From Buttiauxella noackiae ATCC 51607 (GTDB lineage Bacteria; Pseudomonadota; Gammaproteobacteria; Enterobacterales; Enterobacteriaceae): a stretch of 64,000 nt of DNA. The position numbers and the translations under genes were made by a program. The notes beneath the pieces are model-generated. The model was given only the letters and a program-made list of their open reading frames with translations, ran no database searches and was not told the DNA's origin. Location of the stretch: assembly GCF_001654865.1 (NCBI RefSeq), contig NZ_LXEO01000025.1:1-64000 (forward strand), written 5' to 3'. Shown here in pieces: positions 1 through 64,000 of the stretch. Positions within the stretch are counted from its first letter, which is position 1. Every line of letters starts with the position of its first letter.

Positions 1-979
1 CTAAAGCCGATGCAGCGTAATTATGACCAAAGAAACCAATTATAATTTCTTTGCCGAAAACCATACAAAAAATAACGATAGGAATTAATAGCACTGTCGC
101 TTTTTCAATCGCAAATGACCATAATTTTTCTATTTCTTGTAATTTTCGCTGAGCAAACAGATTTGATACTACTGGAATCATAGCTGTCAAAATGGAACCG
201 GTAACTATACTAATGAATGGTATTTGAAATGCACCAACTTTTAAAAGAGAATACTCAATGGGACTAAGCAAAAAAGAGGCGGTGATTTGATCCGTGTAGC
301 TATTAATTACACCAACAAATGTCGTAGCACTCATTGCTATAACATATTTCATTTCAACTAATGAAAAAATATTGTCCTTCTTGAGTACATAAAAAGGAAC
401 TATATTTTTTCTATTGTGAAAAAGCAACGAAGCGATCACAAAAACGGATGAAATAGAAGTAACCAAGATTAAAATGTATATATTTTTAGTTTCAACAGCA
501 AAAAGTATTGTTAGAAAAATAGTAACAATTTGAATGGATGAGGTTATTATAGTGTAAGCCTTCATCGTATTAAATAGAACGCTAGAGTTTCGTAAAAAAT
601 CAGGAAGAACAATACCAATGAAAATGATAACAATATAGGCTGCGTACGTAGAAAGTAGCGGATTTTTAAATCCAGAAGATATATACGGCGATAATAGTAG
701 ATATCCTATGCCACCTATAATAATAGCGACTATCTGATATAGGAAAAAACGTTGAAATACATTTATTTGTTTAATAGTATCGGTGCTGTGACCATAAAAA
801 TAACTTAATGCTATTGGTAACCCCCCGGTAAAAATCATTGCCATAAAGCTAATAACTAGCATTATTTGCTGATAATGTCCAAATGTATTTTGATCAAGTA
901 ACCGAGCAAGAATAATAAATAAAACAATTGATAATGTTCTTTTAATCGCATCCTGAATCATTAAAAAATGTGTGCTCAC
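1..979 (-). CDS. wzx: O-antigen flippase Wzx (partial, C-terminus beyond window)
   Basis: This reading frame enters the window from its left edge, so the C-terminus is missing. The visible part is very hydrophobic, with repeated membrane segments, and begins VSTHFLMIQDAIKRTLSIV, typical of the polysaccharide transporter (Wzx/RfbX) family. Wzx flips the undecaprenyl-linked repeat unit across the inner membrane. I chose the GTG at 979 because AAGGGA lies about 8 bases upstream; an in-frame ATG at 961 is the alternative. It is the last visible gene of the O-antigen operon, 20 bases after the SDR gene. Base composition is AT-rich like its neighbours. The family call is good; the exact substrate is unknown. 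Confidence 0.75.
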   Translation of the reverse strand, partial: MSTHFLMIQDAIKRTLSIVLFIILARLLDQNTFGHYQQIMLVISFMAMIFTGGLPIALSYFYGHSTDTIKQINVFQRFFLYQIVAIIIGGIGYLLLSPYISSGFKNPLLSTYAAYIVIIFIGIVLPDFLRNSSVLFNTMKAYTIITSSIQIVTIFLTILFAVETKNIYILILVTSISSVFVIASLLFHNRKNIVPFYVLKKDNIFSLVEMKYVIAMSATTFVGVINSYTDQITASFLLSPIEYSLLKVGAFQIPFISIVTGSILTAMIPVVSNLFAQRKLQEIEKLWSFAIEKATVLLIPIVIFCMVFGKEIIIGFFGHNYAASAL

Positions 980-999
980 AAAGATTTCCCTTAACAGAA

Positions 1000-1815
1000 T
1001 TAATTAACCTGCAAAATATTCTGAAAATCATCAATCATCTCGCCCATATCTTCTAGCACATTTTTAGGCACGAAATTCATCTCGCTTTGTAAACGTCTAA
1101 TATTCGTTATAGGAAAATATTCATTCTGAGAGCATTTGTGCCATACGATATCACAATTTGTTTTGCCCTTTAATAATAGCGCAATTTCACCTGCTGTAGT
1201 GTTATGCCCAGATGCAACGTTATAAATTTCATGCTTATTTTCGTTCTGACTCAAGAATAAAATAGCATCAACAACATCACTAACCGAGACATAATCTTTG
1301 CTATATTCAGGAGTGACATACATATTAACCAAGCCTTTAGCTATCGCATCCCTGGTAATAGATGGTAAAAAGAGATTACTATTGAATGCTTTGCCATAAA
1401 CGTTCGACGGTCGTATAATCACGCAATCTCTATTACTTTTCAAACATAACTCTTCGCCAACCATTTTAGTCAAATTAAATAATTTTCGGCCATCATTGTT
1501 ACTTATGCTCACATCACTATTTTCATGAGAAAATTTAGAATTCATATAGATACGAGTAGATGATAGATATATTAAGCGTCTAAATCTTCCATGGGTTAAT
1601 ATCCCTGCTAATAATTCAACATTTGCTTCTTGTACAGCAAAAGGCGCATTAAGACAATCACCATTGCCGGCACAATATATAACTGTTCCCAATTCATCCT
1701 TGAATATTAGAGGATCATTTCGCTTTGGCGAATAGATGGTATTGTTATCACTCTTAAGTTTTTTGATAACTTCTGAGCCAATAAATCCAGAACCACCAAG
1801 TACTGTAAACTTCAT
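1000..1815 (-). CDS. NAD(P)-dependent SDR-family sugar epimerase/reductase with Phe in place of catalytic Tyr
   Basis: The 271-residue protein is an extended short-chain dehydrogenase/reductase of the nucleotide-sugar type. The cofactor loop GGSGFIG is at residues 7-13 and the active-site serines at about 85-86 (YLSSTRIY). The usual YxxxK motif reads FNLTK, so residue 113 is Phe (TTT) and Lys117 is kept. It follows rmlC by only 3 bases and precedes wzx, so it probably acts on a dTDP-sugar. By position it could replace RmlD as the 4-keto reductase of dTDP-6-deoxy-L-lyxo-4-hexulose, or make another 6-deoxyhexose. The lost tyrosine makes normal SDR catalysis doubtful. No specific function is claimed. 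Confidence 0.7.
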   Translation of the reverse strand: MKFTVLGGSGFIGSEVIKKLKSDNNTIYSPKRNDPLIFKDELGTVIYCAGNGDCLNAPFAVQEANVELLAGILTHGRFRRLIYLSSTRIYMNSKFSHENSDVSISNNDGRKLFNLTKMVGEELCLKSNRDCVIIRPSNVYGKAFNSNLFLPSITRDAIAKGLVNMYVTPEYSKDYVSVSDVVDAILFLSQNENKHEIYNVASGHNTTAGEIALLLKGKTNCDIVWHKCSQNEYFPITNIRRLQSEMNFVPKNVLEDMGEMIDDFQNILQVN

Positions 1816-1818
1816 ATT

Positions 1819-2379
1819 CTAATCTGTCTCTCGGCTGAGTAAGTCACATTTTATTTGACTTAAAGTTGGAAGTATCAGGTCTTTATCAGATAGTATCGGA
1901 TTTGAAATAGGCCATGATATGTTCAGTGTACTATCATCCCAACAAATTCCAGCTTCATCTCCCGGTGTGTAGAAATCAGTACATTTGTAGCAAAAATCTG
2001 CTTCTTCACTTAAGACGCAGAACCCATGAGCGAAACCTGGTGGAACATAAAATTGGAGCTTGTTTTCACCACTTAATATGATTGACTCATACATTCCGAA
2101 AGTTGGAGAGTTAGGTCTAAGATCAACAGCGACATCATAAACTTCTCCAGAAATTACAGAAACCAATTTACCTTGAGGGAATTTTTTTTGATAATGTAAC
2201 CCCCGCAGTACTCCTCGTGTTGAAAATGAACGATTATCCTGTACAAAATTTAATTTTATACCAGCATTTTCTTCGTAGCGTTTAGCATTAAAGCTTTCAA
2301 AAAAAAAGCCTCTCTGGTCCCGAAAAATAGTTGGTTCAATGACAACACAATCTTTAAGTTTCGTTTCAATGACCTTCAT
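1819..2379 (-). CDS. rmlC: dTDP-4-dehydrorhamnose 3,5-epimerase
   Basis: The 186-residue cupin enzyme epimerises C3 and C5 of dTDP-4-keto-6-deoxy-D-glucose, the third step of dTDP-L-rhamnose synthesis. Family motifs are present: RGFFFESF near residue 23, RGLHYQ with the catalytic histidine near 62, GKLVSV, VPPGFAHGF, and the YKCTDFY segment carrying the active-site tyrosine. Length matches the usual 180-185. Its ATG overlaps the rmlA stop by one base (TGATG), which implies translational coupling. The SDR gene follows after 3 bases. The product could also feed 6-deoxy-L-talose or a related sugar rather than rhamnose. Confidence 0.92.
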   Translation of the reverse strand: MKVIETKLKDCVVIEPTIFRDQRGFFFESFNAKRYEENAGIKLNFVQDNRSFSTRGVLRGLHYQKKFPQGKLVSVISGEVYDVAVDLRPNSPTFGMYESIILSGENKLQFYVPPGFAHGFCVLSEEADFCYKCTDFYTPGDEAGICWDDSTLNISWPISNPILSDKDLILPTLSQIKCDLLSRETD

Positions 2380-3278
2380 CAGCGATTTACCTTAAGTGAA
2401 AGTTGTAACGTTGTATCTCTCACTAATGACTTCAAATACTGACCATATTCTGATTTGATCATTGTATCAGCAATTCTTTCAATATCTTCATTACTCAGCC
2501 ATCCCTGACTCCAGGCAATCTCCTCAGGACATGCAATTTTTAACCCTTGTACATGTTCAATTGATTGAACGAAAGATGAAGCTTCGTTCAAGCTAGCATG
2601 AGTACCTGTATCTAACCAGGCGAATCCTCGACCTAAAAGTTCAACGGTAAGTTTCCCCATTTTCAGATAAAGTTGATTAATACTCGTAATCTCAAGCTCA
2701 CCTCTATCTGATGGTTTAACAGTCTTAGCCATTGATACGACGTCATTATCATAAAAATACAAACCTGTTACCGCCCAATTAGACTTAGGCTTAATTGGTT
2801 TTTCCTCAATGCTCAAAACCTTTTTATTTTTATCAAAGTCAACAACGCCAAATCGTTCTGGGTCTTTTACATGATAACCGAAAACTGTTGCTCCTGTTTT
2901 TAAAGAGGCCGCAGTTCTTAGAGTACGACCAAATGATTGACCGTAAAATATATTATCTCCCAAAATCAGGCATACATTATCATTTGCAATAAATCCTTCA
3001 CCGATAATAAATGCTTCAGCTAATCCCGCTGGCTTATGCTGGATCGCATAGGTTAAATTCACACCTAAATTAGAACCATCACCTAATAATCTATGAAAAT
3101 TTTGACTATCTTCAGGCGTTGTAATTATTAATATGTCTCTGATCCCAGCTAACATTAATGTTGATAAGGGATAAAAAATCATAGGTTTATCATAAACAGG
3201 TAATAACTGTTTAGACATACCTTTTGTTAGAGGGTATAAGCGCGTGCCAGAACCACCGGCTAAAATTATTCCTTTCAT
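2379..3278 (-). CDS. rmlA: glucose-1-phosphate thymidylyltransferase
   Basis: This 299-residue cytoplasmic enzyme makes dTDP-glucose from dTTP and glucose-1-phosphate, the first step of dTDP-deoxysugar synthesis. The nucleotide-binding loop [11 protein letters not shown] is at residues 7-17, followed by [24 protein letters not shown] and the [10 protein letters not shown] region complete the family signature. I chose the ATG at 3278 (MKGIILAGG) because it gives the canonical N-terminus; a longer in-frame start at 3329 adds 17 unconserved residues and would overlap the upstream gene. It lies 25 bases after the NeuB-like fusion gene. No rmlB is visible in the window, so the 4,6-dehydratase must be encoded further along or supplied by the ECA homologue rffG. 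Confidence 0.93.
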
Positions 3279-3303
3279 TACTAAACTCTCATTTTTAATC
3301 AAT

Positions 3304-4884
3304 CTATTTTCTATACTTGTGATGTTCACTTCTCAACACACGCTTATGACCATCGCCTAAACAGGCCTCTGCAAGTCTAATATCCTGAACAAATACTTTA
3401 AATTTGTCAGTTAGCATGTCGATTGCTACATTATCAAAGTGTGCCCACGGGGTATTACCGTACTTAACATGTTTCTCAATCATTAACCCCCCAGACGCCA
3501 CAGCAAGTTGGCAACATAATGAACCTATATCATGACTTGAATAGCCTGGAATAATTTTTGGATGTTCCAGGCTTAAATCATGATAATGCCTTACCACTGC
3601 GACATTGGCATCTTCGTTCATTGTTGGGTAAGAAGATGTACATTGCAGAAGATAGATATTACTACAATTTTTGAATTCATTTATTATAAAAGTCTCATAC
3701 TCCGGGGATGTCATACCAGTTGATATAACCACATCTCCTTTGAATTCACTAGCTACATATTTCAAAAAATCTTCATGCTCTGAAATAGTCGATGGTAGTT
3801 TTATTTTTTCCGGCGAGAATTGCTTTATAAATTCATAAGAGTATTTATCTAATACCGATGCAAACCACTTAATTCCGTATTCAGAACACCATTGAATTAC
3901 CTTATTAAAACCATCTTCATTTAATTCTAAACCATTGCGATAGTCTCTGAAGGTCTTTCCAAAGGGAGAATTATATGGTTTAGCAAGCTCTTCAGCGGTA
4001 TAGAATGTATTAACATCACGCTTCTGAAGCTTTATACTGTCCGCACCAGCCTCTGCCGCTGCTGCGATCATTCGCTGTAAAAGGTCTAAATTGCCAAAAT
4101 GGTTAGTGGTAATTTCTGCAACTATTTCGACTTTGCTTTTTGAATTAAAGTGATTTTCTATAATTCTAATCGATTGCTCATCAATGTTTGTATCTTTAAT
4201 CTTCACGCTAGTAGTTGTAATATTTTCTTTCTTACTAAAACTTCGATTAAAGCCAACAATGCTAATACCACTAAAATGTTTGTTACCTACATGAATTAGT
4301 TCAATTGCTAACTCACTTTTATGATTCATCAAAAGAGATAAGTATTCTTGCTGGCTTTGGAGAAGATTTTCCAGATAATCATTTTCGCCAAAATCGATAT
4401 TCCTGTGTGCGTCAGTTGAAAAGCCATTTTTGATAGAGAAGTCGAAACCAAGCAAATACACCGAAATCCGCTGCCTGATACGATCAGCAATCAAATTACT
4501 CAGTTTTATCGCAGAAATTATTAAGGCATCCTCGAGTTCAAAACCTGGATCAAAAAATCTTTCCTGGATAGGTTTATAATTCTCTGGACTTTCAGGGATG
4601 TAATCGACAGAGATGAAGCGAGCATCATTCTCTATGGGGTCAGCTGTCAAATAATAATCGCACCTAACTTTATTTAAAAGCAAATACTTCTTTACCCATT
4701 CATGTATATACAAGCAAACATTCCCATCGATAATGCGCTCAGAATCGTTGATATTAATAATAAAAAAATCATCTAAAGCATTTTTCTTTAGTTCATCAAG
4801 TGATGGCCCTTTCCCGATAATGGCAATTTTTTTCTTACCACTTTCAAGGAAAAGCGTACTGATTTTTTCTATTATTTTATTCAC
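3304..4884 (-). CDS. two-domain protein: GxGPSL Rossmann-like domain fused to sialic acid (nonulosonate) synthase
   Basis: At 526 residues this is about 180 longer than an ordinary NeuB. Residues 252-515 form a NeuB-type barrel with AEITTNH (256-262), KLQKRD (285-290), STGMTS (388-393), CTSSYP (415-420), GYSSHD (447-452, metal histidine) and EKH (470-472). NeuB enzymes condense phosphoenolpyruvate with an N-acyl-hexosamine or its phosphate to give a nonulosonic acid. The usual C-terminal SAF (antifreeze-like) domain is missing. Residues 18-210 form a separate domain with [27 protein letters not shown] (144-150) and HVGNKHF (198-204). This pattern recalls GT42 sialyltransferases and the DUF115/MptE-like and Maf families, but I cannot assign it firmly. 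A linker of about 40 residues joins the two. The gene overlaps the phosphatase gene by 8 bases. Confidence 0.8.
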
Positions 4885-5563
4885 ATCCGACTCCTATTGA
4901 AATTTTGTATTTCTTAACCGGGAACAATATTTGTCCAGAATATTTCTCACCGTCAATATATGCTGGAATGTTATGTTCAAGGGCCAAATTAAGACCAGGT
5001 AAAATATCCCAGCAATTTACTCCCTTAACATTATCAAATCGCAAATATGACCCTTTTATAGCATTAAGCATGTTATACATTGAGCAACCTATTATCCTAT
5101 ACTCGAATCCAGCAGGAAGGTTAAGTAGATCACTCTTTGACAGCGATGAGGAAAGGCCACAAATTCTGGAGTCATATTTAATGTAACTCCCACCAGTAAT
5201 CAACTTTTCGTCAAGCTCAGGCAAGTATATACATGATTCTTCATGCTTCCCGTTTGTATATACAGAAATGCCAACCCCCCACTCCTTCAATCCACTAACA
5301 AAGTTTTCAGTACCATCAATAGGATCGATTATTATGTACGATCCATTTTCACGCCAGTTTTCGTTGGTAAATGGAGCCAGTTCTTCTGATATAATTGTGT
5401 GATCTGGTAAGATATCTCTGCACTCAGCTAAGATTAATGTCTGTACAAGCAGATCGCCCTCAGATACATAGCTGTCGTCTTCTTTTTTTCTTTTCTCATT
5501 TCTTAATTTCAAGATATCTGGCAATCTTTTCTTAATAGCATCTACAGCTTTTTCACACAGCAT
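4877..5563 (-). CDS. inositol monophosphatase-family sugar phosphatase
   Basis: The 228-residue protein has the lithium-sensitive phosphatase signature: SEE at 59-61, IDPIDGTENF from 79, and CWDILPG with the metal aspartate at 186. These are the metal ligands of the IMPase/CysQ fold, so it should be an active Mg-dependent phosphomonoesterase. It is a little short of the usual 250-270 residues. It overlaps both neighbours (11 bases with the NeuA-like gene, 8 with the NeuB fusion), so the three are translated as a unit. By context it may remove the phosphate from a nonulosonate-9-phosphate, a step normally done by HAD phosphatases in Neu5Ac-9-P and Kdn-9-P pathways. That role is inference. Confidence 0.8.
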   Translation of the reverse strand: MLCEKAVDAIKKRLPDILKLRNEKRKKEDDSYVSEGDLLVQTLILAECRDILPDHTIISEELAPFTNENWRENGSYIIIDPIDGTENFVSGLKEWGVGISVYTNGKHEESCIYLPELDEKLITGGSYIKYDSRICGLSSSLSKSDLLNLPAGFEYRIIGCSMYNMLNAIKGSYLRFDNVKGVNCWDILPGLNLALEHNIPAYIDGEKYSGQILFPVKKYKISIGVGCE

Positions 5564-6251
5564 TTTTTGACTCCATTTGTGTTAGTACTGCATTAACCAC
5601 TTCGAAATCAAAGAGATCATCAATATCTAATCCACATATTTTTTCTGATACTATAGGAAATACTTTTCGCCCTAAGAAGTCATCGTTAATGTCTTTGTTC
5701 TTAAAACGAATAATATCAGTGCTAAATACAGTGTACGCCGACGGCATATTCTGTCGTCTAATCATTGACTTACCAAAATCATTAAAAAGTGGTTTTAGTT
5801 CCTGCTCTTCAATTTTATATAATCTATTTTCAGTACTGACCACTGTTCTTGCAGAGGTATATGATGTATCATTTTTTAAAATATCAATACCTTTCTCAAT
5901 ATCATCTATATTTCTAAAGACAAATGTTGGTCTTAACCACACGATTAAATCTGGTTCTGGTATTTGATGTTCTTTAAATTTCGCTTTTAAATCTATTAGT
6001 ATATCTTGCTCCATTGCTGTATCGATGGACGCTTCAGGGCTCCTCAAAAACGGAACTTCAGCTCCATATTTTTTTGCAATATCCGCATATAATTCAGAAT
6101 CAGTGCTACATATAACTTTAGTAACGCTCGGTAATCTTTTAGCGAACTCGATGCTGTATGAAATCAATGGCTTACCATTTAATTCCTTTATATTTTTATT
6201 GGGTAATCCTTTGGATCCTGAACGAGCGGGAACTATTGCATATACAATCAT
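5553..6251 (-). CDS. acylneuraminate (nonulosonate) cytidylyltransferase, NeuA-like
   Basis: The 232-residue protein belongs to the CMP-sialic acid synthetase family, which transfers CMP from CTP to a nonulosonic acid. The N-terminal loop VPARSGSKGLPNKN (7-20) is the CTP site; WLRPT (105-109) replaces the usual QPTSP-like segment, and GLDIDDLFDFE near the C-terminus supplies the metal-binding acidic residues. Length suits the single-domain members (about 225-235). A purine-rich AAAGGTG lies before the ATG. It is the first gene of a tightly overlapping nonulosonate block and is 125 bases from the glycosyltransferase gene. The exact sugar (Neu5Ac, legionaminate, pseudaminate, Kdn or other) cannot be read from the sequence. 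No neuC-like epimerase is visible. Confidence 0.85.
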   Translation of the reverse strand: MIVYAIVPARSGSKGLPNKNIKELNGKPLISYSIEFAKRLPSVTKVICSTDSELYADIAKKYGAEVPFLRSPEASIDTAMEQDILIDLKAKFKEHQIPEPDLIVWLRPTFVFRNIDDIEKGIDILKNDTSYTSARTVVSTENRLYKIEEQELKPLFNDFGKSMIRRQNMPSAYTVFSTDIIRFKNKDINDDFLGRKVFPIVSEKICGLDIDDLFDFEVVNAVLTQMESKNAV

Positions 6252-6376
6252 TTTAAAGCACCTTTGAGTATTGATTTACTTTAGAAAGATTCTGCAGTGG
6301 CGTTATATATTTAACACCTAACCTGACATTTACCCAGGATACTACACATAACCCCATATCACCGTATCCCATTATT

Positions 6377-7306
6377 TTAATTAGGGTTTTTTTTAGGTTT
6401 TGGCTTATGCTTTTCAGTGTTTTTCAATTCTTTGGAATCGAAAAATGCTTCATATGTGACGCGAATCTGTTTCCAATTTCCTTTCAAAAGAGAAACAACC
6501 CCGTACCCTAAAGCTAATACTATTGGTTTATTCCTTACGAAGACATTCTCACCATATTTCCTGTGTAAATAAAACAAATTCCTAAGCATGAAATAACCTT
6601 TCCATGAAAGCATGTCATTCCCTTGATTATTTACCAATAACCTTGTTGCTTTCGCATTTGGGTCACAAACTATTGGTACTCCAGCTTTTTTTGCTTTTAT
6701 TGCATATTCAATATCATCACAGAAGATAAAAAACCTTGGTTCAGGTTTACCCAACAGCGTTACAACATCCCTGTGTATTAGAGGACCTTCAAAAGGAATT
6801 GCTTCAATTTTTATTGGTTGAGACAAATCACCTTGATCCTGGATATAACTTTTAACAGATTTTCCTTTAGGATTTAAGGTAAAGATCTTCTGTATGTCAT
6901 ATGTTAGCGGTGATAGTTCTGCACATGACCCATCCAAATTATATCTAATTGGTTGGACAATGCCTTTCGGATCATTTTTTAGCATTGTCTCGAGACAATT
7001 TAAGGATGGCTGAAAATCGTCATCCATCAACCAAAGGTAGTCATAAGTATAGTTTTCGGATAATTTAAATCCCTCATAAAAACCGCCAGCACCCCCTAAG
7101 TTACCACCGGTATTCATATATTCTATCTTAGCATCTGAAATAGAAAACACGGCTTCTTTAGTACCATCACTGCTACTATTATCGATAACTAAAATATGTT
7201 GAAGCTGATAAGTTTGTTCTATTAGAGACTTCAAAACTTTTAATAAAAATTCTTTTCTATTATATGTTACAACAACAGCTATAACTTTATGTTCCAATTT
7301 ATTCAC
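6377..7306 (-). CDS. family 2 glycosyltransferase (galactofuranosyltransferase GlfT2-like)
   Basis: First gene of the O-antigen operon, 141 bases downstream of the ops element. The 309-residue protein has a GT-A fold: VAVVVTYNRKEFL-type start, IDNSSSDGT near 44, GGNLGGAGGFYEG, and the metal motif LMDDDFQP near 95. The GGAGGF segment with DDD and the FIFCDDIEYA element are typical of GlfT2/rhamnosyl- and galactofuranosyl-transferase-like GT2 proteins. It adds one sugar to the lipid-linked repeat unit on the cytoplasmic face. The C-terminus is lysine- and proline-rich (KPKPKKNPN). No glf (UDP-Galp mutase) is visible here, so the donor sugar is not established. Confidence 0.82.
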   Translation of the reverse strand: MNKLEHKVIAVVVTYNRKEFLLKVLKSLIEQTYQLQHILVIDNSSSDGTKEAVFSISDAKIEYMNTGGNLGGAGGFYEGFKLSENYTYDYLWLMDDDFQPSLNCLETMLKNDPKGIVQPIRYNLDGSCAELSPLTYDIQKIFTLNPKGKSVKSYIQDQGDLSQPIKIEAIPFEGPLIHRDVVTLLGKPEPRFFIFCDDIEYAIKAKKAGVPIVCDPNAKATRLLVNNQGNDMLSWKGYFMLRNLFYLHRKYGENVFVRNKPIVLALGYGVVSLLKGNWKQIRVTYEAFFDSKELKNTEKHKPKPKKNPN

Positions 7307-7442
7307 CCATAATTTTTCTAATACAAATAGACTACGTATTGAAATGTATAATTCTAATATGAATTAAGATTAGATTTAATTAATGATTTTGTAGTTCTTA
7401 TCAACGCATTTAGTATGGAATTCGTGTGAGTACTTTAAGATC

Positions 7443-7485
7443 ACGCACGCTACCGCCCCTGGCTCTACAGCTACCAGTGCACTGG
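7443..7485 (-). promoter_or_regulatory. JUMPStart element with ops site of the O-antigen operon
   Basis: Read on the minus strand the region contains GGCGGTAGCGT (7447-7457), an exact ops element, preceded by CTGTAGAGCCAGG and CTGGTAGCTG, the classical JUMPStart arrangement. RNA polymerase pauses at ops and recruits RfaH, which allows read-through of long polysaccharide operons. It sits between galF and the first glycosyltransferase gene, its canonical place. Confidence 0.93.
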
Positions 7486-7559
7486 ACAAACTTGAATGCT
7501 GTTGCCTGGAAATGGCATTTTAACTATCGTTACCTCACGTACAGATAATGACGTACAGC

Positions 7560-7602
7560 GGTTAATCTTTATACTTCAGTAGGTTACCGACTAAGATTAA
7601 CC
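7560..7602. repeat. 10-bp perfect inverted repeat in the O-antigen leader/promoter region
   Basis: GGTTAATCTT at 7560-7569 and AAGATTAACC at 7593-7602 are perfect inverted copies with 23 bases between them. The repeat lies upstream of JUMPStart, where the O-antigen promoter is expected. It could be an operator for a dimeric regulator or a leader hairpin; nothing in the sequence decides this. Confidence 0.6.
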
Positions 7603-7715
7603 TTAAAACTCATCAATTCTCATACTTATCCGGGTCAGAAACAAGCCCTAAAGTTCTGGATTTATCCTTACCTGACATGCCCGCTACGCTTGTAGTGGAC
7701 GCTGATGAGGCCTAA

Positions 7716-7787
7716 AAACAATAAAAAACGGCAGTAAGCTCAAGTGAGAATGTCGTTCACAGCCTCACCACCACTTTCACTGCCGTT
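7716..7787 (-). terminator. terminator after galF
   Basis: On the minus strand AACGGCAGT (7779-7787) pairs with ACTGCCGTT (7727-7735), followed by a run TTTTTTATTGTTTTT. The large loop contains a second small stem (GTGAG/CTCAC). It lies about 50 bases after the galF stop and would separate galF from the O-antigen operon. Confidence 0.65.
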
Positions 7788-7837
7788 CTTATATTCACGC
7801 CTTCACACGAAATCCTGGCATTAATTTCTTCTAAAAA

Positions 7838-8734
7838 TCAACGAGCCAGCATCTTCTTGATGCTCTCTCTGAACTTCTGCCCTTCTTTATGGTTACGCAG
7901 ACCATACTGAACAAATGCCTGCATGTAGCCCATTTTTTTGCCACAGTCGTAGCTTTCACCAGTCATCAACGCGGCTTCAGCCGACTGTTTTTCATTCAGT
8001 GCAGCGATGGCATCTGTCAGTTGAATGCGGTTCCATGCACCCGGTTCGGTTTTCTCCAGCTCAGCCCAAATATCAGCGGACAGAACATAGCGGCCTACGG
8101 CTGCCAAGTCAGAATCTAAAGTCTGCGGCTGGTCCGGTTTTTCCACGAACTCAACAATGCGACTCACCTGCCCTGCGTTTGCTAAAGGCTCTTTGGTGAG
8201 AATTATGGAATAAGCGGAAAGATCTTCATTCGGCATATGCTTAGCCAGTACCTGGCTGCGGCCGGTTTCGTTGAAGCGTGCAACCATTGCCGCTAAATTG
8301 TAGCGCAGTGGGTCAGCACTGGCTGAGTCCAGCACAACATCTGGCAACACAACCACAAATGGATTATCGCCAATAATCGGGCGGGCGCACAAAATGGAGT
8401 GGCCTAAACCTAGTGGCTGAGCCTGACGCACATTCATAATCGTCACGCCTGGAGGGCAGATTGACTGAACCTCAGCGAGCAACTGCCGTTTTACACGTTG
8501 CTCAAGCAGCGCTTCCAGCTCGTATGACGTGTCAAAATGGTTCTCTACAGCATTCTTGGATGAATGCGTCACTAGCACAATTTCTTTGATACCAGCAGCT
8601 ACGATCTCATCGACGATATATTGAATCATCGGCTTATCGACTATCGGTAACATCTCTTTTGGGATAGCTTTTGTTGCAGGTAACATATGCATGCCCAAGC
8701 CTGCTACCGGAATAACTGCTTTCAAATTAATCAT
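7838..8734 (-). CDS. galF: UTP-glucose-1-phosphate uridylyltransferase paralogue GalF
   Basis: The 298-residue protein aligns with E. coli GalF almost throughout: [19 protein letters not shown] at the N-terminus where GalU-type enzymes have GxGTR. The GMHM replacement in the nucleotide loop is the mark of GalF, which is thought to have weak or no pyrophosphorylase activity alone and to modulate GalU and UDP-glucose supply. [19 protein letters not shown] and the [11 protein letters not shown] segment near the C-terminus are kept. The gene marks the 5' flank of the O-antigen locus, as in other enterics, and has its own terminator. Confidence 0.96.
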
Positions 8735-8941
8735 ATTCAGCCCACCTATAGAATGGTTGAGGGATTATAGTCTTTGGCAAACGCATATCCATCTAAAATT
8801 TGCATCATTGCCATTGTCAGATGGTTATTCAACCGACTACTTCTCACTTGGAAAAATGTATGTGCATGTAGCATACATACAGTCGGGATAGTGCTGAATC
8901 AGATTACTCCCGCTGAATCCCCTACCCCGTCCTTCAATCAT

Positions 8942-9937
8942 TCATTCAGAAACAAACGTAATGTTGTCCTTTTTGGCGGACACAAACTCATACTGCAATG
9001 TACGATCAAGACCTTGCGATAAGGTATAGGGTGCAACAAAACCACATGCATGAACCTTACTCGCATCAAACTGAGTTGTTGCACAGAACTTCTTCACTCG
9101 AACAGAGCTAATTGAGTACTTCTTGCCTGTGACCTTGCTCAGAATGTCAAAGCAGAAACCACCTAGCATTCCTACAGCATAAGGCAGATGCACGGACGGG
9201 ATTTTTTTGCTGAGACTTTTTTCAACCTCGGAAACCAGCTGATTCATATTGAGGTCAGGTTTATCGACATAGTTGTAAACCTGGTATCCCTTTTCAACAT
9301 TGTGCAGTTTGTATTTGATGAACTCGACAATGTTGCCAACATAAGCCATAGACTTGTAGTTGTTACCTGCACCAACCATTGCAAACTTACCACTGGCAAT
9401 CTGTTTCAGGAGATTGTAGACATTTCCCCGATTTCGTTCACCGAAAATCACCGTAGGCCGAATAATGGTAAGAGAACGTTCTTCTGGCTCTTCACTATGC
9501 CAGGCACGCAGCACTTCTTCTGCCTGCCATTTACTTTTGCCGTAGTGGTTAAAGGGATCAATTGGATGATTTTCGTCGGGATTTTTTTTGTTAAGCCCAT
9601 AAACCGCTACTGAACTGGTGAAGATGATATTCTTCACACCATTTTTATCCATCGCGGCAAGCACATTTCGGGTGCCCTGGACATTCACATCATAGTAAAG
9701 CGATGTTGGGCTAACATCATCTCGGTGCTCAGCTGCTAGTAGCACAACTGTCTGTTGCCCTAAAAAATGGCTATCGAGTGAGCTTTGCTCGCGAACATCC
9801 CCATTTACCGTAATGTCTGGGTAAAAGTGACTACCTTGCTTATCTAAATTTTTGATGTCGAATTCAGCATTCGCAGTCTCAATTAATCGCGTTCCTACAA
9901 AGCCAGATGCACCAACAAAAATAACCTTCTCTTTCAT
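8942..9937 (-). CDS. gnu: N-acetyl-alpha-D-glucosaminyl-diphospho-undecaprenol 4-epimerase
   Basis: The 331-residue SDR protein closely matches the Gnu protein (formerly called Gne, Z3206) found between wcaM and galF in E. coli strains such as O157. The cofactor loop GASGFVGTR is at about 9-17, SSVAVYG near 110, and the catalytic YGKSK motif near 132. The family interconverts GlcNAc-PP-undecaprenol and GalNAc-PP-undecaprenol, so its presence implies that the O-unit starts with GalNAc. The wcaM-gnu-galF position is conserved. It stands alone between gaps of 207 and 231 bases, so it probably has its own promoter. Confusion with UDP-GlcNAc 4-epimerase is possible, but the sequence fits Gnu better. 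Confidence 0.9.
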   Translation of the reverse strand: MKEKVIFVGASGFVGTRLIETANAEFDIKNLDKQGSHFYPDITVNGDVREQSSLDSHFLGQQTVVLLAAEHRDDVSPTSLYYDVNVQGTRNVLAAMDKNGVKNIIFTSSVAVYGLNKKNPDENHPIDPFNHYGKSKWQAEEVLRAWHSEEPEERSLTIIRPTVIFGERNRGNVYNLLKQIASGKFAMVGAGNNYKSMAYVGNIVEFIKYKLHNVEKGYQVYNYVDKPDLNMNQLVSEVEKSLSKKIPSVHLPYAVGMLGGFCFDILSKVTGKKYSISSVRVKKFCATTQFDASKVHACGFVAPYTLSQGLDRTLQYEFVSAKKDNITFVSE

Positions 9938-10011
9938 GCTATGCCCAGTGTGTGAGTTTTAACCCAAAGAAATTGCCAGAGCAAAAATCTTCTGATTTCT
10001 ATAGTAATATT

Positions 10012-10056
10012 CAGATACCTGTCATTTCGCGTATCTGATTTTGTGGCAGAATTATA
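10012..10056 (-). promoter_or_regulatory. candidate gnu promoter with adjacent inverted repeat
   Basis: On the minus strand TATAAT (10051-10056) could be the -10 of gnu, about 115 bases before its ATG; no good -35 hexamer is seen. Just downstream a 7-bp inverted repeat CAGATAC/GTATCTG spans 10012-10037. The promoter call rests on one hexamer only. Confidence 0.3.
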
Positions 10057-10168
10057 AACTTTTGAAGCTTGATAGCCAGCACAAAAGAACCTGCCAATTC
10101 TTATAGGTCATAATTTTGTTAACACCTGAGCTACAATCAATCTATCAGTTGCAAAAATGCGTGATAAG

Positions 10169-11596
10169 TTAATCGCGTCTCAAGGGCAGCACAAAATTCA
10201 ACCCACTCGTGTTCACATGCCGCTGGTCAACCCGGTCGATATCCACCGAACTCTGCCCTTTCTCATTAACGGCACGCACATTCGCAAGCGACAGCAGCGT
10301 ATCCTCCTTAGCCATAAAGCGCCCGCGCACGTCTTTACGCAGGTCGAAGTTTAGCTTCAGCGCAGGCCCAGCATCAGAATGCTGCATGACGTCGATGTTT
10401 CGCAGAAACAAGTGTTGTGGTTTGTTATGCACTTCAAGTGTTGAGCGCTTTATCGCCACATTGGTGATGGCCACGAAGGAGGTCGCGTTGCCCGAAGAAA
10501 TCTGTATTCCGCGGCTTTTATACTGCATATCCGTATTATCAAGTACGATATCGTTTAATTTGAAATTTTGCGGAATAGATAAATACTTACCTTTGATCAC
10601 GCCATAACCAATAAGAAATCCCGCACTCTCTTTCATATCGATATTATCAATCACGAAATTATCACAGCCATAAATTGCTATTGTAGCGTTATCAATCCCC
10701 GCTTTCTGGCTGAAAGTATGATTAATATTACTCGCCTTGATATTTCGTATAATAAAGTGCTTTCCATTTTCGACGTGTATTAATTGCCGACAGTTACTAC
10801 CGGTAATATTCGCCACGACAAAGTTCTTCACGGCCTGGTCTTCCGGGTACTCATTGTCGTAAGTACTGCCCGCAAGCCCAATCCCAATACCCCAGTTGAT
10901 CTTCCCATTGGTGCAATCAATGTTTTCAATCACATGGTCAGATATAAGCAGGTTGTGGTCGTTAATCGCCACATTCCATTCGATCGCATCACCTTGCAAG
11001 CGGCTAAAATGGCCATTGGTAATCTTAACGTTCTCCATTCGATTATGGAAACCCTGGCGCAAAATCGCATAGTTCGCATCGTGCACGGTAATCTGGTCAA
11101 TCACCAGGTTACGCATGGTGCGTTTCTCTTTGCCACCAATGTAAATCTGCGTGACAGGTACAAAACCGCTCATATCAATACCTTTGATAGTGCAGTATGA
11201 GCCACGCACATCGAGGGTTATATTATTAAACCGCCCTCCCCTCTCCCCCAATACCTGGCAACCCTCCTGCAGTACAAAACGCCCTTTGCCATTGCCCTTT
11301 AAACCACCAGCGACATGCAACGTTTTGCCTTCAGGCATAAAAATCGCGGTATTGATGTTGTCACAAACCAAATCGGCCGGCACGAACACGGTATCAGCAA
11401 CTGAGAATGCCTGTTTGAAGGCAGCAATCCAGTCACCACGATAGAACTTTTGGACGCTGACCTCGCTTTTGCCAGCGGCAGCTAATACATAGCGAGGGGA
11501 GATAAATGGCACCGCGGCCAGCACGGAGCTGGCTTGTAATAATTTGCGGCGGGAGGGAGAAAAGGAGGTGTGGGGAGTTTTAAATGGTTTGCGCAT
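10169..11596 (-). CDS. wcaM: colanic acid biosynthesis protein WcaM
   Basis: The 475-residue protein corresponds to E. coli WcaM (464 residues), the last gene of the colanic acid operon. The N-terminus carries [17 protein letters not shown], a twin-arginine signal followed by a hydrophobic stretch and an AxA-type cleavage region, so it should be exported folded by Tat to the periplasm. The rest has many short Ile/Val/Asn-rich repeats (IDNITV-like), consistent with a right-handed beta-helix like pectate lyases and tail-spikes. Its exact step in colanic acid assembly is not established. It follows wcaL by 6 bases. Confidence 0.93.
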
Positions 11597-11602
11597 ACGT
11601 CC

Positions 11603-12823
11603 TCATAACATCTGTAACTGGCGAGCGAGTTGCTGGTAGATAACCTTCTGGTTGAATTCAGTTTCAACTTTTTCGCGAGCCAGGTTCAGCATCGGTTTCA
11701 GTTCGCTGGCCTCGATATTGCCGAAAGCTTGTAAGCAATCAGCGAGGGCTGCCGCATCTTTCTCCGGCACCAGCCAACCGGATCGGCCTGCGTCTATGAG
11801 TTCTGGAATTCCGCTATGTACGGTAGAGATAACCGGAATCCCCACCGCCATCGCCTCCATTAGTGCCACAGGAATGCCTTCCATATCGCCATCTTCCCCG
11901 GTTATCGACGGCAGTAAGAACACATCGGCTTTATCAAGCATCGCTTTCACTTCATGGTTCGGTTTAAAACCCGGCATAAATACCACATCATCAAGCTGAT
12001 TTTGTTCGATAAGCGTACGTAGGCGCGTTTCCCACGGGCCAATACCGAGAATGTTGTAACGGAACTTCACGCCGCGTTCTTTAAGCAGCAGGCAGGCTTC
12101 GATTGCTACATGCAGACCTTTCTTCTCGGTCAATCGTGCAACCGAAATAATCTCTAATGTTTTGGCCGGAGGTTTTACGCAGCGCTGCGAAAACCGCTCC
12201 ATATCCACGCCCATACGCGAAACGGTAATTTTGTTGGCCGGGCAGCCCATTTTTTGCAAACGCCCCGCCCACAAATTGCTTATTGGCAGCATCAAATCGC
12301 CACGCATAAAGAGTTTTTGATACTCCGGGGTGTAGTGCGCAAGCGCCTCACGCCCTGAAATATCAATGCCATGGAAAACCGTAGCAATTTTGCCTTGAAG
12401 CAAACCCAGTTCACGCAGCTTTGCCGCCGTCACACCCGCTGGGCCGAAGTGAGCGATGAACACATCGGCCTGCACGGTTTGCCGGTTACGACCACAAATA
12501 GAGGAGAGGATCAGGTTGCGCGCCTCCTCGCCATAGCGCTTCGAATTTAGCGCACGCCAGGTCTGCGGGCGAAGCGCGCCACGCAGAGTGTTCAAGGTTC
12601 GTGATTGCAGTTTTGCTGCCTTCCCCGAAGGTTCGTCCATCAGCCAGGTGGTTTTCGCAGCCAGGTCGTACTCTTTGAATGCCGCGTGCGTGTTGGTCAA
12701 ATCGCCCTTCTGGATGGCGACAATTTCCACCTCATAGCCCATATCGATAAATGCCGTTATCTGGTTGAGCACAAAAGTTTCGGATGCCACGGGGAATTTG
12801 AGCAGGAAGAAGCCAACTTTCAT
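11603..12823 (-). CDS. wcaL: colanic acid glycosyltransferase WcaL
   Basis: The 406-residue protein has the length of E. coli WcaL and belongs to glycosyltransferase family 4 (GT-B fold). The N-terminus MKVGFFLLKFPVASETFVLNQI is typical of the family; the C-terminal half has the donor-site segment SVARLTEKKGLH near residue 228 and EGIPVALMEAMAVGIPVIST near 325, which includes the EX7E motif. It adds one sugar of the colanic acid hexasaccharide at the cytoplasmic side of the inner membrane. The start overlaps the wcaK stop by 4 bases (ATGA). Confidence 0.95.
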   Translation of the reverse strand: MKVGFFLLKFPVASETFVLNQITAFIDMGYEVEIVAIQKGDLTNTHAAFKEYDLAAKTTWLMDEPSGKAAKLQSRTLNTLRGALRPQTWRALNSKRYGEEARNLILSSICGRNRQTVQADVFIAHFGPAGVTAAKLRELGLLQGKIATVFHGIDISGREALAHYTPEYQKLFMRGDLMLPISNLWAGRLQKMGCPANKITVSRMGVDMERFSQRCVKPPAKTLEIISVARLTEKKGLHVAIEACLLLKERGVKFRYNILGIGPWETRLRTLIEQNQLDDVVFMPGFKPNHEVKAMLDKADVFLLPSITGEDGDMEGIPVALMEAMAVGIPVISTVHSGIPELIDAGRSGWLVPEKDAAALADCLQAFGNIEASELKPMLNLAREKVETEFNQKVIYQQLARQLQML

Positions 12824-14100
12824 TTTTCCCCCTTAACACGCTTTAACACCGACTCAACCATGCGTAAACCATCTTCACGCTCTGCACGCACCGCATGAGC
12901 CAGACGCTCTTTTATTGCCGGTAATTGGCCGAGGACATCCGCTACCACACTCTGTAAAGAGCCGTTGAGTAACTGACGAATTTCAATCGCCATCTCCGGC
13001 ATACCGAGCTGCTTCATGATACCCGCGGATTTGTGTTCATAGTTAATCGCGATCGCAGGCGTGCCGAAGTTCATGGAGATGATGGCTGAATGCAGGCGTG
13101 TACCAACCGTCAGCTCGCATTCGCCGAGAATCTTGCCCATCTCAAGGTCGTTAAGTTCGTCCATCACCACATGGTATTGCTCGGGGTCGTTCACATACTG
13201 GCGTAGATTGAGTGCCACCATGCGGTCATCTTTGTTGTAGCTGTCGATACCCGTACAGGTCGACAACGCCAGCACCTGGTAACCCTGGTCAATGACACGA
13301 TTCACAACAGAGGCGAACGCCTGTTCGTAGGCCTGCTGCGTGGTACCAAGGCGTTTGTCGAAAGGTGCCAGTTCACGCAGCGTAATAGCGACGGTTTTCT
13401 TGCGCTTGATCGTTTCCAGCCAATGCTGCACCGCGTAGCTCGGCACAAAGCTGTCATTGTGATGATCCACAAGCCAGGCGGTGTCGACTCCCTGCTCCAC
13501 TTTGCTGCTATCAATATTGCTTTGCTTCATCAAGTCGAGGCTGACTGACTCACGCAAAATCAGCGATTCGGCATGGCCAAACACGTAACTGGCAAGATGG
13601 TTAAACTGCGGGTCCTGGAACGGCCCAACGCTGTGACCAATCATATACACCGGTTTTTTGGCCATAAAACTGCACAGCGCATGCTCGAACTGAGAAACGC
13701 CGTATAAATCGACAAAGAAAGAGCCGCCGACCTGAATAATTGCGTCATATTTTTGCAGCGACTTCACAAAATCAATGAATCCCTGCGGGATGGAGATATT
13801 GCGCAGACGCCCGTTGTCAGTGGCTTTTGCCAGCAAAACCTGGTGCTGATATTTGCGGCGCAGCACTTTCTTTACCCGCCCCATCAGCCCAACGGCATTG
13901 TTGTGCTGCTTCATCTGCTTATACAGGCCGTCTCCCATCACCGGGCGGCCCAGCAACCAGGCAGAACTCACCGGATAACGGCTCATCACATCAACCTGCA
14001 CGGTTTCATCAATGGTGGTAATCGCATCGATCAGTCCGCGCAAAATGGCGCTGTCACCGCGGTTGCCGCAGGTGTGGTTGCCAAGAATCAATAATTTCAT
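12820..14100 (-). CDS. wcaK: colanic acid biosynthesis pyruvyltransferase WcaK
   Basis: The 426-residue protein matches E. coli WcaK in length and belongs to the polysaccharide pyruvyl transferase family (CsaB/WcaK). MKLLILGNHTCGNRGDSAIL at the N-terminus carries the family's N-x-G-D motif, and the C-terminal part has VGTRLHSAI, the RLHS donor-site motif. It should add the pyruvate ketal to the terminal galactose of the colanic acid unit, using PEP. It overlaps wcaL by 4 bases and follows wzxC by 27. Confidence 0.94.
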   Translation of the reverse strand: MKLLILGNHTCGNRGDSAILRGLIDAITTIDETVQVDVMSRYPVSSAWLLGRPVMGDGLYKQMKQHNNAVGLMGRVKKVLRRKYQHQVLLAKATDNGRLRNISIPQGFIDFVKSLQKYDAIIQVGGSFFVDLYGVSQFEHALCSFMAKKPVYMIGHSVGPFQDPQFNHLASYVFGHAESLILRESVSLDLMKQSNIDSSKVEQGVDTAWLVDHHNDSFVPSYAVQHWLETIKRKKTVAITLRELAPFDKRLGTTQQAYEQAFASVVNRVIDQGYQVLALSTCTGIDSYNKDDRMVALNLRQYVNDPEQYHVVMDELNDLEMGKILGECELTVGTRLHSAIISMNFGTPAIAINYEHKSAGIMKQLGMPEMAIEIRQLLNGSLQSVVADVLGQLPAIKERLAHAVRAEREDGLRMVESVLKRVKGEK

Positions 14101-14127
14101 ATAAATCAGACCTCTTATTAAGGGGTT

Positions 14128-15606
14128 TTAGCTTGCGCGAAGCAGTGTTTTTAAACGGTCGTTACGGCAAAACTGGCGCTTCATCTCCACAACCAGCGCA
14201 TTACGTGAGAGCACCAGCATGACGATAAAGGCCAAAGCGCCAGCCGCGATTTGTACGCCCACCAGTAAACCAAGCGCGAGATGGCCTTTCAGGGCAATCC
14301 CCAACGCGCCGCTCACTACAATGGTTGGAATCGAAAGATAAAACGGTAGCCAGATGCTCTGAATGTACTGGCGGTAACTGGACCCCAGCACCGGCTTAAT
14401 CATGATGAAGTAGCTCAGAACGGTGTTCACCACCTGCACGAATAAGAAGCCGAGCGTCACACCCAGTGCGCCAGCAAGATGGCCACCAACAATAATCGCC
14501 GGGATAAATAAGCAGGTTTTGAAGACATTAAATTTAAAGCTGATATCGACTCGCGCTTTAGCCATCAACAGCGATCCGATAGGGTTACCAATAGAACGCA
14601 GCAGCCCCACCACGCACAGCAGTTGCAGAATTGGGGTAATAAACTGCCATTTTCCACCAAATACCAGCGGCACAAAGTTGTTCGATATCACCAGCAGACC
14701 AAGCAGCGCGGGGAAGTTGATGATTCCGACAATCGACAGCAACTTGTAGAAATTGAGGCGTAATTTGTCGGTATCGTCCTGAATCTTGGCAAAGGCCGGG
14801 AATAACACGCGGGTGATAATCGGGTTCAGCTTCATCGGTGGCACCACCGCCACGTTATAAGCAAGGTTGTAACCGCCGGCGATGCTCGCACCCAGGATGC
14901 GCGCCAACACCAACGTAGAGAGGTTGGTATTCACATAATTAATAATGCTATCTGCAGTCAACCACGCGCCAAATTTCAGGTTCGAGCCAACGGACTTCAG
15001 CGAAAAATGCAGACCTGGGCGATAAATCTTGCGGCCAAAGAAACCAAACAGAGAGGTACGCACCACGGTGTTCACCAGGTAACCGACGATGGCGGTCATG
15101 GCGAACGGGTAATACATCGCAGCCCCTACGGTCACGGTAAAGCCTGCCATTACTGAGACGGTTTCAATCGAGCCAATTTTTGAAAACTCGAGCTCTTTTT
15201 GCATAAGCGCGCGGAACTGCTGACCATGGGGAATGACAATAAAAGCAAATGACAGCGTTTTAATCAGTGGTGCGAGCTTCGGTGCATGCAGCACAGAGGC
15301 AATCACATCGCTGAGCAAAAACACCAGCGCAAACACCACTAATCCTAGGCCAACGTTCAACCAATACAACGTGGTGAGTTCAAGGTGGCTGATTTCTTTG
15401 CGCTGGATAATCGAGTTAGCAATACCAAAATCCGACAGCGTATCGGCCAGCGCGATAATTACCAGCGAGATGGTCAACAGGCCAAATTCGTGGTTATCGA
15501 CAATGCGTGCCAGCACCGTCATCTGCACCAGGCCAAGGCTAATGATTATCACCGTAGCGATGGCAGACCATTTTGCACCGCTGATGGTTTTTTCTCTCAG
15601 GCTCAT
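14128..15606 (-). CDS. wzxC: colanic acid flippase WzxC
   Basis: The 492-residue inner-membrane protein equals E. coli WzxC in length. It starts MSLREKTISGAKW, and about 12-14 hydrophobic segments follow, as in the polysaccharide transporter family. It moves the undecaprenyl-linked colanic acid unit to the periplasm for Wzy polymerisation. An upstream in-frame ATG at 15669 would add 21 residues that are encoded by a REP palindrome in the wcaJ-wzxC gap, so the conserved start at 15606 is preferred. Confidence 0.95.
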   Translation of the reverse strand: MSLREKTISGAKWSAIATVIIISLGLVQMTVLARIVDNHEFGLLTISLVIIALADTLSDFGIANSIIQRKEISHLELTTLYWLNVGLGLVVFALVFLLSDVIASVLHAPKLAPLIKTLSFAFIVIPHGQQFRALMQKELEFSKIGSIETVSVMAGFTVTVGAAMYYPFAMTAIVGYLVNTVVRTSLFGFFGRKIYRPGLHFSLKSVGSNLKFGAWLTADSIINYVNTNLSTLVLARILGASIAGGYNLAYNVAVVPPMKLNPIITRVLFPAFAKIQDDTDKLRLNFYKLLSIVGIINFPALLGLLVISNNFVPLVFGGKWQFITPILQLLCVVGLLRSIGNPIGSLLMAKARVDISFKFNVFKTCLFIPAIIVGGHLAGALGVTLGFLFVQVVNTVLSYFIMIKPVLGSSYRQYIQSIWLPFYLSIPTIVVSGALGIALKGHLALGLLVGVQIAAGALAFIVMLVLSRNALVVEMKRQFCRNDRLKTLLRAS

Positions 15607-15622
15607 TGTGTTATCCGTTAAT

Positions 15623-15656
15623 TTGTCGGATGACGCTGCGCTTATCCGACCTACAA
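15623..15656. repeat. REP-type palindrome in the wcaJ-wzxC gap
   Basis: TTGTCGGATGACGC at the left and CTTATCCGACCTACA at the right form an imperfect palindrome of 34 bases, the usual enterobacterial REP form. It fills most of the 63-base gap and may affect mRNA stability or attenuation within the operon. Confidence 0.75.
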
Positions 15657-15669
15657 AAAGGTTCGTCAC

Positions 15670-17064
15670 TTAATACGCAGCTTTGTTAACAAAGCCTTTA
15701 AAGATGGTCAGGAAGACAATTTTGATGTCAAACCACAGACTCCATTCACGGATGTATTCCAGGTCAAACTCAACGCGCTTTTCCATTTTCTCAAGCGTGT
15801 CGGTTTCACCGCGCCAGCCGTTAATTTGCGCCCAGCCGGTAATCCCCGGTTTCACTTTATGGCGCAGCATGTAGCCTTCAATCAGCAAACGATATTGCTC
15901 GTTGTGCGCAACCGCATGCGGACGCGGGCCAACAATCGACATCTCACCCATCAGCACATTAATAAACTGCGGCAGTTCATCCAGTGAGGTGCGGCGCAGG
16001 AAATTCCCCACCGGCGTAATACGCTTGTCGCCTTTGGTTGCCTGAGTCACGACGGCATCGTTTTCCATCACTTTCATGGAGCGGAACTTCCATACTTTGA
16101 TTGGCTTTCCATCCATGCCGTAACGTGTCTGACGGAAGATAACCGGACCAGGCGAAGTTAGTTTTACCGCCGCACTGATACACAGCAGTACCGGGGAAAT
16201 AAACAGCAGGATCATCGCCGACAACACGATATCTTCGAGACGTTTCAGAATCCGGTTGATACCGTTTAGTGGGGTAGCAAACAGCGGTACAACCGGCACA
16301 CCGTTAACTTCTTCAGTGCGGGAGTTAAGAATATTGAAGGTGAAGACATCGGGGATTAGCATCACCGAACAGGTGGTGTCTGTGAGCTCACGCACCAGCG
16401 TTTTAATCTGTGCTTCTTCACTCATCGCCATGGCGATATAGATATTGTCGATTTGCCCCGCGCGCGCTTGTTCAACCAGGTCGGCAAAAGAGCCTGCATA
16501 ATCACCGTGTGGAGATTCAGGCTGCTGATCGTCATACACCCCGGTGACATCAAAGCCTAACCACGGTTCGTTACGGAAACTTTCGGCCAGCGTGTAACCC
16601 ACCGGCAGTGAACCTGCGATGGCAATACGGCGCGTGTTGTAGCCCATATTGCGCAACCAACCGGCACCGAAGCGAATAAACGAACGGCACATCACCATGC
16701 CGAAACTGGTCAGCACATACCAGGCCAGATACACCCAGAATGAGCCATCAAAGTCAGGGTTAAACGCCAGCAGGCCCGCGCTGAAAATCAGGCTCAAAGT
16801 CCAGTTTTGCAACAGCAGCATCAATTCGCTGGAAATTCTTACTCCACGCCAGGAACGATAAAAATCAGTGATTCCACCAATCATCTGGAATACGACGAGT
16901 GCCAGCAACGCCATTAGCAAATGCATATACAAGAACGGTAACGCGTTGACTTTACATACCACCCATAAGCCAACAAACATAATGGTTATGTCAGAAAAAC
17001 GTTGCACCATAGAGATTAACGATGCGTTCGTTTTTGGCAGCTCGCGCTTTTTTAGGTTTGTCAT
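15670..17064 (-). CDS. wcaJ: undecaprenyl-phosphate glucose phosphotransferase WcaJ
   Basis: The 464-residue protein matches E. coli WcaJ exactly in length. It starts colanic acid synthesis by moving glucose-1-phosphate from UDP-glucose to undecaprenyl phosphate. The N-terminal half has four membrane segments and a CoA-binding-like domain; the C-terminal catalytic domain, after the re-entrant hydrophobic segment near 285-305, has KVWKFRSMK, RRTSLDELPQ and SIVGPRPHAV, the bacterial sugar transferase signature. The conserved MTNLKKRE-type start at 17064 was chosen; the longer frame from 17172 runs through a REP palindrome. Confidence 0.96.
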   Translation of the reverse strand: MTNLKKRELPKTNASLISMVQRFSDITIMFVGLWVVCKVNALPFLYMHLLMALLALVVFQMIGGITDFYRSWRGVRISSELMLLLQNWTLSLIFSAGLLAFNPDFDGSFWVYLAWYVLTSFGMVMCRSFIRFGAGWLRNMGYNTRRIAIAGSLPVGYTLAESFRNEPWLGFDVTGVYDDQQPESPHGDYAGSFADLVEQARAGQIDNIYIAMAMSEEAQIKTLVRELTDTTCSVMLIPDVFTFNILNSRTEEVNGVPVVPLFATPLNGINRILKRLEDIVLSAMILLFISPVLLCISAAVKLTSPGPVIFRQTRYGMDGKPIKVWKFRSMKVMENDAVVTQATKGDKRITPVGNFLRRTSLDELPQFINVLMGEMSIVGPRPHAVAHNEQYRLLIEGYMLRHKVKPGITGWAQINGWRGETDTLEKMEKRVEFDLEYIREWSLWFDIKIVFLTIFKGFVNKAAY

Positions 17065-17109
17065 CGTTTTACCTTTATTAAAAGGGTGACGGATCCCCTT
17101 CAGTACCTC

Positions 17110-17145
17110 TGTAGGGTGGATAAACGAAGTGCCATCCACCCTACA
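17110..17145. repeat. REP-type palindrome in the cpsG-wcaJ gap
   Basis: TGTAGGGTGGAT and ATCCACCCTACA are perfect inverted arms around a 12-base centre. The same GTAGGGTGGATAA unit recurs at 24009, 24682 and 53231, so it is a dispersed chromosomal repeat. Confidence 0.8.
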
Positions 17146-17173
17146 AATTCCAGAAGATCTCCGTCCCCACAAA

Positions 17174-18544
17174 TCACTGATTTAACAGTTCCATAATTTC
17201 CTGTGTTCGCGCCTGCATCAGTTGTTCATTACTGCGCGATTCCACATTCAGGCGCACCACCGGTTCGGTATTTGAACTGCGCAGGTTAAAACGCCAGTCG
17301 GCAAACGCCATGCTCACGCCGTCGGTGTGGTCCACATCCGTCGCATGCGGCGCAAAGTGCTGCTGCACACGCGCAATCGCGACTTTCGGGTCCGCCAGTT
17401 TGCTGTTGATTTCCCCACTCGCTGGCCATGCCGCCATCCGGTCGTGTACCAGTTCGCCCAGGGTTTTCCCTTTCAGGCATAACAGCTCAGTCACCAGCAG
17501 CCACGGGATCATCCCGCTGTCGCAGTAGGCAAAATCACGGAAATAGTGGTGAGCGCTCATTTCGCCGCCGTAAATCGCGTCTTCCTCGCGCATACGCTCT
17601 TTGATAAATGCATGGCCGGTTTTCGACATCACCGGTGTGCCGCCTGCCCGCTCCACGATATCTACCGTGTTCCATGACAGACGCGGATCATGGATAATTT
17701 TTGCGCCAGGTTGTTTTTCAAGGAACGCCGCCGCCAGCAGGCCAACGATGTAATAGCCCTCGATAAACTGCCCGTGTTCGTCAAACAGAAAACAGCGGTC
17801 GAAATCACCGTCAAAGGCGATCCCCATATCCGCGCCGTGTTCAATCACCGCATTGCGGGTATCGTCGCGGCACTCCGGCAGCAGTGGGTTCGGGATACCG
17901 TTCGGGAAATTGCCGTCAGGCTGGTTGTGGACTTTGATAAAGGTCAGCGGCACGTTCAGGGATTTAAAGCGTGCTTCAATGGCATCAACAATCGGGCCTG
18001 CCGCGCCGTTACCGGAGTTAATCACCAGTTTCAGCGGTTTGATGTTGGCGGCGTTGATATACGAGAACAGGTGGTCGATGTACGCCTCCACCACTGAAAT
18101 CTTCTGGTAGCTGCCACGTTTCACCGCGTCCACCGGCGGGAAGTCGTTGGCTTCTGCCAGGTGCTGAACATCACGCAGGCCGGTGTCGCCGCTAATCGGG
18201 CGAGCCCCTTCGCGCACCAGTTTCATGCCGTTGTAGTCCATCGGATTATGGCTGGCGGTCACTTCAATACCGCCGTCCACGTTCAGATGCCAGGTGGCAA
18301 AGTAGATCTCTTCGGTGCCGGACAGGCCGATATCCAGCACATCCACGCCTGCATCCTGCAACCCTTTCGCCAGCGCTAACTTCAATGCTTCGCTGGTCAG
18401 GCGAACATCGCCGCCCAGTACAATGGTTTTCGGTTTCAGGTACTCGCCATACGCGCGGCCAATACGTTCAGCAATCTCTTCGTTCAACTCTTCGCCCAGC
18501 TTGCCGCGAATGTCATAGGCTTTAAAACAGGTCAATTCAGTCAT
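17174..18544 (-). CDS. cpsG: phosphomannomutase CpsG (ManB)
   Basis: The 456-residue enzyme equals E. coli CpsG in length. It converts mannose-6-phosphate to mannose-1-phosphate for GDP-mannose synthesis. [14 protein letters not shown] marks the N-terminus; the phosphoserine loop [11 protein letters not shown] is near residue 98; the metal loop DGDFDRCF is near 245; the sugar-binding [10 protein letters not shown] near 325; and the phosphate-binding [11 protein letters not shown] near 420. GDP-mannose is then used for GDP-fucose (gmd, fcl). The upstream gap to cpsB contains an ERIC element. Confidence 0.97.
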
Positions 18545-18609
18545 GTTTTACCTCTTTTCAGGCAACAGTCAGCCCTCTCCAGTACGGAGATAACTTTTTC
18601 TAAAATGTA

Positions 18610-18732
18610 TAACCATTAGATTTCACGTTGCAGGAAGGCGGCAACTGCGTGCATCGCCGGGAGCTTAGTTAACTAAGTGACCGGTGTGCGCAAAGGAAGC
18701 CAACGCATCTGCAGCGTGAAAAATGATGGTTA
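18610..18732. repeat. ERIC (IRU) element between cpsB and cpsG
   Basis: The 123-base element has near-matching ends, TAACCATTAGATTTCACG and CGTGAAAAATGATGGTTA (inverted), and an ERIC core with GCAGGAAGGCGGCAA, GGGAGCTTAGTTAACTAAG, and AAGCCAACGCATCTGCA. Its right terminal TTA is the stop codon (TAA on the minus strand) of cpsB, so the element forms the 3' end of that gene. Confidence 0.88.
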
Positions 18733-20175
18733 GATGCGTCCGTAGCGATCCTCGAAACGCACAATGTCGTCTTCTTCAAGATAAGTGCCGGAACGCACTT
18801 CAATCAGGTCGAGCGGGATCTTTCCGGGGTTTTCCAGGCAGTGGGTGACGCCCAGTGGAATGTAGATGGACTCGTTTTCGCCCAGCAGTTTCACCTCTTC
18901 ACCCAGCGTCACTTTTGCGGTGCCCGCCACCACAATCCAGTGTTCGGCGCGGTGATGGTGCATCTGCAAAGACAACCCCTCGCCCGGTTTCACGGTGATA
19001 CGTTTCACCTGGTAGCGTTCGCCTTCGTCGATGGAGTCGTATTTACCCCACGGGCGGTACACTTCGCGGTGGTTGTGGTGTTCGTGGCGGCCATCGAATT
19101 TGATCTGCTCAACCACTTTCTTCACGCTTTGTACGTGGTCGCGGTCGGCAATCAGCACAGCATCTTTGGTCTGCACAACAATCAGATCTTTCACGCCAAC
19201 GGTGGTAACCAGGCCCGATTCGGCATAGATGTAACTGTTTTCGGTAGAGTGGCTTATCACATCGCCGTGATGCACATTGCCCTGCTGGTTTTTGGTGCTG
19301 ATTTCCCAAAGAGAAGACCATGAACCCACATCGCTCCAGCCGGCATCCATTGGCACCACCACGGCATCGGCCGTTTTTTCCATTACTGCGTAGTCAATAG
19401 ACTCATCCGGGCAGGCGAGGAATGCGGCTTCATCCACACGCACAAAATCAAGATCCGGGTCGACGTTCGCCATCGCCTTTTCGCAGGCGCTGAGAATATC
19501 CGGGCGGAATTTTTTCAGCTCTTCGAGGTAGCGCCCGGCGCGGAACAGGAACATGCCGCTGTTCCAGTAATATTCACCGCAGGCGACGTATGCCTGCGCG
19601 GTAGCGATATCCGGTTTTTCGACAAACTGCGCCACGCGGAAAGCAATGGCATCGGCACCTGGCGCGTTCGCTGCTGCAACATCACCGCGGCGAATATAGC
19701 CATAGCCCGTTTCTGGCAAATCAGGAACGATGCCAAAAGTGACCAGTTTGCCCTCTTCGGCATACGGCAGAGCGTGACGTACCGCCTCGCGAAACGCCTC
19801 TTCGTCCTGGATAACATGGTCGGCTGCAAGGATCAGCATCAGCGGATCGGTTTGCGGCTGGTTGCGAATCGCCGCCAGTGCCGCCAGTGCGATAGCTGGC
19901 GCCGTGTTGCGCCCGGCAGGTTCCAGCACAATATTTTCGGTGAGCTTGTTCAGCTCACGCAGCTGTTCGGCGACGATAAAGCGGTGTTCTTCGTTACAAA
20001 TCACCACCGGGCTTTCGCACTCGACGCCGTTTAAACGGCTGACGGTGGTTTGCAACATTGTCAGTTCCCCTTTCAGGCACAGGAACTGTTTCGGGTAAAG
20101 CACGCGGGACAACGGCCACAAGCGGCTACCGTTTCCTCCAGCCATAATGACCGGATAGAGTCTGGAATTAGTCAT
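18730..20175 (-). CDS. cpsB: mannose-1-phosphate guanylyltransferase CpsB (ManC)
   Basis: The 481-residue bifunctional-type protein makes GDP-mannose from GTP and mannose-1-phosphate. The nucleotidyltransferase signature [12 protein letters not shown] (13-24) with YPKQFL is followed by [18 protein letters not shown] and the C-terminal cupin domain ([10 protein letters not shown] near 415). E. coli CpsB is 478 residues and also ends RYGR plus one hydrophobic residue. The stop codon TAA here lies in the terminal repeat of an ERIC element, but the C-terminal residues still agree with the family, so the protein is complete. The gene follows wcaI by 2 bases. Confidence 0.96.
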
Positions 20176-20177
20176 AA

Positions 20178-21398
20178 TTAACCCTGAATGTCCGCAATAA
20201 ATTGATTCAGCACGCTGTTTTTCTCGAGCGTGCGCTCGGCATAGTCACATGCCACGATGTTATGTTCCGGCAGTTGCAGGCAGCGCTGGATGCCATCGGC
20301 CAGGGCATCAACCGACTCCGGCTCAACACACAGTGCAATTCCGGAATACGCCTCGCAAAGTTGGCCAAGTTCGGTGTCCGCTTCTGCGGTAATCACCGCA
20401 TTGCCGCCCACCGCAAGAATGTTGGTCAGTTTTGATGGCAGAACCGCGTCAGCCGCACCCCGGCGCTGAATAACCAAATGGCAATCGGCAAGCTTTAGCA
20501 ACGCTGGCAGCGCGTCGTAAGGCTGCAACGGATGGAACACCACGTTATGCAGCCCTTTTTCCTGAGCCAGTTTTTGCAGGCGAGCTTTGCCGCCGCCCTG
20601 GCCGACAATCACGAATACATACGGCAGGTGGGCAAAACGTTCAGCCACTTCGATTACCGTTTCTAGGCCCTGCTTTTCGCCGATATTGCCGGAATATAGG
20701 ATAATTTTTTTATCAGCAGGCAATTGCAGGCGGTCGCGAACCGCCAGAATTTCTTCACGAGAAATACCGCGAAAACGCTCTACTTCGGACCAGTTGGGGA
20801 AGAAGATCACTTTCTGCGGATCCACACCCTTTTCAGTCGCTTTGTTCATCATCGAACGGGAAATCGTCGAAATGTTATCAACGTTGTGCAGGCCGCTTTG
20901 TTCAAAACGCTGCGCCAGACGTGCCACTTTGCCCTGCTTTTTGCCCGCCATCCCCAGGCCAAGCATGGCGTCCACTTCGTAATCCTGGATATGCAGCAGT
21001 GTGCGTGCGCCGCTCAGTTTTGCGAGCAGACGCATGCCCGGTACGCAAAACAGCGTCGGCACCACGCCGATAATGCGATCCGGCTTCCAGCGGCGTTGCG
21101 CCAGAAGCGGGAATAAAGAGCTCAGCGCAAAGCTGCCCAAATGAATCAGGCGCTTTAGCGTTGAAGGTTGCTTTGGAACATACAGCGGGCAGCGCCAGAC
21201 GGTCGCAGCACCCACCTCTTTCTTATACTTCCAGGCGGAATAATCGGGATGCACTTCCCAAACCGGATAGTAAGGTGGTGCGGTGATCACCCGCACCTCG
21301 TGGCCCTGGCGCGTCATCCACTCCACCATTTCGCCGGTGTATTTGCCGATGCCCGTTAATTCCGGCGAATAGTTAATGCCGTAGACCAGAATTTTCAT
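20178..21398 (-). CDS. wcaI: colanic acid glycosyltransferase WcaI
   Basis: The 406-residue protein (E. coli 407) is a GT4-family glycosyltransferase with [20 protein letters not shown] at the N-terminus, the usual GxGxY acceptor-side loop, and [14 protein letters not shown] plus the C-terminal donor domain near 225-330. It is proposed to add fucose in the colanic acid repeat unit. Its start overlaps the gmm stop by 4 bases, and it precedes cpsB. Confidence 0.95.
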
Positions 21399-21874
21399 AA
21401 TCCGATGACCTTTTCTTCCTTGTCGCCCAGAAAATAAGCACGGCTGTTTTCATGCACATCATCGTGAGCCAGCAATTGCTCAGGCGTTAACCATAGGTAA
21501 TCGCTGTGCTGTGCTTTCGGCAATGGCAGATGTTCCGCGTCCACACGCAGACGAAAACCCAGCACGATGTAGTGCGTGGAAAATTCTTTTCCTGCAAAGT
21601 TGTCGTCATAGAAGTGCTGCCACACGCCATAGAACTCGCCGTCGGGCAACGTGAACGACGTGCCTAATTCAGCTTCGGTTAAGCGTGCAAAAGCCCGTTC
21701 CAGCGTTTCGTCTTTCTGTACCCGGCCACCCGGCACGAACCAAAAGTTCTGCGCCGGGCGCTGAGTGCGTTGCCCCAGCAGGAACTCTCCTGCCTGATTT
21801 TCAACGATAAGATCGATTGAGATCAGCGGCGTTGCGCGGACAACGGTGGCGAAGTCTTCAGCACTCAGAAACAT
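21395..21874 (-). CDS. gmm: GDP-mannose mannosyl hydrolase Gmm (WcaH)
   Basis: The 159-residue Nudix-like enzyme hydrolyses GDP-mannose (and GDP-glucose) to GDP and the sugar. The modified Nudix box runs from [14 protein letters not shown] to LTEAELG and lacks one of the usual glutamates, as is characteristic of Gmm. The start [13 protein letters not shown] at 21874 matches E. coli and has GGGGG upstream; the longer frame from 21913 overlaps fcl. It lies 2 bases after the fcl stop and overlaps wcaI by 4 bases. Its role is probably to balance the GDP-mannose pool. Confidence 0.95.
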
Positions 21875-21876
21875 AT

Positions 21877-22842
21877 TTACCCCCGGAACCGTTGCTGGTT
21901 TTCGAGGAACCACTGGTAGGTGCTGGCAAGGCCAGGCTCCAGGGTGATTTCCGGGTACCAGCCCAGACGGCGCAGGCGGGTAACGTCCAGCAGTTTGCGC
22001 GGCGTGCCATCAGGTTTGGTGGCATCAAACACCACGCGCCCACGGTAGCCCGTGACTTTGGCGATGGTTTGCGCCAGTTCGCGAATGGTGCAATCCACCC
22101 CGGTGCCGACGTTAATATGCGAAAGCATCGGCTGGGTATTTTCCTGCCACACTTCACTGGCCATTTCCATAATGTGAATGCTGGCTGCCGCCATATCATC
22201 AACATGCAGGAATTCACGCATTGGCGTACCGCTGCCCCACACCACCACATCCGGCGAGTTTTGCTGCGTCGCTTCGTGGAAACGGCGCAGTAACGCCGGG
22301 ATCACGTGCGAATTGCTTGGGTGGAAGTTATCGTTCGGGCCATACAGATTGGTTGGCATCACCGAACGATAATCGCGACCATACTGGCGGTTATACGACT
22401 CGCACAGTTTGATACCGGCAATTTTGGCAATCGCATACGGCTCGTTAGTCGCTTCAAGCGTGCCTTGCAGCAGCTCGCTTTCCGCCATTGGCTGGTTCGC
22501 CATTTTCGGGTAAATACACGAGGAACCGAGGAACAGCAGTTTGTTCACATTGTGCGTATGTGCGCTGTGAATAATGTTGCTCTCGATAATCAAGTTTTCG
22601 TAGATGAAATCAGCTGGGTAGGTATTGTTCGCGACAATTCCACCTACTTTCGCCGCAGCCAGGTAAACCTGGTCGATACGCTGTTCGGCAAAAAATGCAT
22701 TAACCGCCGCACCATCTAACAGGTTGAGTTCGTCGCGACTACGCAGCACCAGTTCGACATCAGCACGTTGTTCAAGCTGACGGACGATGGCCGAACCGAC
22801 CATCCCCCGATGGCCGGCAACAAAGATACGGTGTTTATTCAT
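21877..22842 (-). CDS. fcl: GDP-L-fucose synthase Fcl (WcaG)
   Basis: The 321-residue SDR enzyme, the same length as in E. coli, carries out 3,5-epimerisation and 4-reduction of GDP-4-keto-6-deoxymannose to GDP-L-fucose with [15 protein letters not shown] (10-19) is the cofactor loop, LGSSCIYP near 105 holds the active serine, and YAIAKIAG near 136 the YxxxK pair. [10 protein letters not shown] is also conserved. It lies directly after gmd (2-base gap) and before gmm. Confidence 0.97.
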
Positions 22843-22844
22843 AC

Positions 22845-23966
22845 TCAGGACTCCAGCGCGATGGCAACCTCGTAACCGTGGGACTTAAGCAACGAGTGTT
22901 TTTTCGCCGCTTCCAGATCTTTAGCGACCATCTCGCCAACCATCTCTTTGAGCGTGATTTCTGGTTTCCAGCCCAGTTTTTCGTGTGCTTTAGTTGGGTC
23001 GCCCAACAGGGTTTCCACTTCCGCAGGACGGAAATAGCGCGGGTCAACGGCGACAATCACATCGCCCGCTTTCACGCCCGGCGCATCGTGGCCCGTGACT
23101 GAAACAACAATGCCCTTCTCGTCAACACCTGTGCCTTCAAAGCGCAGTTTGATACCCAGTTGTGCGGCTGACATTTCCACGAACTGACGCACGGAATACT
23201 GCACACCGGTGGCAATCACGAAATCTTCTGGCGTCTCTTGTTGCAGCATCATCCACTGCATTTTGACGTAGTCTTTGGCATGGCCCCAGTCACGCAGGGA
23301 ATCCATGTTGCCCAGATACAGGCACTTTTCCAGGCCCTGAGCAATGTTGGCGATGGCGCGGGTAATTTTGCGGGTCACGAAAGTTTCGCCACGACGTGGA
23401 GATTCGTGGTTAAACAGAATGCCGTTACAGGCATACATGCCGTAGGACTCACGGTAGTTGACGGTGATCCAGTAGGCGTAAAGTTTGGCAACGGCATACG
23501 GAGAACGCGGATAGAAAGGCGTGGTTTCTTTCTGCGGCGTTTCTTGCACCAGGCCATAAAGCTCAGAAGTTGATGCCTGGTAGAAACGGGTTTTCTTCTC
23601 AAGACCTAAGAAACGAATCGCTTCCAGCAAGCGCAAGGTCCCCATTGCATCAACATCTGCGGTGTATTCCGGAGATTCGAAAGAAACCGCGACGTGGCTC
23701 ATCGCGCCCAGGTTGTAGACTTCATCCGGCTGCACTTCGGAAAGAATACGGGTCAGGTTTGAGCTGTCAGTCAGATCACCGTAGTGCAGATGGAATTTTG
23801 GATTGCTGGTATGCGGATCCTGGTAAATATGGTCAACACGTTCGGTGTTGAAAGAAGAAGCACGGCGCTTAATACCATGAACTTCATAACCTTTTTCCAG
23901 CAGCAGTTCCGCCAGATAGGAGCCGTCTTGCCCGGTTACACCCGTGATGAGAGCTACTTTAGTCAT
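22845..23966 (-). CDS. gmd: GDP-mannose 4,6-dehydratase
   Basis: The 373-residue SDR enzyme equals E. coli Gmd in length and makes GDP-4-keto-6-deoxy-D-mannose, the first step to GDP-fucose. [12 protein letters not shown] (11-22) binds NADP; STSELYG near 133 and [10 protein letters not shown] near 157 form the active site; [16 protein letters not shown] is the characteristic GMD segment. The start at 23966 (MTKVALITG) is the conserved one; the longer frame to 24038 is encoded by the upstream REP region. Confidence 0.97.
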
Positions 23967-24008
23967 AATGGATTTTCCTCTGTTAAACCAGGTTCTTATT
24001 TGAAGGTC

Positions 24009-24074
24009 CGTAGGGTGGATAAACGTAGTGCCATCCACCGATTTGTCGGATGGCGCAAGCTTATCCGACCTACA
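24009..24074. repeat. double REP/BIME in the wcaF-gmd gap
   Basis: Two palindromes lie side by side: CGTAGGGTGGATAAACG with CCATCCACCG (24009-24040), and TTGTCGGATGGCGC with CTTATCCGACCTACAG (24043-24074). The pair reaches to within a few bases of the wcaF stop. Confidence 0.78.
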
Positions 24075-24077
24075 GGG

Positions 24078-24620
24078 CTACAAAACTCGATCGCGTATTT
24101 TTACTGCTGGGTTACCCCGGCAAACGGCATTCGCCGGTAATGATTTATAAATGCTGCTGCGCGCACCCACGACGGTGCCATTTCCAATATTCACGCCAGG
24201 TGAAACAAATACATCAGTTGCCAGCCAACATTTTTCACCGATAACAATTGGTGAAGCGGTAATATCGAAATGTTTGCTCATATAATCGTGACTGCCGGTA
24301 CATAAATAACACTTTTGTGAAACGACAGAATTTGCACCAATCGTGATTTCACCCAGCGTATATAACACGGCGTCATCGCCTACCCAGGCATAATCCCCGA
24401 GGGTTAATTTCCATGGGTAAGTAATTTTCACGGACGGACGAATCACCACACCTTTACCGATTCGTGCGCCAAACATGCGTAATAAAAATGCACGCCAGCG
24501 ATAAAATATTTGTGGCGACCAGGCAAATAATGTTGCTTGTACCGCCCACCATAATTGCACTTTTATTCCGATTGCGCCGCGAAAGCCCCTCGGCACAGTA
24601 AAGCCGCTTAGCTCTTGCAT
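24078..24620 (-). CDS. wcaF: colanic acid acetyltransferase WcaF
   Basis: The 180-residue protein (E. coli 182) is a left-handed beta-helix acyltransferase of the NodL/LacA type, with hexapeptide repeats such as ARIGKGVVI, LGDYAWVGDDA, ITIGANSVVS and VNIGNGTVVGA. The catalytic-type histidine is in CTGSHDY near residue 112. It O-acetylates a colanic acid sugar, probably the first fucose. It is framed by REP pairs on both sides. Confidence 0.95.
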   Translation of the reverse strand: MQELSGFTVPRGFRGAIGIKVQLWWAVQATLFAWSPQIFYRWRAFLLRMFGARIGKGVVIRPSVKITYPWKLTLGDYAWVGDDAVLYTLGEITIGANSVVSQKCYLCTGSHDYMSKHFDITASPIVIGEKCWLATDVFVSPGVNIGNGTVVGARSSIYKSLPANAVCRGNPAVKIRDRVL

Positions 24621-24636
24621 AATATTTCCTTATTTT

Positions 24637-24714
24637 CGCCGGATGGCGCTTACGCTTATCCGACGTACATGTCAGTCGTAGTTGTAGGGTGGATAAGCGC
24701 CAGCGTCATCCACC
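24637..24714. repeat. double REP/BIME in the wcaE-wcaF gap
   Basis: CGCCGGATGGCGC with CTTATCCGACGTACA (24637-24669) and TTGTAGGGTGGATAAGCG with CATCCACC (24682-24714) form two palindromic units. The second abuts the wcaE stop codon at 24715. Confidence 0.78.
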
Positions 24715-25467
24715 TTAGGCTTTGTTATAAAGCGTCTTTGTTTTTCCGGTGGTGCGTAAACGTAACTTATAAGACAATTCTGCAATAAACCCTGGGACGT
24801 GTAATATTTTGCGCTGCACGCTTCTCGCATCACGGCACAATTCAATATTATTGGTGGTAGAAACACCACCCATTGAAAACTCGGAGACAATCCCCTTGAC
24901 GCGTTTAAATGCATAACCTTTTTTATACATCCGTGCGGCAAGCGCGTAATCCGATGAGACTTTATATTGCAGATCGTAAGGGTATTTACGCAGACCTGAG
25001 ACAGGGAAAAATATGGCCTGATGGCTGGCTGGTAAACTGTGGTAGATATACCAGCCCTGCTTTGCACGGCGCTCTATTTTTGTACCATCACCAAAATCTA
25101 ATAATGCATCGCCAATCACCATCGCATTATCAGTTGACGGCATAGCAGCCAGTTGATGCGCCACAGTTGGAATATCCTGATGGAAAATATCACCCGAATT
25201 AAGGAACAACGCATAACGGCCCTGAGCCATATCAATGCCTTTGTTCATCGCATCATAAATGCCGTTATCTTTCTCACTCACAAAACGTAAGTTGTACTGC
25301 CCATTCAGGTTTTCCAGAAGCTCGGCGGTACCATCTTGCGAGCCACCATCAACCACAATCCACTCAAATGTGATCCCAGGCGCCTTCGCTAAATGTGCCA
25401 GCGACTGCCAGGTTTTTTCTATTCCGGCAAGATTTTTATAAGCAACCGTAATGACACTTAATAGCAT
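24715..25467 (-). CDS. wcaE: colanic acid glycosyltransferase WcaE
   Basis: The 250-residue GT2-family protein (E. coli 248) has a GT-A domain: [15 protein letters not shown] at the start, [10 protein letters not shown] near 40, and the metal-site region LNSGDIFH near 92. [12 protein letters not shown] is diagnostic of the WcaE/AmsE-like group. It transfers one sugar of the repeat unit. The start MLLS at 25467 matches E. coli; a start at 25479 would overlap the wcaD stop. Confidence 0.95.
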
Positions 25468-25475
25468 GATGGACC

Positions 25476-26696
25476 TCAACGCTGTGTAATATTAAGTGCC
25501 TTACGCAAAATAAACGGGCACACAATCAAAAACGCATATTCAGGGCTAAAAATTGAACCGGTAAAAAATAATGATACAGGTGTAAAAAGCCATAATTGAA
25601 CGCGGTAATTTTCGTTATTACCAAAAGCTGTGCGCATCATTTTAAAGACTTTCCACATATACCAAATAGTCAGTAATACCGCGAACCATGAAAAATAAAT
25701 AATTAGCAGATACAAACCATTGTCTACTGTTTTACCGACATCCGCACCGTTAAAGATTCCGAATGATGCGACATATTCATATAAAGATCCGAAACGCACC
25801 ACCCCATCTATATTGGTTAATGAATACCCAACCATCGCTAACGGGCCAATAATACGATAATAAGATGACGAACCTTCCGTTCCCAAATCGCCAAGACGGG
25901 TCGCAATATAAGGGAACGCGAATATTAACCCTACTAAAAACACGGAAAGAGAAATAATTGCTAATGGCAACTTCTTCTTTATGGCACTTTTATTAAGGTA
26001 CTGGAATGCCCATTCAAGAAGATAGAACAGGATAAAAGTCATTACCCCTGAAAATGAACCTGAAAGCACTATCCCTAAAAGAATCATACCATCTGTTTTC
26101 GGTGTTTTGATACCAAACTGTTTGATACTGAGCCAAATTGAGATTAACGCCAGAGCGAAGAACGCCGGTTCAAAATAGAGTGCTGTGGTACGCTTACCGC
26201 CGAAGCTAATAAAGTTCAGAACATAGCTATTACTGTATATAAGAAACTTCGAAATTTTCTCAATCAGGCTACTTCCACCGGTCAGAATAATCTGAGCCAT
26301 TTCTGCCGCAGCAAGCATCACAATAATGCCCACCACCCCATAAAATAACCGCAGAATTTTATGGTGATTACGCTGTGAAATAGTTTTGAAACGGCAGCTC
26401 CAGGTCATCGCCATAATCAGCACGATATAGACGAACAATAATGTCGAGGTGACGTATTTGCTGGCATCAAGCGACTGGCCAAAGATGTAGTTAAACGCGG
26501 TGAGTCCCGCACCGATACCAAGCGCAATCATCAATTTTTTGACGCTGATTCGTTCTATGTACAAAAAGAGGATTGCAGGTAAGAAGGTAACTATCGTTAT
26601 GGGGAAGCTTTCACCCAATGAGGCCAACTTGACGTTGACCACCAGATAGATAAACGGTAACAGCAGATAACTACAGATTCTGATAGAACGAGACAT
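25476..26696 (-). CDS. wcaD: colanic acid polymerase WcaD (Wzy-type)
   Basis: The 406-residue inner-membrane protein (E. coli 405) has about ten hydrophobic segments and a long central periplasmic loop, the profile of a Wzy polymerase; it is taken to join colanic acid units in the periplasm. The start [14 protein letters not shown] at 26696 agrees with E. coli, giving a 26-base overlap with the end of wcaC; the longer frame from 26768 lies wholly inside wcaC. High similarity to WcaD throughout, including [15 protein letters not shown]. Confidence 0.95.
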
Positions 26697-27888
26697 ACTC
26701 CTCCAGCATCTGTTGCCCACTAAACGCCTGGCGGCTTGCAGCTTTAAACACCTGCAACTCTTTGCCAAACACCTGCTGCGCTAACTGCTCTTTTGGCATT
26801 TTCACCAGTTCGAGCACCCGAGCATCACTAAAGGTTTTGCCATCGACTTTACGCAGCACTTCATCTGCTGCATCGCTTTGGGTAGCAATAACCGGAACAC
26901 CAATGGATAACGCCTCACACAAAATCAGCGGGTAGTTGTCGACCTGCGAGCTGAATACCAGTGAGTCCATTTCGTTAAGCTCGCTCATCAACGCTTTTTT
27001 ATCGGTCATGTAACCGTGATTGACCACGTTCGGGCCATTGAATGGCGAGAATTTACCGAAGGTGTGCAACTCGATTTCGTCGCCCAGCGCCATCATGGCC
27101 TGTACGAGTTGCTGATTGGTTTTGCCGTCGTAACGTAAATCGTGTGCTACCACTGCCACTTTTGGCCTGGCGCCCGCAGCTTGCGTGAGGGGTAATTCAG
27201 CCAGAATCGCTTCGGTTGCCACATCAATACCGTTGTTGATGATTTTGCAGCGCCCTGCTCCGTAAATCAGGTTAAAGGCGTCAGCCACATGCTGGCTTGG
27301 CGAAATAAACTTACAGCCCAGCGCCAGCATTTCGCGAAGCAACTGACGTTTGGTGTGCACCAGAAGATGTGCACGATCCTTTTTCACCGGCGGGTAATTG
27401 TTTAGCGTCGGGCATTTCTGGCAGCCCGTTTTCCAGCCGTCGCAGCCATCAAGAAACGCACAGCGTCCGGTGATACTCCAGTGGTCGTGGAGCGTCCAGA
27501 CAAAAGTGACATCCGGTTTATGCGCTTTTACACGCTGGCAAAACGTCACCATCTCTTCGAGGTTAAGCCAGTAACTGTGTACCACATGGAAATGCAGCAC
27601 CACTGGGCCATGGCTGCGGGTCACTTTGCGATACAGATTATTCAGGTTGCCGAACGGGTCGCGGTTGAGAAAGCGAAACAGAATAATGTTGGCGATAGAT
27701 GTCAGGCGCGGCGTGTGTTTTTCCACCCCCAGGAACTTGTCGTGGCTGGCGCTTTTTTTGCCGCCTTTGCCATAGCCGTAAATAAATCGCGAGCTAAAAC
27801 CTGCGGCATTTGCACGCTGATGAAGATCCAGCGCAACACCCGCCGCACCGCCTTCAGCAAGGCGCACGTTAAATTGCATGATATTCAT
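26671..27888 (-). CDS. wcaC: colanic acid glycosyltransferase WcaC
   Basis: The 405-residue protein has the same length as E. coli WcaC and is a GT4-type transferase. The N-terminus MNIMQFNVRLAEGGAAGVAL contains the glycine-rich acceptor loop. LHDHWSITGRCAFLDGCDGW near 137 with a Cys-rich stretch is a family hallmark, and the donor domain has SQVDNYPLILCEALSIGVPV near 320. Its start overlaps wcaB by 4 bases and its end overlaps wcaD by 26. Confidence 0.95.
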   Translation of the reverse strand: MNIMQFNVRLAEGGAAGVALDLHQRANAAGFSSRFIYGYGKGGKKSASHDKFLGVEKHTPRLTSIANIILFRFLNRDPFGNLNNLYRKVTRSHGPVVLHFHVVHSYWLNLEEMVTFCQRVKAHKPDVTFVWTLHDHWSITGRCAFLDGCDGWKTGCQKCPTLNNYPPVKKDRAHLLVHTKRQLLREMLALGCKFISPSQHVADAFNLIYGAGRCKIINNGIDVATEAILAELPLTQAAGARPKVAVVAHDLRYDGKTNQQLVQAMMALGDEIELHTFGKFSPFNGPNVVNHGYMTDKKALMSELNEMDSLVFSSQVDNYPLILCEALSIGVPVIATQSDAADEVLRKVDGKTFSDARVLELVKMPKEQLAQQVFGKELQVFKAASRQAFSGQQMLEEYVSFYQNL

Positions 27889-28370
27889 TTAATTATTTTT
27901 ACCTGTGCTTTTTCGCCAACCACCAGCGCATTGTCTGGCACGCTATCGAGCACCACACTTCCCGCGCCAACAATGACGTTATTCCCAAGCGTGATATCAC
28001 CGATAATCACAACGTTGGCACCCAGTTCGACACCGTTGCCAATCACCGGGCAGGCGTTGCTTTTGCCACGATTACCGATGGTGACGCCGTGGCGAATAGT
28101 GAAATCATCCCCGGCGACCACAAATTTGTTAATCACAACGGCATAACCGTGGTGAATGGTGAAACGACGCCCAATGGAGGCACCTGCCTGGATTTCATAG
28201 CCAAACAGGCATTCGGTCACAAAGCGATAAAGCAGGATTATCGGAGCCGCCCAAAGATTGTTGATGACGCTTTTTTTGCGCCATACCGAGCAAAAATGGG
28301 CAATACGGTAAGCCATCACCATACAGCAAGGGCGAAGGCTCCAGGAATTTGCGCGTAGGTCTTCAAGCAC
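27885..28370 (-). CDS. wcaB: colanic acid acetyltransferase WcaB
   Basis: The 161-residue protein (E. coli 162) resembles serine O-acetyltransferase (CysE-like), with the hexapeptide repeats IQAGASIGRRF, GVTIGNRGKS and VVIIGDITLGNNVIVGAGS and a catalytic histidine in FTIHHGYAVV near residue 72. It should O-acetylate a sugar of the colanic acid unit. It lies 2 bases after wcaA and overlaps wcaC by 4 bases. Confidence 0.95.
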   Translation of the reverse strand: MLEDLRANSWSLRPCCMVMAYRIAHFCSVWRKKSVINNLWAAPIILLYRFVTECLFGYEIQAGASIGRRFTIHHGYAVVINKFVVAGDDFTIRHGVTIGNRGKSNACPVIGNGVELGANVVIIGDITLGNNVIVGAGSVVLDSVPDNALVVGEKAQVKIIK

Positions 28371-28372
28371 CG

Positions 28373-29209
28373 TTATTTCCCCCGTAGCCCATCTGCCAGT
28401 CGCTTAGTATTTCGCACGCTCAAGAGCGCTAATAACGTGCGCAAAGACATACGCTTATTGCGGATCTGGTAGAGGGTAAACAGCTGATATTTCTTGCTGG
28501 CACGGTCGAATTTATCTTTGTGCTTTTGATAGAAGTGAAAGTACCCGGCAAATTTTTTCGGTGATTTGGTGATCTGCATTTCACCGTGATTGATATGCAG
28601 AATTTGCGTGGCTTCGTCCACTTTCCACGGCTGGCCATACTCCACAGCCATACGCAGGAAAATATCGTAGTCCTGAGCTGCTGCAAGTGTTGTGTCGAAC
28701 AGGCAAGCTTTGAAGCGGTCGGCATAAGTAAATACTTGATTACCTATGATATTACGCTTGTAAAACAGCTTTAATGAGAAGGGTGATTTAGGGTAAAGCG
28801 GCAAGCTTGCGGGCTGCGAATAGACTTGTCCCTCACAAACATAGTCGTTGGCATACAAAAAAGCGTGCGTCACCAACTGCTGTTTATGTTCCAGGAACGC
28901 TGACAAGCGATTGGGAGTCCACTCATCATCGTCATCAATACCAGTAATCAACTCCCCCGCAGCCTGGCGAATAGCCTGGTTGCGTACCGAACAGGCACCA
29001 GAGTTGAAATCATTACGGATGTAACGCACTCGCGAGTCCCCCAGCTCATCAACAAAGCGCTGAAGCTGTTCAAAAGAGGAGGAGCAGTCATCAACGATTA
29101 ACATTTCCCAGTGTTCATAATCCTGGCGCAGCACCGATTTGATGGCGCGGATCGCCAACTGCTGGCGATTCCATGTCGGCATATAAATAGAGATAAGTGG
29201 GCGTTTCAT
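28373..29209 (-). CDS. wcaA: colanic acid glycosyltransferase WcaA
   Basis: The 278-residue GT2 protein (E. coli 279) has PLISIYMPTWNRQQLA at the start, IVDDCSSS near 38 and the metal motif GIDDDDEWTPNRL near 92, all typical GT-A elements. HINHGEMQITKSPKKF near the C-terminus is conserved in WcaA. The start MKRPLIS at 29209 fits the family; the longer frame from 29266 runs back toward a REP pair. It is the first glycosyltransferase gene after wza-wzb-wzc. Confidence 0.95.
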   Translation of the reverse strand: MKRPLISIYMPTWNRQQLAIRAIKSVLRQDYEHWEMLIVDDCSSSFEQLQRFVDELGDSRVRYIRNDFNSGACSVRNQAIRQAAGELITGIDDDDEWTPNRLSAFLEHKQQLVTHAFLYANDYVCEGQVYSQPASLPLYPKSPFSLKLFYKRNIIGNQVFTYADRFKACLFDTTLAAAQDYDIFLRMAVEYGQPWKVDEATQILHINHGEMQITKSPKKFAGYFHFYQKHKDKFDRASKKYQLFTLYQIRNKRMSLRTLLALLSVRNTKRLADGLRGK

Positions 29210-29241
29210 GGCGCTCCCCCGAAAATCGTTTTTATTTATTG

Positions 29242-29312
29242 GTAGATGGCGATATCGCTTATCCACCCTACGGCGAGATTTGTAGGACGGATAAGCAAAG
29301 CCTCATCCGCCA
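29242..29312. repeat. double REP/BIME in the wzc-wcaA gap
   Basis: GATGGCGATATCGC with TTATCCACCCTACGG and TGTAGGACGGATAAGC with CTCATCCGCC lie in tandem between wzc and wcaA. This marks the boundary between the export/control genes and the biosynthesis genes. Confidence 0.72.
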
Positions 29313-29324
29313 GTTGATGCCTGA

Positions 29325-31493
29325 CTATTTCGCATCAGATTTATATTCGTACTCGTAGTAACCGTAATCCTCGTACCCTGCCGCACGGCGGAAGATGGAA
29401 TTGAGAATCACGCCACGTACGGTGACGCCATTTTGTTCAAAGCGGCTGAGACTGGTTTCGACTTCTTTGAGCGTATTCACCGCATAGCGCGCCACCATCA
29501 GCGTGGTGCCCGCATGGCGGCCGACAACCGCAGCGTCGGTAACGGCGAGAATTGGTGGGGTATCAATCAACACCAGGTCATAGCTTTTGCTTGCCCATGC
29601 GATTAATTCCGCAAAGCGCTCGCTCATCAGTAACTCAGAAGGGTTAGACGGCACCACACCACGCGGTACAAGGTCAAAATTAGGTACGGAGGTTTTTTGC
29701 GCACAGCGGGTAATTTCCGCCTGCCCTGAGAGCACCTCTGCAAGACCGTTGTTGTTGGTAGTGCCCAGTAGTTCGTGGGTATAACCTTTGCGCATATCGC
29801 AGTCGATAAGCAGCACACGCTTATTGGTCTGGCTAATCACAGCAGCCAGGTTGGCGCACACAAAGGTTTTACCAATCGACGGACTAACACCGGTCAGCAT
29901 CAGAACGTTATTGGATGCCTGCATCATGGCGAAATGAAGACTGGTGCGCAGGCTGCGAATCGCTTCGATAGCCAGATCGGTTGGATTACCCACCGCCAGC
30001 AGTTGGCTTTGCTTATTGCGTTTCGCCGCTTTAACAGTGCGCACCGTGGCATTGTCGCGGGATTTCTGCCATTCAGAAAGCGGGATGCTGGCATACACAC
30101 CAATCCCTGCCTCTTCGAGTACCGCAGGACTTTCGATGCCACGATTGAACAAGGATCGTAACAGCACGCCCATGATGGACAACATCAGACCAAGAATAAT
30201 GCTGCCGAGAATGATCAGGGCACGTTGCGGTTTCACCATGCCTGGTTGAGCAATGGCCGCATCGACGATACGCACATCACCAACGGTACTGGCTTCGGTG
30301 ATTTTCAACTCTTGCTGCTTGTTCAGCAGTTGCATGTATACCTGTTGCCCAGACTCAACATCACGCGTTAAACGCACGATTTCCTGCTGCGTTTTTGGCA
30401 TCGCGGTAACACGCCCGTTAAGGCGCGCTTTTTCATCGAGCAGCGTCTGACGTTTTTCCAGCAAGGTGCGATAAGCCGGGTGAACCTTAGTATAGAGTTT
30501 GGAAATTTCAGCCTCTTTGAAGGTCAACTCATTGAGCTGCGCATCAATATTTACCATGGTGTCGAGGACGGATTTGGCTTCCAGTGACAGGTCAACCGAG
30601 TCTTGCTGCTGGCGATAAGCGTTGAGTTTATTTTCGGCAGCATCAAGGCGGCTACGGACTTCCGGCAGCTGTTGCGCTAAGAATTGCAGGCTTTTAGCCG
30701 CTTCTTCCGACTTACGCTGCACGTTCTGCGCCAGATAGTTACGTGTGATGCTATCGAGGATGGCGCGAATTTGGTCCTTGTCTTCACCGGTATAAGAGAG
30801 GCTTAACACGCCGGTATCTTTGCCATTTTCAGCTACGGTCAGGTTGCCCTGAAGCTGATTTATCATGCCAAGCGTGGAGTATTTACTGACGGTAAAGGTA
30901 TCGCCCACTTGCGCTTTAATCGCGCTAACGGACAGCGTGATACCGCCTTGATTTAGCGTTTTCCCAACCTGCCCTTTGGCGCTAAACCCGTTATCACTGG
31001 TCAGCAAATACTGCGTTGGGCTCAGCACTTCCAGGGTAAATATATTTTTGGCCTGCCCTGCCGGAAGATTAAAGGTATCAACAACGACGGTATCGTTCTG
31101 GCGGCCTTGCAGCCTGTCCCAGCCCGCGCCTAACAGCCAAAAGCTGTTTTTTGCGACTGAAATATCCAGATTCAGATCGTCTACCGTTTTACCCAATACC
31201 AGACGCGACTGAATCAGCTGCATCTCGGCAGCAGAAGCAGGCGGCTTGTTTGATAGCGCTGAACTGATGTCGTTGACCAGCGAGTTACCGGCATTTTGTT
31301 CGATTTGCACCAGCGCATCTGCTTTATAGATTGGCGTGGCAAACATGGCGTAGACGGTCGCCAGTATCGCGAAAATTGCGGTGATCCCCAGGACCCACCA
31401 GCGGGCTTCAAGGACCGTCCCGAACAATCGGCCAATATCAATTTCGTCATTACCCTCAGTCGGGGCACTCGAACGGCGTGCTTTTTCTGTCAT
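29325..31493 (-). CDS. wzc: tyrosine-protein kinase Wzc
   Basis: The 722-residue inner-membrane protein (E. coli 720) is the polysaccharide co-polymerase and autokinase that controls colanic acid chain length and contacts Wza. The N-terminal Wzz-like domain is bounded by a membrane segment near 32-52 and another near 425-445, with a coiled-coil-rich periplasmic region between. The cytoplasmic kinase domain has a Walker A motif in GVSPSIGKTFVCANL near 535, Walker A' in LLIDCDMRKG and Walker B in LVLIDTPP. The C-terminal tail YEDYGYYEYEYK holds six tyrosines for autophosphorylation, removed by Wzb. It is 2 bases from wzb. Confidence 0.97.
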   Translation of the reverse strand: MTEKARRSSAPTEGNDEIDIGRLFGTVLEARWWVLGITAIFAILATVYAMFATPIYKADALVQIEQNAGNSLVNDISSALSNKPPASAAEMQLIQSRLVLGKTVDDLNLDISVAKNSFWLLGAGWDRLQGRQNDTVVVDTFNLPAGQAKNIFTLEVLSPTQYLLTSDNGFSAKGQVGKTLNQGGITLSVSAIKAQVGDTFTVSKYSTLGMINQLQGNLTVAENGKDTGVLSLSYTGEDKDQIRAILDSITRNYLAQNVQRKSEEAAKSLQFLAQQLPEVRSRLDAAENKLNAYRQQQDSVDLSLEAKSVLDTMVNIDAQLNELTFKEAEISKLYTKVHPAYRTLLEKRQTLLDEKARLNGRVTAMPKTQQEIVRLTRDVESGQQVYMQLLNKQQELKITEASTVGDVRIVDAAIAQPGMVKPQRALIILGSIILGLMLSIMGVLLRSLFNRGIESPAVLEEAGIGVYASIPLSEWQKSRDNATVRTVKAAKRNKQSQLLAVGNPTDLAIEAIRSLRTSLHFAMMQASNNVLMLTGVSPSIGKTFVCANLAAVISQTNKRVLLIDCDMRKGYTHELLGTTNNNGLAEVLSGQAEITRCAQKTSVPNFDLVPRGVVPSNPSELLMSERFAELIAWASKSYDLVLIDTPPILAVTDAAVVGRHAGTTLMVARYAVNTLKEVETSLSRFEQNGVTVRGVILNSIFRRAAGYEDYGYYEYEYKSDAK

Positions 31494-31495
31494 TG

Positions 31496-31939
31496 TTATC
31501 CCTGATGAGCGTTGAGTGCGTTAGCCCATTTTTGGGCGTTCTGGTCCAGAAGACCGTAAACCGCTTCAAAAGCGTCGTGGCTTTTGCGATACGGGTCGGG
31601 AATTTCCCGTTCCGCATCCCAGTGACCAAACAGCATCACTTTGCCGCGCATCTCTGGAGCCATTTCGCAAAGTGCGGAGATATGGCGTTTTTCCATGGCA
31701 AGAATCAGGTCGTATTCGCGGCACATTTTGCCGGAAACCTGTTTTGCGCAGTGCCCCTCCAGGGAGAGGTTATGCTGCTCGGCGACGCGAACAGCACCTG
31801 CATCAGCCCCTTTCCCCACCAAAGCCCCCAGCCCCGCAGAAGTCACGGTAAGCTGCGGGTGATAGCTTTTAAGTAACCGCTCAGCGGTTGGGGAGCGGCA
31901 AATATTCCCCACACAGACAACCAAAATTTTGTTGAACAT
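31496..31939 (-). CDS. wzb: low molecular weight protein-tyrosine phosphatase Wzb
   Basis: The 147-residue enzyme equals E. coli Wzb in length. The P-loop CVGNICRSP at residues 9-17 carries the nucleophilic cysteine and arginine, and the general-acid loop is DPYRKS near 115. It dephosphorylates the tyrosine cluster of Wzc, which is needed for cycling during colanic acid production. It lies between wza (6-base gap) and wzc (2-base gap). Confidence 0.97.
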   Translation of the reverse strand: MFNKILVVCVGNICRSPTAERLLKSYHPQLTVTSAGLGALVGKGADAGAVRVAEQHNLSLEGHCAKQVSGKMCREYDLILAMEKRHISALCEMAPEMRGKVMLFGHWDAEREIPDPYRKSHDAFEAVYGLLDQNAQKWANALNAHQG

Positions 31940-31945
31940 AGCGCG

Positions 31946-33079
31946 TTACCAGGTATGGATATCTTTGGCGGTATCCGTCATATAACGAACACCACTGATA
32001 GTCGGCAGCAGTTGGTTGATCAGACGATTCCAACGCGTGACAGGTGCTGTGGTCACATACACCACATCGTAAGGTTGCAGCTGGAACTCGGTGCCCATCA
32101 CCAGCGAGGTCGCATCCGACATATCAAGCTGATAAATGTTGGCGATTTTGCCGCCCTGCTTCTCTTTGATTGGGCGAATCACAAAGATGCCGCTGGCATT
32201 GGAAGCCGTCATATCCAGACCTTCTGCCTGGCCCAGCGCTTCGGTCAGCGTCATGCCGCTGAAGTCCATTTTCAGGGTGGTCTGTTTCTTCACTTCACCC
32301 ATTACGAACACTTTCAGATCGTCATTGCGCGGCACGAATAAAATGTCGCCGGGATAAAGCAAATGATTCTGGCTCAGGTCGCCGTTTTGCATCAGCGCTT
32401 GCAGGGAAATACGCTTTTCCTGGCCATTGTGTGTGAGGACCACATTGCGCCAGTCAGCGGCATCAGTCAGACCGCCTGCGGCGTTGATAGCATCGAGGAT
32501 GGTGAGCGGCACGTTGGTAATTGCCTGTTGACCGGATTTATTCACCTGGCCTGAGACATAGGCTTTTTGGGAACGGAAGCCAGCGATATTAACGTCCACC
32601 TGCGGGTCAGCGATGTACGTCGCAAGGCGGCCGGTAATATCACTGCGGATTTCAGACAGGGTTTTACCCGCGACTTTTACTTTGCCGACATATGGATAGA
32701 ACATCGTGCCGTCTGACTGTACCCAGTTACCCGCATCGCTTGAACTGCGGTATTGGCCCGCTGGGGTAGTGAGTTCCGGGTGATCCCAGACCGTGACATT
32801 CAGAACATCCCCTGGACCGACACGATATTGGTAGGCGGAGATCTCCTGATCGAGAGACATATTTGGCTGTGCGACCGCTGGACGTACGCGTAATTGTTCA
32901 ACCAGACGCGGCGTTAATGGATACACGTTTACCATCCGGTCCAGATCAAAATCTGAATCCTGTTGCTTGATAACATCTTTCCCCATCGTCGACATATTGC
33001 TACCGGGGAGCACTGTGCAACCACTCATCAGGGTTACCGACACCAATAAAGGCATCAATTTAAGTTTGTATTTAATCAT
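31946..33079 (-). CDS. wza: outer-membrane polysaccharide export lipoprotein Wza
   Basis: The 377-residue protein (E. coli 379) forms the octameric outer-membrane channel for colanic acid. A lipoprotein signal with lipobox LMSGC (Cys21) is followed by the polysaccharide export domain ([19 protein letters not shown] near 85) and SLBB domains ([29 protein letters not shown]). The C-terminal amphipathic helix, ending in tryptophan, spans the outer membrane. It is the first gene of the operon, with a leader of more than 400 bases containing the ops/JUMPStart element and a RcsAB box. Confidence 0.97.
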
Positions 33080-33260
33080 TGAGTATTTATCACTATGGCA
33101 GAGTAATTATCCTGATCGAATAAAATAAGTGGCTCGTTAGGCTTATCAGTGAGATATAAAATTGGCCCCAAATGTAGATCTAACTAAATGGCATAATTCC
33201 TAAAAAGCACTTATTTAGACAAAGTGGCGACAGAATAACCGAGGCTTATTCTCTGGCCTT

Positions 33261-33300
33261 CAGGCATGCTACCGCCCCTGGCTTACAGTCACCAACCTAC
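33261..33300 (-). promoter_or_regulatory. JUMPStart element with ops site in the wza leader
   Basis: On the minus strand GGCGGTAGCAT (33266-33276) matches the ops consensus, preceded by GTAAGCCAGG and TTGGTGACTG as in JUMPStart sequences. It lies 187 bases before the wza ATG, inside the transcribed leader, and should make the 22-kb operon RfaH-dependent. Confidence 0.9.
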
Positions 33301-33506
33301 TGAAAAAAGACAATTTATAAGAAGTCACGATTCCAGGATGTAAATCCAAAGAATAATTTTCTGGAGATAAGCCCTATGGCACCAGGTTAAATATCACAGC
33401 TTCAGCGAATATAAAAAATACATCTAATATCAGACACCGATATCGATTGTTGCAGCTAACCCTATATCAGGCAAGGTTCCACAGAACCACACAGGGACTT
33501 TTAAGA

Positions 33507-33549
33507 ATAATATTAACGCCACATTTACATGCGATTAGGAATTTCTTTA
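33507..33549 (-). promoter_or_regulatory. RcsAB box and candidate wza promoter
   Basis: TAAAGAAATTCCTA (minus strand, 33536-33549) differs by a single base from the box I recall for E. coli wza, where RcsA and RcsB bind to activate colanic acid genes. A TATTAT at 33507-33512, about 24 bases downstream, could be the -10. The box is the strong part of this call; the -10 is tentative. Confidence 0.85.
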
Positions 33550-33806
33550 TATTGACAGAATATTAATAAGTGATAAGTCACAATGTGATATACAGATATA
33601 TCTCATGTAAAATTAAATATAATAAATAATACCAGGTCGATACTTCACAAAACAATTAACTATTTACCATGGTTATTAAGTGGGATTAAGCGGGATATGC
33701 CTGGTATTTAAGATGGAGGAGATTTATCCCTGGCCATGATATTGCAATTTCACGAGCGATTATCCATTATTTCATTGTGACATTTGTCATCTAACAAGAG
33801 GTGCTA

Positions 33807-33876
33807 TGCCCAAAAGATTTCAAGTGCTGAGAAGGCAGCAAACTAACGAATCCGCTGGCTTGAAATATTAAGGGTA
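33807..33876. repeat. short ERIC-like element before yegH
   Basis: The ends TGCCCAAAAGATTTCAAG and CTTGAAATATTAAGGGTA are imperfect inverted copies (about 14 of 18) around a 34-base centre containing GAGAAGGCAGCAAA. The ends resemble ERIC termini, but the ERIC core is missing, so it may be a deletion derivative. It ends 10 bases before the yegH ATG. Confidence 0.45.
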
Positions 33877-33885
33877 TAAAAGAAT

Positions 33886-35466
33886 ATGGAATGGATTGCC
33901 GATCCATCTATCTGGGCAGGTCTGATAACGCTGGTAGTTATTGAGCTGGTCCTCGGTATCGATAACCTGGTGTTTATCGCTATCCTTGCCGAAAAACTCC
34001 CCCCATCCCAACGCGACAAAGCACGCGTGACCGGGCTCATTCTTGCCATGTTGATGCGCTTGCTATTGCTGGCCTCCATTTCATGGCTGGTCACGTTAAC
34101 ACGGCCACTTTTCAGAGTGGGTGAACTTGGTTTTAGCGCCCGTGATCTGATCATGCTATTTGGTGGGCTGTTTCTGCTATTTAAGGCGACCGTTGAGCTC
34201 AATGAGCGGCTGGAGGGTAAAGATAGTGAAACTCACACGCAGCGGCGGGGTGCAAAATTCTGGCCGGTGGTCGCACAAATCGTCATTCTGGATGCGGTGT
34301 TTTCTCTCGACTCGGTGATAACCGCGGTGGGTATGGTCGACCATCTGCCAGTGATGATGGCGGCGGTGATTATCGCAATTTGCCTGATGCTGCTCGCCAG
34401 CAAAGCCTTAACGCGCTTTGTGAACAACCACCCGACCATTGTGATTCTCTGCCTGAGTTTCCTGCTGATGATAGGCTTTAGTCTGGTCGCAGACGGTTTT
34501 GGTTACCATATTCCGAAAGGCTATTTATATGCCGCTATCGGGTTCTCGGTAATGATTGAAAGTTTAAACCAGCTGGCAATATTCAACCGTCGTCGCTTCT
34601 TGTCTGCCGATCAATCGTTACGCCAACGCACCGCAGAAGCCGTGCTGCGTTTATTGAATGGTAAGAAGGAAGAGGCTGAACTGGATGCTCAAACCGCATC
34701 GCTGATTGCTGACCACACCCGACAAGATGAAATATTTGAGCCGCAAGAACGGCTGATGATTGAACGCGTGCTAAATCTCAACCAACGCACAGTGAGCAGC
34801 ATTATGACCTCACGTCATGATGTCGAACACATCAAACTTGCCGACCCGGAAGAACAAATACGGGCCTTGCTTGATAAGAACCAGCATACCCGCGTGGTAA
34901 TAACTGGCGATAGTGACGAAATTCTGGGTGTCGTGCACATCATTGATTTACTTCAGCAATCATTAAAAGGTGAACCGCTTAACCTTGAGGTTTTGATACG
35001 ACAACCACTTATCTTCCCGGAAACACTGCCTTTATTGGCGGCACTCGAGCAGTTCCGCAACGCCAGAACACACTTTGCCTTTGTGGTTGATGAGTTTGGT
35101 TCGGTAGAAGGTGTGGTGACGTTGAGTGACGTGATGGAAACCATTGCCGGTAACTTGCCGAATGAAGCTGAAGAGATAGATGCACGCCATGATATTCAGA
35201 AAAACCCGGATGGGACATGGACGGCAAACGGCCATATGCCGCTGGAAGATTTGGTCCAGTATGTGCCATTACCGCTGGATGATAAACGCAACTACCATAC
35301 GATTGCAGGGCTACTGATGGAGGCGTTGCAACATATTCCGGTAACAGGAGAAGCTGTTCAGGTGGGGGATTTTCTGTTGCGGACACTGCAAGTAGAAAGC
35401 CATCGCGTACAGAAGGTGCAAATTGTCCCGTTGATCAGCAACGATGAGATGGATTTTGAGGTGTGA
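33886..35466 (+). CDS. yegH: TerC/CorC-type inner-membrane protein YegH
   Basis: The 526-residue protein (E. coli 527) has an N-terminal TerC-like membrane domain (about seven hydrophobic segments in residues 1-230, including [20 protein letters not shown]), followed by two CBS domains (about 285-410) and a C-terminal CorC/HlyC transporter-associated domain. Metal-ion handling is likely from the domain content, but its function is not established. It is divergent from wza and convergent with asmA, with a strong hairpin between the two genes. Confidence 0.94.
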
Positions 35467-35477
35467 TTTAAATTAAA

Positions 35478-35502
35478 GTCGGATGTCGCTGCGACATCCG
35501 AC
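35478..35502. terminator. bidirectional hairpin between yegH and asmA
   Basis: GTCGGATGTCG and CGACATCCGAC form a perfect 11-bp stem with a CTG loop, between the stop codons of convergent genes. It resembles a compact REP unit and probably serves as a two-way terminator or 3'-end stabiliser; a strong U-run is absent. Confidence 0.6.
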
Positions 35503-35513
35503 GTTTGAAGTGA

Positions 35514-37358
35514 CTAAAGCTTATCCAGAAGATCTTTAACGTCTTTCGCTTTGCTACTGTCTTTATGCTTGTCTAGCCAATCATTCAGGCGACGTTTCGC
35601 TTCACTCTGCAACTGTTTGCGCAGTACCTGGTCCACTTGCAAAGAGTAATTCAACTTCTGCCATGGCCCATAAACTCGTAGTGGGATCGGGGTGGTTTTC
35701 AGCACCTCAACCAACTTACTATCCCCTTTCCAGCCGTCAACGACCGTGACATCAAAGCGGGTATCGCACTGCTGCTTAACAAGATCAAGAGTCCCCGAAC
35801 CTGTCAGCGCCAACATGGAAGATTCTCCCACCATTTTCTTGAGCGATAGCTCACCGTTGTTGAGATTTGCTTGCGCTGAGAAGTTATCCAACATGGTGAC
35901 ATTGTCATAATTTTCCTGGGCCTGGACATCATCATTGCTACGGGTAACCGCTTGCTGAATCAACTGTTGGAAGTTCATACCCTGCATTGTGGTATGTAGC
36001 ATCGTGATGTTCGCATCTCCTTGCCAGCTACGGCGAAACGCTTCGGCGCTGAGTATGTCACCGGTAAACTCCCCTTCCATTGAAAGCAACCCAGACAACG
36101 CAATTGGGTAGTTAAACGCAGTCAGAATCGGCTCAATTTCTATGTTTTCAACTTTTGGGCTGAATGAAAGTTGCGGCTGACTCTTGCGCGCATCAAGTTC
36201 TCCCGGGAATGACATACTACCTTTGCCAAATTTCCCCATCAGTTCAGAAACCGTCAGTAAGCCATAATTGTTGGTTATAGCCCCTTGAACATCAGTGAAA
36301 TCCAGCCCTCGCCACACCACACTGGACGCGGCAATATTAACCTGAGCAGTAAAATCACGCAGACTCTGGTAGTTGGTCTCTTCGCCACCGGAAGCAATGA
36401 TCGGACGCGGTAGCGCACTTTGTTGCTGCGCCTGTTGCTGCACGTTGATATTGGTCACTGAGTTGCCAGCAACCAATCCATCGAGATTCAATTTACCTGA
36501 ACGTAAATCGATGACCCACTGAGTTTTGTCTTCCAGCACAGCACTGGCGTTGCCTTGCAAATCGCTGTCATTGGCAGTCAGTTGCAGTTGATTAAGTTCA
36601 AGACGGCGCTGTGGCTCAAGCCAACGAGCCGCAAAGGTTCCGCTGCCCGTAATCCCTTTAGCTGGAAGATCGGCACCTTGAATTTCGTAATCGAGTTTGG
36701 AGATATTGGCACTGAGTTGCTGCGGATAATTGCTGGCATCAAGATCGGCCACCAATGAAAAGGTCAGATCACGTTGGTCACGATTAATACGGCTGCTCAG
36801 TTCAATGTGCGCTTGTTTTCGCTCATTCTGCTCCATTTGCAGATTGATATTGCGCACCGTAATTTGTTCGTCATTAACATGCTGGAAAACCAGCACACTG
36901 TCGGCAACTTTTAGTTTAGCGATGTCAAAAGACCAGCCACTGTCTTCATCTGATGGAGGCGTAGGAGCCGAAGGCCCGACAGGGGCATCTTTCGCACGGC
37001 GCTCTTCTGTCTGGGGAGTGAGTTGAATTACGGCACCTTTCAACATCACCTGGTGAACCTTAAGCTGGTGAGAAAGCAGAGGTAATAAGGCAACATCCAG
37101 GCGCATATTGTCGGCACGCACCAGGGGCTGACTAGCACCTGGTGCGGTTAATGACATACGCCCTGATAAAATACTAAGTTGTGGCCAGACGTGCCAACGC
37201 AGCGGCCCGTCTAAAGCCAGTTGATAACCACTGCGAGCCTCAACCTGGCGCACCATATATGCACGAAAATCATTGGGGTTAACCAATAACACCAACGCAG
37301 AAAGGCCGGCAACCAGTACAACCAGCAAAATCATCAGCGTGGTAAGTAATCGTCTCAT
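35514..37358 (-). CDS. asmA: outer-membrane assembly protein AsmA
   Basis: The 614-residue protein (E. coli 617) has an N-terminal signal-anchor (LLTTLMILLVVLVAGLSALV) followed by the AsmA family domain, predicted to form a long beta-groove of the bridge-like lipid transfer type. The AsmA-2 C-terminal part is present (LSGLLSMEGEFTGD and SGTLDLVKQQCDTRFDV). It influences phospholipid and outer-membrane protein assembly in the periplasm. It follows dcd by 23 bases and is probably cotranscribed with it, as in E. coli. Confidence 0.95.
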   Translation of the reverse strand: MRRLLTTLMILLVVLVAGLSALVLLVNPNDFRAYMVRQVEARSGYQLALDGPLRWHVWPQLSILSGRMSLTAPGASQPLVRADNMRLDVALLPLLSHQLKVHQVMLKGAVIQLTPQTEERRAKDAPVGPSAPTPPSDEDSGWSFDIAKLKVADSVLVFQHVNDEQITVRNINLQMEQNERKQAHIELSSRINRDQRDLTFSLVADLDASNYPQQLSANISKLDYEIQGADLPAKGITGSGTFAARWLEPQRRLELNQLQLTANDSDLQGNASAVLEDKTQWVIDLRSGKLNLDGLVAGNSVTNINVQQQAQQQSALPRPIIASGGEETNYQSLRDFTAQVNIAASSVVWRGLDFTDVQGAITNNYGLLTVSELMGKFGKGSMSFPGELDARKSQPQLSFSPKVENIEIEPILTAFNYPIALSGLLSMEGEFTGDILSAEAFRRSWQGDANITMLHTTMQGMNFQQLIQQAVTRSNDDVQAQENYDNVTMLDNFSAQANLNNGELSLKKMVGESSMLALTGSGTLDLVKQQCDTRFDVTVVDGWKGDSKLVEVLKTTPIPLRVYGPWQKLNYSLQVDQVLRKQLQSEAKRRLNDWLDKHKDSSKAKDVKDLLDKL

Positions 37359-37381
37359 ACAATCCCCATACAGATGGCAAC

Positions 37382-37963
37382 TCAGTCCTTATCAATACGA
37401 CTCGCCACAGCCCCTTGCTGATCGCGATATTTTGCGTCCTGGCGACTGTTGTAAGGGCGTGCGGCAGGGCCAGAAAGCGGTTCAAAACTCAAAGCACCAA
37501 TCATCATACCAGGACGCAGGGCTAATGGCAGCTTACCGGAATTATAGAACTCCAGAACGATGCAGCCATGCCAGCCAGGATCGATACGGTGTGCGGTGAC
37601 ATGGACCATCAAACCCAGACGCGCCAAAGATGAACGACCGTCTAACCAGCCGACTAAATCAGCGGGTATCGTTACAGACTCAAGCGTTACCGCTAAAGCC
37701 AGTTCACCTGGGTGCAAATAGAATGCTTCGCCTTCATTGAGGACGATTTCGTCGCTCATGACGCGTTCTAACGCCTCGCTCACTTCATCTTTTGGACCGC
37801 TCAAATCTATAAACGGTGCAGTATGACCACTGAAGGTGCGGAATTTGTTCCCCAAACGCACATCGACAGTAGCACCGCTAATGCGTTCAACTGGCGGACG
37901 AGGGGTAATCGTTAAGCGCCCATCATCGAGCCAGGCTTCTATATCGCGGTCACACAAACGCAT
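37382..37963 (-). CDS. dcd: dCTP deaminase
   Basis: The 193-residue enzyme equals E. coli Dcd in length and deaminates dCTP to dUTP, the main source of dUMP for thymidylate synthesis. [15 protein letters not shown] is the conserved N-terminus; [14 protein letters not shown] carries the nucleotide-binding serines and arginine; [17 protein letters not shown] contains the active-site region including the conserved glutamate. asmA lies just downstream, and udk is 152 bases upstream on the same strand. Confidence 0.97.
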
Positions 37964-38115
37964 CAGTGATGCTCCTTATCTCAAGCTCAGTTTTGTTTAC
38001 CCTGCCACAGCGGGGCTAAGATAGCCACGCTACGAAGGGTAAATACCGGGATTACATTACGTTTTTGCGAGCGAATAAGTAGAACTCGTCCGCGAAAGGC
38101 TGTTATGCCTGAAGA

Positions 38116-38757
38116 TTATTCAAAGAACTGGCTGATTTTTGCCTTGAGGATATCAATGGCGATACGGTTTTTACCCCCGCGCGGCACGATAATATCGGCA
38201 TACTGCTTGGAAGGTTCGATGAATTGTAAAAACATTGGACGAACGGTTTTCTGATACTGGGCCATCACAGAGTCCATTGAACGGCCACGTTCGTTAACAT
38301 CGCGTTTCATACGGCGCATCAGACAAATATCCAGCGGCGTATCAACAAAAATGGAGAAGTTCATCTCTTCGCGCAAACGAGCATCCGTCAGCAACAAAAT
38401 CCCTTCCAGAATGATGACTTTCTTCGGCATTAAGTGAACCGTGTTACCGGTACGGGTATGTTCAACATAGCTGTAGACAGGCAGCTCAATAGGATTGCCT
38501 GACTTGAGCATTTGTAAGTGTTGAAACAGCAAGTTGTGATCCATCGCGTTTGGATGGTCGTAGTTGGTCTTAACTCGTTCTTCCATCGAAAGATGGCTTT
38601 GGTCTTTGTAGTAACTGTCTTCTGGAATGACACCAATGTGTTCATCACCAACTTGATCGCGCAGTTCGCGATACAGTGTGCTGGCAATAAGACTTTTTCC
38701 TGAAGCCGACGCACCGGCTATCCCGATGATGACGCATTGATGGGACTTGTCAGTCAT
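38116..38757 (-). CDS. udk: uridine/cytidine kinase
   Basis: The 213-residue enzyme equals E. coli Udk in length and phosphorylates uridine and cytidine in pyrimidine salvage. The P-loop [15 protein letters not shown] is at residues 11-25, PEDSYYKDQ near 45, NYDHPNAMD near 65, and [13 protein letters not shown] near 148 is the lid. The upstream region holds a candidate TATAAT -10 with a GC-rich discriminator. Confidence 0.97.
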
Positions 38758-39113
38758 GTTGTAACGAGCCTTGTTGACTTAAATGTTGAGGAAGGGCGAC
38801 GCAAAAGACGTCAAACGCGGCAATTATAGGGAGAACCGCCCGCTGATACCAGAGTAATGCACACGCATGGTTGATTTTAACTGACTGGTAACAGGTAGAT
38901 GGGAGTCAACGGATAGCCATCTAAAAAGAATGGTTATTACTGGTTGGTAAAAATAAGTATGTCAAATAACACTTTTTATGACTTCTTGATGTTAAATTAT
39001 GACCGACCTGCATAGGAATTGTAAATTGTTTGTACTAGCATAAAACCGAAACTTATCTTTTTATTTGCATCCGGGCATGGCACCTGGCGGCACGCCTTAA
39101 CGGATTTGCGGTA
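38758..39113. other. udk-dgcE divergent intergenic region
   Basis: The 356-base gap holds the candidate udk promoter near 38825 and an AT-rich stretch toward dgcE. I could not identify a firm dgcE promoter, operator, repeat or ORF in it. Confidence 0.5.
38823..38828 (-). promoter_or_regulatory. candidate -10 of the udk promoter
   Basis: TATAAT on the minus strand, about 65 bases before the udk ATG, is followed by a GC-rich stretch (TGCCGCG). The -35 (TGGTAT, 18-base spacing) is weak. This rests on the hexamer and position only. Confidence 0.4.
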
Positions 39114-42100
39114 ATGATCAAACAAAGCACAAAAGAGTTAATCGCAATGCCTTCCTTCATTTTACCTGCGGGGTTGGGGTTTTTAAGCTTTATATTCACC
39201 TTGTACTCCCTGGAATTATCTTTGGTCGGTACTGTCTTAGCACCGCTTTGGTTCCCAACATCCATCATGATGGTGGCTTTATTCCGTAATCCACTCCGTC
39301 AATGGCCAATGATCATTGTGGTATGTGCTCTCGGAAGTTTGTGCGCTTCTGCTATTTTGCAGCCCATACATGAGATTAATCTCGGCTATACCCTTATAAA
39401 TATTATCGAGGCATTGCTTGGTGCATCGTTAATGCGGCGTTTCCTGCCACAAATTAACCCATTGCAAAACCTCAATAATTGGGTTCGTCTGGTAATCTGT
39501 AGTGCAATAGTTCCCCCTCTTATTGGCGGTGTGCTAGCCGTTTGGCTTGCTGGTCCTGATGGCGGAAACATTGCTAAAACTTTCTTCGTTTGGGTCTTAT
39601 CCGAAACTATCGGTACGTTAGCGTTAGTTCCAACAGCATTGTTGTTTAAACCAAGCTATTTATTACGCCATAAAAATCCGAAACTATTATTAGAAACAAT
39701 ATTCACTTTTGTTATCACCCTGACACTTAGCTATCTTGCTCTGAGTTATATGCCGTGGCCATTTACCTTTATTATTGTCTTTCTGATGTGGAGTGCTATT
39801 CGCCTGCCGCGTCTGGAAGCTTTTGTTATTTTCCTGGCCACATTAATGGTTGTCTCTTTAATGATGGCAACCAATAGCACGATCGACATGCAACCGCACA
39901 CGGCCATCATGAATAATGCCCCCTGGCTGCCGTTCCTGATGATTTTGTTGCCAGCAAATGTGATGACAATGGTGATGTATTCGTTTCGCGAGGAGCGTAA
40001 ACACATCACCGAAAGCGAAGCGCGTTTCCGTAACGCGATGGAGTATTCAGCCATTGGTATGGCGTTGGTATCAACCGATGGGCAATGGTTGCAGGTCAAT
40101 AAATCGCTTTGCAAATTCCTCGGGTATAGCGCCGAACAACTGCGTTCACTGACATTCCAGCAGATAACGCATCCGGAAGATTTACACGCTGATTTACAGC
40201 AACTCAATATGCTGGTGAGCGGAAGTATCAACAGTTACTCGATGGAAAAACGCTACTACACCAGCAAAGGCGATGTCGTATGGGCATTGCTGGCGGTCTC
40301 TATCGTGCGGGATATTGACGGCTCACCGCTCTATCTAATCGCGCAAATTGAAGATATTAATGATCTCAAGCATACCGAGTGGGTGAACAAACGCTTGATG
40401 GAGCGCATTACTCTTGCCAATGAAGCAGGTGGCATTGGCATCTGGGAATGGGATCTTGTCAGCGACATCATCAGTTGGGACAAACGTATGTTTGATCTCT
40501 ATGAAGTCCCGGCGCATGTGAAACCCACTTATGCTCTGTGGCTTGAATGTATCGTCGCCGATGATGCGCCACTGGCTGAGAAAACAGTTCGCGATGCTTT
40601 GCAGGCTCGAGTGCCTTTCAAGATGGAATATCGTATTCATGTCAAAGAAGGCATCCGCCATATTCGCTCACTCGCAAACCGGGTGTTGAATAAAAACGGC
40701 GATGTTGAGCGCCTGCTTGGCATCAACATAGATATGACGGAAGTTAAACAACTGAACGAAGCGCTGTATCAGGAAAAAGAGCGTCTGCACATCACGCTGG
40801 ACTCGATAGGTGAAGCGGTAATTTGTACCGATGTAGATATGAATATCACCTTTATGAATCCTATTGCCGAGAAGCTCAGCGGCTGGCCACAGCTGCAGGC
40901 AATCGGTCAGCATATTCTGACCATTCTGCACATCACTTTTGGCGATACCGGGCCGGTGATGGAGAATATTCATAGCGGCGATTATGCGCGAACGACCATT
41001 GAGCACGATGTCGTTCTGCATTGCCGCAATGGCGGCAGCTACGATATCCATTACAGCATCACCCCGCTAACTACGCTGGACGGGCAAAGCATCGGTTCGG
41101 TACTGGTTATTCAGGATGTCACCGAATCGCGTAAAATGCTTAAACAGCTGAGTTACAGCGCCTCACATGATGGCCTGACCCACCTGGCAAACCGCGTAAG
41201 TTTCGAAAACCATCTCAAACGGTTATTGCAAAGTGCCGGAGAAAACCGCCAGCGCCATGCACTCGTGTTTATCGACCTTGATCGCTTCAAGGCAGTGAAC
41301 GATACCGCAGGACATGCGGCGGGCGATGCGCTGCTGCGCGAGCTCTCTTCTTTGATGCTAAGTATGTTACGTACTGGTGATTTCCTGGCGCGTCTGGGCG
41401 GCGATGAGTTTGGTTTGCTGCTCCCGGATTGCTCTTCTGACAATGCGCGCCATATTTCTGAACGCATTATCCAAAGTATTAACGACTATCAATTTACGTG
41501 GAATGGGCGTTTGCACCGCATTGGTGCCAGTGCGGGGATAACCCAAATTGATGCCGATAACAGATTAGCCTCTGAAGTGCTTTCTCAGGCCGATATCGCC
41601 TGTTATGCCTCGAAAAATGGTGGCCGGGGCCGTGTGACCGTCTTTGAGCCTTCTCAGCATGAGATTCGCAAAGAAGACCAACATATGACCATGGATGAAC
41701 AAAAGCACATCATTAACGAGAACCCAATCCTGATGGTAGCCAGGGGTGTTGCCCCACCACGCGTTCCCGAATCAACCAGTTTCTATGTTGTGTCATTACG
41801 CTTCTGGGGAAGTGATGATGTCGTGATTGATGAATCCCCGTTCCGCGCAGCCGTTACCGACAAAGAGCTGCAATGCGCTCTCGATCTGAGGGTTTTTAAC
41901 GAATTCTTCAGCAAGTTTTCTCAACAAGTAGCCAGCAAAGGCTTTGGTATTGCGCTTCCTGTTTCTTCCTCGAGCCTTGCGAATGATAACGTTGTCGACG
42001 AGCTATTAAGAGGCTTATCCCGCAGCCCACTACCTGCTCGACTGTTACACCTGATGGTCAATTGCGAAGTGTTGCAAAGTGATGATGAGAAGATAGACAG

Positions 42101-42446
42101 TAACCTGAAAAGGCTGCGCGATAGTGGATGCCAGTTGATCCTAAGCCACGTCGGCCGAGACCTGGATATCTTTAAACACGTTTCACGCCAATGCTTCAGC
42201 TACATCATTGTGGATGAAGACCTGATTAGTCATGTTCACAACAACCTGATGGATGAAATGATGGTAACCATTATTCATGGCCACGCACAGCGTCAGTCAT
42301 TGCAAACGATAGCAGGGCCAGCAGATATGCCAATGGTGATGGATACGCTGTCAGGAATTGGCATCGACCTTATTTTCGGTGAAACAGTGACCCAACCAAT
42401 GCCACTGGAAATACTGCTGAACACCAGTTATTTCGCGATTAACTGA
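39114..42446 (+). CDS. dgcE: diguanylate cyclase DgcE (YegE)
   Basis: The 1110-residue inner-membrane protein (E. coli 1105) makes cyclic di-GMP, feeding curli and biofilm control. It has an N-terminal MASE1 domain with about eight membrane segments (1-290), three PAS domains (about 300-690, with PAC motifs such as YLIAQIEDINDLK), a GGDEF domain with RLGGDEFGLLLP near 760 and an inhibitory RxxD site (RTGD) five residues upstream, and a C-terminal EAL-like domain. The last lacks the EAL and DDFG motifs, so it cannot hydrolyse c-di-GMP; the same is true in E. coli. It is convergent with alkA, 7 bases apart. Confidence 0.95.
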   Translation: MIKQSTKELIAMPSFILPAGLGFLSFIFTLYSLELSLVGTVLAPLWFPTSIMMVALFRNPLRQWPMIIVVCALGSLCASAILQPIHEINLGYTLINIIEALLGASLMRRFLPQINPLQNLNNWVRLVICSAIVPPLIGGVLAVWLAGPDGGNIAKTFFVWVLSETIGTLALVPTALLFKPSYLLRHKNPKLLLETIFTFVITLTLSYLALSYMPWPFTFIIVFLMWSAIRLPRLEAFVIFLATLMVVSLMMATNSTIDMQPHTAIMNNAPWLPFLMILLPANVMTMVMYSFREERKHITESEARFRNAMEYSAIGMALVSTDGQWLQVNKSLCKFLGYSAEQLRSLTFQQITHPEDLHADLQQLNMLVSGSINSYSMEKRYYTSKGDVVWALLAVSIVRDIDGSPLYLIAQIEDINDLKHTEWVNKRLMERITLANEAGGIGIWEWDLVSDIISWDKRMFDLYEVPAHVKPTYALWLECIVADDAPLAEKTVRDALQARVPFKMEYRIHVKEGIRHIRSLANRVLNKNGDVERLLGINIDMTEVKQLNEALYQEKERLHITLDSIGEAVICTDVDMNITFMNPIAEKLSGWPQLQAIGQHILTILHITFGDTGPVMENIHSGDYARTTIEHDVVLHCRNGGSYDIHYSITPLTTLDGQSIGSVLVIQDVTESRKMLKQLSYSASHDGLTHLANRVSFENHLKRLLQSAGENRQRHALVFIDLDRFKAVNDTAGHAAGDALLRELSSLMLSMLRTGDFLARLGGDEFGLLLPDCSSDNARHISERIIQSINDYQFTWNGRLHRIGASAGITQIDADNRLASEVLSQADIACYASKNGGRGRVTVFEPSQHEIRKEDQHMTMDEQKHIINENPILMVARGVAPPRVPESTSFYVVSLRFWGSDDVVIDESPFRAAVTDKELQCALDLRVFNEFFSKFSQQVASKGFGIALPVSSSSLANDNVVDELLRGLSRSPLPARLLHLMVNCEVLQSDDEKIDSNLKRLRDSGCQLILSHVGRDLDIFKHVSRQCFSYIIVDEDLISHVHNNLMDEMMVTIIHGHAQRQSLQTIAGPADMPMVMDTLSGIGIDLIFGETVTQPMPLEILLNTSYFAIN

Positions 42447-42453
42447 TTCGCTA

Positions 42454-43299
42454 TTAATTACCAGGCACCCAGCCATCACTGTACCAAATATGCAATAACG
42501 CATAGGAGCGCCAGGGTTTCCAGCGTTCGGCGTAACGGCGAATTTGAGTTGGCGTCATACCGGGGAATCGTTGCTTAATCAGATAATCGTCTGGTAAGAA
42601 AACATCATTTGCCTGCCAGCCACGCAAAGCAATGTAGTTTGCTGTCCAGCGACCAATCCCTGGATATGTGATGAGCGTTTTCACACCTTGATCAATATCT
42701 GCAGGGGTATGGAGCGGAAACTCGCCTTTTACCATTAATTGCGCCAGATGAATGATCGCAGCGCCACGTTTTATGGGCATACCAAGTGGCTTTAGCTGTT
42801 CAGGACTCAAAGATGCCAGTCGTTCTGGGGTGGGGAAAACTCGCCACTCAGGAAAATCCACCAGCGGTTCACCAAAAGTCTGTGCCAGTTTACTGGTCAG
42901 TTTTGCCGCCATTGCCACGCTCACCAGTTGCCCTAAAATCGCGCGAACAGACTGCTCAAAGGTATCCATGCAGCCTGGCAAACGTAATCCAGGTCGCGCC
43001 GCCGACAAATCTCCAAGACTTTCAAGAATCATCTGTGGTTGGCAATCAAGATCCAGCAGTTGCTTTATTCGCTGCAAAACCTCGTTAGCGACAGGCTGCA
43101 AACCCGCACTCAACGTCACGTTGAGTTTGCAGGCCGCTTCGTCAGGTTCGAGTGTTAATAACCCCTGATGCTGCCCCAGAGCAAAACTACGGCAATAACG
43201 TGCTTCGCTTACAACTTCAATGCTCGCGACCGCTCTTCCTGCCAGGAAACCAAACATCCACTTCCAGTCGTAAGGTGAGTTGTACTCCAGTTGATACAT
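42454..43299 (-). CDS. alkA: 3-methyladenine DNA glycosylase II
   Basis: The 281-residue enzyme (E. coli 282) removes alkylated bases from DNA. An N-terminal AlkA domain is followed by the helix-hairpin-helix motif LITYPGIGRWTANYIALRGW near 210 and the catalytic aspartate in FLPDDYLIKQRFPG near 238. In E. coli it belongs to the Ada adaptive response; no Ada box was checked here. It is divergent from yegD with 133 bases between. Confidence 0.96.
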   Translation of the reverse strand: MYQLEYNSPYDWKWMFGFLAGRAVASIEVVSEARYCRSFALGQHQGLLTLEPDEAACKLNVTLSAGLQPVANEVLQRIKQLLDLDCQPQMILESLGDLSAARPGLRLPGCMDTFEQSVRAILGQLVSVAMAAKLTSKLAQTFGEPLVDFPEWRVFPTPERLASLSPEQLKPLGMPIKRGAAIIHLAQLMVKGEFPLHTPADIDQGVKTLITYPGIGRWTANYIALRGWQANDVFLPDDYLIKQRFPGMTPTQIRRYAERWKPWRSYALLHIWYSDGWVPGN

Positions 43300-43432
43300 T
43301 GTCTCTTCCTGTCATTAACTATCGCAATAGCATAGGTGCACGCCGCTAATAATGTCTTGCTTTGATATTCAGTTGCCCGATGCTTCACATTCCGCTAAAG
43401 TCGCCCCCCTTCTTCACCGGCATGGGGATTAT

Positions 43433-44791
43433 ATGCAATTTATAGGCTTCGATTATGGTACTGCAAACTGCTCCGTAGCAGTGATGCGTGACGGCGTTCC
43501 ACAGGCGCTGGAGATGGAAAACGGCTCAAAACTGCTTCCGTCAATGTTGTGCGCTCCGACGCGTGAATCAGTGAGTGAGTGGCTTTATCGCCATCACGAG
43601 GTTCCTGCAACGGGTGCTGAAACCCAGGCACTGCTGCGCCGCGCGGTATCCTTTAATCGTGAAGAAGATATCGATGTCTTGCCCAACAGTGTGCAATTTG
43701 GCTTAAGTTCCCTGCGCCAGTACATGGAAGATCCGGAAGAAGTTTACTTCGTTAAATCACCAAAATCCTTCCTCGGTGCTACGGGCCTGAAACCTCAGCA
43801 AGTCGCTCTGTTCGAAGATTTAGTCTGCGCCATGATGCTACATATCCGTAATCAGGCACAAAGCCAGGTTGCCGAGCCAATTACCCAGGCCGTGATCGGC
43901 CGCCCGATTAACTTCCAGGGTTTAGGTGGTGATGAAGCAAACCAGCAGGCTCAAGGGATCCTTGACCGCGCAGCTCATCGGGCAGGCTTTAAAGATGTGG
44001 TGTTTCAGTTTGAGCCCGTTGCGGCAGGACTTGATTTTGAAGCCACATTAAACGAAGAAAAACAGGTTTTAGTCGTCGATATCGGCGGTGGTACGACTGA
44101 CTGCTCAGTATTGCTGATGGGGCCGCAATGGCGTGCTCGTCGTGATCGCGAACAGAGCCTACTAGGTCACAGTGGTTGCCGCGTTGGCGGTAACGATCTG
44201 GATATTATGCTGGCGTTTAAACAGCTTTCCCCATTACTCGGTATGGGCGGGCAAACCGAAAAAGGTATCGCCTTGCCGGTATTGCCGTGGTGGAACGCGG
44301 TCGCGATAAACGACGTCCCGGCGCAAAATGATTTTTACAGCAGCGCCAATGGCCGCATGCTTAACGAACTGGTGCGTGATTCGCGGGAACCTGAAAAAGT
44401 GGCCTTCCTGCAAAAGGTCTGGCGCCAGCGTCTTAGCTATCGCCTGGTACGTGCTGCGGAAGAGAGTAAAATCGCGCTGTCTGATAGTAAGCAAGTCGCC
44501 ACCATGCTGCCGTTTATCAGTAAAGAACTGGGCTGCGAAATTACTCAACCGGATCTGGAAAGCGCAATCAGTCAGCCGCTGCAACGTATTCTCGAGCAAG
44601 TCACACTTGCGCTGGAAAACAGTGCCGTGAAACCGGATGTGATTTATCTCACTGGTGGTAGTGCTCGCTCACCGTTGCTGAAACATGCATTAGCTCAGCA
44701 ATTGCCGGGCATCCCACTGGCCGGAGGTGATGATTTCGGTTCCGTCACTGCGGGGCTTGCTCGTTGGGCTGATGTGGTGTTCCGCGATTAA
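43433..44791 (+). CDS. yegD: Hsp70-family protein YegD
   Basis: The 452-residue protein (E. coli 450) has the actin/Hsp70 ATPase fold: phosphate loop GFDYGTANCSVAV at 4-16, VVDIGGGTTDCS near 215 and the adenosine motif LTGGSARSPL near 407. It lacks a full DnaK substrate-binding domain; the role is unclear, presumed chaperone-like. I chose the ATG at 43433 (MQFIGFDYG) with GGGGAT upstream, which matches E. coli; the longer frame from 43352 adds 27 unconserved residues. Confidence 0.93.
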   Translation: MQFIGFDYGTANCSVAVMRDGVPQALEMENGSKLLPSMLCAPTRESVSEWLYRHHEVPATGAETQALLRRAVSFNREEDIDVLPNSVQFGLSSLRQYMEDPEEVYFVKSPKSFLGATGLKPQQVALFEDLVCAMMLHIRNQAQSQVAEPITQAVIGRPINFQGLGGDEANQQAQGILDRAAHRAGFKDVVFQFEPVAAGLDFEATLNEEKQVLVVDIGGGTTDCSVLLMGPQWRARRDREQSLLGHSGCRVGGNDLDIMLAFKQLSPLLGMGGQTEKGIALPVLPWWNAVAINDVPAQNDFYSSANGRMLNELVRDSREPEKVAFLQKVWRQRLSYRLVRAAEESKIALSDSKQVATMLPFISKELGCEITQPDLESAISQPLQRILEQVTLALENSAVKPDVIYLTGGSARSPLLKHALAQQLPGIPLAGGDDFGSVTAGLARWADVVFRD

Positions 44792-44797
44792 TCAAAC

Positions 44798-44823
44798 CGC
44801 CGTGGGGAAACTCACGGCGTTTT
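44798..44823. terminator. bidirectional terminator between yegD and the antitoxin gene
   Basis: CGCCGTG (44798-44804) pairs with CACGGCG (44813-44819), followed by TTTT on the plus strand. It lies between convergent genes and touches the antitoxin stop codon, so it probably serves both. Confidence 0.72.
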
Positions 44824-45139
44824 AAATTTGCAGCTGCTTCACTCCATCGGGAAATTCAATCTGCAACGAAAGTTTGCCGCCCAACGCTTCGATATAACGC
44901 TTTAACGTCCCTAGCTTGACTTCATTGCCACGTTTTTCAATTGCTGTCACCGCCGGTTGGCTGATACCCATCGCCGCGGCAAGTTGCTGTTGCGACCAAC
45001 CCATTTGCTCACGAACCATATGCAAGCAACTTTCGAGAATCAGTTCTTGAGTAGCTTCAGCAATGCGTTGCTGGTTTTCGGGGGAACGACGAGCAATAAG
45101 CTCATCTAATGTGGTGTAACCTTTCGGATTATTTTTCAT
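44822..45139 (-). CDS. HigA/XRE-type antitoxin
   Basis: The 105-residue protein has a helix-turn-helix of the XRE type, WSQQQLAAAMGISQPAVTAI at about 64-83, and a C-terminal stretch (YIEALGGKLSLQIEF) typical of antitoxins of HigBA/RelBE-like systems with reversed (toxin first) gene order. The ATG at 45139 is preceded by AGGAG, and the longer frame from 45190 is not needed. It starts one base after the restored stop of the toxin frame, so the two would be coupled. It is intact, whereas the toxin gene is frameshifted. Confidence 0.82.
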   Translation of the reverse strand: MKNNPKGYTTLDELIARRSPENQQRIAEATQELILESCLHMVREQMGWSQQQLAAAMGISQPAVTAIEKRGNEVKLGTLKRYIEALGGKLSLQIEFPDGVKQLQI

Positions 45140-45140
45140 A

Positions 45141-45487
45141 TTAATTCTCCTGTGACTCCAGCCAGGCCAGAAACTCTTTGTCAGCAACACTGATCATCGA
45201 TTCGTAGAAACGTTTACTTCTCGACTTATCTCCTGCACACAACAGGATGGCATTACGTCGATAGTCAAAATATAGAATGCCCGGATCGGTTTCCCCTCGT
45301 GCTGTACTCTGAGTTCTTTCATGTTGGCAAAACGCGGACCTTTTACAGTGTCAGCATAGGGACGAGGCAAACCAAGCCCCCAGAAACGTAAATGCCCCAT
45401 AACTGCAAGCATCTTTTCCTGAAGATCATTGTGTTGTTCATCAAACCATTTTTCGAACCGTTTTGTGGTCAAAATCTTCCATGTCAT
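45141..45487 (-). pseudogene. HigB/RelE-type toxin gene with -1 frameshift
   Basis: The frame opens MTWKILTTKRFEKWFDEQ and continues to GKPIRAFYI like a Gp49/HigB-type mRNA endonuclease of about 115 residues. After RAFYI it leaves the family sequence and stops at 45194. In the +1 frame the expected end follows directly: DYRRNAILLCAGDKSRSKRF, then YESMISVADKEFLAWLESQEN, and a stop at 45141. One T is missing from the run at 45267-45270 (family reading RAFYIFDYRR). The toxin is therefore inactive unless the base is a sequencing error or frameshifting occurs. No codon in the T-run favours programmed slippage clearly. Confidence 0.85.
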
Positions 45488-45631
45488 ACCACCACCTCAT
45501 AAACTATAGTTTATAGTTAAAATATAAACCACAGTTTATTGCTGAAGATATGAACAGGATATTATTCAACCAGATTCCTGCGAGGCTCTACGCAAAAAAC
45601 CAGCATCCAGGATAGTTCCATACAGTACTTC

Positions 45632-45651
45632 ATATTTCCTCCATTTTTCCG
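45632..45651 (+). promoter_or_regulatory. putative BaeR box upstream of mdtA
   Basis: TATTTCCTCCATTTTTCC lies about 90 bases before the mdtA ATG and resembles the recalled BaeR consensus (TTTTTCTCCAT followed by A/T and TTGGC). BaeR activates mdtABCD in E. coli, so its position fits. The match is partial. Confidence 0.5.
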
Positions 45652-45738
45652 CCGCCTTCACTCACTACACTAGTATCATTAGGCCTAACCCCTGAGTATG
45701 ACGGGGATAATCGTTTAAGGAAGAGAAGACGTATATCT

Positions 45739-46989
45739 ATGAAAGGCACATTCACCGCACGTTGGATATGGATTGCAGCAGCAGTCATTGTCGTTATCGC
45801 CGCCGTTTTTTACTGGCGCCATTCGAACACGGGTAACGACACCGCAGGTTCGCAATCAACTCAGCAGCGCCATCCAGGCAATCGCCAGGGGATGCGCGGC
45901 GGTGCATTAGCGCCGGTTCAGGCCGCAACGGCGACCAGTGAAGCTGTACCGCGTTACCTCACCGGTCTTGGCACCATTACTGCCGCGAACACCGTTACGG
46001 TGCGCAGCCGTGTGGATGGGCAATTACTGGCGATTCACTTCCAGGAAGGGCAGCAGGTAAAAGCAGGTGATTTACTGGCAGAAATCGATCCAAGCCAGTT
46101 CAAAATCACCCTTGCCCAGGCGCAGGGGCAGTTGGCAAAAGATCAGGCAACGCTTGCCAATGCGCGTCGTGACCTGGCCCGTTATCAACAACTGGTCAAA
46201 ACCAATCTCGTGTCACGTCAGGAATTAGATGCGCAACAAGCGTTAGTCAATGAATCTGTCGGCACGATTAAAACTGACGAAGCCGCCGTTGCCAGCGCTC
46301 AGTTGCAGCTCGACTGGAGCCGGATCACGGCCCCGATTGATGGCCGTGTAGGGTTAAAACAGGTTGATGTCGGCAATCAGATTTCCAGCAGCGATACCGC
46401 CGGAATTGTCGTGTTGACCCAAACGCATCCTATCGACCTGATCTTTACCCTGCCTGAAGGTGACATTGCCACCGTGGTTAAAGCGCAAAAGGCAGGAGCC
46501 ACGCTGAGTGTTGAAGCCTGGGATCGTACTAATAAGCAAAAACTCAGCAGCGGTTCACTGTTAAGTCTGGATAACCAGATTGATGTCACCACTGGCACCA
46601 TCAAACTCAAAGCCCGCTTTAATAATGAAGACGATGCACTGTTTCCAAACCAGTTCGTGAATGCACGTATGCTGGTGGATACTCAGCAAAATGCCGTAGT
46701 TGTTCCCACTGCTGCGGTACAAATGGGCAATGAAGGCAGCTTTGTCTGGGTGCTTAATAGCGAAGATAAAGTCAGTAAACATCTGGTGACAACCGGCATT
46801 CAGGATAGCCAGAAAGTCGTTATCACTGCGGGCCTTTCTGCAGGAGAGCGAGTGGTAACGGACGGAATTGATCGCCTGACAGAAGGGGCGAAAGTAGAAG
46901 TGGTCGAGGCACAATCAGCGAAAGCAAACTCTCCGCAGAGCAACAGCGAAGCCGCGCCAAAACACAAACGTAACGGAGCGACCTCCTGA
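45739..46989 (+). CDS. mdtA: multidrug efflux membrane-fusion protein MdtA
   Basis: The 416-residue periplasmic adaptor (E. coli 415) links the MdtBC pump to an outer-membrane channel such as TolC. The N-terminal membrane anchor [18 protein letters not shown] is followed by lipoyl and alpha-hairpin domains ([18 protein letters not shown] near 92; coiled-coil near 125-185) and the beta-barrel domain. It shares one base with mdtB. The operon is known in E. coli to be induced by the BaeSR system with bile salts, indole, novobiocin and metal stress. Confidence 0.96.
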
Positions 46990-49900
46990 TGCAGGTGCTA
47001 CCACCAAGCTCCACAGGTGGCCCGTCGCGCCTGTTTATCCTGCGGCCAGTTGCCACCACACTTTTGATGGTGGCCATTTTGCTGGCCGGGATTATTGGCT
47101 ATCGCTTCTTGCCTGTCTCTGCATTACCGGAAGTGGATTACCCAACAATTCAGGTGGTAACGCTCTATCCTGGAGCCAGCCCGGATGTCGTGACATCAGC
47201 AATTACCGCGCCTCTTGAGCGTCAGTTTGGCCAGATGTCGGGCCTCAAACAGATGTCTTCACAAAGTGCGGGTGGCGCATCGGTTGTAACGTTGCAATTC
47301 CAACTCACGCTACCGCTTGATGTTGCCGAGCAGGAAGTACAAGCCGCGATTAACGCCGCTACTAACCTGCTGCCAACCGACCTGCCGAACCCACCGGTCT
47401 ACAGCAAAGTAAACCCGGCAGATCCGCCAATTATGACTCTCGCTGTCACCTCAACGGCCATGCCGATGACGCAAGTCGAAGACATGGTGGAAACACGAGT
47501 CGCACAGAAAATTTCCCAGGTTTCAGGTGTCGGCCTGGTGACGCTTTCCGGCGGCCAGCGCCCTGCCGTGCGCGTGAAACTTAACGCCCCGGCGATTGCC
47601 GCACTGGGTTTAACCAGCGAAACCGTGCGTACAGCAATCACCAGCGCCAACGTTAACTCAGCAAAAGGCAGCCTTGATGGCCCGGAACGAGCCGTCACAT
47701 TGTCTGCAAACGACCAAATGCAGTCGGCAGAAGAGTATCGCAACCTGATAATTGCTTATCAGAACGGTGCGCCAATTCGTCTTGGTGATGTGGCAACCGT
47801 TGAGCAAGGGGCAGAAAACACCTGGCTTGGCGCGTGGGCGAACAAGCAACCGGCGATAGTAATGAACGTGCAGCGCCAGCCGGGGGCGAATATTATCGAC
47901 ACCGCCGACAGCATTCGTGCGATGTTGCCCGCGCTAACCAAAAGCCTGCCGAAATCAGTTGAAGTCAAACTGCTCAGCGACCGCACTACCAATATTCGCG
48001 CCTCCGTTACCGACACTCAGCATGAGCTGATGCTCGCCATCGCGCTGGTCGTCATGATTATCTACCTGTTTCTGCGTAATGTTCCGGCGACGATTATCCC
48101 GGCAGTTGCAGTGCCACTGTCGTTGATCGGGACTTTTGCGGTGATGGTGTTTCTCGATTTCTCAATCAACAACCTGACACTAATGGCGTTAACCATCGCT
48201 ACTGGTTTTGTGGTTGATGATGCGATTGTGGTTATCGAAAACATCTCGCGTTATATCGAAAAAGGTGAAAAACCGCTCGCCGCATCGCTGAAGGGTGCCG
48301 GTGAAATTGGGTTCACCATTATTTCCCTGACATTTTCGCTTATCGCAGTACTGATCCCACTGCTGTTTATGGGCGATATTGTGGGCCGTTTGTTCCGGGA
48401 ATTTGCCGTCACGCTGGCTATTGCGATTCTGATATCTGCGGTGGTGTCGCTGACGCTTACACCAATGATGTGTGCACGGATGTTAAGCCATGAATCACTG
48501 CGCAAACAGAACCGTTTTTCTCGTGCCAGTGAGCGCTTTTTCGATCGCGTCATTGCCGGATACGGGCGCATGTTAACCCGTGTATTAAACCACCCGTGGT
48601 TAACGTTGGGTGTGGCTTTTGGCACCCTGGCGCTCACCGTTGTGCTGTGGATTTTCATCCCGAAAGGCTTCTTCCCGATTCAGGATAACGGCATTATTCA
48701 GGGCACCTTACAGGCACCGCAATCTGTCTCCTTCGCCAGCATGGCACAGCGCCAGCAGCAGGTTGCAGACGTGATAATGAAAGATCCTGCGGTCGAAAGC
48801 CTGACTTCATTTATTGGCGTGGATGGTACCAACCCATCGCTGAACAGCGCGCGTTTGCAAATTAACCTCAAACCATTGAGCGACCGTGACGACCGCATTC
48901 CGGTGGTGATTGAGCGCCTGCAAACTAACGTGGCAAAAGTGCCGGGGGTCGAGCTTTACCTGCAACCGGTGCAAGACTTGACCATCGATACCACGGTTAG
49001 CCGTACGCAGTATCAATTCACCTTGCAGGCAACCTCACTCGATGAGCTCAGCACCTGGGTGCCGCAATTAACCGAAAAACTGCGAGCACTGCCACAACTG
49101 GCTGATGTCAGCAGCGACTGGCAGGATCAGGGGCTTGTCGCCTATGTCAATGTTGACCGGGCCAGTGCCAGCCGTCTTGGTATTTCCATGTCAGATGTCG
49201 ATAACGCGCTCTATAACGCATTTGGTCAGCGCCTGATTTCCACTATTTATACTCAGGCCAATCAGTATCGCGTGGTGCTTGAACACGACACCAGTACCAC
49301 ACCAGGCCTGAGTGGGCTGGATAATATTCGCCTTGCCAGCACCGATGGCAGTAGCGTGCCGTTAAGTAGCATTGCCAAAATCGAGCAGCGTTTTGCCCCA
49401 TTGACGATAAACCACCTCGACCAGTTCCCGTCGAGTACCTTCTCGTTTAACGTCACCCACGACCATTCGCTGGAAGATGCGGTTAAAGCGATTACCGCGG
49501 CGGAAAAAGATCTCGCCATGCCTGCTGATATCACCACTCAGTTCCAGGGCAGCACCCTCGCCTTCCAGGCAGCGTTAGGCAGCACCATCTGGCTAATCGT
49601 GGCCTCAGTGGTGGCGATGTATATCGTGCTTGGCGTGTTATATGAAAGCTTTATTCATCCAATAACTATCCTCTCGACACTGCCGACTGCGGGCGTAGGC
49701 GCATTGCTCGCGCTGATGCTGGCGGGAGCAGAACTGGATGTGATTGCCATCATTGGTATCATTTTGCTTATCGGCATCGTGAAGAAAAACGCCATCATGA
49801 TGATCGACTTCGCCCTTGCGGCGGAGCGTGAGCAAGGCATGAAACCGTACGATGCGATTTACCAGGCCTGTTTATTGCGTTTCCGTCCGATTCTGATGAC

Positions 49901-50114
49901 GACCCTTGCCGCCCTGCTCGGTGCGCTGCCGTTGATGCTCTCAACTGGTGTGGGTGCAGAACTGCGCCGCCCGCTAGGGATTGGTATGGTCGGTGGTCTG
50001 CTGGTGAGCCAGGTATTAACGCTGTTCACCACACCGGTTATCTATCTGCTGTTTGATAACTTGTCGCATGCGGTGCGCCGCCGCTTTGGCCATCGTGATG
50101 AGGAAGTGCTGTGA
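46989..50114 (+). CDS. mdtB: RND efflux transporter MdtB
   Basis: The 1041-residue inner-membrane protein (E. coli 1040) forms heterotrimers with MdtC, driven by proton motive force. The usual RND layout is present: membrane helix 1 near 15-35, a large periplasmic porter/docking domain, helices 2-6 with [19 protein letters not shown] near 400 (proton relay aspartates), a second periplasmic loop, and helices 8-12. It overlaps mdtA by one base and mdtC by four. Confidence 0.97.
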
Positions 50115-53100
50115 AATTCTTCGCACTGTTCATCTACCGGCCTGTCGCCACCATTCTGCTGACCGCCGCCATCACATTGTGTGGCGTGTTAGGCTTTCGC
50201 TTGCTGCCTGTGGCCCCACTGCCACAGGTGGATTTCCCGGTCATTATGGTCAGCGCGTCACTGCCGGGTGCCTCACCTGAAACCATGGCATCATCGGTCG
50301 CAACGCCACTTGAACGGGCGCTCGGGCGCATTGCTGGCGTGAATGAAATGACCTCATCGAGTTCACTTGGCAGCACGCGCATCATTCTGGAATTTACCTT
50401 TGATCGCGATATCAACGGTGCTGCGCGTGATGTGCAAGCCGCGATAAACGCCGCGCAAAGCCTGCTACCAAGCGGAATGCCAAGCCGCCCGACCTATCGC
50501 AAAGCTAATCCGTCAGACGCACCAATCATGATCCTGACGCTGACTTCCGATACGTTTTCGCAAGGCCAACTCTACGATTTCGCCTCCACACAACTGGCAC
50601 AAACCGTCGCCCAGATTGATGGTGTGGGTGATGTGGATGTCGGCGGCAGCTCATTGCCTGCTGTGCGCGTAGATCTTAACCCACAAGCACTATTCAACCA
50701 GGGCGTTTCGCTCGATGCCGTCCGCACCGCTATCAACAATGCCAACGTGCGCCGCCCGCAAGGTGCTGTGGAAGATAGCGCTAAACGCTGGCAATTGCAG
50801 ACTAACGATGAACTGAAAACCGCTGCGGAATATAAGCCGTTAATCATTCACTACAACAATGGTGGTGCGGTACAACTGAGTGATGTCGCTAACGTCACCG
50901 ATTCAGTACAGGACGTGCGTAACGCCGGGATGACCAACGCAAAGCCCGCGATTTTGCTGATGATTCGTAAATCCCAGGAAGCGAACATCATCGAGACGGT
51001 TGACAGGATCCGGGCAAAACTCCCTGAGTTGCGGGAAACTATTCCGGCGTCAATCGATTTGCAAATTGCCCAGGATCGCTCGCCAACTATTCGTGCCTCT
51101 CTTGCTGAAGTCGAGCAATCATTGGTTATCTCGGTCGCACTTGTGATTCTGGTGGTGTTCCTGTTCCTGCGTTCCGGGCGCGCAACACTAATACCCGCGG
51201 TCGCAGTTCCGGTGTCGCTCATCGGCACCTTCATCGCTATGTATCTATGCGGCTTTAGCCTCAATAACCTGTCGCTGATGGCGCTAACCATCGCCACCGG
51301 TTTTGTGGTGGATGACGCAATAGTTGTGCTGGAGAATATTTCCCGCCATCTCGAAGCGGGCGTGAAACCATTGCAGGCCGCACTCCAGGGCGTACGCGAA
51401 GTCGGTTTTACCGTGCTGTCGATGAGTCTGTCGTTAGTCGCCGTTTTCCTGCCGTTGCTGTTAATGGGCGGGTTACCGGGGCGGCTGTTTAAAGAATTTG
51501 CCGTCACGCTTTCGGTCGCCATCGGTATCTCACTGGTGGTGTCGATTACGCTTACGCCGATGATGTGTGGCTGGCTGTTAAAGAATAAACCGCAGCATAC
51601 CCCGACCCGCAATCGTGGATTTGGTCGCGTACTTGTCGCAATGCAACAAGGCTATGGGCGTTCGCTGAAATGGGTGCTAAACCATACGAAATTGGTGGGT
51701 GTTGTGCTGTTGGCAACCATCGCACTGAATGTCTGGTTATATATCGCAATTCCGAAGACGTTCTTCCCGGAGCAAGATACGGGGCGCTTGATGGGCAACA
51801 TTCAGGCCGACCAAAGCATTTCATTCCAGGCGATGCGTGGGAAGTTACAGGACTTTATGAAAATCGTCCGCAATGATCCGGCTGTGGATAATGTGACCGG
51901 TTTTACCGGTGGTTCACGGGTAAACAGCGGCATGATGTTTATCTCATTGAAGCCGCTTTCAGAACGTAAAGAGACGGCGCAACAGGTTATCGACCGCCTC
52001 CGTAAATCACTGGCAAAAGAACCCGGTGCGAGCCTGTTCTTAATGGCCGTGCAGGATATTCGTGTCGGCGGACGCCAGGCCAATGCCAGTTACCAGTACA
52101 CACTGCTGTCAGATAACTTGGCCGACCTGCGCACCTGGGAGCCGAAAATCCGCCAGGCACTATCCAAATTGCCACAGCTCGCGGATGTCAACTCCGACAG
52201 TCAGAATAACGGCGCGGAAATGGATCTGATTTATGACCGTAAAACCATGTCACGGCTGGGAATAAGCGTTCAGGATGCCAATAACCTGTTAAATAACGCC
52301 TTTGGACAGCGACAGATTTCGACAATTTATCAGCCGCTAAACCAGTACAAAGTGGTGATGCAAGTCGACCCGCGCTACACACAAGACATCAGCGCTTTGG
52401 ATCAGATGTTTGTAATTAATAAAGAAGGCAAAGCGATTCCGCTGTCTTATTTTGCCAAATGGCAACCGGCGAACGCCCCGCTTGCGGTGAATCATCAGGG
52501 TTTATCAGCGGCCTCAACCGTTTCCTTTAACTTGCCGACTGGCGTGTCGTTATCGGAAGCGAGTGAGGCTATTGACCGCACCATGACCGCGCTCGGCGTG
52601 CCTTCAACCGTGCGCGGGATGTACGCCGGAACCGCACAGGTATTCCAGGACACTATGAAATCCCAGATTTTGCTGATTATTGCCGCCATCGCTACGGTTT
52701 ATATCGTGTTAGGGATTTTGTATGAGAGCTATGTTCACCCGCTGACAATCCTTTCCACTCTGCCTTCTGCGGGGGTTGGCGCGTTGCTGGCACTGGAGTT
52801 ATTTGGCGCGCCGTTTAGCTTAATTGCGCTCATTGGCATCATGCTATTGATTGGCATTGTGAAGAAAAACGCCATCATGATGGTGGACTTCGCCATAGAC
52901 GCGCAGCGCAACGGCAACCTGCAACCCGAAGAGGCGATTTTCCAGGCCTGCCTGTTGCGTTTCCGCCCGATAATGATGACCACACTTGCCGCACTGTTCG
53001 GTGCATTACCATTGGTACTCACCAGCGGAGACGGTGCGGAACTGCGCCAGCCGCTCGGGATCACCATCGTAGGCGGCCTGGTTGTCAGCCAGTTGCTGAC

Positions 53101-53191
53101 GTTGTACACCACACCGGTGGTGTATCTGTTCTTTGACCGTTTGCGGATGCGGTTTGCGCGTAAGTCCACTTCAGTAATTGCAGGCGGGTGA
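50111..53191 (+). CDS. mdtC: RND efflux transporter MdtC
   Basis: The 1026-residue partner of MdtB (E. coli 1025) has the same 12-helix RND layout, including [20 protein letters not shown] near 397. The extreme C-terminus here, [10 protein letters not shown], is not the E. coli sequence: the last codons lie in a REP palindrome that begins at 53184, so the stop codon is contributed by the repeat. This changes only a few cytoplasmic residues and should not impair function. In E. coli mdtD overlaps the end of mdtC; here a 94-base gap holding REP units separates them. Confidence 0.97.
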
Positions 53192-53267
53192 CGCTACGCT
53201 TAACCGCCCTACAACACCTTGCTCTCGTCGTTGTAGGGTGGATAAGAGCGCCAGCGTTATCCACCCT
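53184..53267. repeat. double REP/BIME between mdtC and mdtD
   Basis: GCGGGTGACGCTACGC with TTAACCGCCCTAC (53184-53213) and TTGTAGGGTGGATAAG with GTTATCCACCCT (53231-53267) form two palindromes. The first includes the mdtC stop codon. The pair occupies a gap that is absent from E. coli. Confidence 0.8.
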
Positions 53268-53285
53268 CTTTGAAGGATTGAATAT

Positions 53286-54701
53286 ATGACTGAACTTCCA
53301 GCGCAAGTCCGCTGGCAACTGTGGATTGTCGCCTTCGGCTTCTTTATGCAATCGCTCGACACCACTATCGTCAACACCGCCCTACCCTCTATGGCAGCGA
53401 GCCTGGGGGAAAGCCCACTGCATATGCACTCGGTTATCGTGTCGTATGTGCTAACGGTGGCGGTGATGCTGCCCGCAAGCGGCTGGCTGGCGGACCGCGT
53501 CGGCGTGCGTAATATCTTCTTCACCGCCATCGTGCTTTTTACTATCGGCTCACTTTTATGTGCCCGAGCTTCAACGCTCGACGAACTGGTGATGGCGCGG
53601 GTAGTACAAGGTATTGGCGGCGCGATGATGGTGCCCGTTGGCCGCTTAACGGTGATGAAAATCGTCCCGCGCGAACAATATATGGCGGCGATGACCTTCG
53701 TCACTTTGCCGGGACAAATCGGCCCATTGCTTGGCCCGGCGCTCGGCGGTGTGCTGGTGGAGTATGCCTCCTGGCACTGGATTTTTTTGATTAACCTGCC
53801 GGTGGGCATTATCGGAGCCATAGCCACTCTTTCGCTAATGCCGAATTACACCATGCAAACGCGCAAATTCGACATGATGGGATTTGTACTTCTGGCGTTT
53901 GGCATGGCGGCGCTGACCATTGCGCTCGATGGCGCAAAAGGTTTAGGCGTCACCCCTTCCATCGTATGGCTATTGGTAGGCGGCGGTGCGGCGGCCATGA
54001 CGCTCTACTTATGGCATGCCAAAGCCAATGAAAACGCCCTGTTCAATCTCAATTTATTTAAGACAAAAACCTTCTCTCTCGGACTATTGGGCAGTTTTTG
54101 CGGCCGCATCGGCAGCGGCATGATCCCATTTATGACGCCGGTATTTCTACAAATCGGCCTCGGATTTTCACCATTCCATGCGGGCCTGATGATGATCCCA
54201 ATGGTGTTGGGCAGCATGGGGATGAAACGCATCGTGGTGCAGGTGGTTAACCGCTTTGGTTATCGCAACGTTTTGGTCGCCACCACGCTCGGTTTATCGC
54301 TGGTCATCCTGCTGTTTATGGCAACAGCGCTACTGGGTTGGTACTACTTTTTGCCAGTGGTGTTATTCCTGCTCGGCATGGTGAACTCCACCCGCTTCTC
54401 GTCAATGAACACGCTCACGCTAAAAGACTTGCCAGACGATCTCGCAAGCGGCGGCAACAGCATGCTCTCCATGGTGATGCAGCTTTCGATGAGTATCGGC
54501 GTCACCATCGCTGGGTTGTTGCTGGGTATGTACGGGCATCACCAACTCACGGCGGATAGTGCCGTAGTCCACAGCGTCTTTATGTACACCTATTTCAGTA
54601 TGGCGGTGGTTATTGCCCTGCCCGCGCTGATTTTTGCTCGCGTCCCAAAAGACACCACCAAAAATGTCGTGATTGCGCGACGCAAAAGGAGGAGCTCATG
54701 A
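53286..54701 (+). CDS. mdtD: MFS transporter MdtD
   Basis: The 471-residue protein (equal to E. coli) is a DHA2-family major facilitator with 14 predicted helices. [20 protein letters not shown] is the motif C/D1-type N-terminal signature, and [11 protein letters not shown] near 63 is motif A. It is cotranscribed with mdtABC but is not required for MdtABC function; a later study linked it to iron-citrate export (often called IceT), which is not testable here. SD AAGGA stands 8 bases before the ATG. It overlaps baeS by 4 bases. Confidence 0.95.
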
Positions 54702-56092
54702 AGCTCTGGCGGCCTGGTATTACTGGCAAACTGTTCCTCGCGATTTTCTCGACTTGCTTACTGGTGCTGGCAATCATGCATTGGGGTGTAAGACTCAGTT
54801 TCGAACATGGGTTTATTGATTACATTAAACGCGGTAATGAACAGCGCCTGGAGATGCTAAGCGACGCGCTGGGCGAACAGTACGAGCAGCACGGAAACTG
54901 GCAGTTTCTGCGCAATAACGATCGCTTCATGTTCAAGCTGCTGCGTTCATTCGAGCATGGCGATGTAGAAAATAACAACCTGCCGCCGCACGGTTGGCGC
55001 ACCCAATTCTGGGTTGTCGACCAGGATTACAAAGTACTGGTCGGCCCACGCGGCCCGGTTCCGACAGACGGTATGCGCCGGGCGATTAACGTTAATGGGC
55101 GTGATGCAGGCTGGGTTGTCGCCTCGCCGGTCGAACGCCTGACGCGCAACACCGATATTAATTTTGACCGCCAACAAAGGCGCACCAGCTGGATTATTGT
55201 CGGTCTGGCAACATTGCTCGCCGCCGCCGCGACCTTCCTGTTAGCGCGTGGCTTGCTGGCACCGGTTAAACGGCTGGTCGACGGTACTCACAAACTGGCC
55301 GCTGGTGATTTCACCACCCGCGTGGACTCCACCAGCCAGGATGAACTTGGCAAACTGGCGCAGGACTTTAACCAACTCGCCAGCACGCTTGAGAAAAACC
55401 ACAATATGCGCCGCGCTTATATGGCGGATATTTCCCATGAATTGCGCACCCCGCTGGCGATTTTACGCGGTGAGCTGGAGGCAATTCAGGATGGCGTGCG
55501 TAAATTCACCCCGGAATCCGTCGCATCACTACAGATGGAAGTGGCCACGCTGACCAAACTGGTTGATGACCTGCACCAGCTGTCGATGTCCGACGAAGGC
55601 GCACTGGCCTACCAGAAGCAATCTTTGGATATTATTAACCTGTTGGAAATTGTCGCGGGTGCCTTCCGCGAACGCTTTAATTCGCGTGGTTTAAGCATTA
55701 GCCTGGCGCTGCCAGATAGCGCCACCATTTTCGGCGACAGCGACCGTTTAATGCAATTATTCAATAACTTGCTGGAAAACAGCCTGCGCTACACAGATGC
55801 GGGCGGCCAGCTGGTTATCTCAGGTGAGGTGGTGAATCAACGTTTCGTTATGCACTTTGCCGACAGTGCGCCGGGCGTAAGCGACGAGCAGTTAACCATG
55901 TTGTTTGAGCGTTTTTACCGTGCTGAAGGTTCACGTAACCGGGCCAGCGGTGGCTCAGGCCTTGGCCTGTCCATCTGCCACAACATCGTTGCCGCCCATA
56001 ACGGCAAGCTTTATGCCACGCATTCGCCTTTCGGCGGGGTAAGCATTACAGTAGAGTTACCGCTGGAGCCAGAATCGTTGAGACCTGTATGA
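54698..56092 (+). CDS. baeS: envelope stress sensor histidine kinase BaeS
   Basis: The 464-residue inner-membrane kinase (E. coli 467) senses envelope damage and toxic compounds and phosphorylates BaeR. Membrane segments lie near 10-30 and 168-188 around a periplasmic sensor domain; HAMP follows to about 240; the H-box is [12 protein letters not shown] with His near 246; N-box [11 protein letters not shown] near 350; G-box GSGLGLSI near 425. It overlaps mdtD and baeR by 4 bases each, so it is translated together with the pump. Confidence 0.97.
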
Positions 56093-56811
56093 CCGAATTG
56101 CCGATTGACGAAAACACACCGCGTATTTTAATTGTTGAAGACGAGCCGAAGCTCGGTCAACTGTTAATTGATTACTTACGTGCTGCGGGATATGCGCCAG
56201 AGTTGATTACCCACGGCGACAAAGTGCTGCCTTTCGTGCGCCAGACGCCGCCAGATTTAATCCTGCTCGATTTAATGCTACCGGGAACCGATGGCCTGAC
56301 GCTATGTCGCGAAATTCGCCGTTTCTCTGAAGTTCCGATTGTGATGGTGACCGCTAAAATCGAGGAGATCGACCGCCTGCTGGGGCTGGAAATTGGTGCT
56401 GATGATTACATCTGCAAGCCCTATAGCCCACGCGAAGTGGTTGCACGCGTCAAAACCATTTTGCGCCGCTGCAAACGCCAGCGCGACCCGGTTGCAGCTG
56501 ATGAAATCAGCCCGTTAATTATCGACGAAGGTCGTTTCCAGGCAAGCTGGCGCGACAAACTGCTGGACTTAACACCAGCGGAGTTCCGACTGCTAAAAAC
56601 CCTCTCCCACGAACCGGGCAAAGTCTTTTCCCGCGAACAGCTGCTAAACCAGCTTTACGATGATTACCGCGTAGTGACTGACCGCACCATAGACAGCCAC
56701 ATTAAAAACCTGCGCCGTAAACTCGAAGCGTTAGATGAAGAACAGTCGTTTATTCGCGCCGTGTATGGCGTGGGTTATCGCTGGGAAGCGGACGCCTGTC
56801 GTATTGCGTGA
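56089..56811 (+). CDS. baeR: response regulator BaeR
   Basis: The 240-residue OmpR/PhoB-type regulator equals E. coli BaeR in length. The receiver domain has acidic pocket ED at 17-18 with the phosphoacceptor Asp61 in LLDLMLPG; Lys near 110 (CKPYSP) completes the site. The C-terminal winged helix has [12 protein letters not shown] and [17 protein letters not shown]. It activates mdtABCD, acrD and spy in E. coli. It is the last gene of the operon. Confidence 0.97.
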
Positions 56812-56880
56812 GGGTAGTTTCTGGAGTCAATAAGCGCTACAATTCCCGCCCTAAAATTGTGGCTAAGCCGCATATCTTAA

Positions 56881-56905
56881 AACCGTCTCACCGGGTGAGG
56901 CGGTT
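56881..56905. terminator. strong hairpin upstream of trhP
   Basis: AACCGTCTCACC and GTGAGGCGGTT form an 11-bp stem with a CGG loop, 27 bases before the trhP ATG and about 70 after the baeR stop. On the plus strand no U-run follows, so it may be a leader hairpin rather than a terminator of baeR. Confidence 0.5.
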
Positions 56906-56932
56906 CTGACCTGACATCAGAACGAGAAAATC

Positions 56933-58267
56933 ATGTTTAAACCAGAACTCCTGTCGCCAGCCGGAACGCTGAAGAATATGCGTTACGCTTTCGCCTATGG
57001 TGCAGATGCTGTGTACGCTGGCCAACCGCGTTACAGCCTTCGCGTGCGCAATAACGAATTCAACCACGAAAACCTTCAGCTCGGCATCAACGAAGCCCAT
57101 GAGCTCGGCAAAAAATTCTACGTGGTTGTGAACATTGCTCCGCATAACGCCAAGCTGAAAACCTTTATCCGTGACCTGAAACCGGTTATCGATATGGGGC
57201 CGGATGCGCTGATCATGTCCGACCCTGGTCTTATCATGATGGTGCGTGAAGCATTCCCGGAAATGGACGTTCACCTGTCTGTGCAGGCCAACGCCGTGAA
57301 CTGGGCAACCGTGAAGTTCTGGAAACAGATGGGTCTGACCCGCGTCATTCTTTCACGCGAGCTTTCCCTGGAAGAGATCGCAGAGATCCGTGAACAAGTA
57401 CCAGAGATGGAACTGGAAATTTTTGTTCATGGTGCGTTGTGCATGGCTTACTCTGGCCGCTGCCTGCTGTCGGGTTATATCAACAAACGTGACCCAAACC
57501 AGGGCACCTGCACCAACGCCTGCCGTTGGGAATACAAAGTTGAAGAAGGCAAAGAGGATGTTGTCGGCAATATCGTGCATCTTCATGAGCCGATTCCGGT
57601 TCAGAACATAGAGCCAACTTTGGGCGCCGGCGCACCAACCGACAAAGTGTTTCTGCTGGAAGAAGGCAAACGTCCTGGCGAATACATGACGGCGTTCGAA
57701 GACGAACACGGCACCTACATCATGAACTCCAAAGACTTACGTGCCATTGAACACGTCGAACGCCTGACCAAAATGGGCGTGCACTCGTTAAAAATCGAAG
57801 GCCGCACCAAATCCTATTACTACTGTGCACGTACTGCTCAGGTTTATCGCCGTGCGATTGACGATGCAGCCGCAGGCAAGCCATTCGACCCGACTCTTCT
57901 GTCTACACTTGAAGGGCTGGCGCATCGCGGCTATACCGAAGGTTTCTTGCGTCGCCATAATCATGATTCTTATCAGAACTACGAGTACAGCCACTCGGTT
58001 TCTGAAAGCCAGCAATTTGTCGGTGAATTTACCGGCGAACGCCGTAACGGCCTGGCAGAAGTAAAAGTGAAGAACAAATTCCTGCTTGGCGATAGCCTGG
58101 AGTTAATGACGCCGCAAGGTAACGTCACCTTCACGCTTGAAGTGCTGGAAAATACCAAATCGCAGCCGATTGAAGTGGCTCCTGGCGATGGTCACACCGT
58201 ATGGATGCCTGTGCCAGAAGATGTCTCGTTGGATTATGCGTTGCTGATGCGCAATCTGGCAGGCTAA
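56933..58267 (+). CDS. trhP: tRNA uridine-34 hydroxylation protein TrhP (YegQ)
   Basis: The 444-residue peptidase U32-family protein (E. coli 453) is needed, with prephenate, for 5-hydroxyuridine at the wobble position of tRNAs, the first step of cmo5U formation. KPELLSPAGTLKNMRYAF is the family N-terminus. Cysteines for an iron-sulfur cluster are in GALCMAYSGRCLLSGY near 165-185 and GTCTNACRWEY near 195. The U32 signature EIFVHGALCMAYSGRC is clear. It precedes cyaR, as in E. coli. Confidence 0.95.
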   Translation: MFKPELLSPAGTLKNMRYAFAYGADAVYAGQPRYSLRVRNNEFNHENLQLGINEAHELGKKFYVVVNIAPHNAKLKTFIRDLKPVIDMGPDALIMSDPGLIMMVREAFPEMDVHLSVQANAVNWATVKFWKQMGLTRVILSRELSLEEIAEIREQVPEMELEIFVHGALCMAYSGRCLLSGYINKRDPNQGTCTNACRWEYKVEEGKEDVVGNIVHLHEPIPVQNIEPTLGAGAPTDKVFLLEEGKRPGEYMTAFEDEHGTYIMNSKDLRAIEHVERLTKMGVHSLKIEGRTKSYYYCARTAQVYRRAIDDAAAGKPFDPTLLSTLEGLAHRGYTEGFLRRHNHDSYQNYEYSHSVSESQQFVGEFTGERRNGLAEVKVKNKFLLGDSLELMTPQGNVTFTLEVLENTKSQPIEVAPGDGHTVWMPVPEDVSLDYALLMRNLAG

Positions 58268-58328
58268 ACCTCACGCGATCAACAAGCTAAATAGTTAATT
58301 TAAGTTATTTTTTACGCCAGGACATTTC

Positions 58329-58371
58329 TTAGAAACCGATCACATACCGCTTCGCTGTATACGGTTATTAT
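58329..58371 (+). promoter_or_regulatory. cyaR promoter with class II CRP site
   Basis: TTAGA-N6-TCACA (58329-58344) fits the CRP consensus TGTGA-N6-TCACA with two mismatches in the left half. Its centre lies 41.5 bases before the inferred CyaR start at 58378. A -10 TATTAT stands at 58366-58371. This is the arrangement known for E. coli cyaR, which needs cAMP-CRP. Confidence 0.8.
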
Positions 58372-58377
58372 CGCCGG

Positions 58378-58464
58378 GCTGAAAAACATAACCCATAAAT
58401 GCTAGCTGTACCAGGAACCACCTCATTGGCCTGTGGAATCTCCCTTCCGCAGGCCTTCTTTTTT
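58378..58464 (+). ncRNA. cyaR: Hfq-dependent small RNA CyaR (RyeE)
   Basis: The first 48 bases, starting GCTGAAAAACATAACCCAT and containing CTAGCTGTACCAGGAACCA, match E. coli CyaR with one missing A. The conserved region includes the seed that pairs with ompX, luxS and nadE mRNAs. The 3' stem GGCCTGTGGAA/TTCCGCAGGCC followed by TTCTTTTTT is the intrinsic terminator. Location after trhP (yegQ) is the E. coli position. CyaR represses its targets when cAMP-CRP is active. Confidence 0.95.
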
Positions 58465-58638
58465 GTGGGTATAAAAGAATTTGACTTCAAGCACTAAGGA
58501 TGTCGTGAAGCCGCTGGTACTGAGTGAGTACATCACCTCCAGCTCATCTTTGACGCGTTTAAATCCTGATACCGCGACCGATGTTTTCGGGTAGAGATCT
58601 ACGCGCCCCAGACCTGGCTGATGGATAGTACAGGACAT
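58423..58638 (-). pseudogene. remnant of P2-type phage late-control gene D (3' end)
   Basis: The 71-residue frame contains LYPKTSVAVSGFKRVKDEL and SGFTTSLVLEVKFF, resembling the C-terminus of P2 gpD and its family (VSGFK, then GFTTxLxLEVK). A segment between these parts seems to be deleted. The frame begins with an in-frame ATG but lacks the rest of the protein, and its 3' end runs into cyaR on the opposite strand. E. coli K-12 also has P2 D/ogr remnants beside cyaR. It is most likely a phage scar, not a functional gene. Confidence 0.6.
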
Positions 58639-58799
58639 AACAGGTGTATTTATCTTTATTATGAATAAAAGGGTTAATTCATTCCCTGAGTGAATGTAAA
58701 TATATTTCCTTAAATAAAAAACGAATTATCTATAGATGTTGAAGTACGAGACGGTTATTTTATTATGATAATTTCAGTTAACAAACAAGGAATAGTGCT

Positions 58800-59282
58800 A
58801 TGGCAATACCCGCATATTTATGGCTAAAAGATGACGGTGGTGCACTCATAAAAGGTGGCGTTGACGTCAAAGGGCGTGAGTACAGTATTGAAGTAAAAGG
58901 TTTTCATCATAATTTGATGATCCCGACCGACAATGCAACCGGGAAAGTAACCGGCACAAGAATGCACTCGCCCATGCTTGTCGTAAAAGATTTCGACTGC
59001 TCCAGCCCTTATATCTACAAAGCTGTAGCAACAGGTCAGAATCTGGAATCAGCTGAAATTAAGTGGTATCACATCAACGACGCGGGTCAGGAAGTTGAAT
59101 ATTTTAATATGATGCTTGAAGGCGTTCGTGTTGTTTCAATCTCCCCCACTATGGCATCTCCAGAAGATAGCAACAGTAATCATCTTGAAACCGTAGAGCT
59201 GCGCTATGAAAAAATAACCTGGAAACATAACGACGGAAATATTATTTATTCCGACTCATGGAATGATCGTCAAACAGCATAA
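58800..59282 (+). CDS. hcp: orphan Hcp-family type VI secretion tube protein
   Basis: The 160-residue protein has the Hcp hallmarks: MAIPAYLWLKDDGGALIKGG at the start, VKGFHHNLMIPTDN, RMHSPMLVVKDFD and YEKITWKHNDGNI near the C-terminus. Hcp hexamers form the T6SS inner tube and can carry effectors. AAGGAA stands 7 bases before the ATG. No other T6SS structural gene is visible, so it is an orphan unit expected to be used by a T6SS elsewhere. It is convergent with a two-gene cassette and shares a bidirectional hairpin with it. Confidence 0.92.
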   Translation: MAIPAYLWLKDDGGALIKGGVDVKGREYSIEVKGFHHNLMIPTDNATGKVTGTRMHSPMLVVKDFDCSSPYIYKAVATGQNLESAEIKWYHINDAGQEVEYFNMMLEGVRVVSISPTMASPEDSNSNHLETVELRYEKITWKHNDGNIIYSDSWNDRQTA

Positions 59283-59287
59283 AGCAA

Positions 59288-59307
59288 AGGGGCTATTAAG
59301 CCCCTTA
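59288..59307. terminator. bidirectional hairpin between hcp and the DUF1493 gene
   Basis: AAGGGGC (59288-59294) and GCCCCTT (59301-59307) pair around TATTAA. It lies between convergent genes and overlaps the DUF1493 stop codon. Confidence 0.7.
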
Positions 59308-59634
59308 ATCATGTAACCATCGCCCCGCCGCAGCCGATTCAGCAAACATTTCAACCGTTAAAGGCTTTCTGGTTTTCTCCACTTCGACTCTTTTTGCTTT
59401 AAACCATCGGGTAAATAGCGGAGTATTTTCCCAGGGAAAATAACAAGCCCAATCGACAGCAGACAGATCAACTTTGAAGATCTCCTGATATTTATTTATA
59501 GCGTCTTCAAAGTCGTCACCAGGTGAATCAAACAAATCTGAGTCAAATTCCAGAGGGATTTCTTTCCGGTGTTTATCTAAATACCCTGGAATCTCCTCCC
59601 TGAACATCGCTAATACTTCGTCTTGTATCGTCAT
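59305..59634 (-). CDS. DUF1493-like small protein
   Basis: The 109-residue acidic-to-mixed protein resembles the DUF1493 family: FKVDLSAVDWACYFPWENTP near the centre and LTVEMFAESAAAGRWLHD at the end. The start MTIQDEVLAMF at 59634 shares one base with the stop of the upstream gene (TGATG), which suggests coupling; an ATG at 59649 is possible. Family function is not established. Such proteins are commonly found beside Hcp or T6SS genes in enterics, so an immunity role is possible but unproven. Confidence 0.65.
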   Translation of the reverse strand: MTIQDEVLAMFREEIPGYLDKHRKEIPLEFDSDLFDSPGDDFEDAINKYQEIFKVDLSAVDWACYFPWENTPLFTRWFKAKRVEVEKTRKPLTVEMFAESAAAGRWLHD

Positions 59635-60083
59635 CAGAAATAAGTCCATTGTATGCGGTCTTTTGGTCGGGCAATCAGATTGTATTTGTTCTGAGTTTTC
59701 CGTGACACCTCATAAATCGCATTGATCAGGCCAATCCATCCAAGCCAGGGAACATAACGAGCAATAACGGCTGCAAGCTTATTCGTTTTCTGCATCCTGA
59801 ATCCAACAGGTGTAGGAACCCTGATCCCAAAAGGCGTTCGCGCATCCCTCAAAAGCATTCGCCCATACTTTGAAACAACGCTTGTACCTTTGATTGCTGT
59901 ACCGGGTTTTGTCCTGGTTTTTATCCATGGTTGACCCGCAAGAATAGCAGCCCCTGACTCAATGCCGATTCCCAACTCATCGCAAAATTGTTCTAAGAAG
60001 ATCACGTCAAACAATTCGCCAGGCGTCAGGTTCGCTTGCCCATGATAAAAATAAGTACCGCCGAGTTCTTCAACAGTATCCAT
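59634..60083 (-). CDS. hypothetical protein, possible T6SS-associated effector
   Basis: I do not recognise this 149-residue protein with certainty. It starts MDTVEELGGTYFYHGQANLT. It has a basic central part (IKTRTKPGTAIKGTSVVSKY near 54-73), a proline-rich RVPTPVGF, a single hydrophobic segment (AAVIARYVPWLGWIGLINAI near 105-124) and a basic tail. It is co-directional and coupled with the DUF1493 gene downstream and convergent with hcp. The arrangement fits an effector/immunity pair carried by the orphan Hcp, but no catalytic motif is seen. Base composition is less GC-rich than trhP. Confidence 0.55.
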   Translation of the reverse strand: MDTVEELGGTYFYHGQANLTPGELFDVIFLEQFCDELGIGIESGAAILAGQPWIKTRTKPGTAIKGTSVVSKYGRMLLRDARTPFGIRVPTPVGFRMQKTNKLAAVIARYVPWLGWIGLINAIYEVSRKTQNKYNLIARPKDRIQWTYF

Positions 60084-60167
60084 TATTTAAGTCCATTTAA
60101 CTTAGGGAACCGCATCATAACGCCTGATTAAAAGACGTACAAACACCAGGGCAATATCATCACACGA

Positions 60168-60190
60168 ATTGATCGGCGCGATCGATCAAT
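60168..60190. repeat. 8-bp inverted repeat upstream of yegS
   Basis: ATTGATCG (60168-60175) and CGATCAAT (60183-60190) are perfect inverted copies with 7 bases between. It could be an operator. It lies in the gap between the divergent effector-like gene and yegS. Confidence 0.45.
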
Positions 60191-60369
60191 AAGGGATAAT
60201 TGAACGCTTATATCCATTATCTATCAGTGGGTATTACCGCTATCGTTTTTGCCATTCACGGAGGCGATGCGATGGAATATGCCAAACCCCGCAGACTCAG
60301 CCTGTTCTTACCCCCAAATCCCCCGCATAAGATACACTTAGAATTCAACTACATTTCCAGAGGTATGCC

Positions 60370-61269
60370 ATGGAGCAGTTTCCTGTAACGTTCGTGATCC
60401 TTAACGGCAAAGGTGCCGACAACGACATTTTACGTAGTGCGGTCAACGTGATGCGTGATGAGGGATACACGTTACATATCCGTGTTACCTGGGAAAAAGG
60501 TGATGCTATTCGTTATGTTGAAGAAGCTTCGCGGATGGGGGCTGCGACAGTCATTGCAGGTGGCGGTGACGGTACGATAAACGAAGTGGCAACCGCGCTG
60601 GCGCAGCTTGCGCCTGAACGCCGTCCGGCGCTGGGGATTTTGCCGTTAGGCACCGCGAACGATTTTGCCACCAGCGTCGGTATTCCTGAAGAGCTGGACA
60701 AAGCTTTGCAGCTGGCGATTGTCGGCAAAGGCGTGGCTATAGATCTGGTGCAAGTGAATGAGTCGTACTTTTTTATCAATATGGCGACCGGCGGTTTTGG
60801 TACACGAATCACCACTGAAACGCCGGAAAAGTTGAAAGCGGCACTCGGCGGCATCGCCTATTTTGTTCACGGCCTGATTCGGATGGATACCCTGAAACCG
60901 GACCGCTGTGAAATTCGCGGCGAGGGTTTTGAATGGCAAGGCGATGCGCTGGTTATTGGTATCGGCAATGGTCGTCAGGCTGGCGGTGGCCAGGAACTTT
61001 GCCCGCAGGCGCTGATCAACGACGGGTTGCTTGAGTTGCGTATTTTTACTGGCGAAGAGCTGCTGCCCGCCATCTTTAACACGCTCACACGCCCGGACGA
61101 CAGCCCGAATATTATTGATGCGCGTTCATCCTGGTTTGAGATAACCGCCCCGCACGACATTACTTTTAACCTTGATGGCGAGCCACTGACCAGCCAGAAG
61201 TTCCGCATCGATATCCATCCTAATGCGCTGAATTGCCGTCTGCCGCCAAACTGCCCGCTCTTAGGCTGA
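60370..61269 (+). CDS. yegS: lipid kinase YegS
   Basis: The 299-residue protein equals E. coli YegS in length and has a diacylglycerol-kinase-like catalytic domain: [14 protein letters not shown] near the start and the nucleotide-binding [14 protein letters not shown] near 64-77, [15 protein letters not shown] near 92. The C-terminal domain is a beta-sandwich as in YegS/DgkB. In vitro E. coli YegS phosphorylates phosphatidylglycerol. Purine-rich AGAGGT precedes the ATG. The gene is convergent with the FidL-like gene, 4 bases apart. Confidence 0.95.
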
Positions 61270-61273
61270 CGAG

Positions 61274-61753
61274 TTACTTACTGCATAACAAAGAAGGCGA
61301 TCGGCTGGTTGTAAAAAGCCAGCTGGAGCCCGTCAATTGTTTGATATTTAGAAAAAACTTCGCATCAGGTTCTAAATAGAAAAGCGGGAATGTTCTCTTT
61401 AATAATGAGACATCCGTTTGATTTCCAGTTGAATCCGTCACTGACTTTGAAATGAGAAAATAATCATTTCCCTTACGTTGAAAATCAAAAAATACATTCT
61501 GATTCACTTGTTCAACCAGAGTGTTGTTCGATATAACTTCACCCCGTAGCAACACCGCCCCGGCATCACCATTAAAAACATATTGCATCGTAACATTTGC
61601 AACATTATCTTTACGATGAAGGGTTAATTCCCCAGTGCAGCTAAAATGCGTATTTTTCCAATACAGATATACCTTAACCGTTGCGATACAGGATGCGATA
61701 ATCAGCAAGCCTACTAATAACCATGAAGTATTATTTTTCAAACGCATCTCCAT
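61274..61753 (-). CDS. FidL-like membrane protein
   Basis: The 159-residue protein has one N-terminal membrane segment (WLLVGLLIIASCIATVKVYLYW) and a periplasmic domain with FSCTGELTLHRKDN and LYLEPDAKFF-like elements. It resembles FidL, the partner of the regulator MarT in Salmonella SPI-3. It overlaps the regulator's 3' end by 23 bases; a TTG at 61741 with GGAG upstream is an alternative start. It may be cotranscribed with the regulator and could act in signalling, but no role is established. Confidence 0.68.
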   Translation of the reverse strand: MEMRLKNNTSWLLVGLLIIASCIATVKVYLYWKNTHFSCTGELTLHRKDNVANVTMQYVFNGDAGAVLLRGEVISNNTLVEQVNQNVFFDFQRKGNDYFLISKSVTDSTGNQTDVSLLKRTFPLFYLEPDAKFFLNIKQLTGSSWLFTTSRSPSLLCSK

Positions 61754-62519
61754 TATCAGTTATAACATAATGCGTGACGCAGTAATTCTTTCGCCAGGTA
61801 CTAAAAGGACGTTCACAAGCCACAGCTGAAAAACGGGCAAAATTGTTATAAGCCGTTAAATAGACATAATGAAAATGTTCACAATTCAATTTAAAGTCAC
61901 GCGAAAATAAGCGATGCTTTTTGTAGTCAGTGGTATCGGAATTTACAAAATAACTGCAGTTACTCTGAGTAATTAGTGGTTTAAATTCTTTGAAACGGTT
62001 ATCCATACTGGCTTGCCAGGTTAAAAATGCCCCGCTTAAACTAAGTGCTAGCACCATTGCACTGATACCAAACCATCCCCTGATGAGCGAAGAAGACAAA
62101 CGGCGCACAACCTTACGCGGCTGTGTTCGTTCAGGCGCAGAAGGTTGTGGTAGCTCCGTAGCAATGTTTTCGCCTTCCTCACTGCAGGTTATTTTCAATG
62201 TATTTTCAAGTTTGACCCCGACCTTCGGGACGGTGACGATATAGTCCTCATTAAGGCCAAATTCTTTAAATGCCCGGCGCAAAAGGGAAATATTTTGATA
62301 GAAGGTATTATTGGTTACCTGGGCTCCATTACTCACCCAGACTTCATGGAAAAATCGCTCCCGAAGAACCACTTCCCCTTGATAATTAACCAACAACGCC
62401 AGGCATCTGCTCGCAGGTATACTCAGTGATAGAGGTGGCTGGTCGCTATTAATAGCGATAATCCTGTGTTTTTCAGGTAGAAAGGCCGCCACGCCATTCA
62501 AGATTATTTGTTTATTCAC
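61731..62519 (-). CDS. ToxR/CadC/MarT-type membrane-bound transcriptional regulator
   Basis: The 262-residue protein has an N-terminal winged-helix domain (RCLALLVNYQGEVVLRERFF near 40; ALKxxGxNxxYI-type end at EDYIVTVPKVGVKLE near 115), a linker, one membrane segment near 150-172 (GWFGISAMVLALSLSGAFLT) and a periplasmic domain of about 85 residues with several cysteines. This is the CadC/ToxR topology. The start is taken as GTG at 62519 (VNKQIILNG) because TAAGGA lies 5 bases upstream and because MarT-like proteins start similarly; the longer frame begins inside the chaperone gene. It follows the fimbrial chaperone by 53 bases. Confidence 0.78.
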   Translation of the reverse strand: MNKQIILNGVAAFLPEKHRIIAINSDQPPLSLSIPASRCLALLVNYQGEVVLRERFFHEVWVSNGAQVTNNTFYQNISLLRRAFKEFGLNEDYIVTVPKVGVKLENTLKITCSEEGENIATELPQPSAPERTQPRKVVRRLSSSLIRGWFGISAMVLALSLSGAFLTWQASMDNRFKEFKPLITQSNCSYFVNSDTTDYKKHRLFSRDFKLNCEHFHYVYLTAYNNFARFSAVACERPFSTWRKNYCVTHYVITDNGDAFEK

Positions 62520-62572
62520 GCGATTCCTTACGTATTCAGATTCGGGGGGTATAAGAGACTTATTAGATCCGT

Positions 62573-63274
62573 TTATTTGATCGGCAAAGCATAACCCCAC
62601 TGATTTCCCTCATCGTTTATTATGACAAATTTAACTACACCGTCCTGTAAATCTACCTTATTAAACGTAAAGAGCTGCTGCTGCGAAAAAGGGCTTAAAG
62701 TTATTCCCGAAGCAGAGTGCCCGGCTATTTCCACCTCCGCCAAAGAGATATTCCAGGGTGTAGGGTTGGATACCGTCACGCCCTCACCCGAGCGCGCAAA
62801 ACGTAATTGATGCCCCGCGTCCTCAGTTAGCTTCCCCACTCCAGATGGTCGCCAAAACACCTTTAATTGCGTACGAAATGCCAGCAGGATTTTTTCATTT
62901 TGCGCCGCTGACTGATTAGGCGGGATCTCATATATATTTAGCCAAAACAGCGACTCACGGTCATTTGGTAAACCTTTACCGCTGGTTAGCAACCTGATAG
63001 AACGCTGCTCAAGCGGCGCCAGACGAAAAATGGGCGGCAATACTACAAACGGCGATTCGGCAGTTTGCGGGATACCCTGAGGGTCACCATCGTCAATCCA
63101 TGCCTGCACAATCACCGGATAATCGGCACTGTTAGCAAGCGTAATGGATTGGGTCGCCGCCGCCTTGTCAAAGACCACCCGCGTGGCACTCAGGTTAACC
63201 ACCGCCTGTAGGGGTAAGGCTAAACATAACCACAAAAACAGCATTCTACTGAAGGCGCATAAGGATTTGGGCAT
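62573..63274 (-). CDS. periplasmic fimbrial chaperone (PapD family)
   Basis: The 233-residue protein has a signal peptide (MPKSLCAFSRMLFLWLCLAL then PLQAV), followed by a PapD-type immunoglobulin domain (LSATRVVFDKAAATQSITL; SLFWLNIYEIPPN matches the chaperone signature; ILLAFRTQLKVFWRPSG) and a second domain ending in WGYALPIK. It delivers pilus subunits to the usher. The start at 63274 is chosen because it begins the signal peptide; the longer frame from 63358 lies inside the upstream gene. It overlaps the subunit gene by 29 bases. No usher is in the window. Confidence 0.88.
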   Translation of the reverse strand: MPKSLCAFSRMLFLWLCLALPLQAVVNLSATRVVFDKAAATQSITLANSADYPVIVQAWIDDGDPQGIPQTAESPFVVLPPIFRLAPLEQRSIRLLTSGKGLPNDRESLFWLNIYEIPPNQSAAQNEKILLAFRTQLKVFWRPSGVGKLTEDAGHQLRFARSGEGVTVSNPTPWNISLAEVEIAGHSASGITLSPFSQQQLFTFNKVDLQDGVVKFVIINDEGNQWGYALPIK

Positions 63275-63998
63275 GAGCCTGATATCTCCCTGCTTCCAGC
63301 TGATCACTTGCGAAACGTTCAAGACGCGCTTCAAATGTTTCGTGGTAACTATCAACACCGCTCTGGGTTCCAGTTTTTACCTGAGCGCCCCCCAGAACAG
63401 GCACCCAACCGGCGTTTGCGCCTGTTCCACCGACGTCGGTGGTCAAGAAGTTCATCGGGATACCATTGCGCAATATCCGGACGCCAACCCCCCGCGCATG
63501 ACCCGGTGCGCCATAAGCATCATCAAGTAAGTGAGTCACAGCGCTCCCGCTCGTCAGACCATATTTTTGTGCGGCCAGGACATTCGCCTCCGGAGCCAGA
63601 AATCCGAGTGCTACATTCTGCTTGTTGGTGACAACCCCTGAAACCACATTGGATTCGCAAGCAAACTCGAGTGAGAAAGGTGCACTGACGCTACGCCCTG
63701 CTCTGATATCCGCAGCACTTACTCGAGGTAATTGCACAAAAGGTGTGAAATGGGTCACCTGGCAAATCGCTCCTCGCCGCACGGTAATCCCATTATTGTA
63801 GAGGCTAATCACCGATGGCCAGTCGGCATACCAGCCAGCCCAGTTGCTATTGCGATGCGCCTGGCCCACTTTGATGCCATTCGAGTCAATTCCTGGCCCG
63901 CGAAACACAACATAAGCGTTAGGGTTTACCCCAGCAAAAGTGTAAGTCGCAGCCGAGCTGATAAAATATCGCGTATCCGCTGTTTTCATCAGCTCCAC
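63246..63998 (-). CDS. fimbrial adhesin or minor subunit (5' end beyond window)
   Basis: This frame is open to the right edge (a GTG at 63998 is its first start-like codon) and almost certainly continues beyond it, so the N-terminus is missing. The C-terminal part has pilin-domain features: VTNKQNVALGFLAPEANVL, GVGVRILRNGIPMNF and the final YQAHAQILMRLQ with alternating hydrophobic residues, as in type 1-like subunits. The visible N-terminal part (FAGVNPNAYVVFRGPGID) could be a receptor-binding domain, so a tip adhesin is likely. It is followed by the chaperone gene with a 29-base overlap. Confidence 0.72.
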   Translation of the reverse strand: MELMKTADTRYFISSAATYTFAGVNPNAYVVFRGPGIDSNGIKVGQAHRNSNWAGWYADWPSVISLYNNGITVRRGAICQVTHFTPFVQLPRVSAADIRAGRSVSAPFSLEFACESNVVSGVVTNKQNVALGFLAPEANVLAAQKYGLTSGSAVTHLLDDAYGAPGHARGVGVRILRNGIPMNFLTTDVGGTGANAGWVPVLGGAQVKTGTQSGVDSYHETFEARLERFASDQLEAGRYQAHAQILMRLQ

Positions 63999-64000
63999 TC

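Follow-up and report, generated by a model that had tools for sequence, protein, structure and literature searches.

A gene of Buttiauxella noackiae ATCC 51607 joins a NeuB-type synthase barrel to an N-terminal domain resembling the sialyltransferase superfamily, and this fusion is real and conserved. It lies in the window (the whole stretch of 64,000 nucleotides that was analysed) within an O-antigen cluster, with genes for a phosphatase and a cytidylyltransferase upstream of it, a trio that we read as a synthase-phosphatase-CMP-activation cassette. Direct observations are the domain architecture, the conservation of the NeuB residues, the gene trio itself, and the relation of the N-terminal domain to other families by profile. 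Our best explanation, held tentatively as a whole, is that the cassette would proceed by way of KDN-9-phosphate (KDN-9-P) and that the N-terminal domain would bind a ligand and gate the synthase. How a bacterial surface interacts with phages, hosts, and antibodies is determined by nonulosonic acids, and the fusion is the hallmark of a compact cassette that occurs in O-antigen and capsule-type loci, among them loci on E. coli chromosomes and plasmids.

By the list of open reading frames (ORFs) and the translation, the fusion gene starts with a GTG at 4884 and ends at 3304, encoding 526 residues; a plus-strand reading of 3304-4884 was ruled out, as stops occur throughout. A first-pass annotation of this DNA had described a NeuB barrel placed behind an N-terminal domain with the SAF domain missing, a description borne out by the Pfam search and by alignment to 2wqp, and the two motifs it had pointed to in the N-terminal domain, IIGKGPSL and LLGFDFS, could be located in the translation (Table 1).

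Table 1. Position of the fusion gene, its parts, and neighbouring genes in the window.
Feature	Position	Strand	Remarks
NAD-dependent epimerase/dehydratase-family protein	1000-1815	minus	O-antigen context
rmlC	1819-2379	minus	O-antigen context
rmlA	2379..3278	minus	listed ORF to 3329; O-antigen context
Fusion gene	3304..4884	minus	526-aa NeuB-type synthase with N-terminal sialyltransferase-superfamily-like domain; from ORF, translation, Pfam NeuB
EHHKY, C-terminal	3313..3327	minus	residues 520-524; no SAF domain after it
NeuB barrel	3340..4131	minus	residues 252-515; aligned to 2wqp
N-terminal domain	4165..4884	minus	residues 1-240; variable linker from about residue 215
Motif LLGFDFS	4435..4455	minus	residues 144-150; GFDF invariant in 22/22
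Motif IIGKGPSL	4798..4821	minus	residues 22-29; G24, K25, G26 invariant in 22/22
Inositol-monophosphatase-family protein, 228 aa	4877..5563	minus	Pfam Inositol_P, E 4.2e-20; proposed ulosonate-phosphate phosphatase
NeuA/PseF-type cytidylyltransferase, 232 aa	5553..6251	minus	Pfam CTP_transf_3, E 2.7e-24; proposed CMP-ulosonate synthetase
GT2 glycosyltransferase	6377..7306	minus	best NCBIfam model GlfT1, 80.4 bits, cut-off 330

Other proteins do share this domain order. A genome scan with the N-terminal domain identified 21 loci, which by their record titles belong to Pseudomonadota, Bacteroidota and relatives, Planctomycetota, and Cyanobacteria, the last two represented by one MAG and one Prochlorococcus assembly. 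Complete ORFs are present in 19 of the 21 loci, and all 19 (20 with the window included) are fused, each with an N-terminal domain followed by a SAF-less barrel; the scan queries were themselves fused sequences, and unfused relatives may be under-counted. The window protein and all 19 complete relatives also have a C-terminal E(H/N)HKY in common. A layout repeated in 19 of 19 relatives is not chance or an assembly artefact, which rules out a one-off fusion, and the occurrence of loci in several phyla rules out a private enterobacterial trait. The full-length alignment of the 20 fusions leaves out L037 and L045 (cut by contig ends), four E. coli and Enterobacter fusions, and L003 and L004.

The first-pass annotation had called the arrangement unusual, which is correct as to its rarity, yet it is conserved across several phyla. 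Within the same family, 18 of 392 genomes match the protein at the limit used, three of them with both halves, and among 398 genomes of the phylum the N-terminal domain was found only in the window's own genome. DNA matches to the region were found in 15 of 5426 E. coli genomes; in the three E. coli records and one Enterobacter plasmid that were inspected, the fusion is present in each (4 of 4), beside polysaccharide-export or rhamnose genes. A plasmid collection contained the N-terminal domain in 3 of 72,556 records (one of them 4.9 Mb), and all three are fused. Phage origin was ruled out, the N-terminal domain being in no phage record and two phage records matching the barrel only. The single unfused relative of the N-terminal domain that we found, in one scan of viral contigs, is a stand-alone 216-aa protein (L075:4950-5600) with GKGPS and IGFDG motifs and an HMM-HMM P of 5.8e-9 over 37 columns; its neighbours are, by our own reading of their sequences, methyltransferase-like and sulfotransferase-like ORFs.

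Pfam NeuB (PF03102) covers residues 272-514 of the fusion (E 3.9e-44, 151.4 bits vs a cut-off of 22.1), and this is the sole NeuB match in the source genome at E values up to 0.001. The NCBIfam models for NeuB (TIGR03569, residues 254-522) and PseI (TIGR03586, residues 252-521) gave 129.7 and 112 bits as compared to equivalog cut-offs of 399.65 and 340.25, respectively, and Pfam found no SAF match in the fusion protein; by neither score nor SAF domain is the fusion a canonical Neu5Ac or pseudaminate synthase. In the 2wqp alignment, E257, K285, Q287, K362, H451, and H472 correspond to E25, K53, Q55, K129, H215, and H236 of N. meningitidis NeuB, which we take to be the base, PEP, and metal residues, and all six are invariant in the 20 fusions. 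The barrel appears to be a functional sialic-acid-type synthase. FastTree placed the 20 fused barrels in one clade (support 0.79; 67 barrels in all, midpoint rooted), so the fusion probably arose once. The nearest unfused barrels are 28-36% identical and carry a QKR motif like the fusions; this motif was present in 28 of the 47 unfused NeuB examined, the remaining 19 having QTF, QTY, QTW, QSW, or QMR.

Only a few residues follow the barrel of the window protein, leaving no room for a SAF domain, and none of the 20 aligned fusions has space for one there. A SAF domain encoded beside the fusion gene was also ruled out, as the genome's four SAF matches are all on other contigs. These findings would be expected if the N-terminal domain were purely structural, substituting for SAF as a lid or dimerisation module and binding no CMP-sugar. 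However, SAF loss is not a trait of the fusion alone: with SAF absence judged by length, 17 of the 28 unfused QKR barrels continue for fewer than 40 residues past the match, which would not accommodate SAF, and the other 11 continue for 59 to 77. Moreover, a purely structural role would not require GKG, ND, GFDF, and HVG to stay invariant across several phyla, and we consider such a role distinctly unlikely.

The phosphatase gene overlaps the fusion gene by 8 nt (ORF starts were called mechanically, and longer overlaps are upper limits), and its product has the motifs DPIDGTENF and WD. Across 28 loci (the window, L003, L004, L022-L025, and L027-L047), a phosphatase that keeps both motifs lies upstream of the fusion on the same strand in every case, within 200 bp in 27 and at 851 bp in one; the 28 cases are not independent, given that L003, L004, and L047 are near-duplicates and that several more loci are closely related. 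The cytidylyltransferase of the window scored 103.6 bits with the PseF model, under the cut-off of 205.7. Cytidylyltransferases of one cluster are near the fusion in 23 of the 28 loci, on the opposite strand in two; in the stretches covered, none was recognised in L029, L037, L041, L043, and L045. Two of these five loci, L037 and L045, break off within the fusion, and a third, L043, starts at a contig end. Near the cassette in L029 is an IspD-like cytidylyltransferase (L029:7891-8622) in place of the NeuA-like one.

Correlations between sequence distances were calculated for 21 of the 28 loci, the two near-duplicates of L047 (L003 and L004) and the five loci lacking a recognised cytidylyltransferase being left out. 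The two halves of the fusion correlate at 0.93, the fusion and the phosphatase at r 0.68-0.69, and the fusion and the cytidylyltransferase at r 0.17-0.20; the phosphatase thus seems to travel with the fusion, and the cytidylyltransferase seems to be exchanged. A phosphatase of the fusion type was found within 1.5 kb at none of the 47 NeuB loci without the fusion. A HAD phosphatase was near 9 of the 28 unfused QKR barrels vs none of the 19 other NeuB (Fisher p 0.007), a contrast that is only suggestive because the HAD seeds came from the tested loci and the genomes are related. Two further clusters of proteins occur at cassette loci. One, of 482-607 aa (L023:8771-10561, L024:9331-11154, L030:4795-6585, L031:4241-5695, and L042:4869-6317), is encoded directly before the cytidylyltransferase in L023, L024, and L030 and may consist of transferases; the two members tested, those of L030 and L031, matched no Pfam family above cut-off. 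The second, of 339-341 aa, occurs in two E. coli loci (L022:6246-7265 and L025:7927-8952), where its gene immediately precedes that of the cytidylyltransferase, and its L022 member had no Pfam match.

The order of the surrounding O-antigen cluster on the minus strand is galF, GT2, cytidylyltransferase, phosphatase, fusion, rmlA, rmlC, epimerase/dehydratase, and a flippase-like ORF, and the cluster sits beside colanic-acid genes. The listed GTG start of rmlA at 3329 falls inside the fusion gene, and the ATG at 3278 is the likelier start. The flippase-like ORF (our own reading) occupies positions 1-979 of the window and is cut by the contig end. Another contig (C22), located via gnd, is taken as holding the other end of the cluster; it carries, in addition to a GT4-like fragment (again our own reading), genes for a HAD protein and a membrane protein, a glf-like gene, gnd, and an rmlB-like ORF. 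The cluster is thus broken between two contigs (at the left end of the window and in L049), and the gap may hold a polymerase and other transferases.

The tie between synthase and phosphatase suggests a phosphorylated product. In our explanation, three genes of the O-antigen cluster would form a sugar-acid cassette, and its first committed step would fall to the fusion. The barrel would join PEP to a phosphorylated aldose, most likely mannose-6-phosphate, and so yield a nonulosonic acid phosphorylated at position 9 (KDN-9-P); the product of the adjacent upstream gene, the phosphatase, would then take the phosphate off, and the NeuA/PseF-type enzyme would form the CMP-sugar that is to be built into the O-antigen. 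As for the N-terminal domain, it would most likely bind a CMP-sugar or another phosphate ligand and gate or cap the SAF-less barrel. Past the cassette, no enzyme cluster is common to all 28 loci (glycosyltransferases are present at 16, an SDR cluster (4) at nine, and a cluster (17) that we named aminotransferase-like from our own sequence reading at three), and the source genome has a match to the mannose-6-phosphate isomerase family, which together make KDN the simplest product. We infer a phosphorylated substrate and KDN as the product from this pattern, the cassette most likely making CMP-KDN from mannose-6-phosphate; if so, a different sugar lies behind the current label ‘N-acetylneuraminate synthase family protein’.

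Alternatively, and quite possibly, though with less probability than we give to KDN, the cassette makes another sugar acid, starting, e.g., from ManNAc-6-phosphate to give Neu5Ac or from some other aldose phosphate to give an ulosonate. The logic of the domains would be unchanged, and the two explanations exclude one another for the product only. Past the last metal His, W480, H482, D484, and D489 are invariant in all 20 fusions; the 2wqp alignment ends at that His, with no equivalent of the W480-D489 stretch seen, so the acceptor pocket may differ. The cytidylyltransferases also vary between loci, as would fit different products. However, a dedicated hexosamine gene common to all loci was not seen in the clusters (this is an impression from the clusters), and KDN would need none.

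Direct identification of the N-terminal domain through Pfam, PHROGs, NCBIfam, and PDB sequences gave nothing above threshold. For residues 1-240, the best Pfam family was MptE-like at E 0.019 (PF01973, the Maf/MptE-like family, 15.2 bits in the window protein vs a gathering cut-off of 34.6). Among the 22 members, five matched MptE-like (best E 0.015), five matched a sialyltransferase PHROG (best E 0.011), and one matched an unrelated family at 0.0018, so that family matches of single sequences are at chance level. GT42 (PF06002) had no match in the 22 members at E values up to 1 and none in genome G000 at E values up to 0.001.

In an HMM-HMM comparison, the 22-sequence alignment was set against 173 neighbour clusters, built from ORFs that had been called mechanically and are in part spurious (cluster 0, that of the fusion, was excluded). 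First came a Sphingobium protein that is MptE-like (P 2e-7 over 31 columns), followed by a TPR-MptE-like (Maf-like) protein of Brevundimonas, Shimia, and Natronohydrobacter (P 6e-6 over 152 columns) and a GT29-like protein found at three further loci (P 8e-5 over 49 columns), the first and third being short motif alignments; the fourth was well behind at P 0.013. Pfam names these leaders above cut-off in L033 and L034 (GT29) and in L040 and L044 (MptE-like), and L039 (28.7 bits) and L045 (34.4) fall under the MptE-like cut-off of 34.6, with L036 having no Pfam match. When the neighbours were compared with PDB sequences, the GT29-like one matched a sialyltransferase (E 1.2e-4), but the MptE-like and Maf-like ones did not. 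Against seven GT42 sequences (L051, which is partial, and L111, a frame with a stop, were left out) the N-terminal domain gave P 5.6e-4 over 23 columns. Against an MptE-like set selected by Pfam, in which no usable domain was obtained from 3 of 20 loci (their rows, two of them empty and one with 26 residues, stayed in the set), it gave P 0.005 over 24 columns, which is near background; known superfamily members score 1e-6 to 0.04 against each other. By profile, the N-terminal domain thus appears to be a relative of the GT29, GT42, Maf, and MptE-like proteins, the clearest link being to the Maf-like ones, in agreement with the likeness to GT42, MptE, and Maf proteins that the first-pass annotation had noted.

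The top rank of an MptE-like protein, the weak MptE-like Pfam matches in 5 of 22 members, and the invariant Lys in GKG could also be taken to mean that the domain supplies the phosphorylated aldose on the spot, acting like MptE as a nucleotide-dependent phosphotransferase. Sialyltransferases, however, share the relation to MptE-like proteins, and the genome's own isomerase can supply mannose-6-phosphate, which leaves a phosphotransferase very improbable.

The GT42 enzymes use a catalytic His after GIDF, and it is here that the fusions depart from them. A His is present in the stretch after GIDF in 7 of 7 GT42 sequences, and TSG in 6 of 7; in the fusions, no conserved His column lies between GFDF and H198 (a window-independent count over 30 residues gives zero to four His in each sequence, and their positions shift), and [STN]-Ala stands in place of TSG in 22 of 22. 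Separate GT29-like genes are near cassettes at three loci and Maf-like genes at three, which fits transfer being done elsewhere. Together, the missing TSG and His and these separate genes weaken the idea, raised in the first-pass annotation, that the domain is an active CMP-nonulosonate transferase and the protein a bifunctional synthase-transferase. The idea draws on the profile relation to GT29, GT42, and Maf proteins, on the resemblance of the Maf Pfam01973 domain to Cst-II in a solved structure (accessible text of PMC11339370), and on strongly conserved polar motifs: the conserved set of the domain is GKG, ND, W63, Y78, GFDF, Q178, and HVG, and H198 in the last is invariant in all 21 sequences with a letter there. 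H198 could act as a base, and Maf chemistry could differ from that of GT42; a transferase nonetheless has no support so far, and we consider it unlikely.

The conserved pattern argues against a GT42-type mechanism, not against ligand binding, and the reading that we prefer from these sequences is a CMP-sugar-binding, regulatory, or lid role, i.e., binding and gating rather than transfer. In its most specific form, which we hold to be possible if on the improbable side, a sialyltransferase-like domain has turned end-product sensor, binding the CMP-nonulosonate of the pathway and switching the fused synthase off, by analogy with the chorismate-mutase-like domains that control some DAHP synthases. 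A SAF-less synthase fed from central metabolism would then be controlled at its first committed step. Should the domain either sense or transfer CMP-sugars, a sialyltransferase-type domain would have been reused inside a synthase.

In the open-licence papers retrieved, as far as their accessible text goes, no description or known function of the fusion was found. As compared to other NeuB-family synthases (PF03102), it has the same barrel, in which the PEP, metal, and base positions known from N. meningitidis NeuB have aligned counterparts, but it differs in having no SAF, an extra 240-residue N-terminal domain, the QKR motif, and low equivalog scores. With GT42 (Cst-I/II), the N-terminal domain shares co-linear GxGxS and hxGxDF motifs in addition to the profile relation given above, but it has GKG for GNG besides the differences at TSG and His. 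Maf and MptE-like proteins are its best HMM-HMM relations, but here the domain is below the Pfam cut-off and is joined to a synthase. A different NeuB fusion is known from Serratia marcescens KL1/KL2, where, according to the accessible portion of PMC9000132, KDN in the capsule depends on the locus; like ours, it is a fused NeuB in an enterobacterial polysaccharide locus with NeuA, but the partner is COG1082 isomerase-like and the ORF is larger (2241 bp). L102 and L005/L006 have NeuB frames of 747-778 aa with a QMR motif and a long C-terminal part and perhaps represent this KL1 architecture; in L005/L006 (747-aa frames, taken as the Serratia type) no phosphatase was detected within 1.5 kb. The order KDN-9-P synthase, phosphatase, and CMP-KDN synthetase has been published for Bacteroides thetaiotaomicron and Prymnesium parvum (PMC6200933, in the part accessible), and we propose the same order here, candidate genes for all three steps being together in the window, but the phosphatase is of the inositol-monophosphatase family and the synthase has an extra domain. 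Group 3 capsule loci of E. coli have been published (PMC10433991, PMC13171606, and PMC13171598, each as far as accessible); PMC10433991 covers synthesis of CMP-sialic acid, inositol, and CMP-Neu5Ac in general terms, and its accessible text held no mention of the fusion or its N-terminal domain. From gene order, we infer that the E. coli cassette loci belong to this group 3 capsule type, and they carry homologous cassettes whose fusions are 46-47% identical to that of the window.
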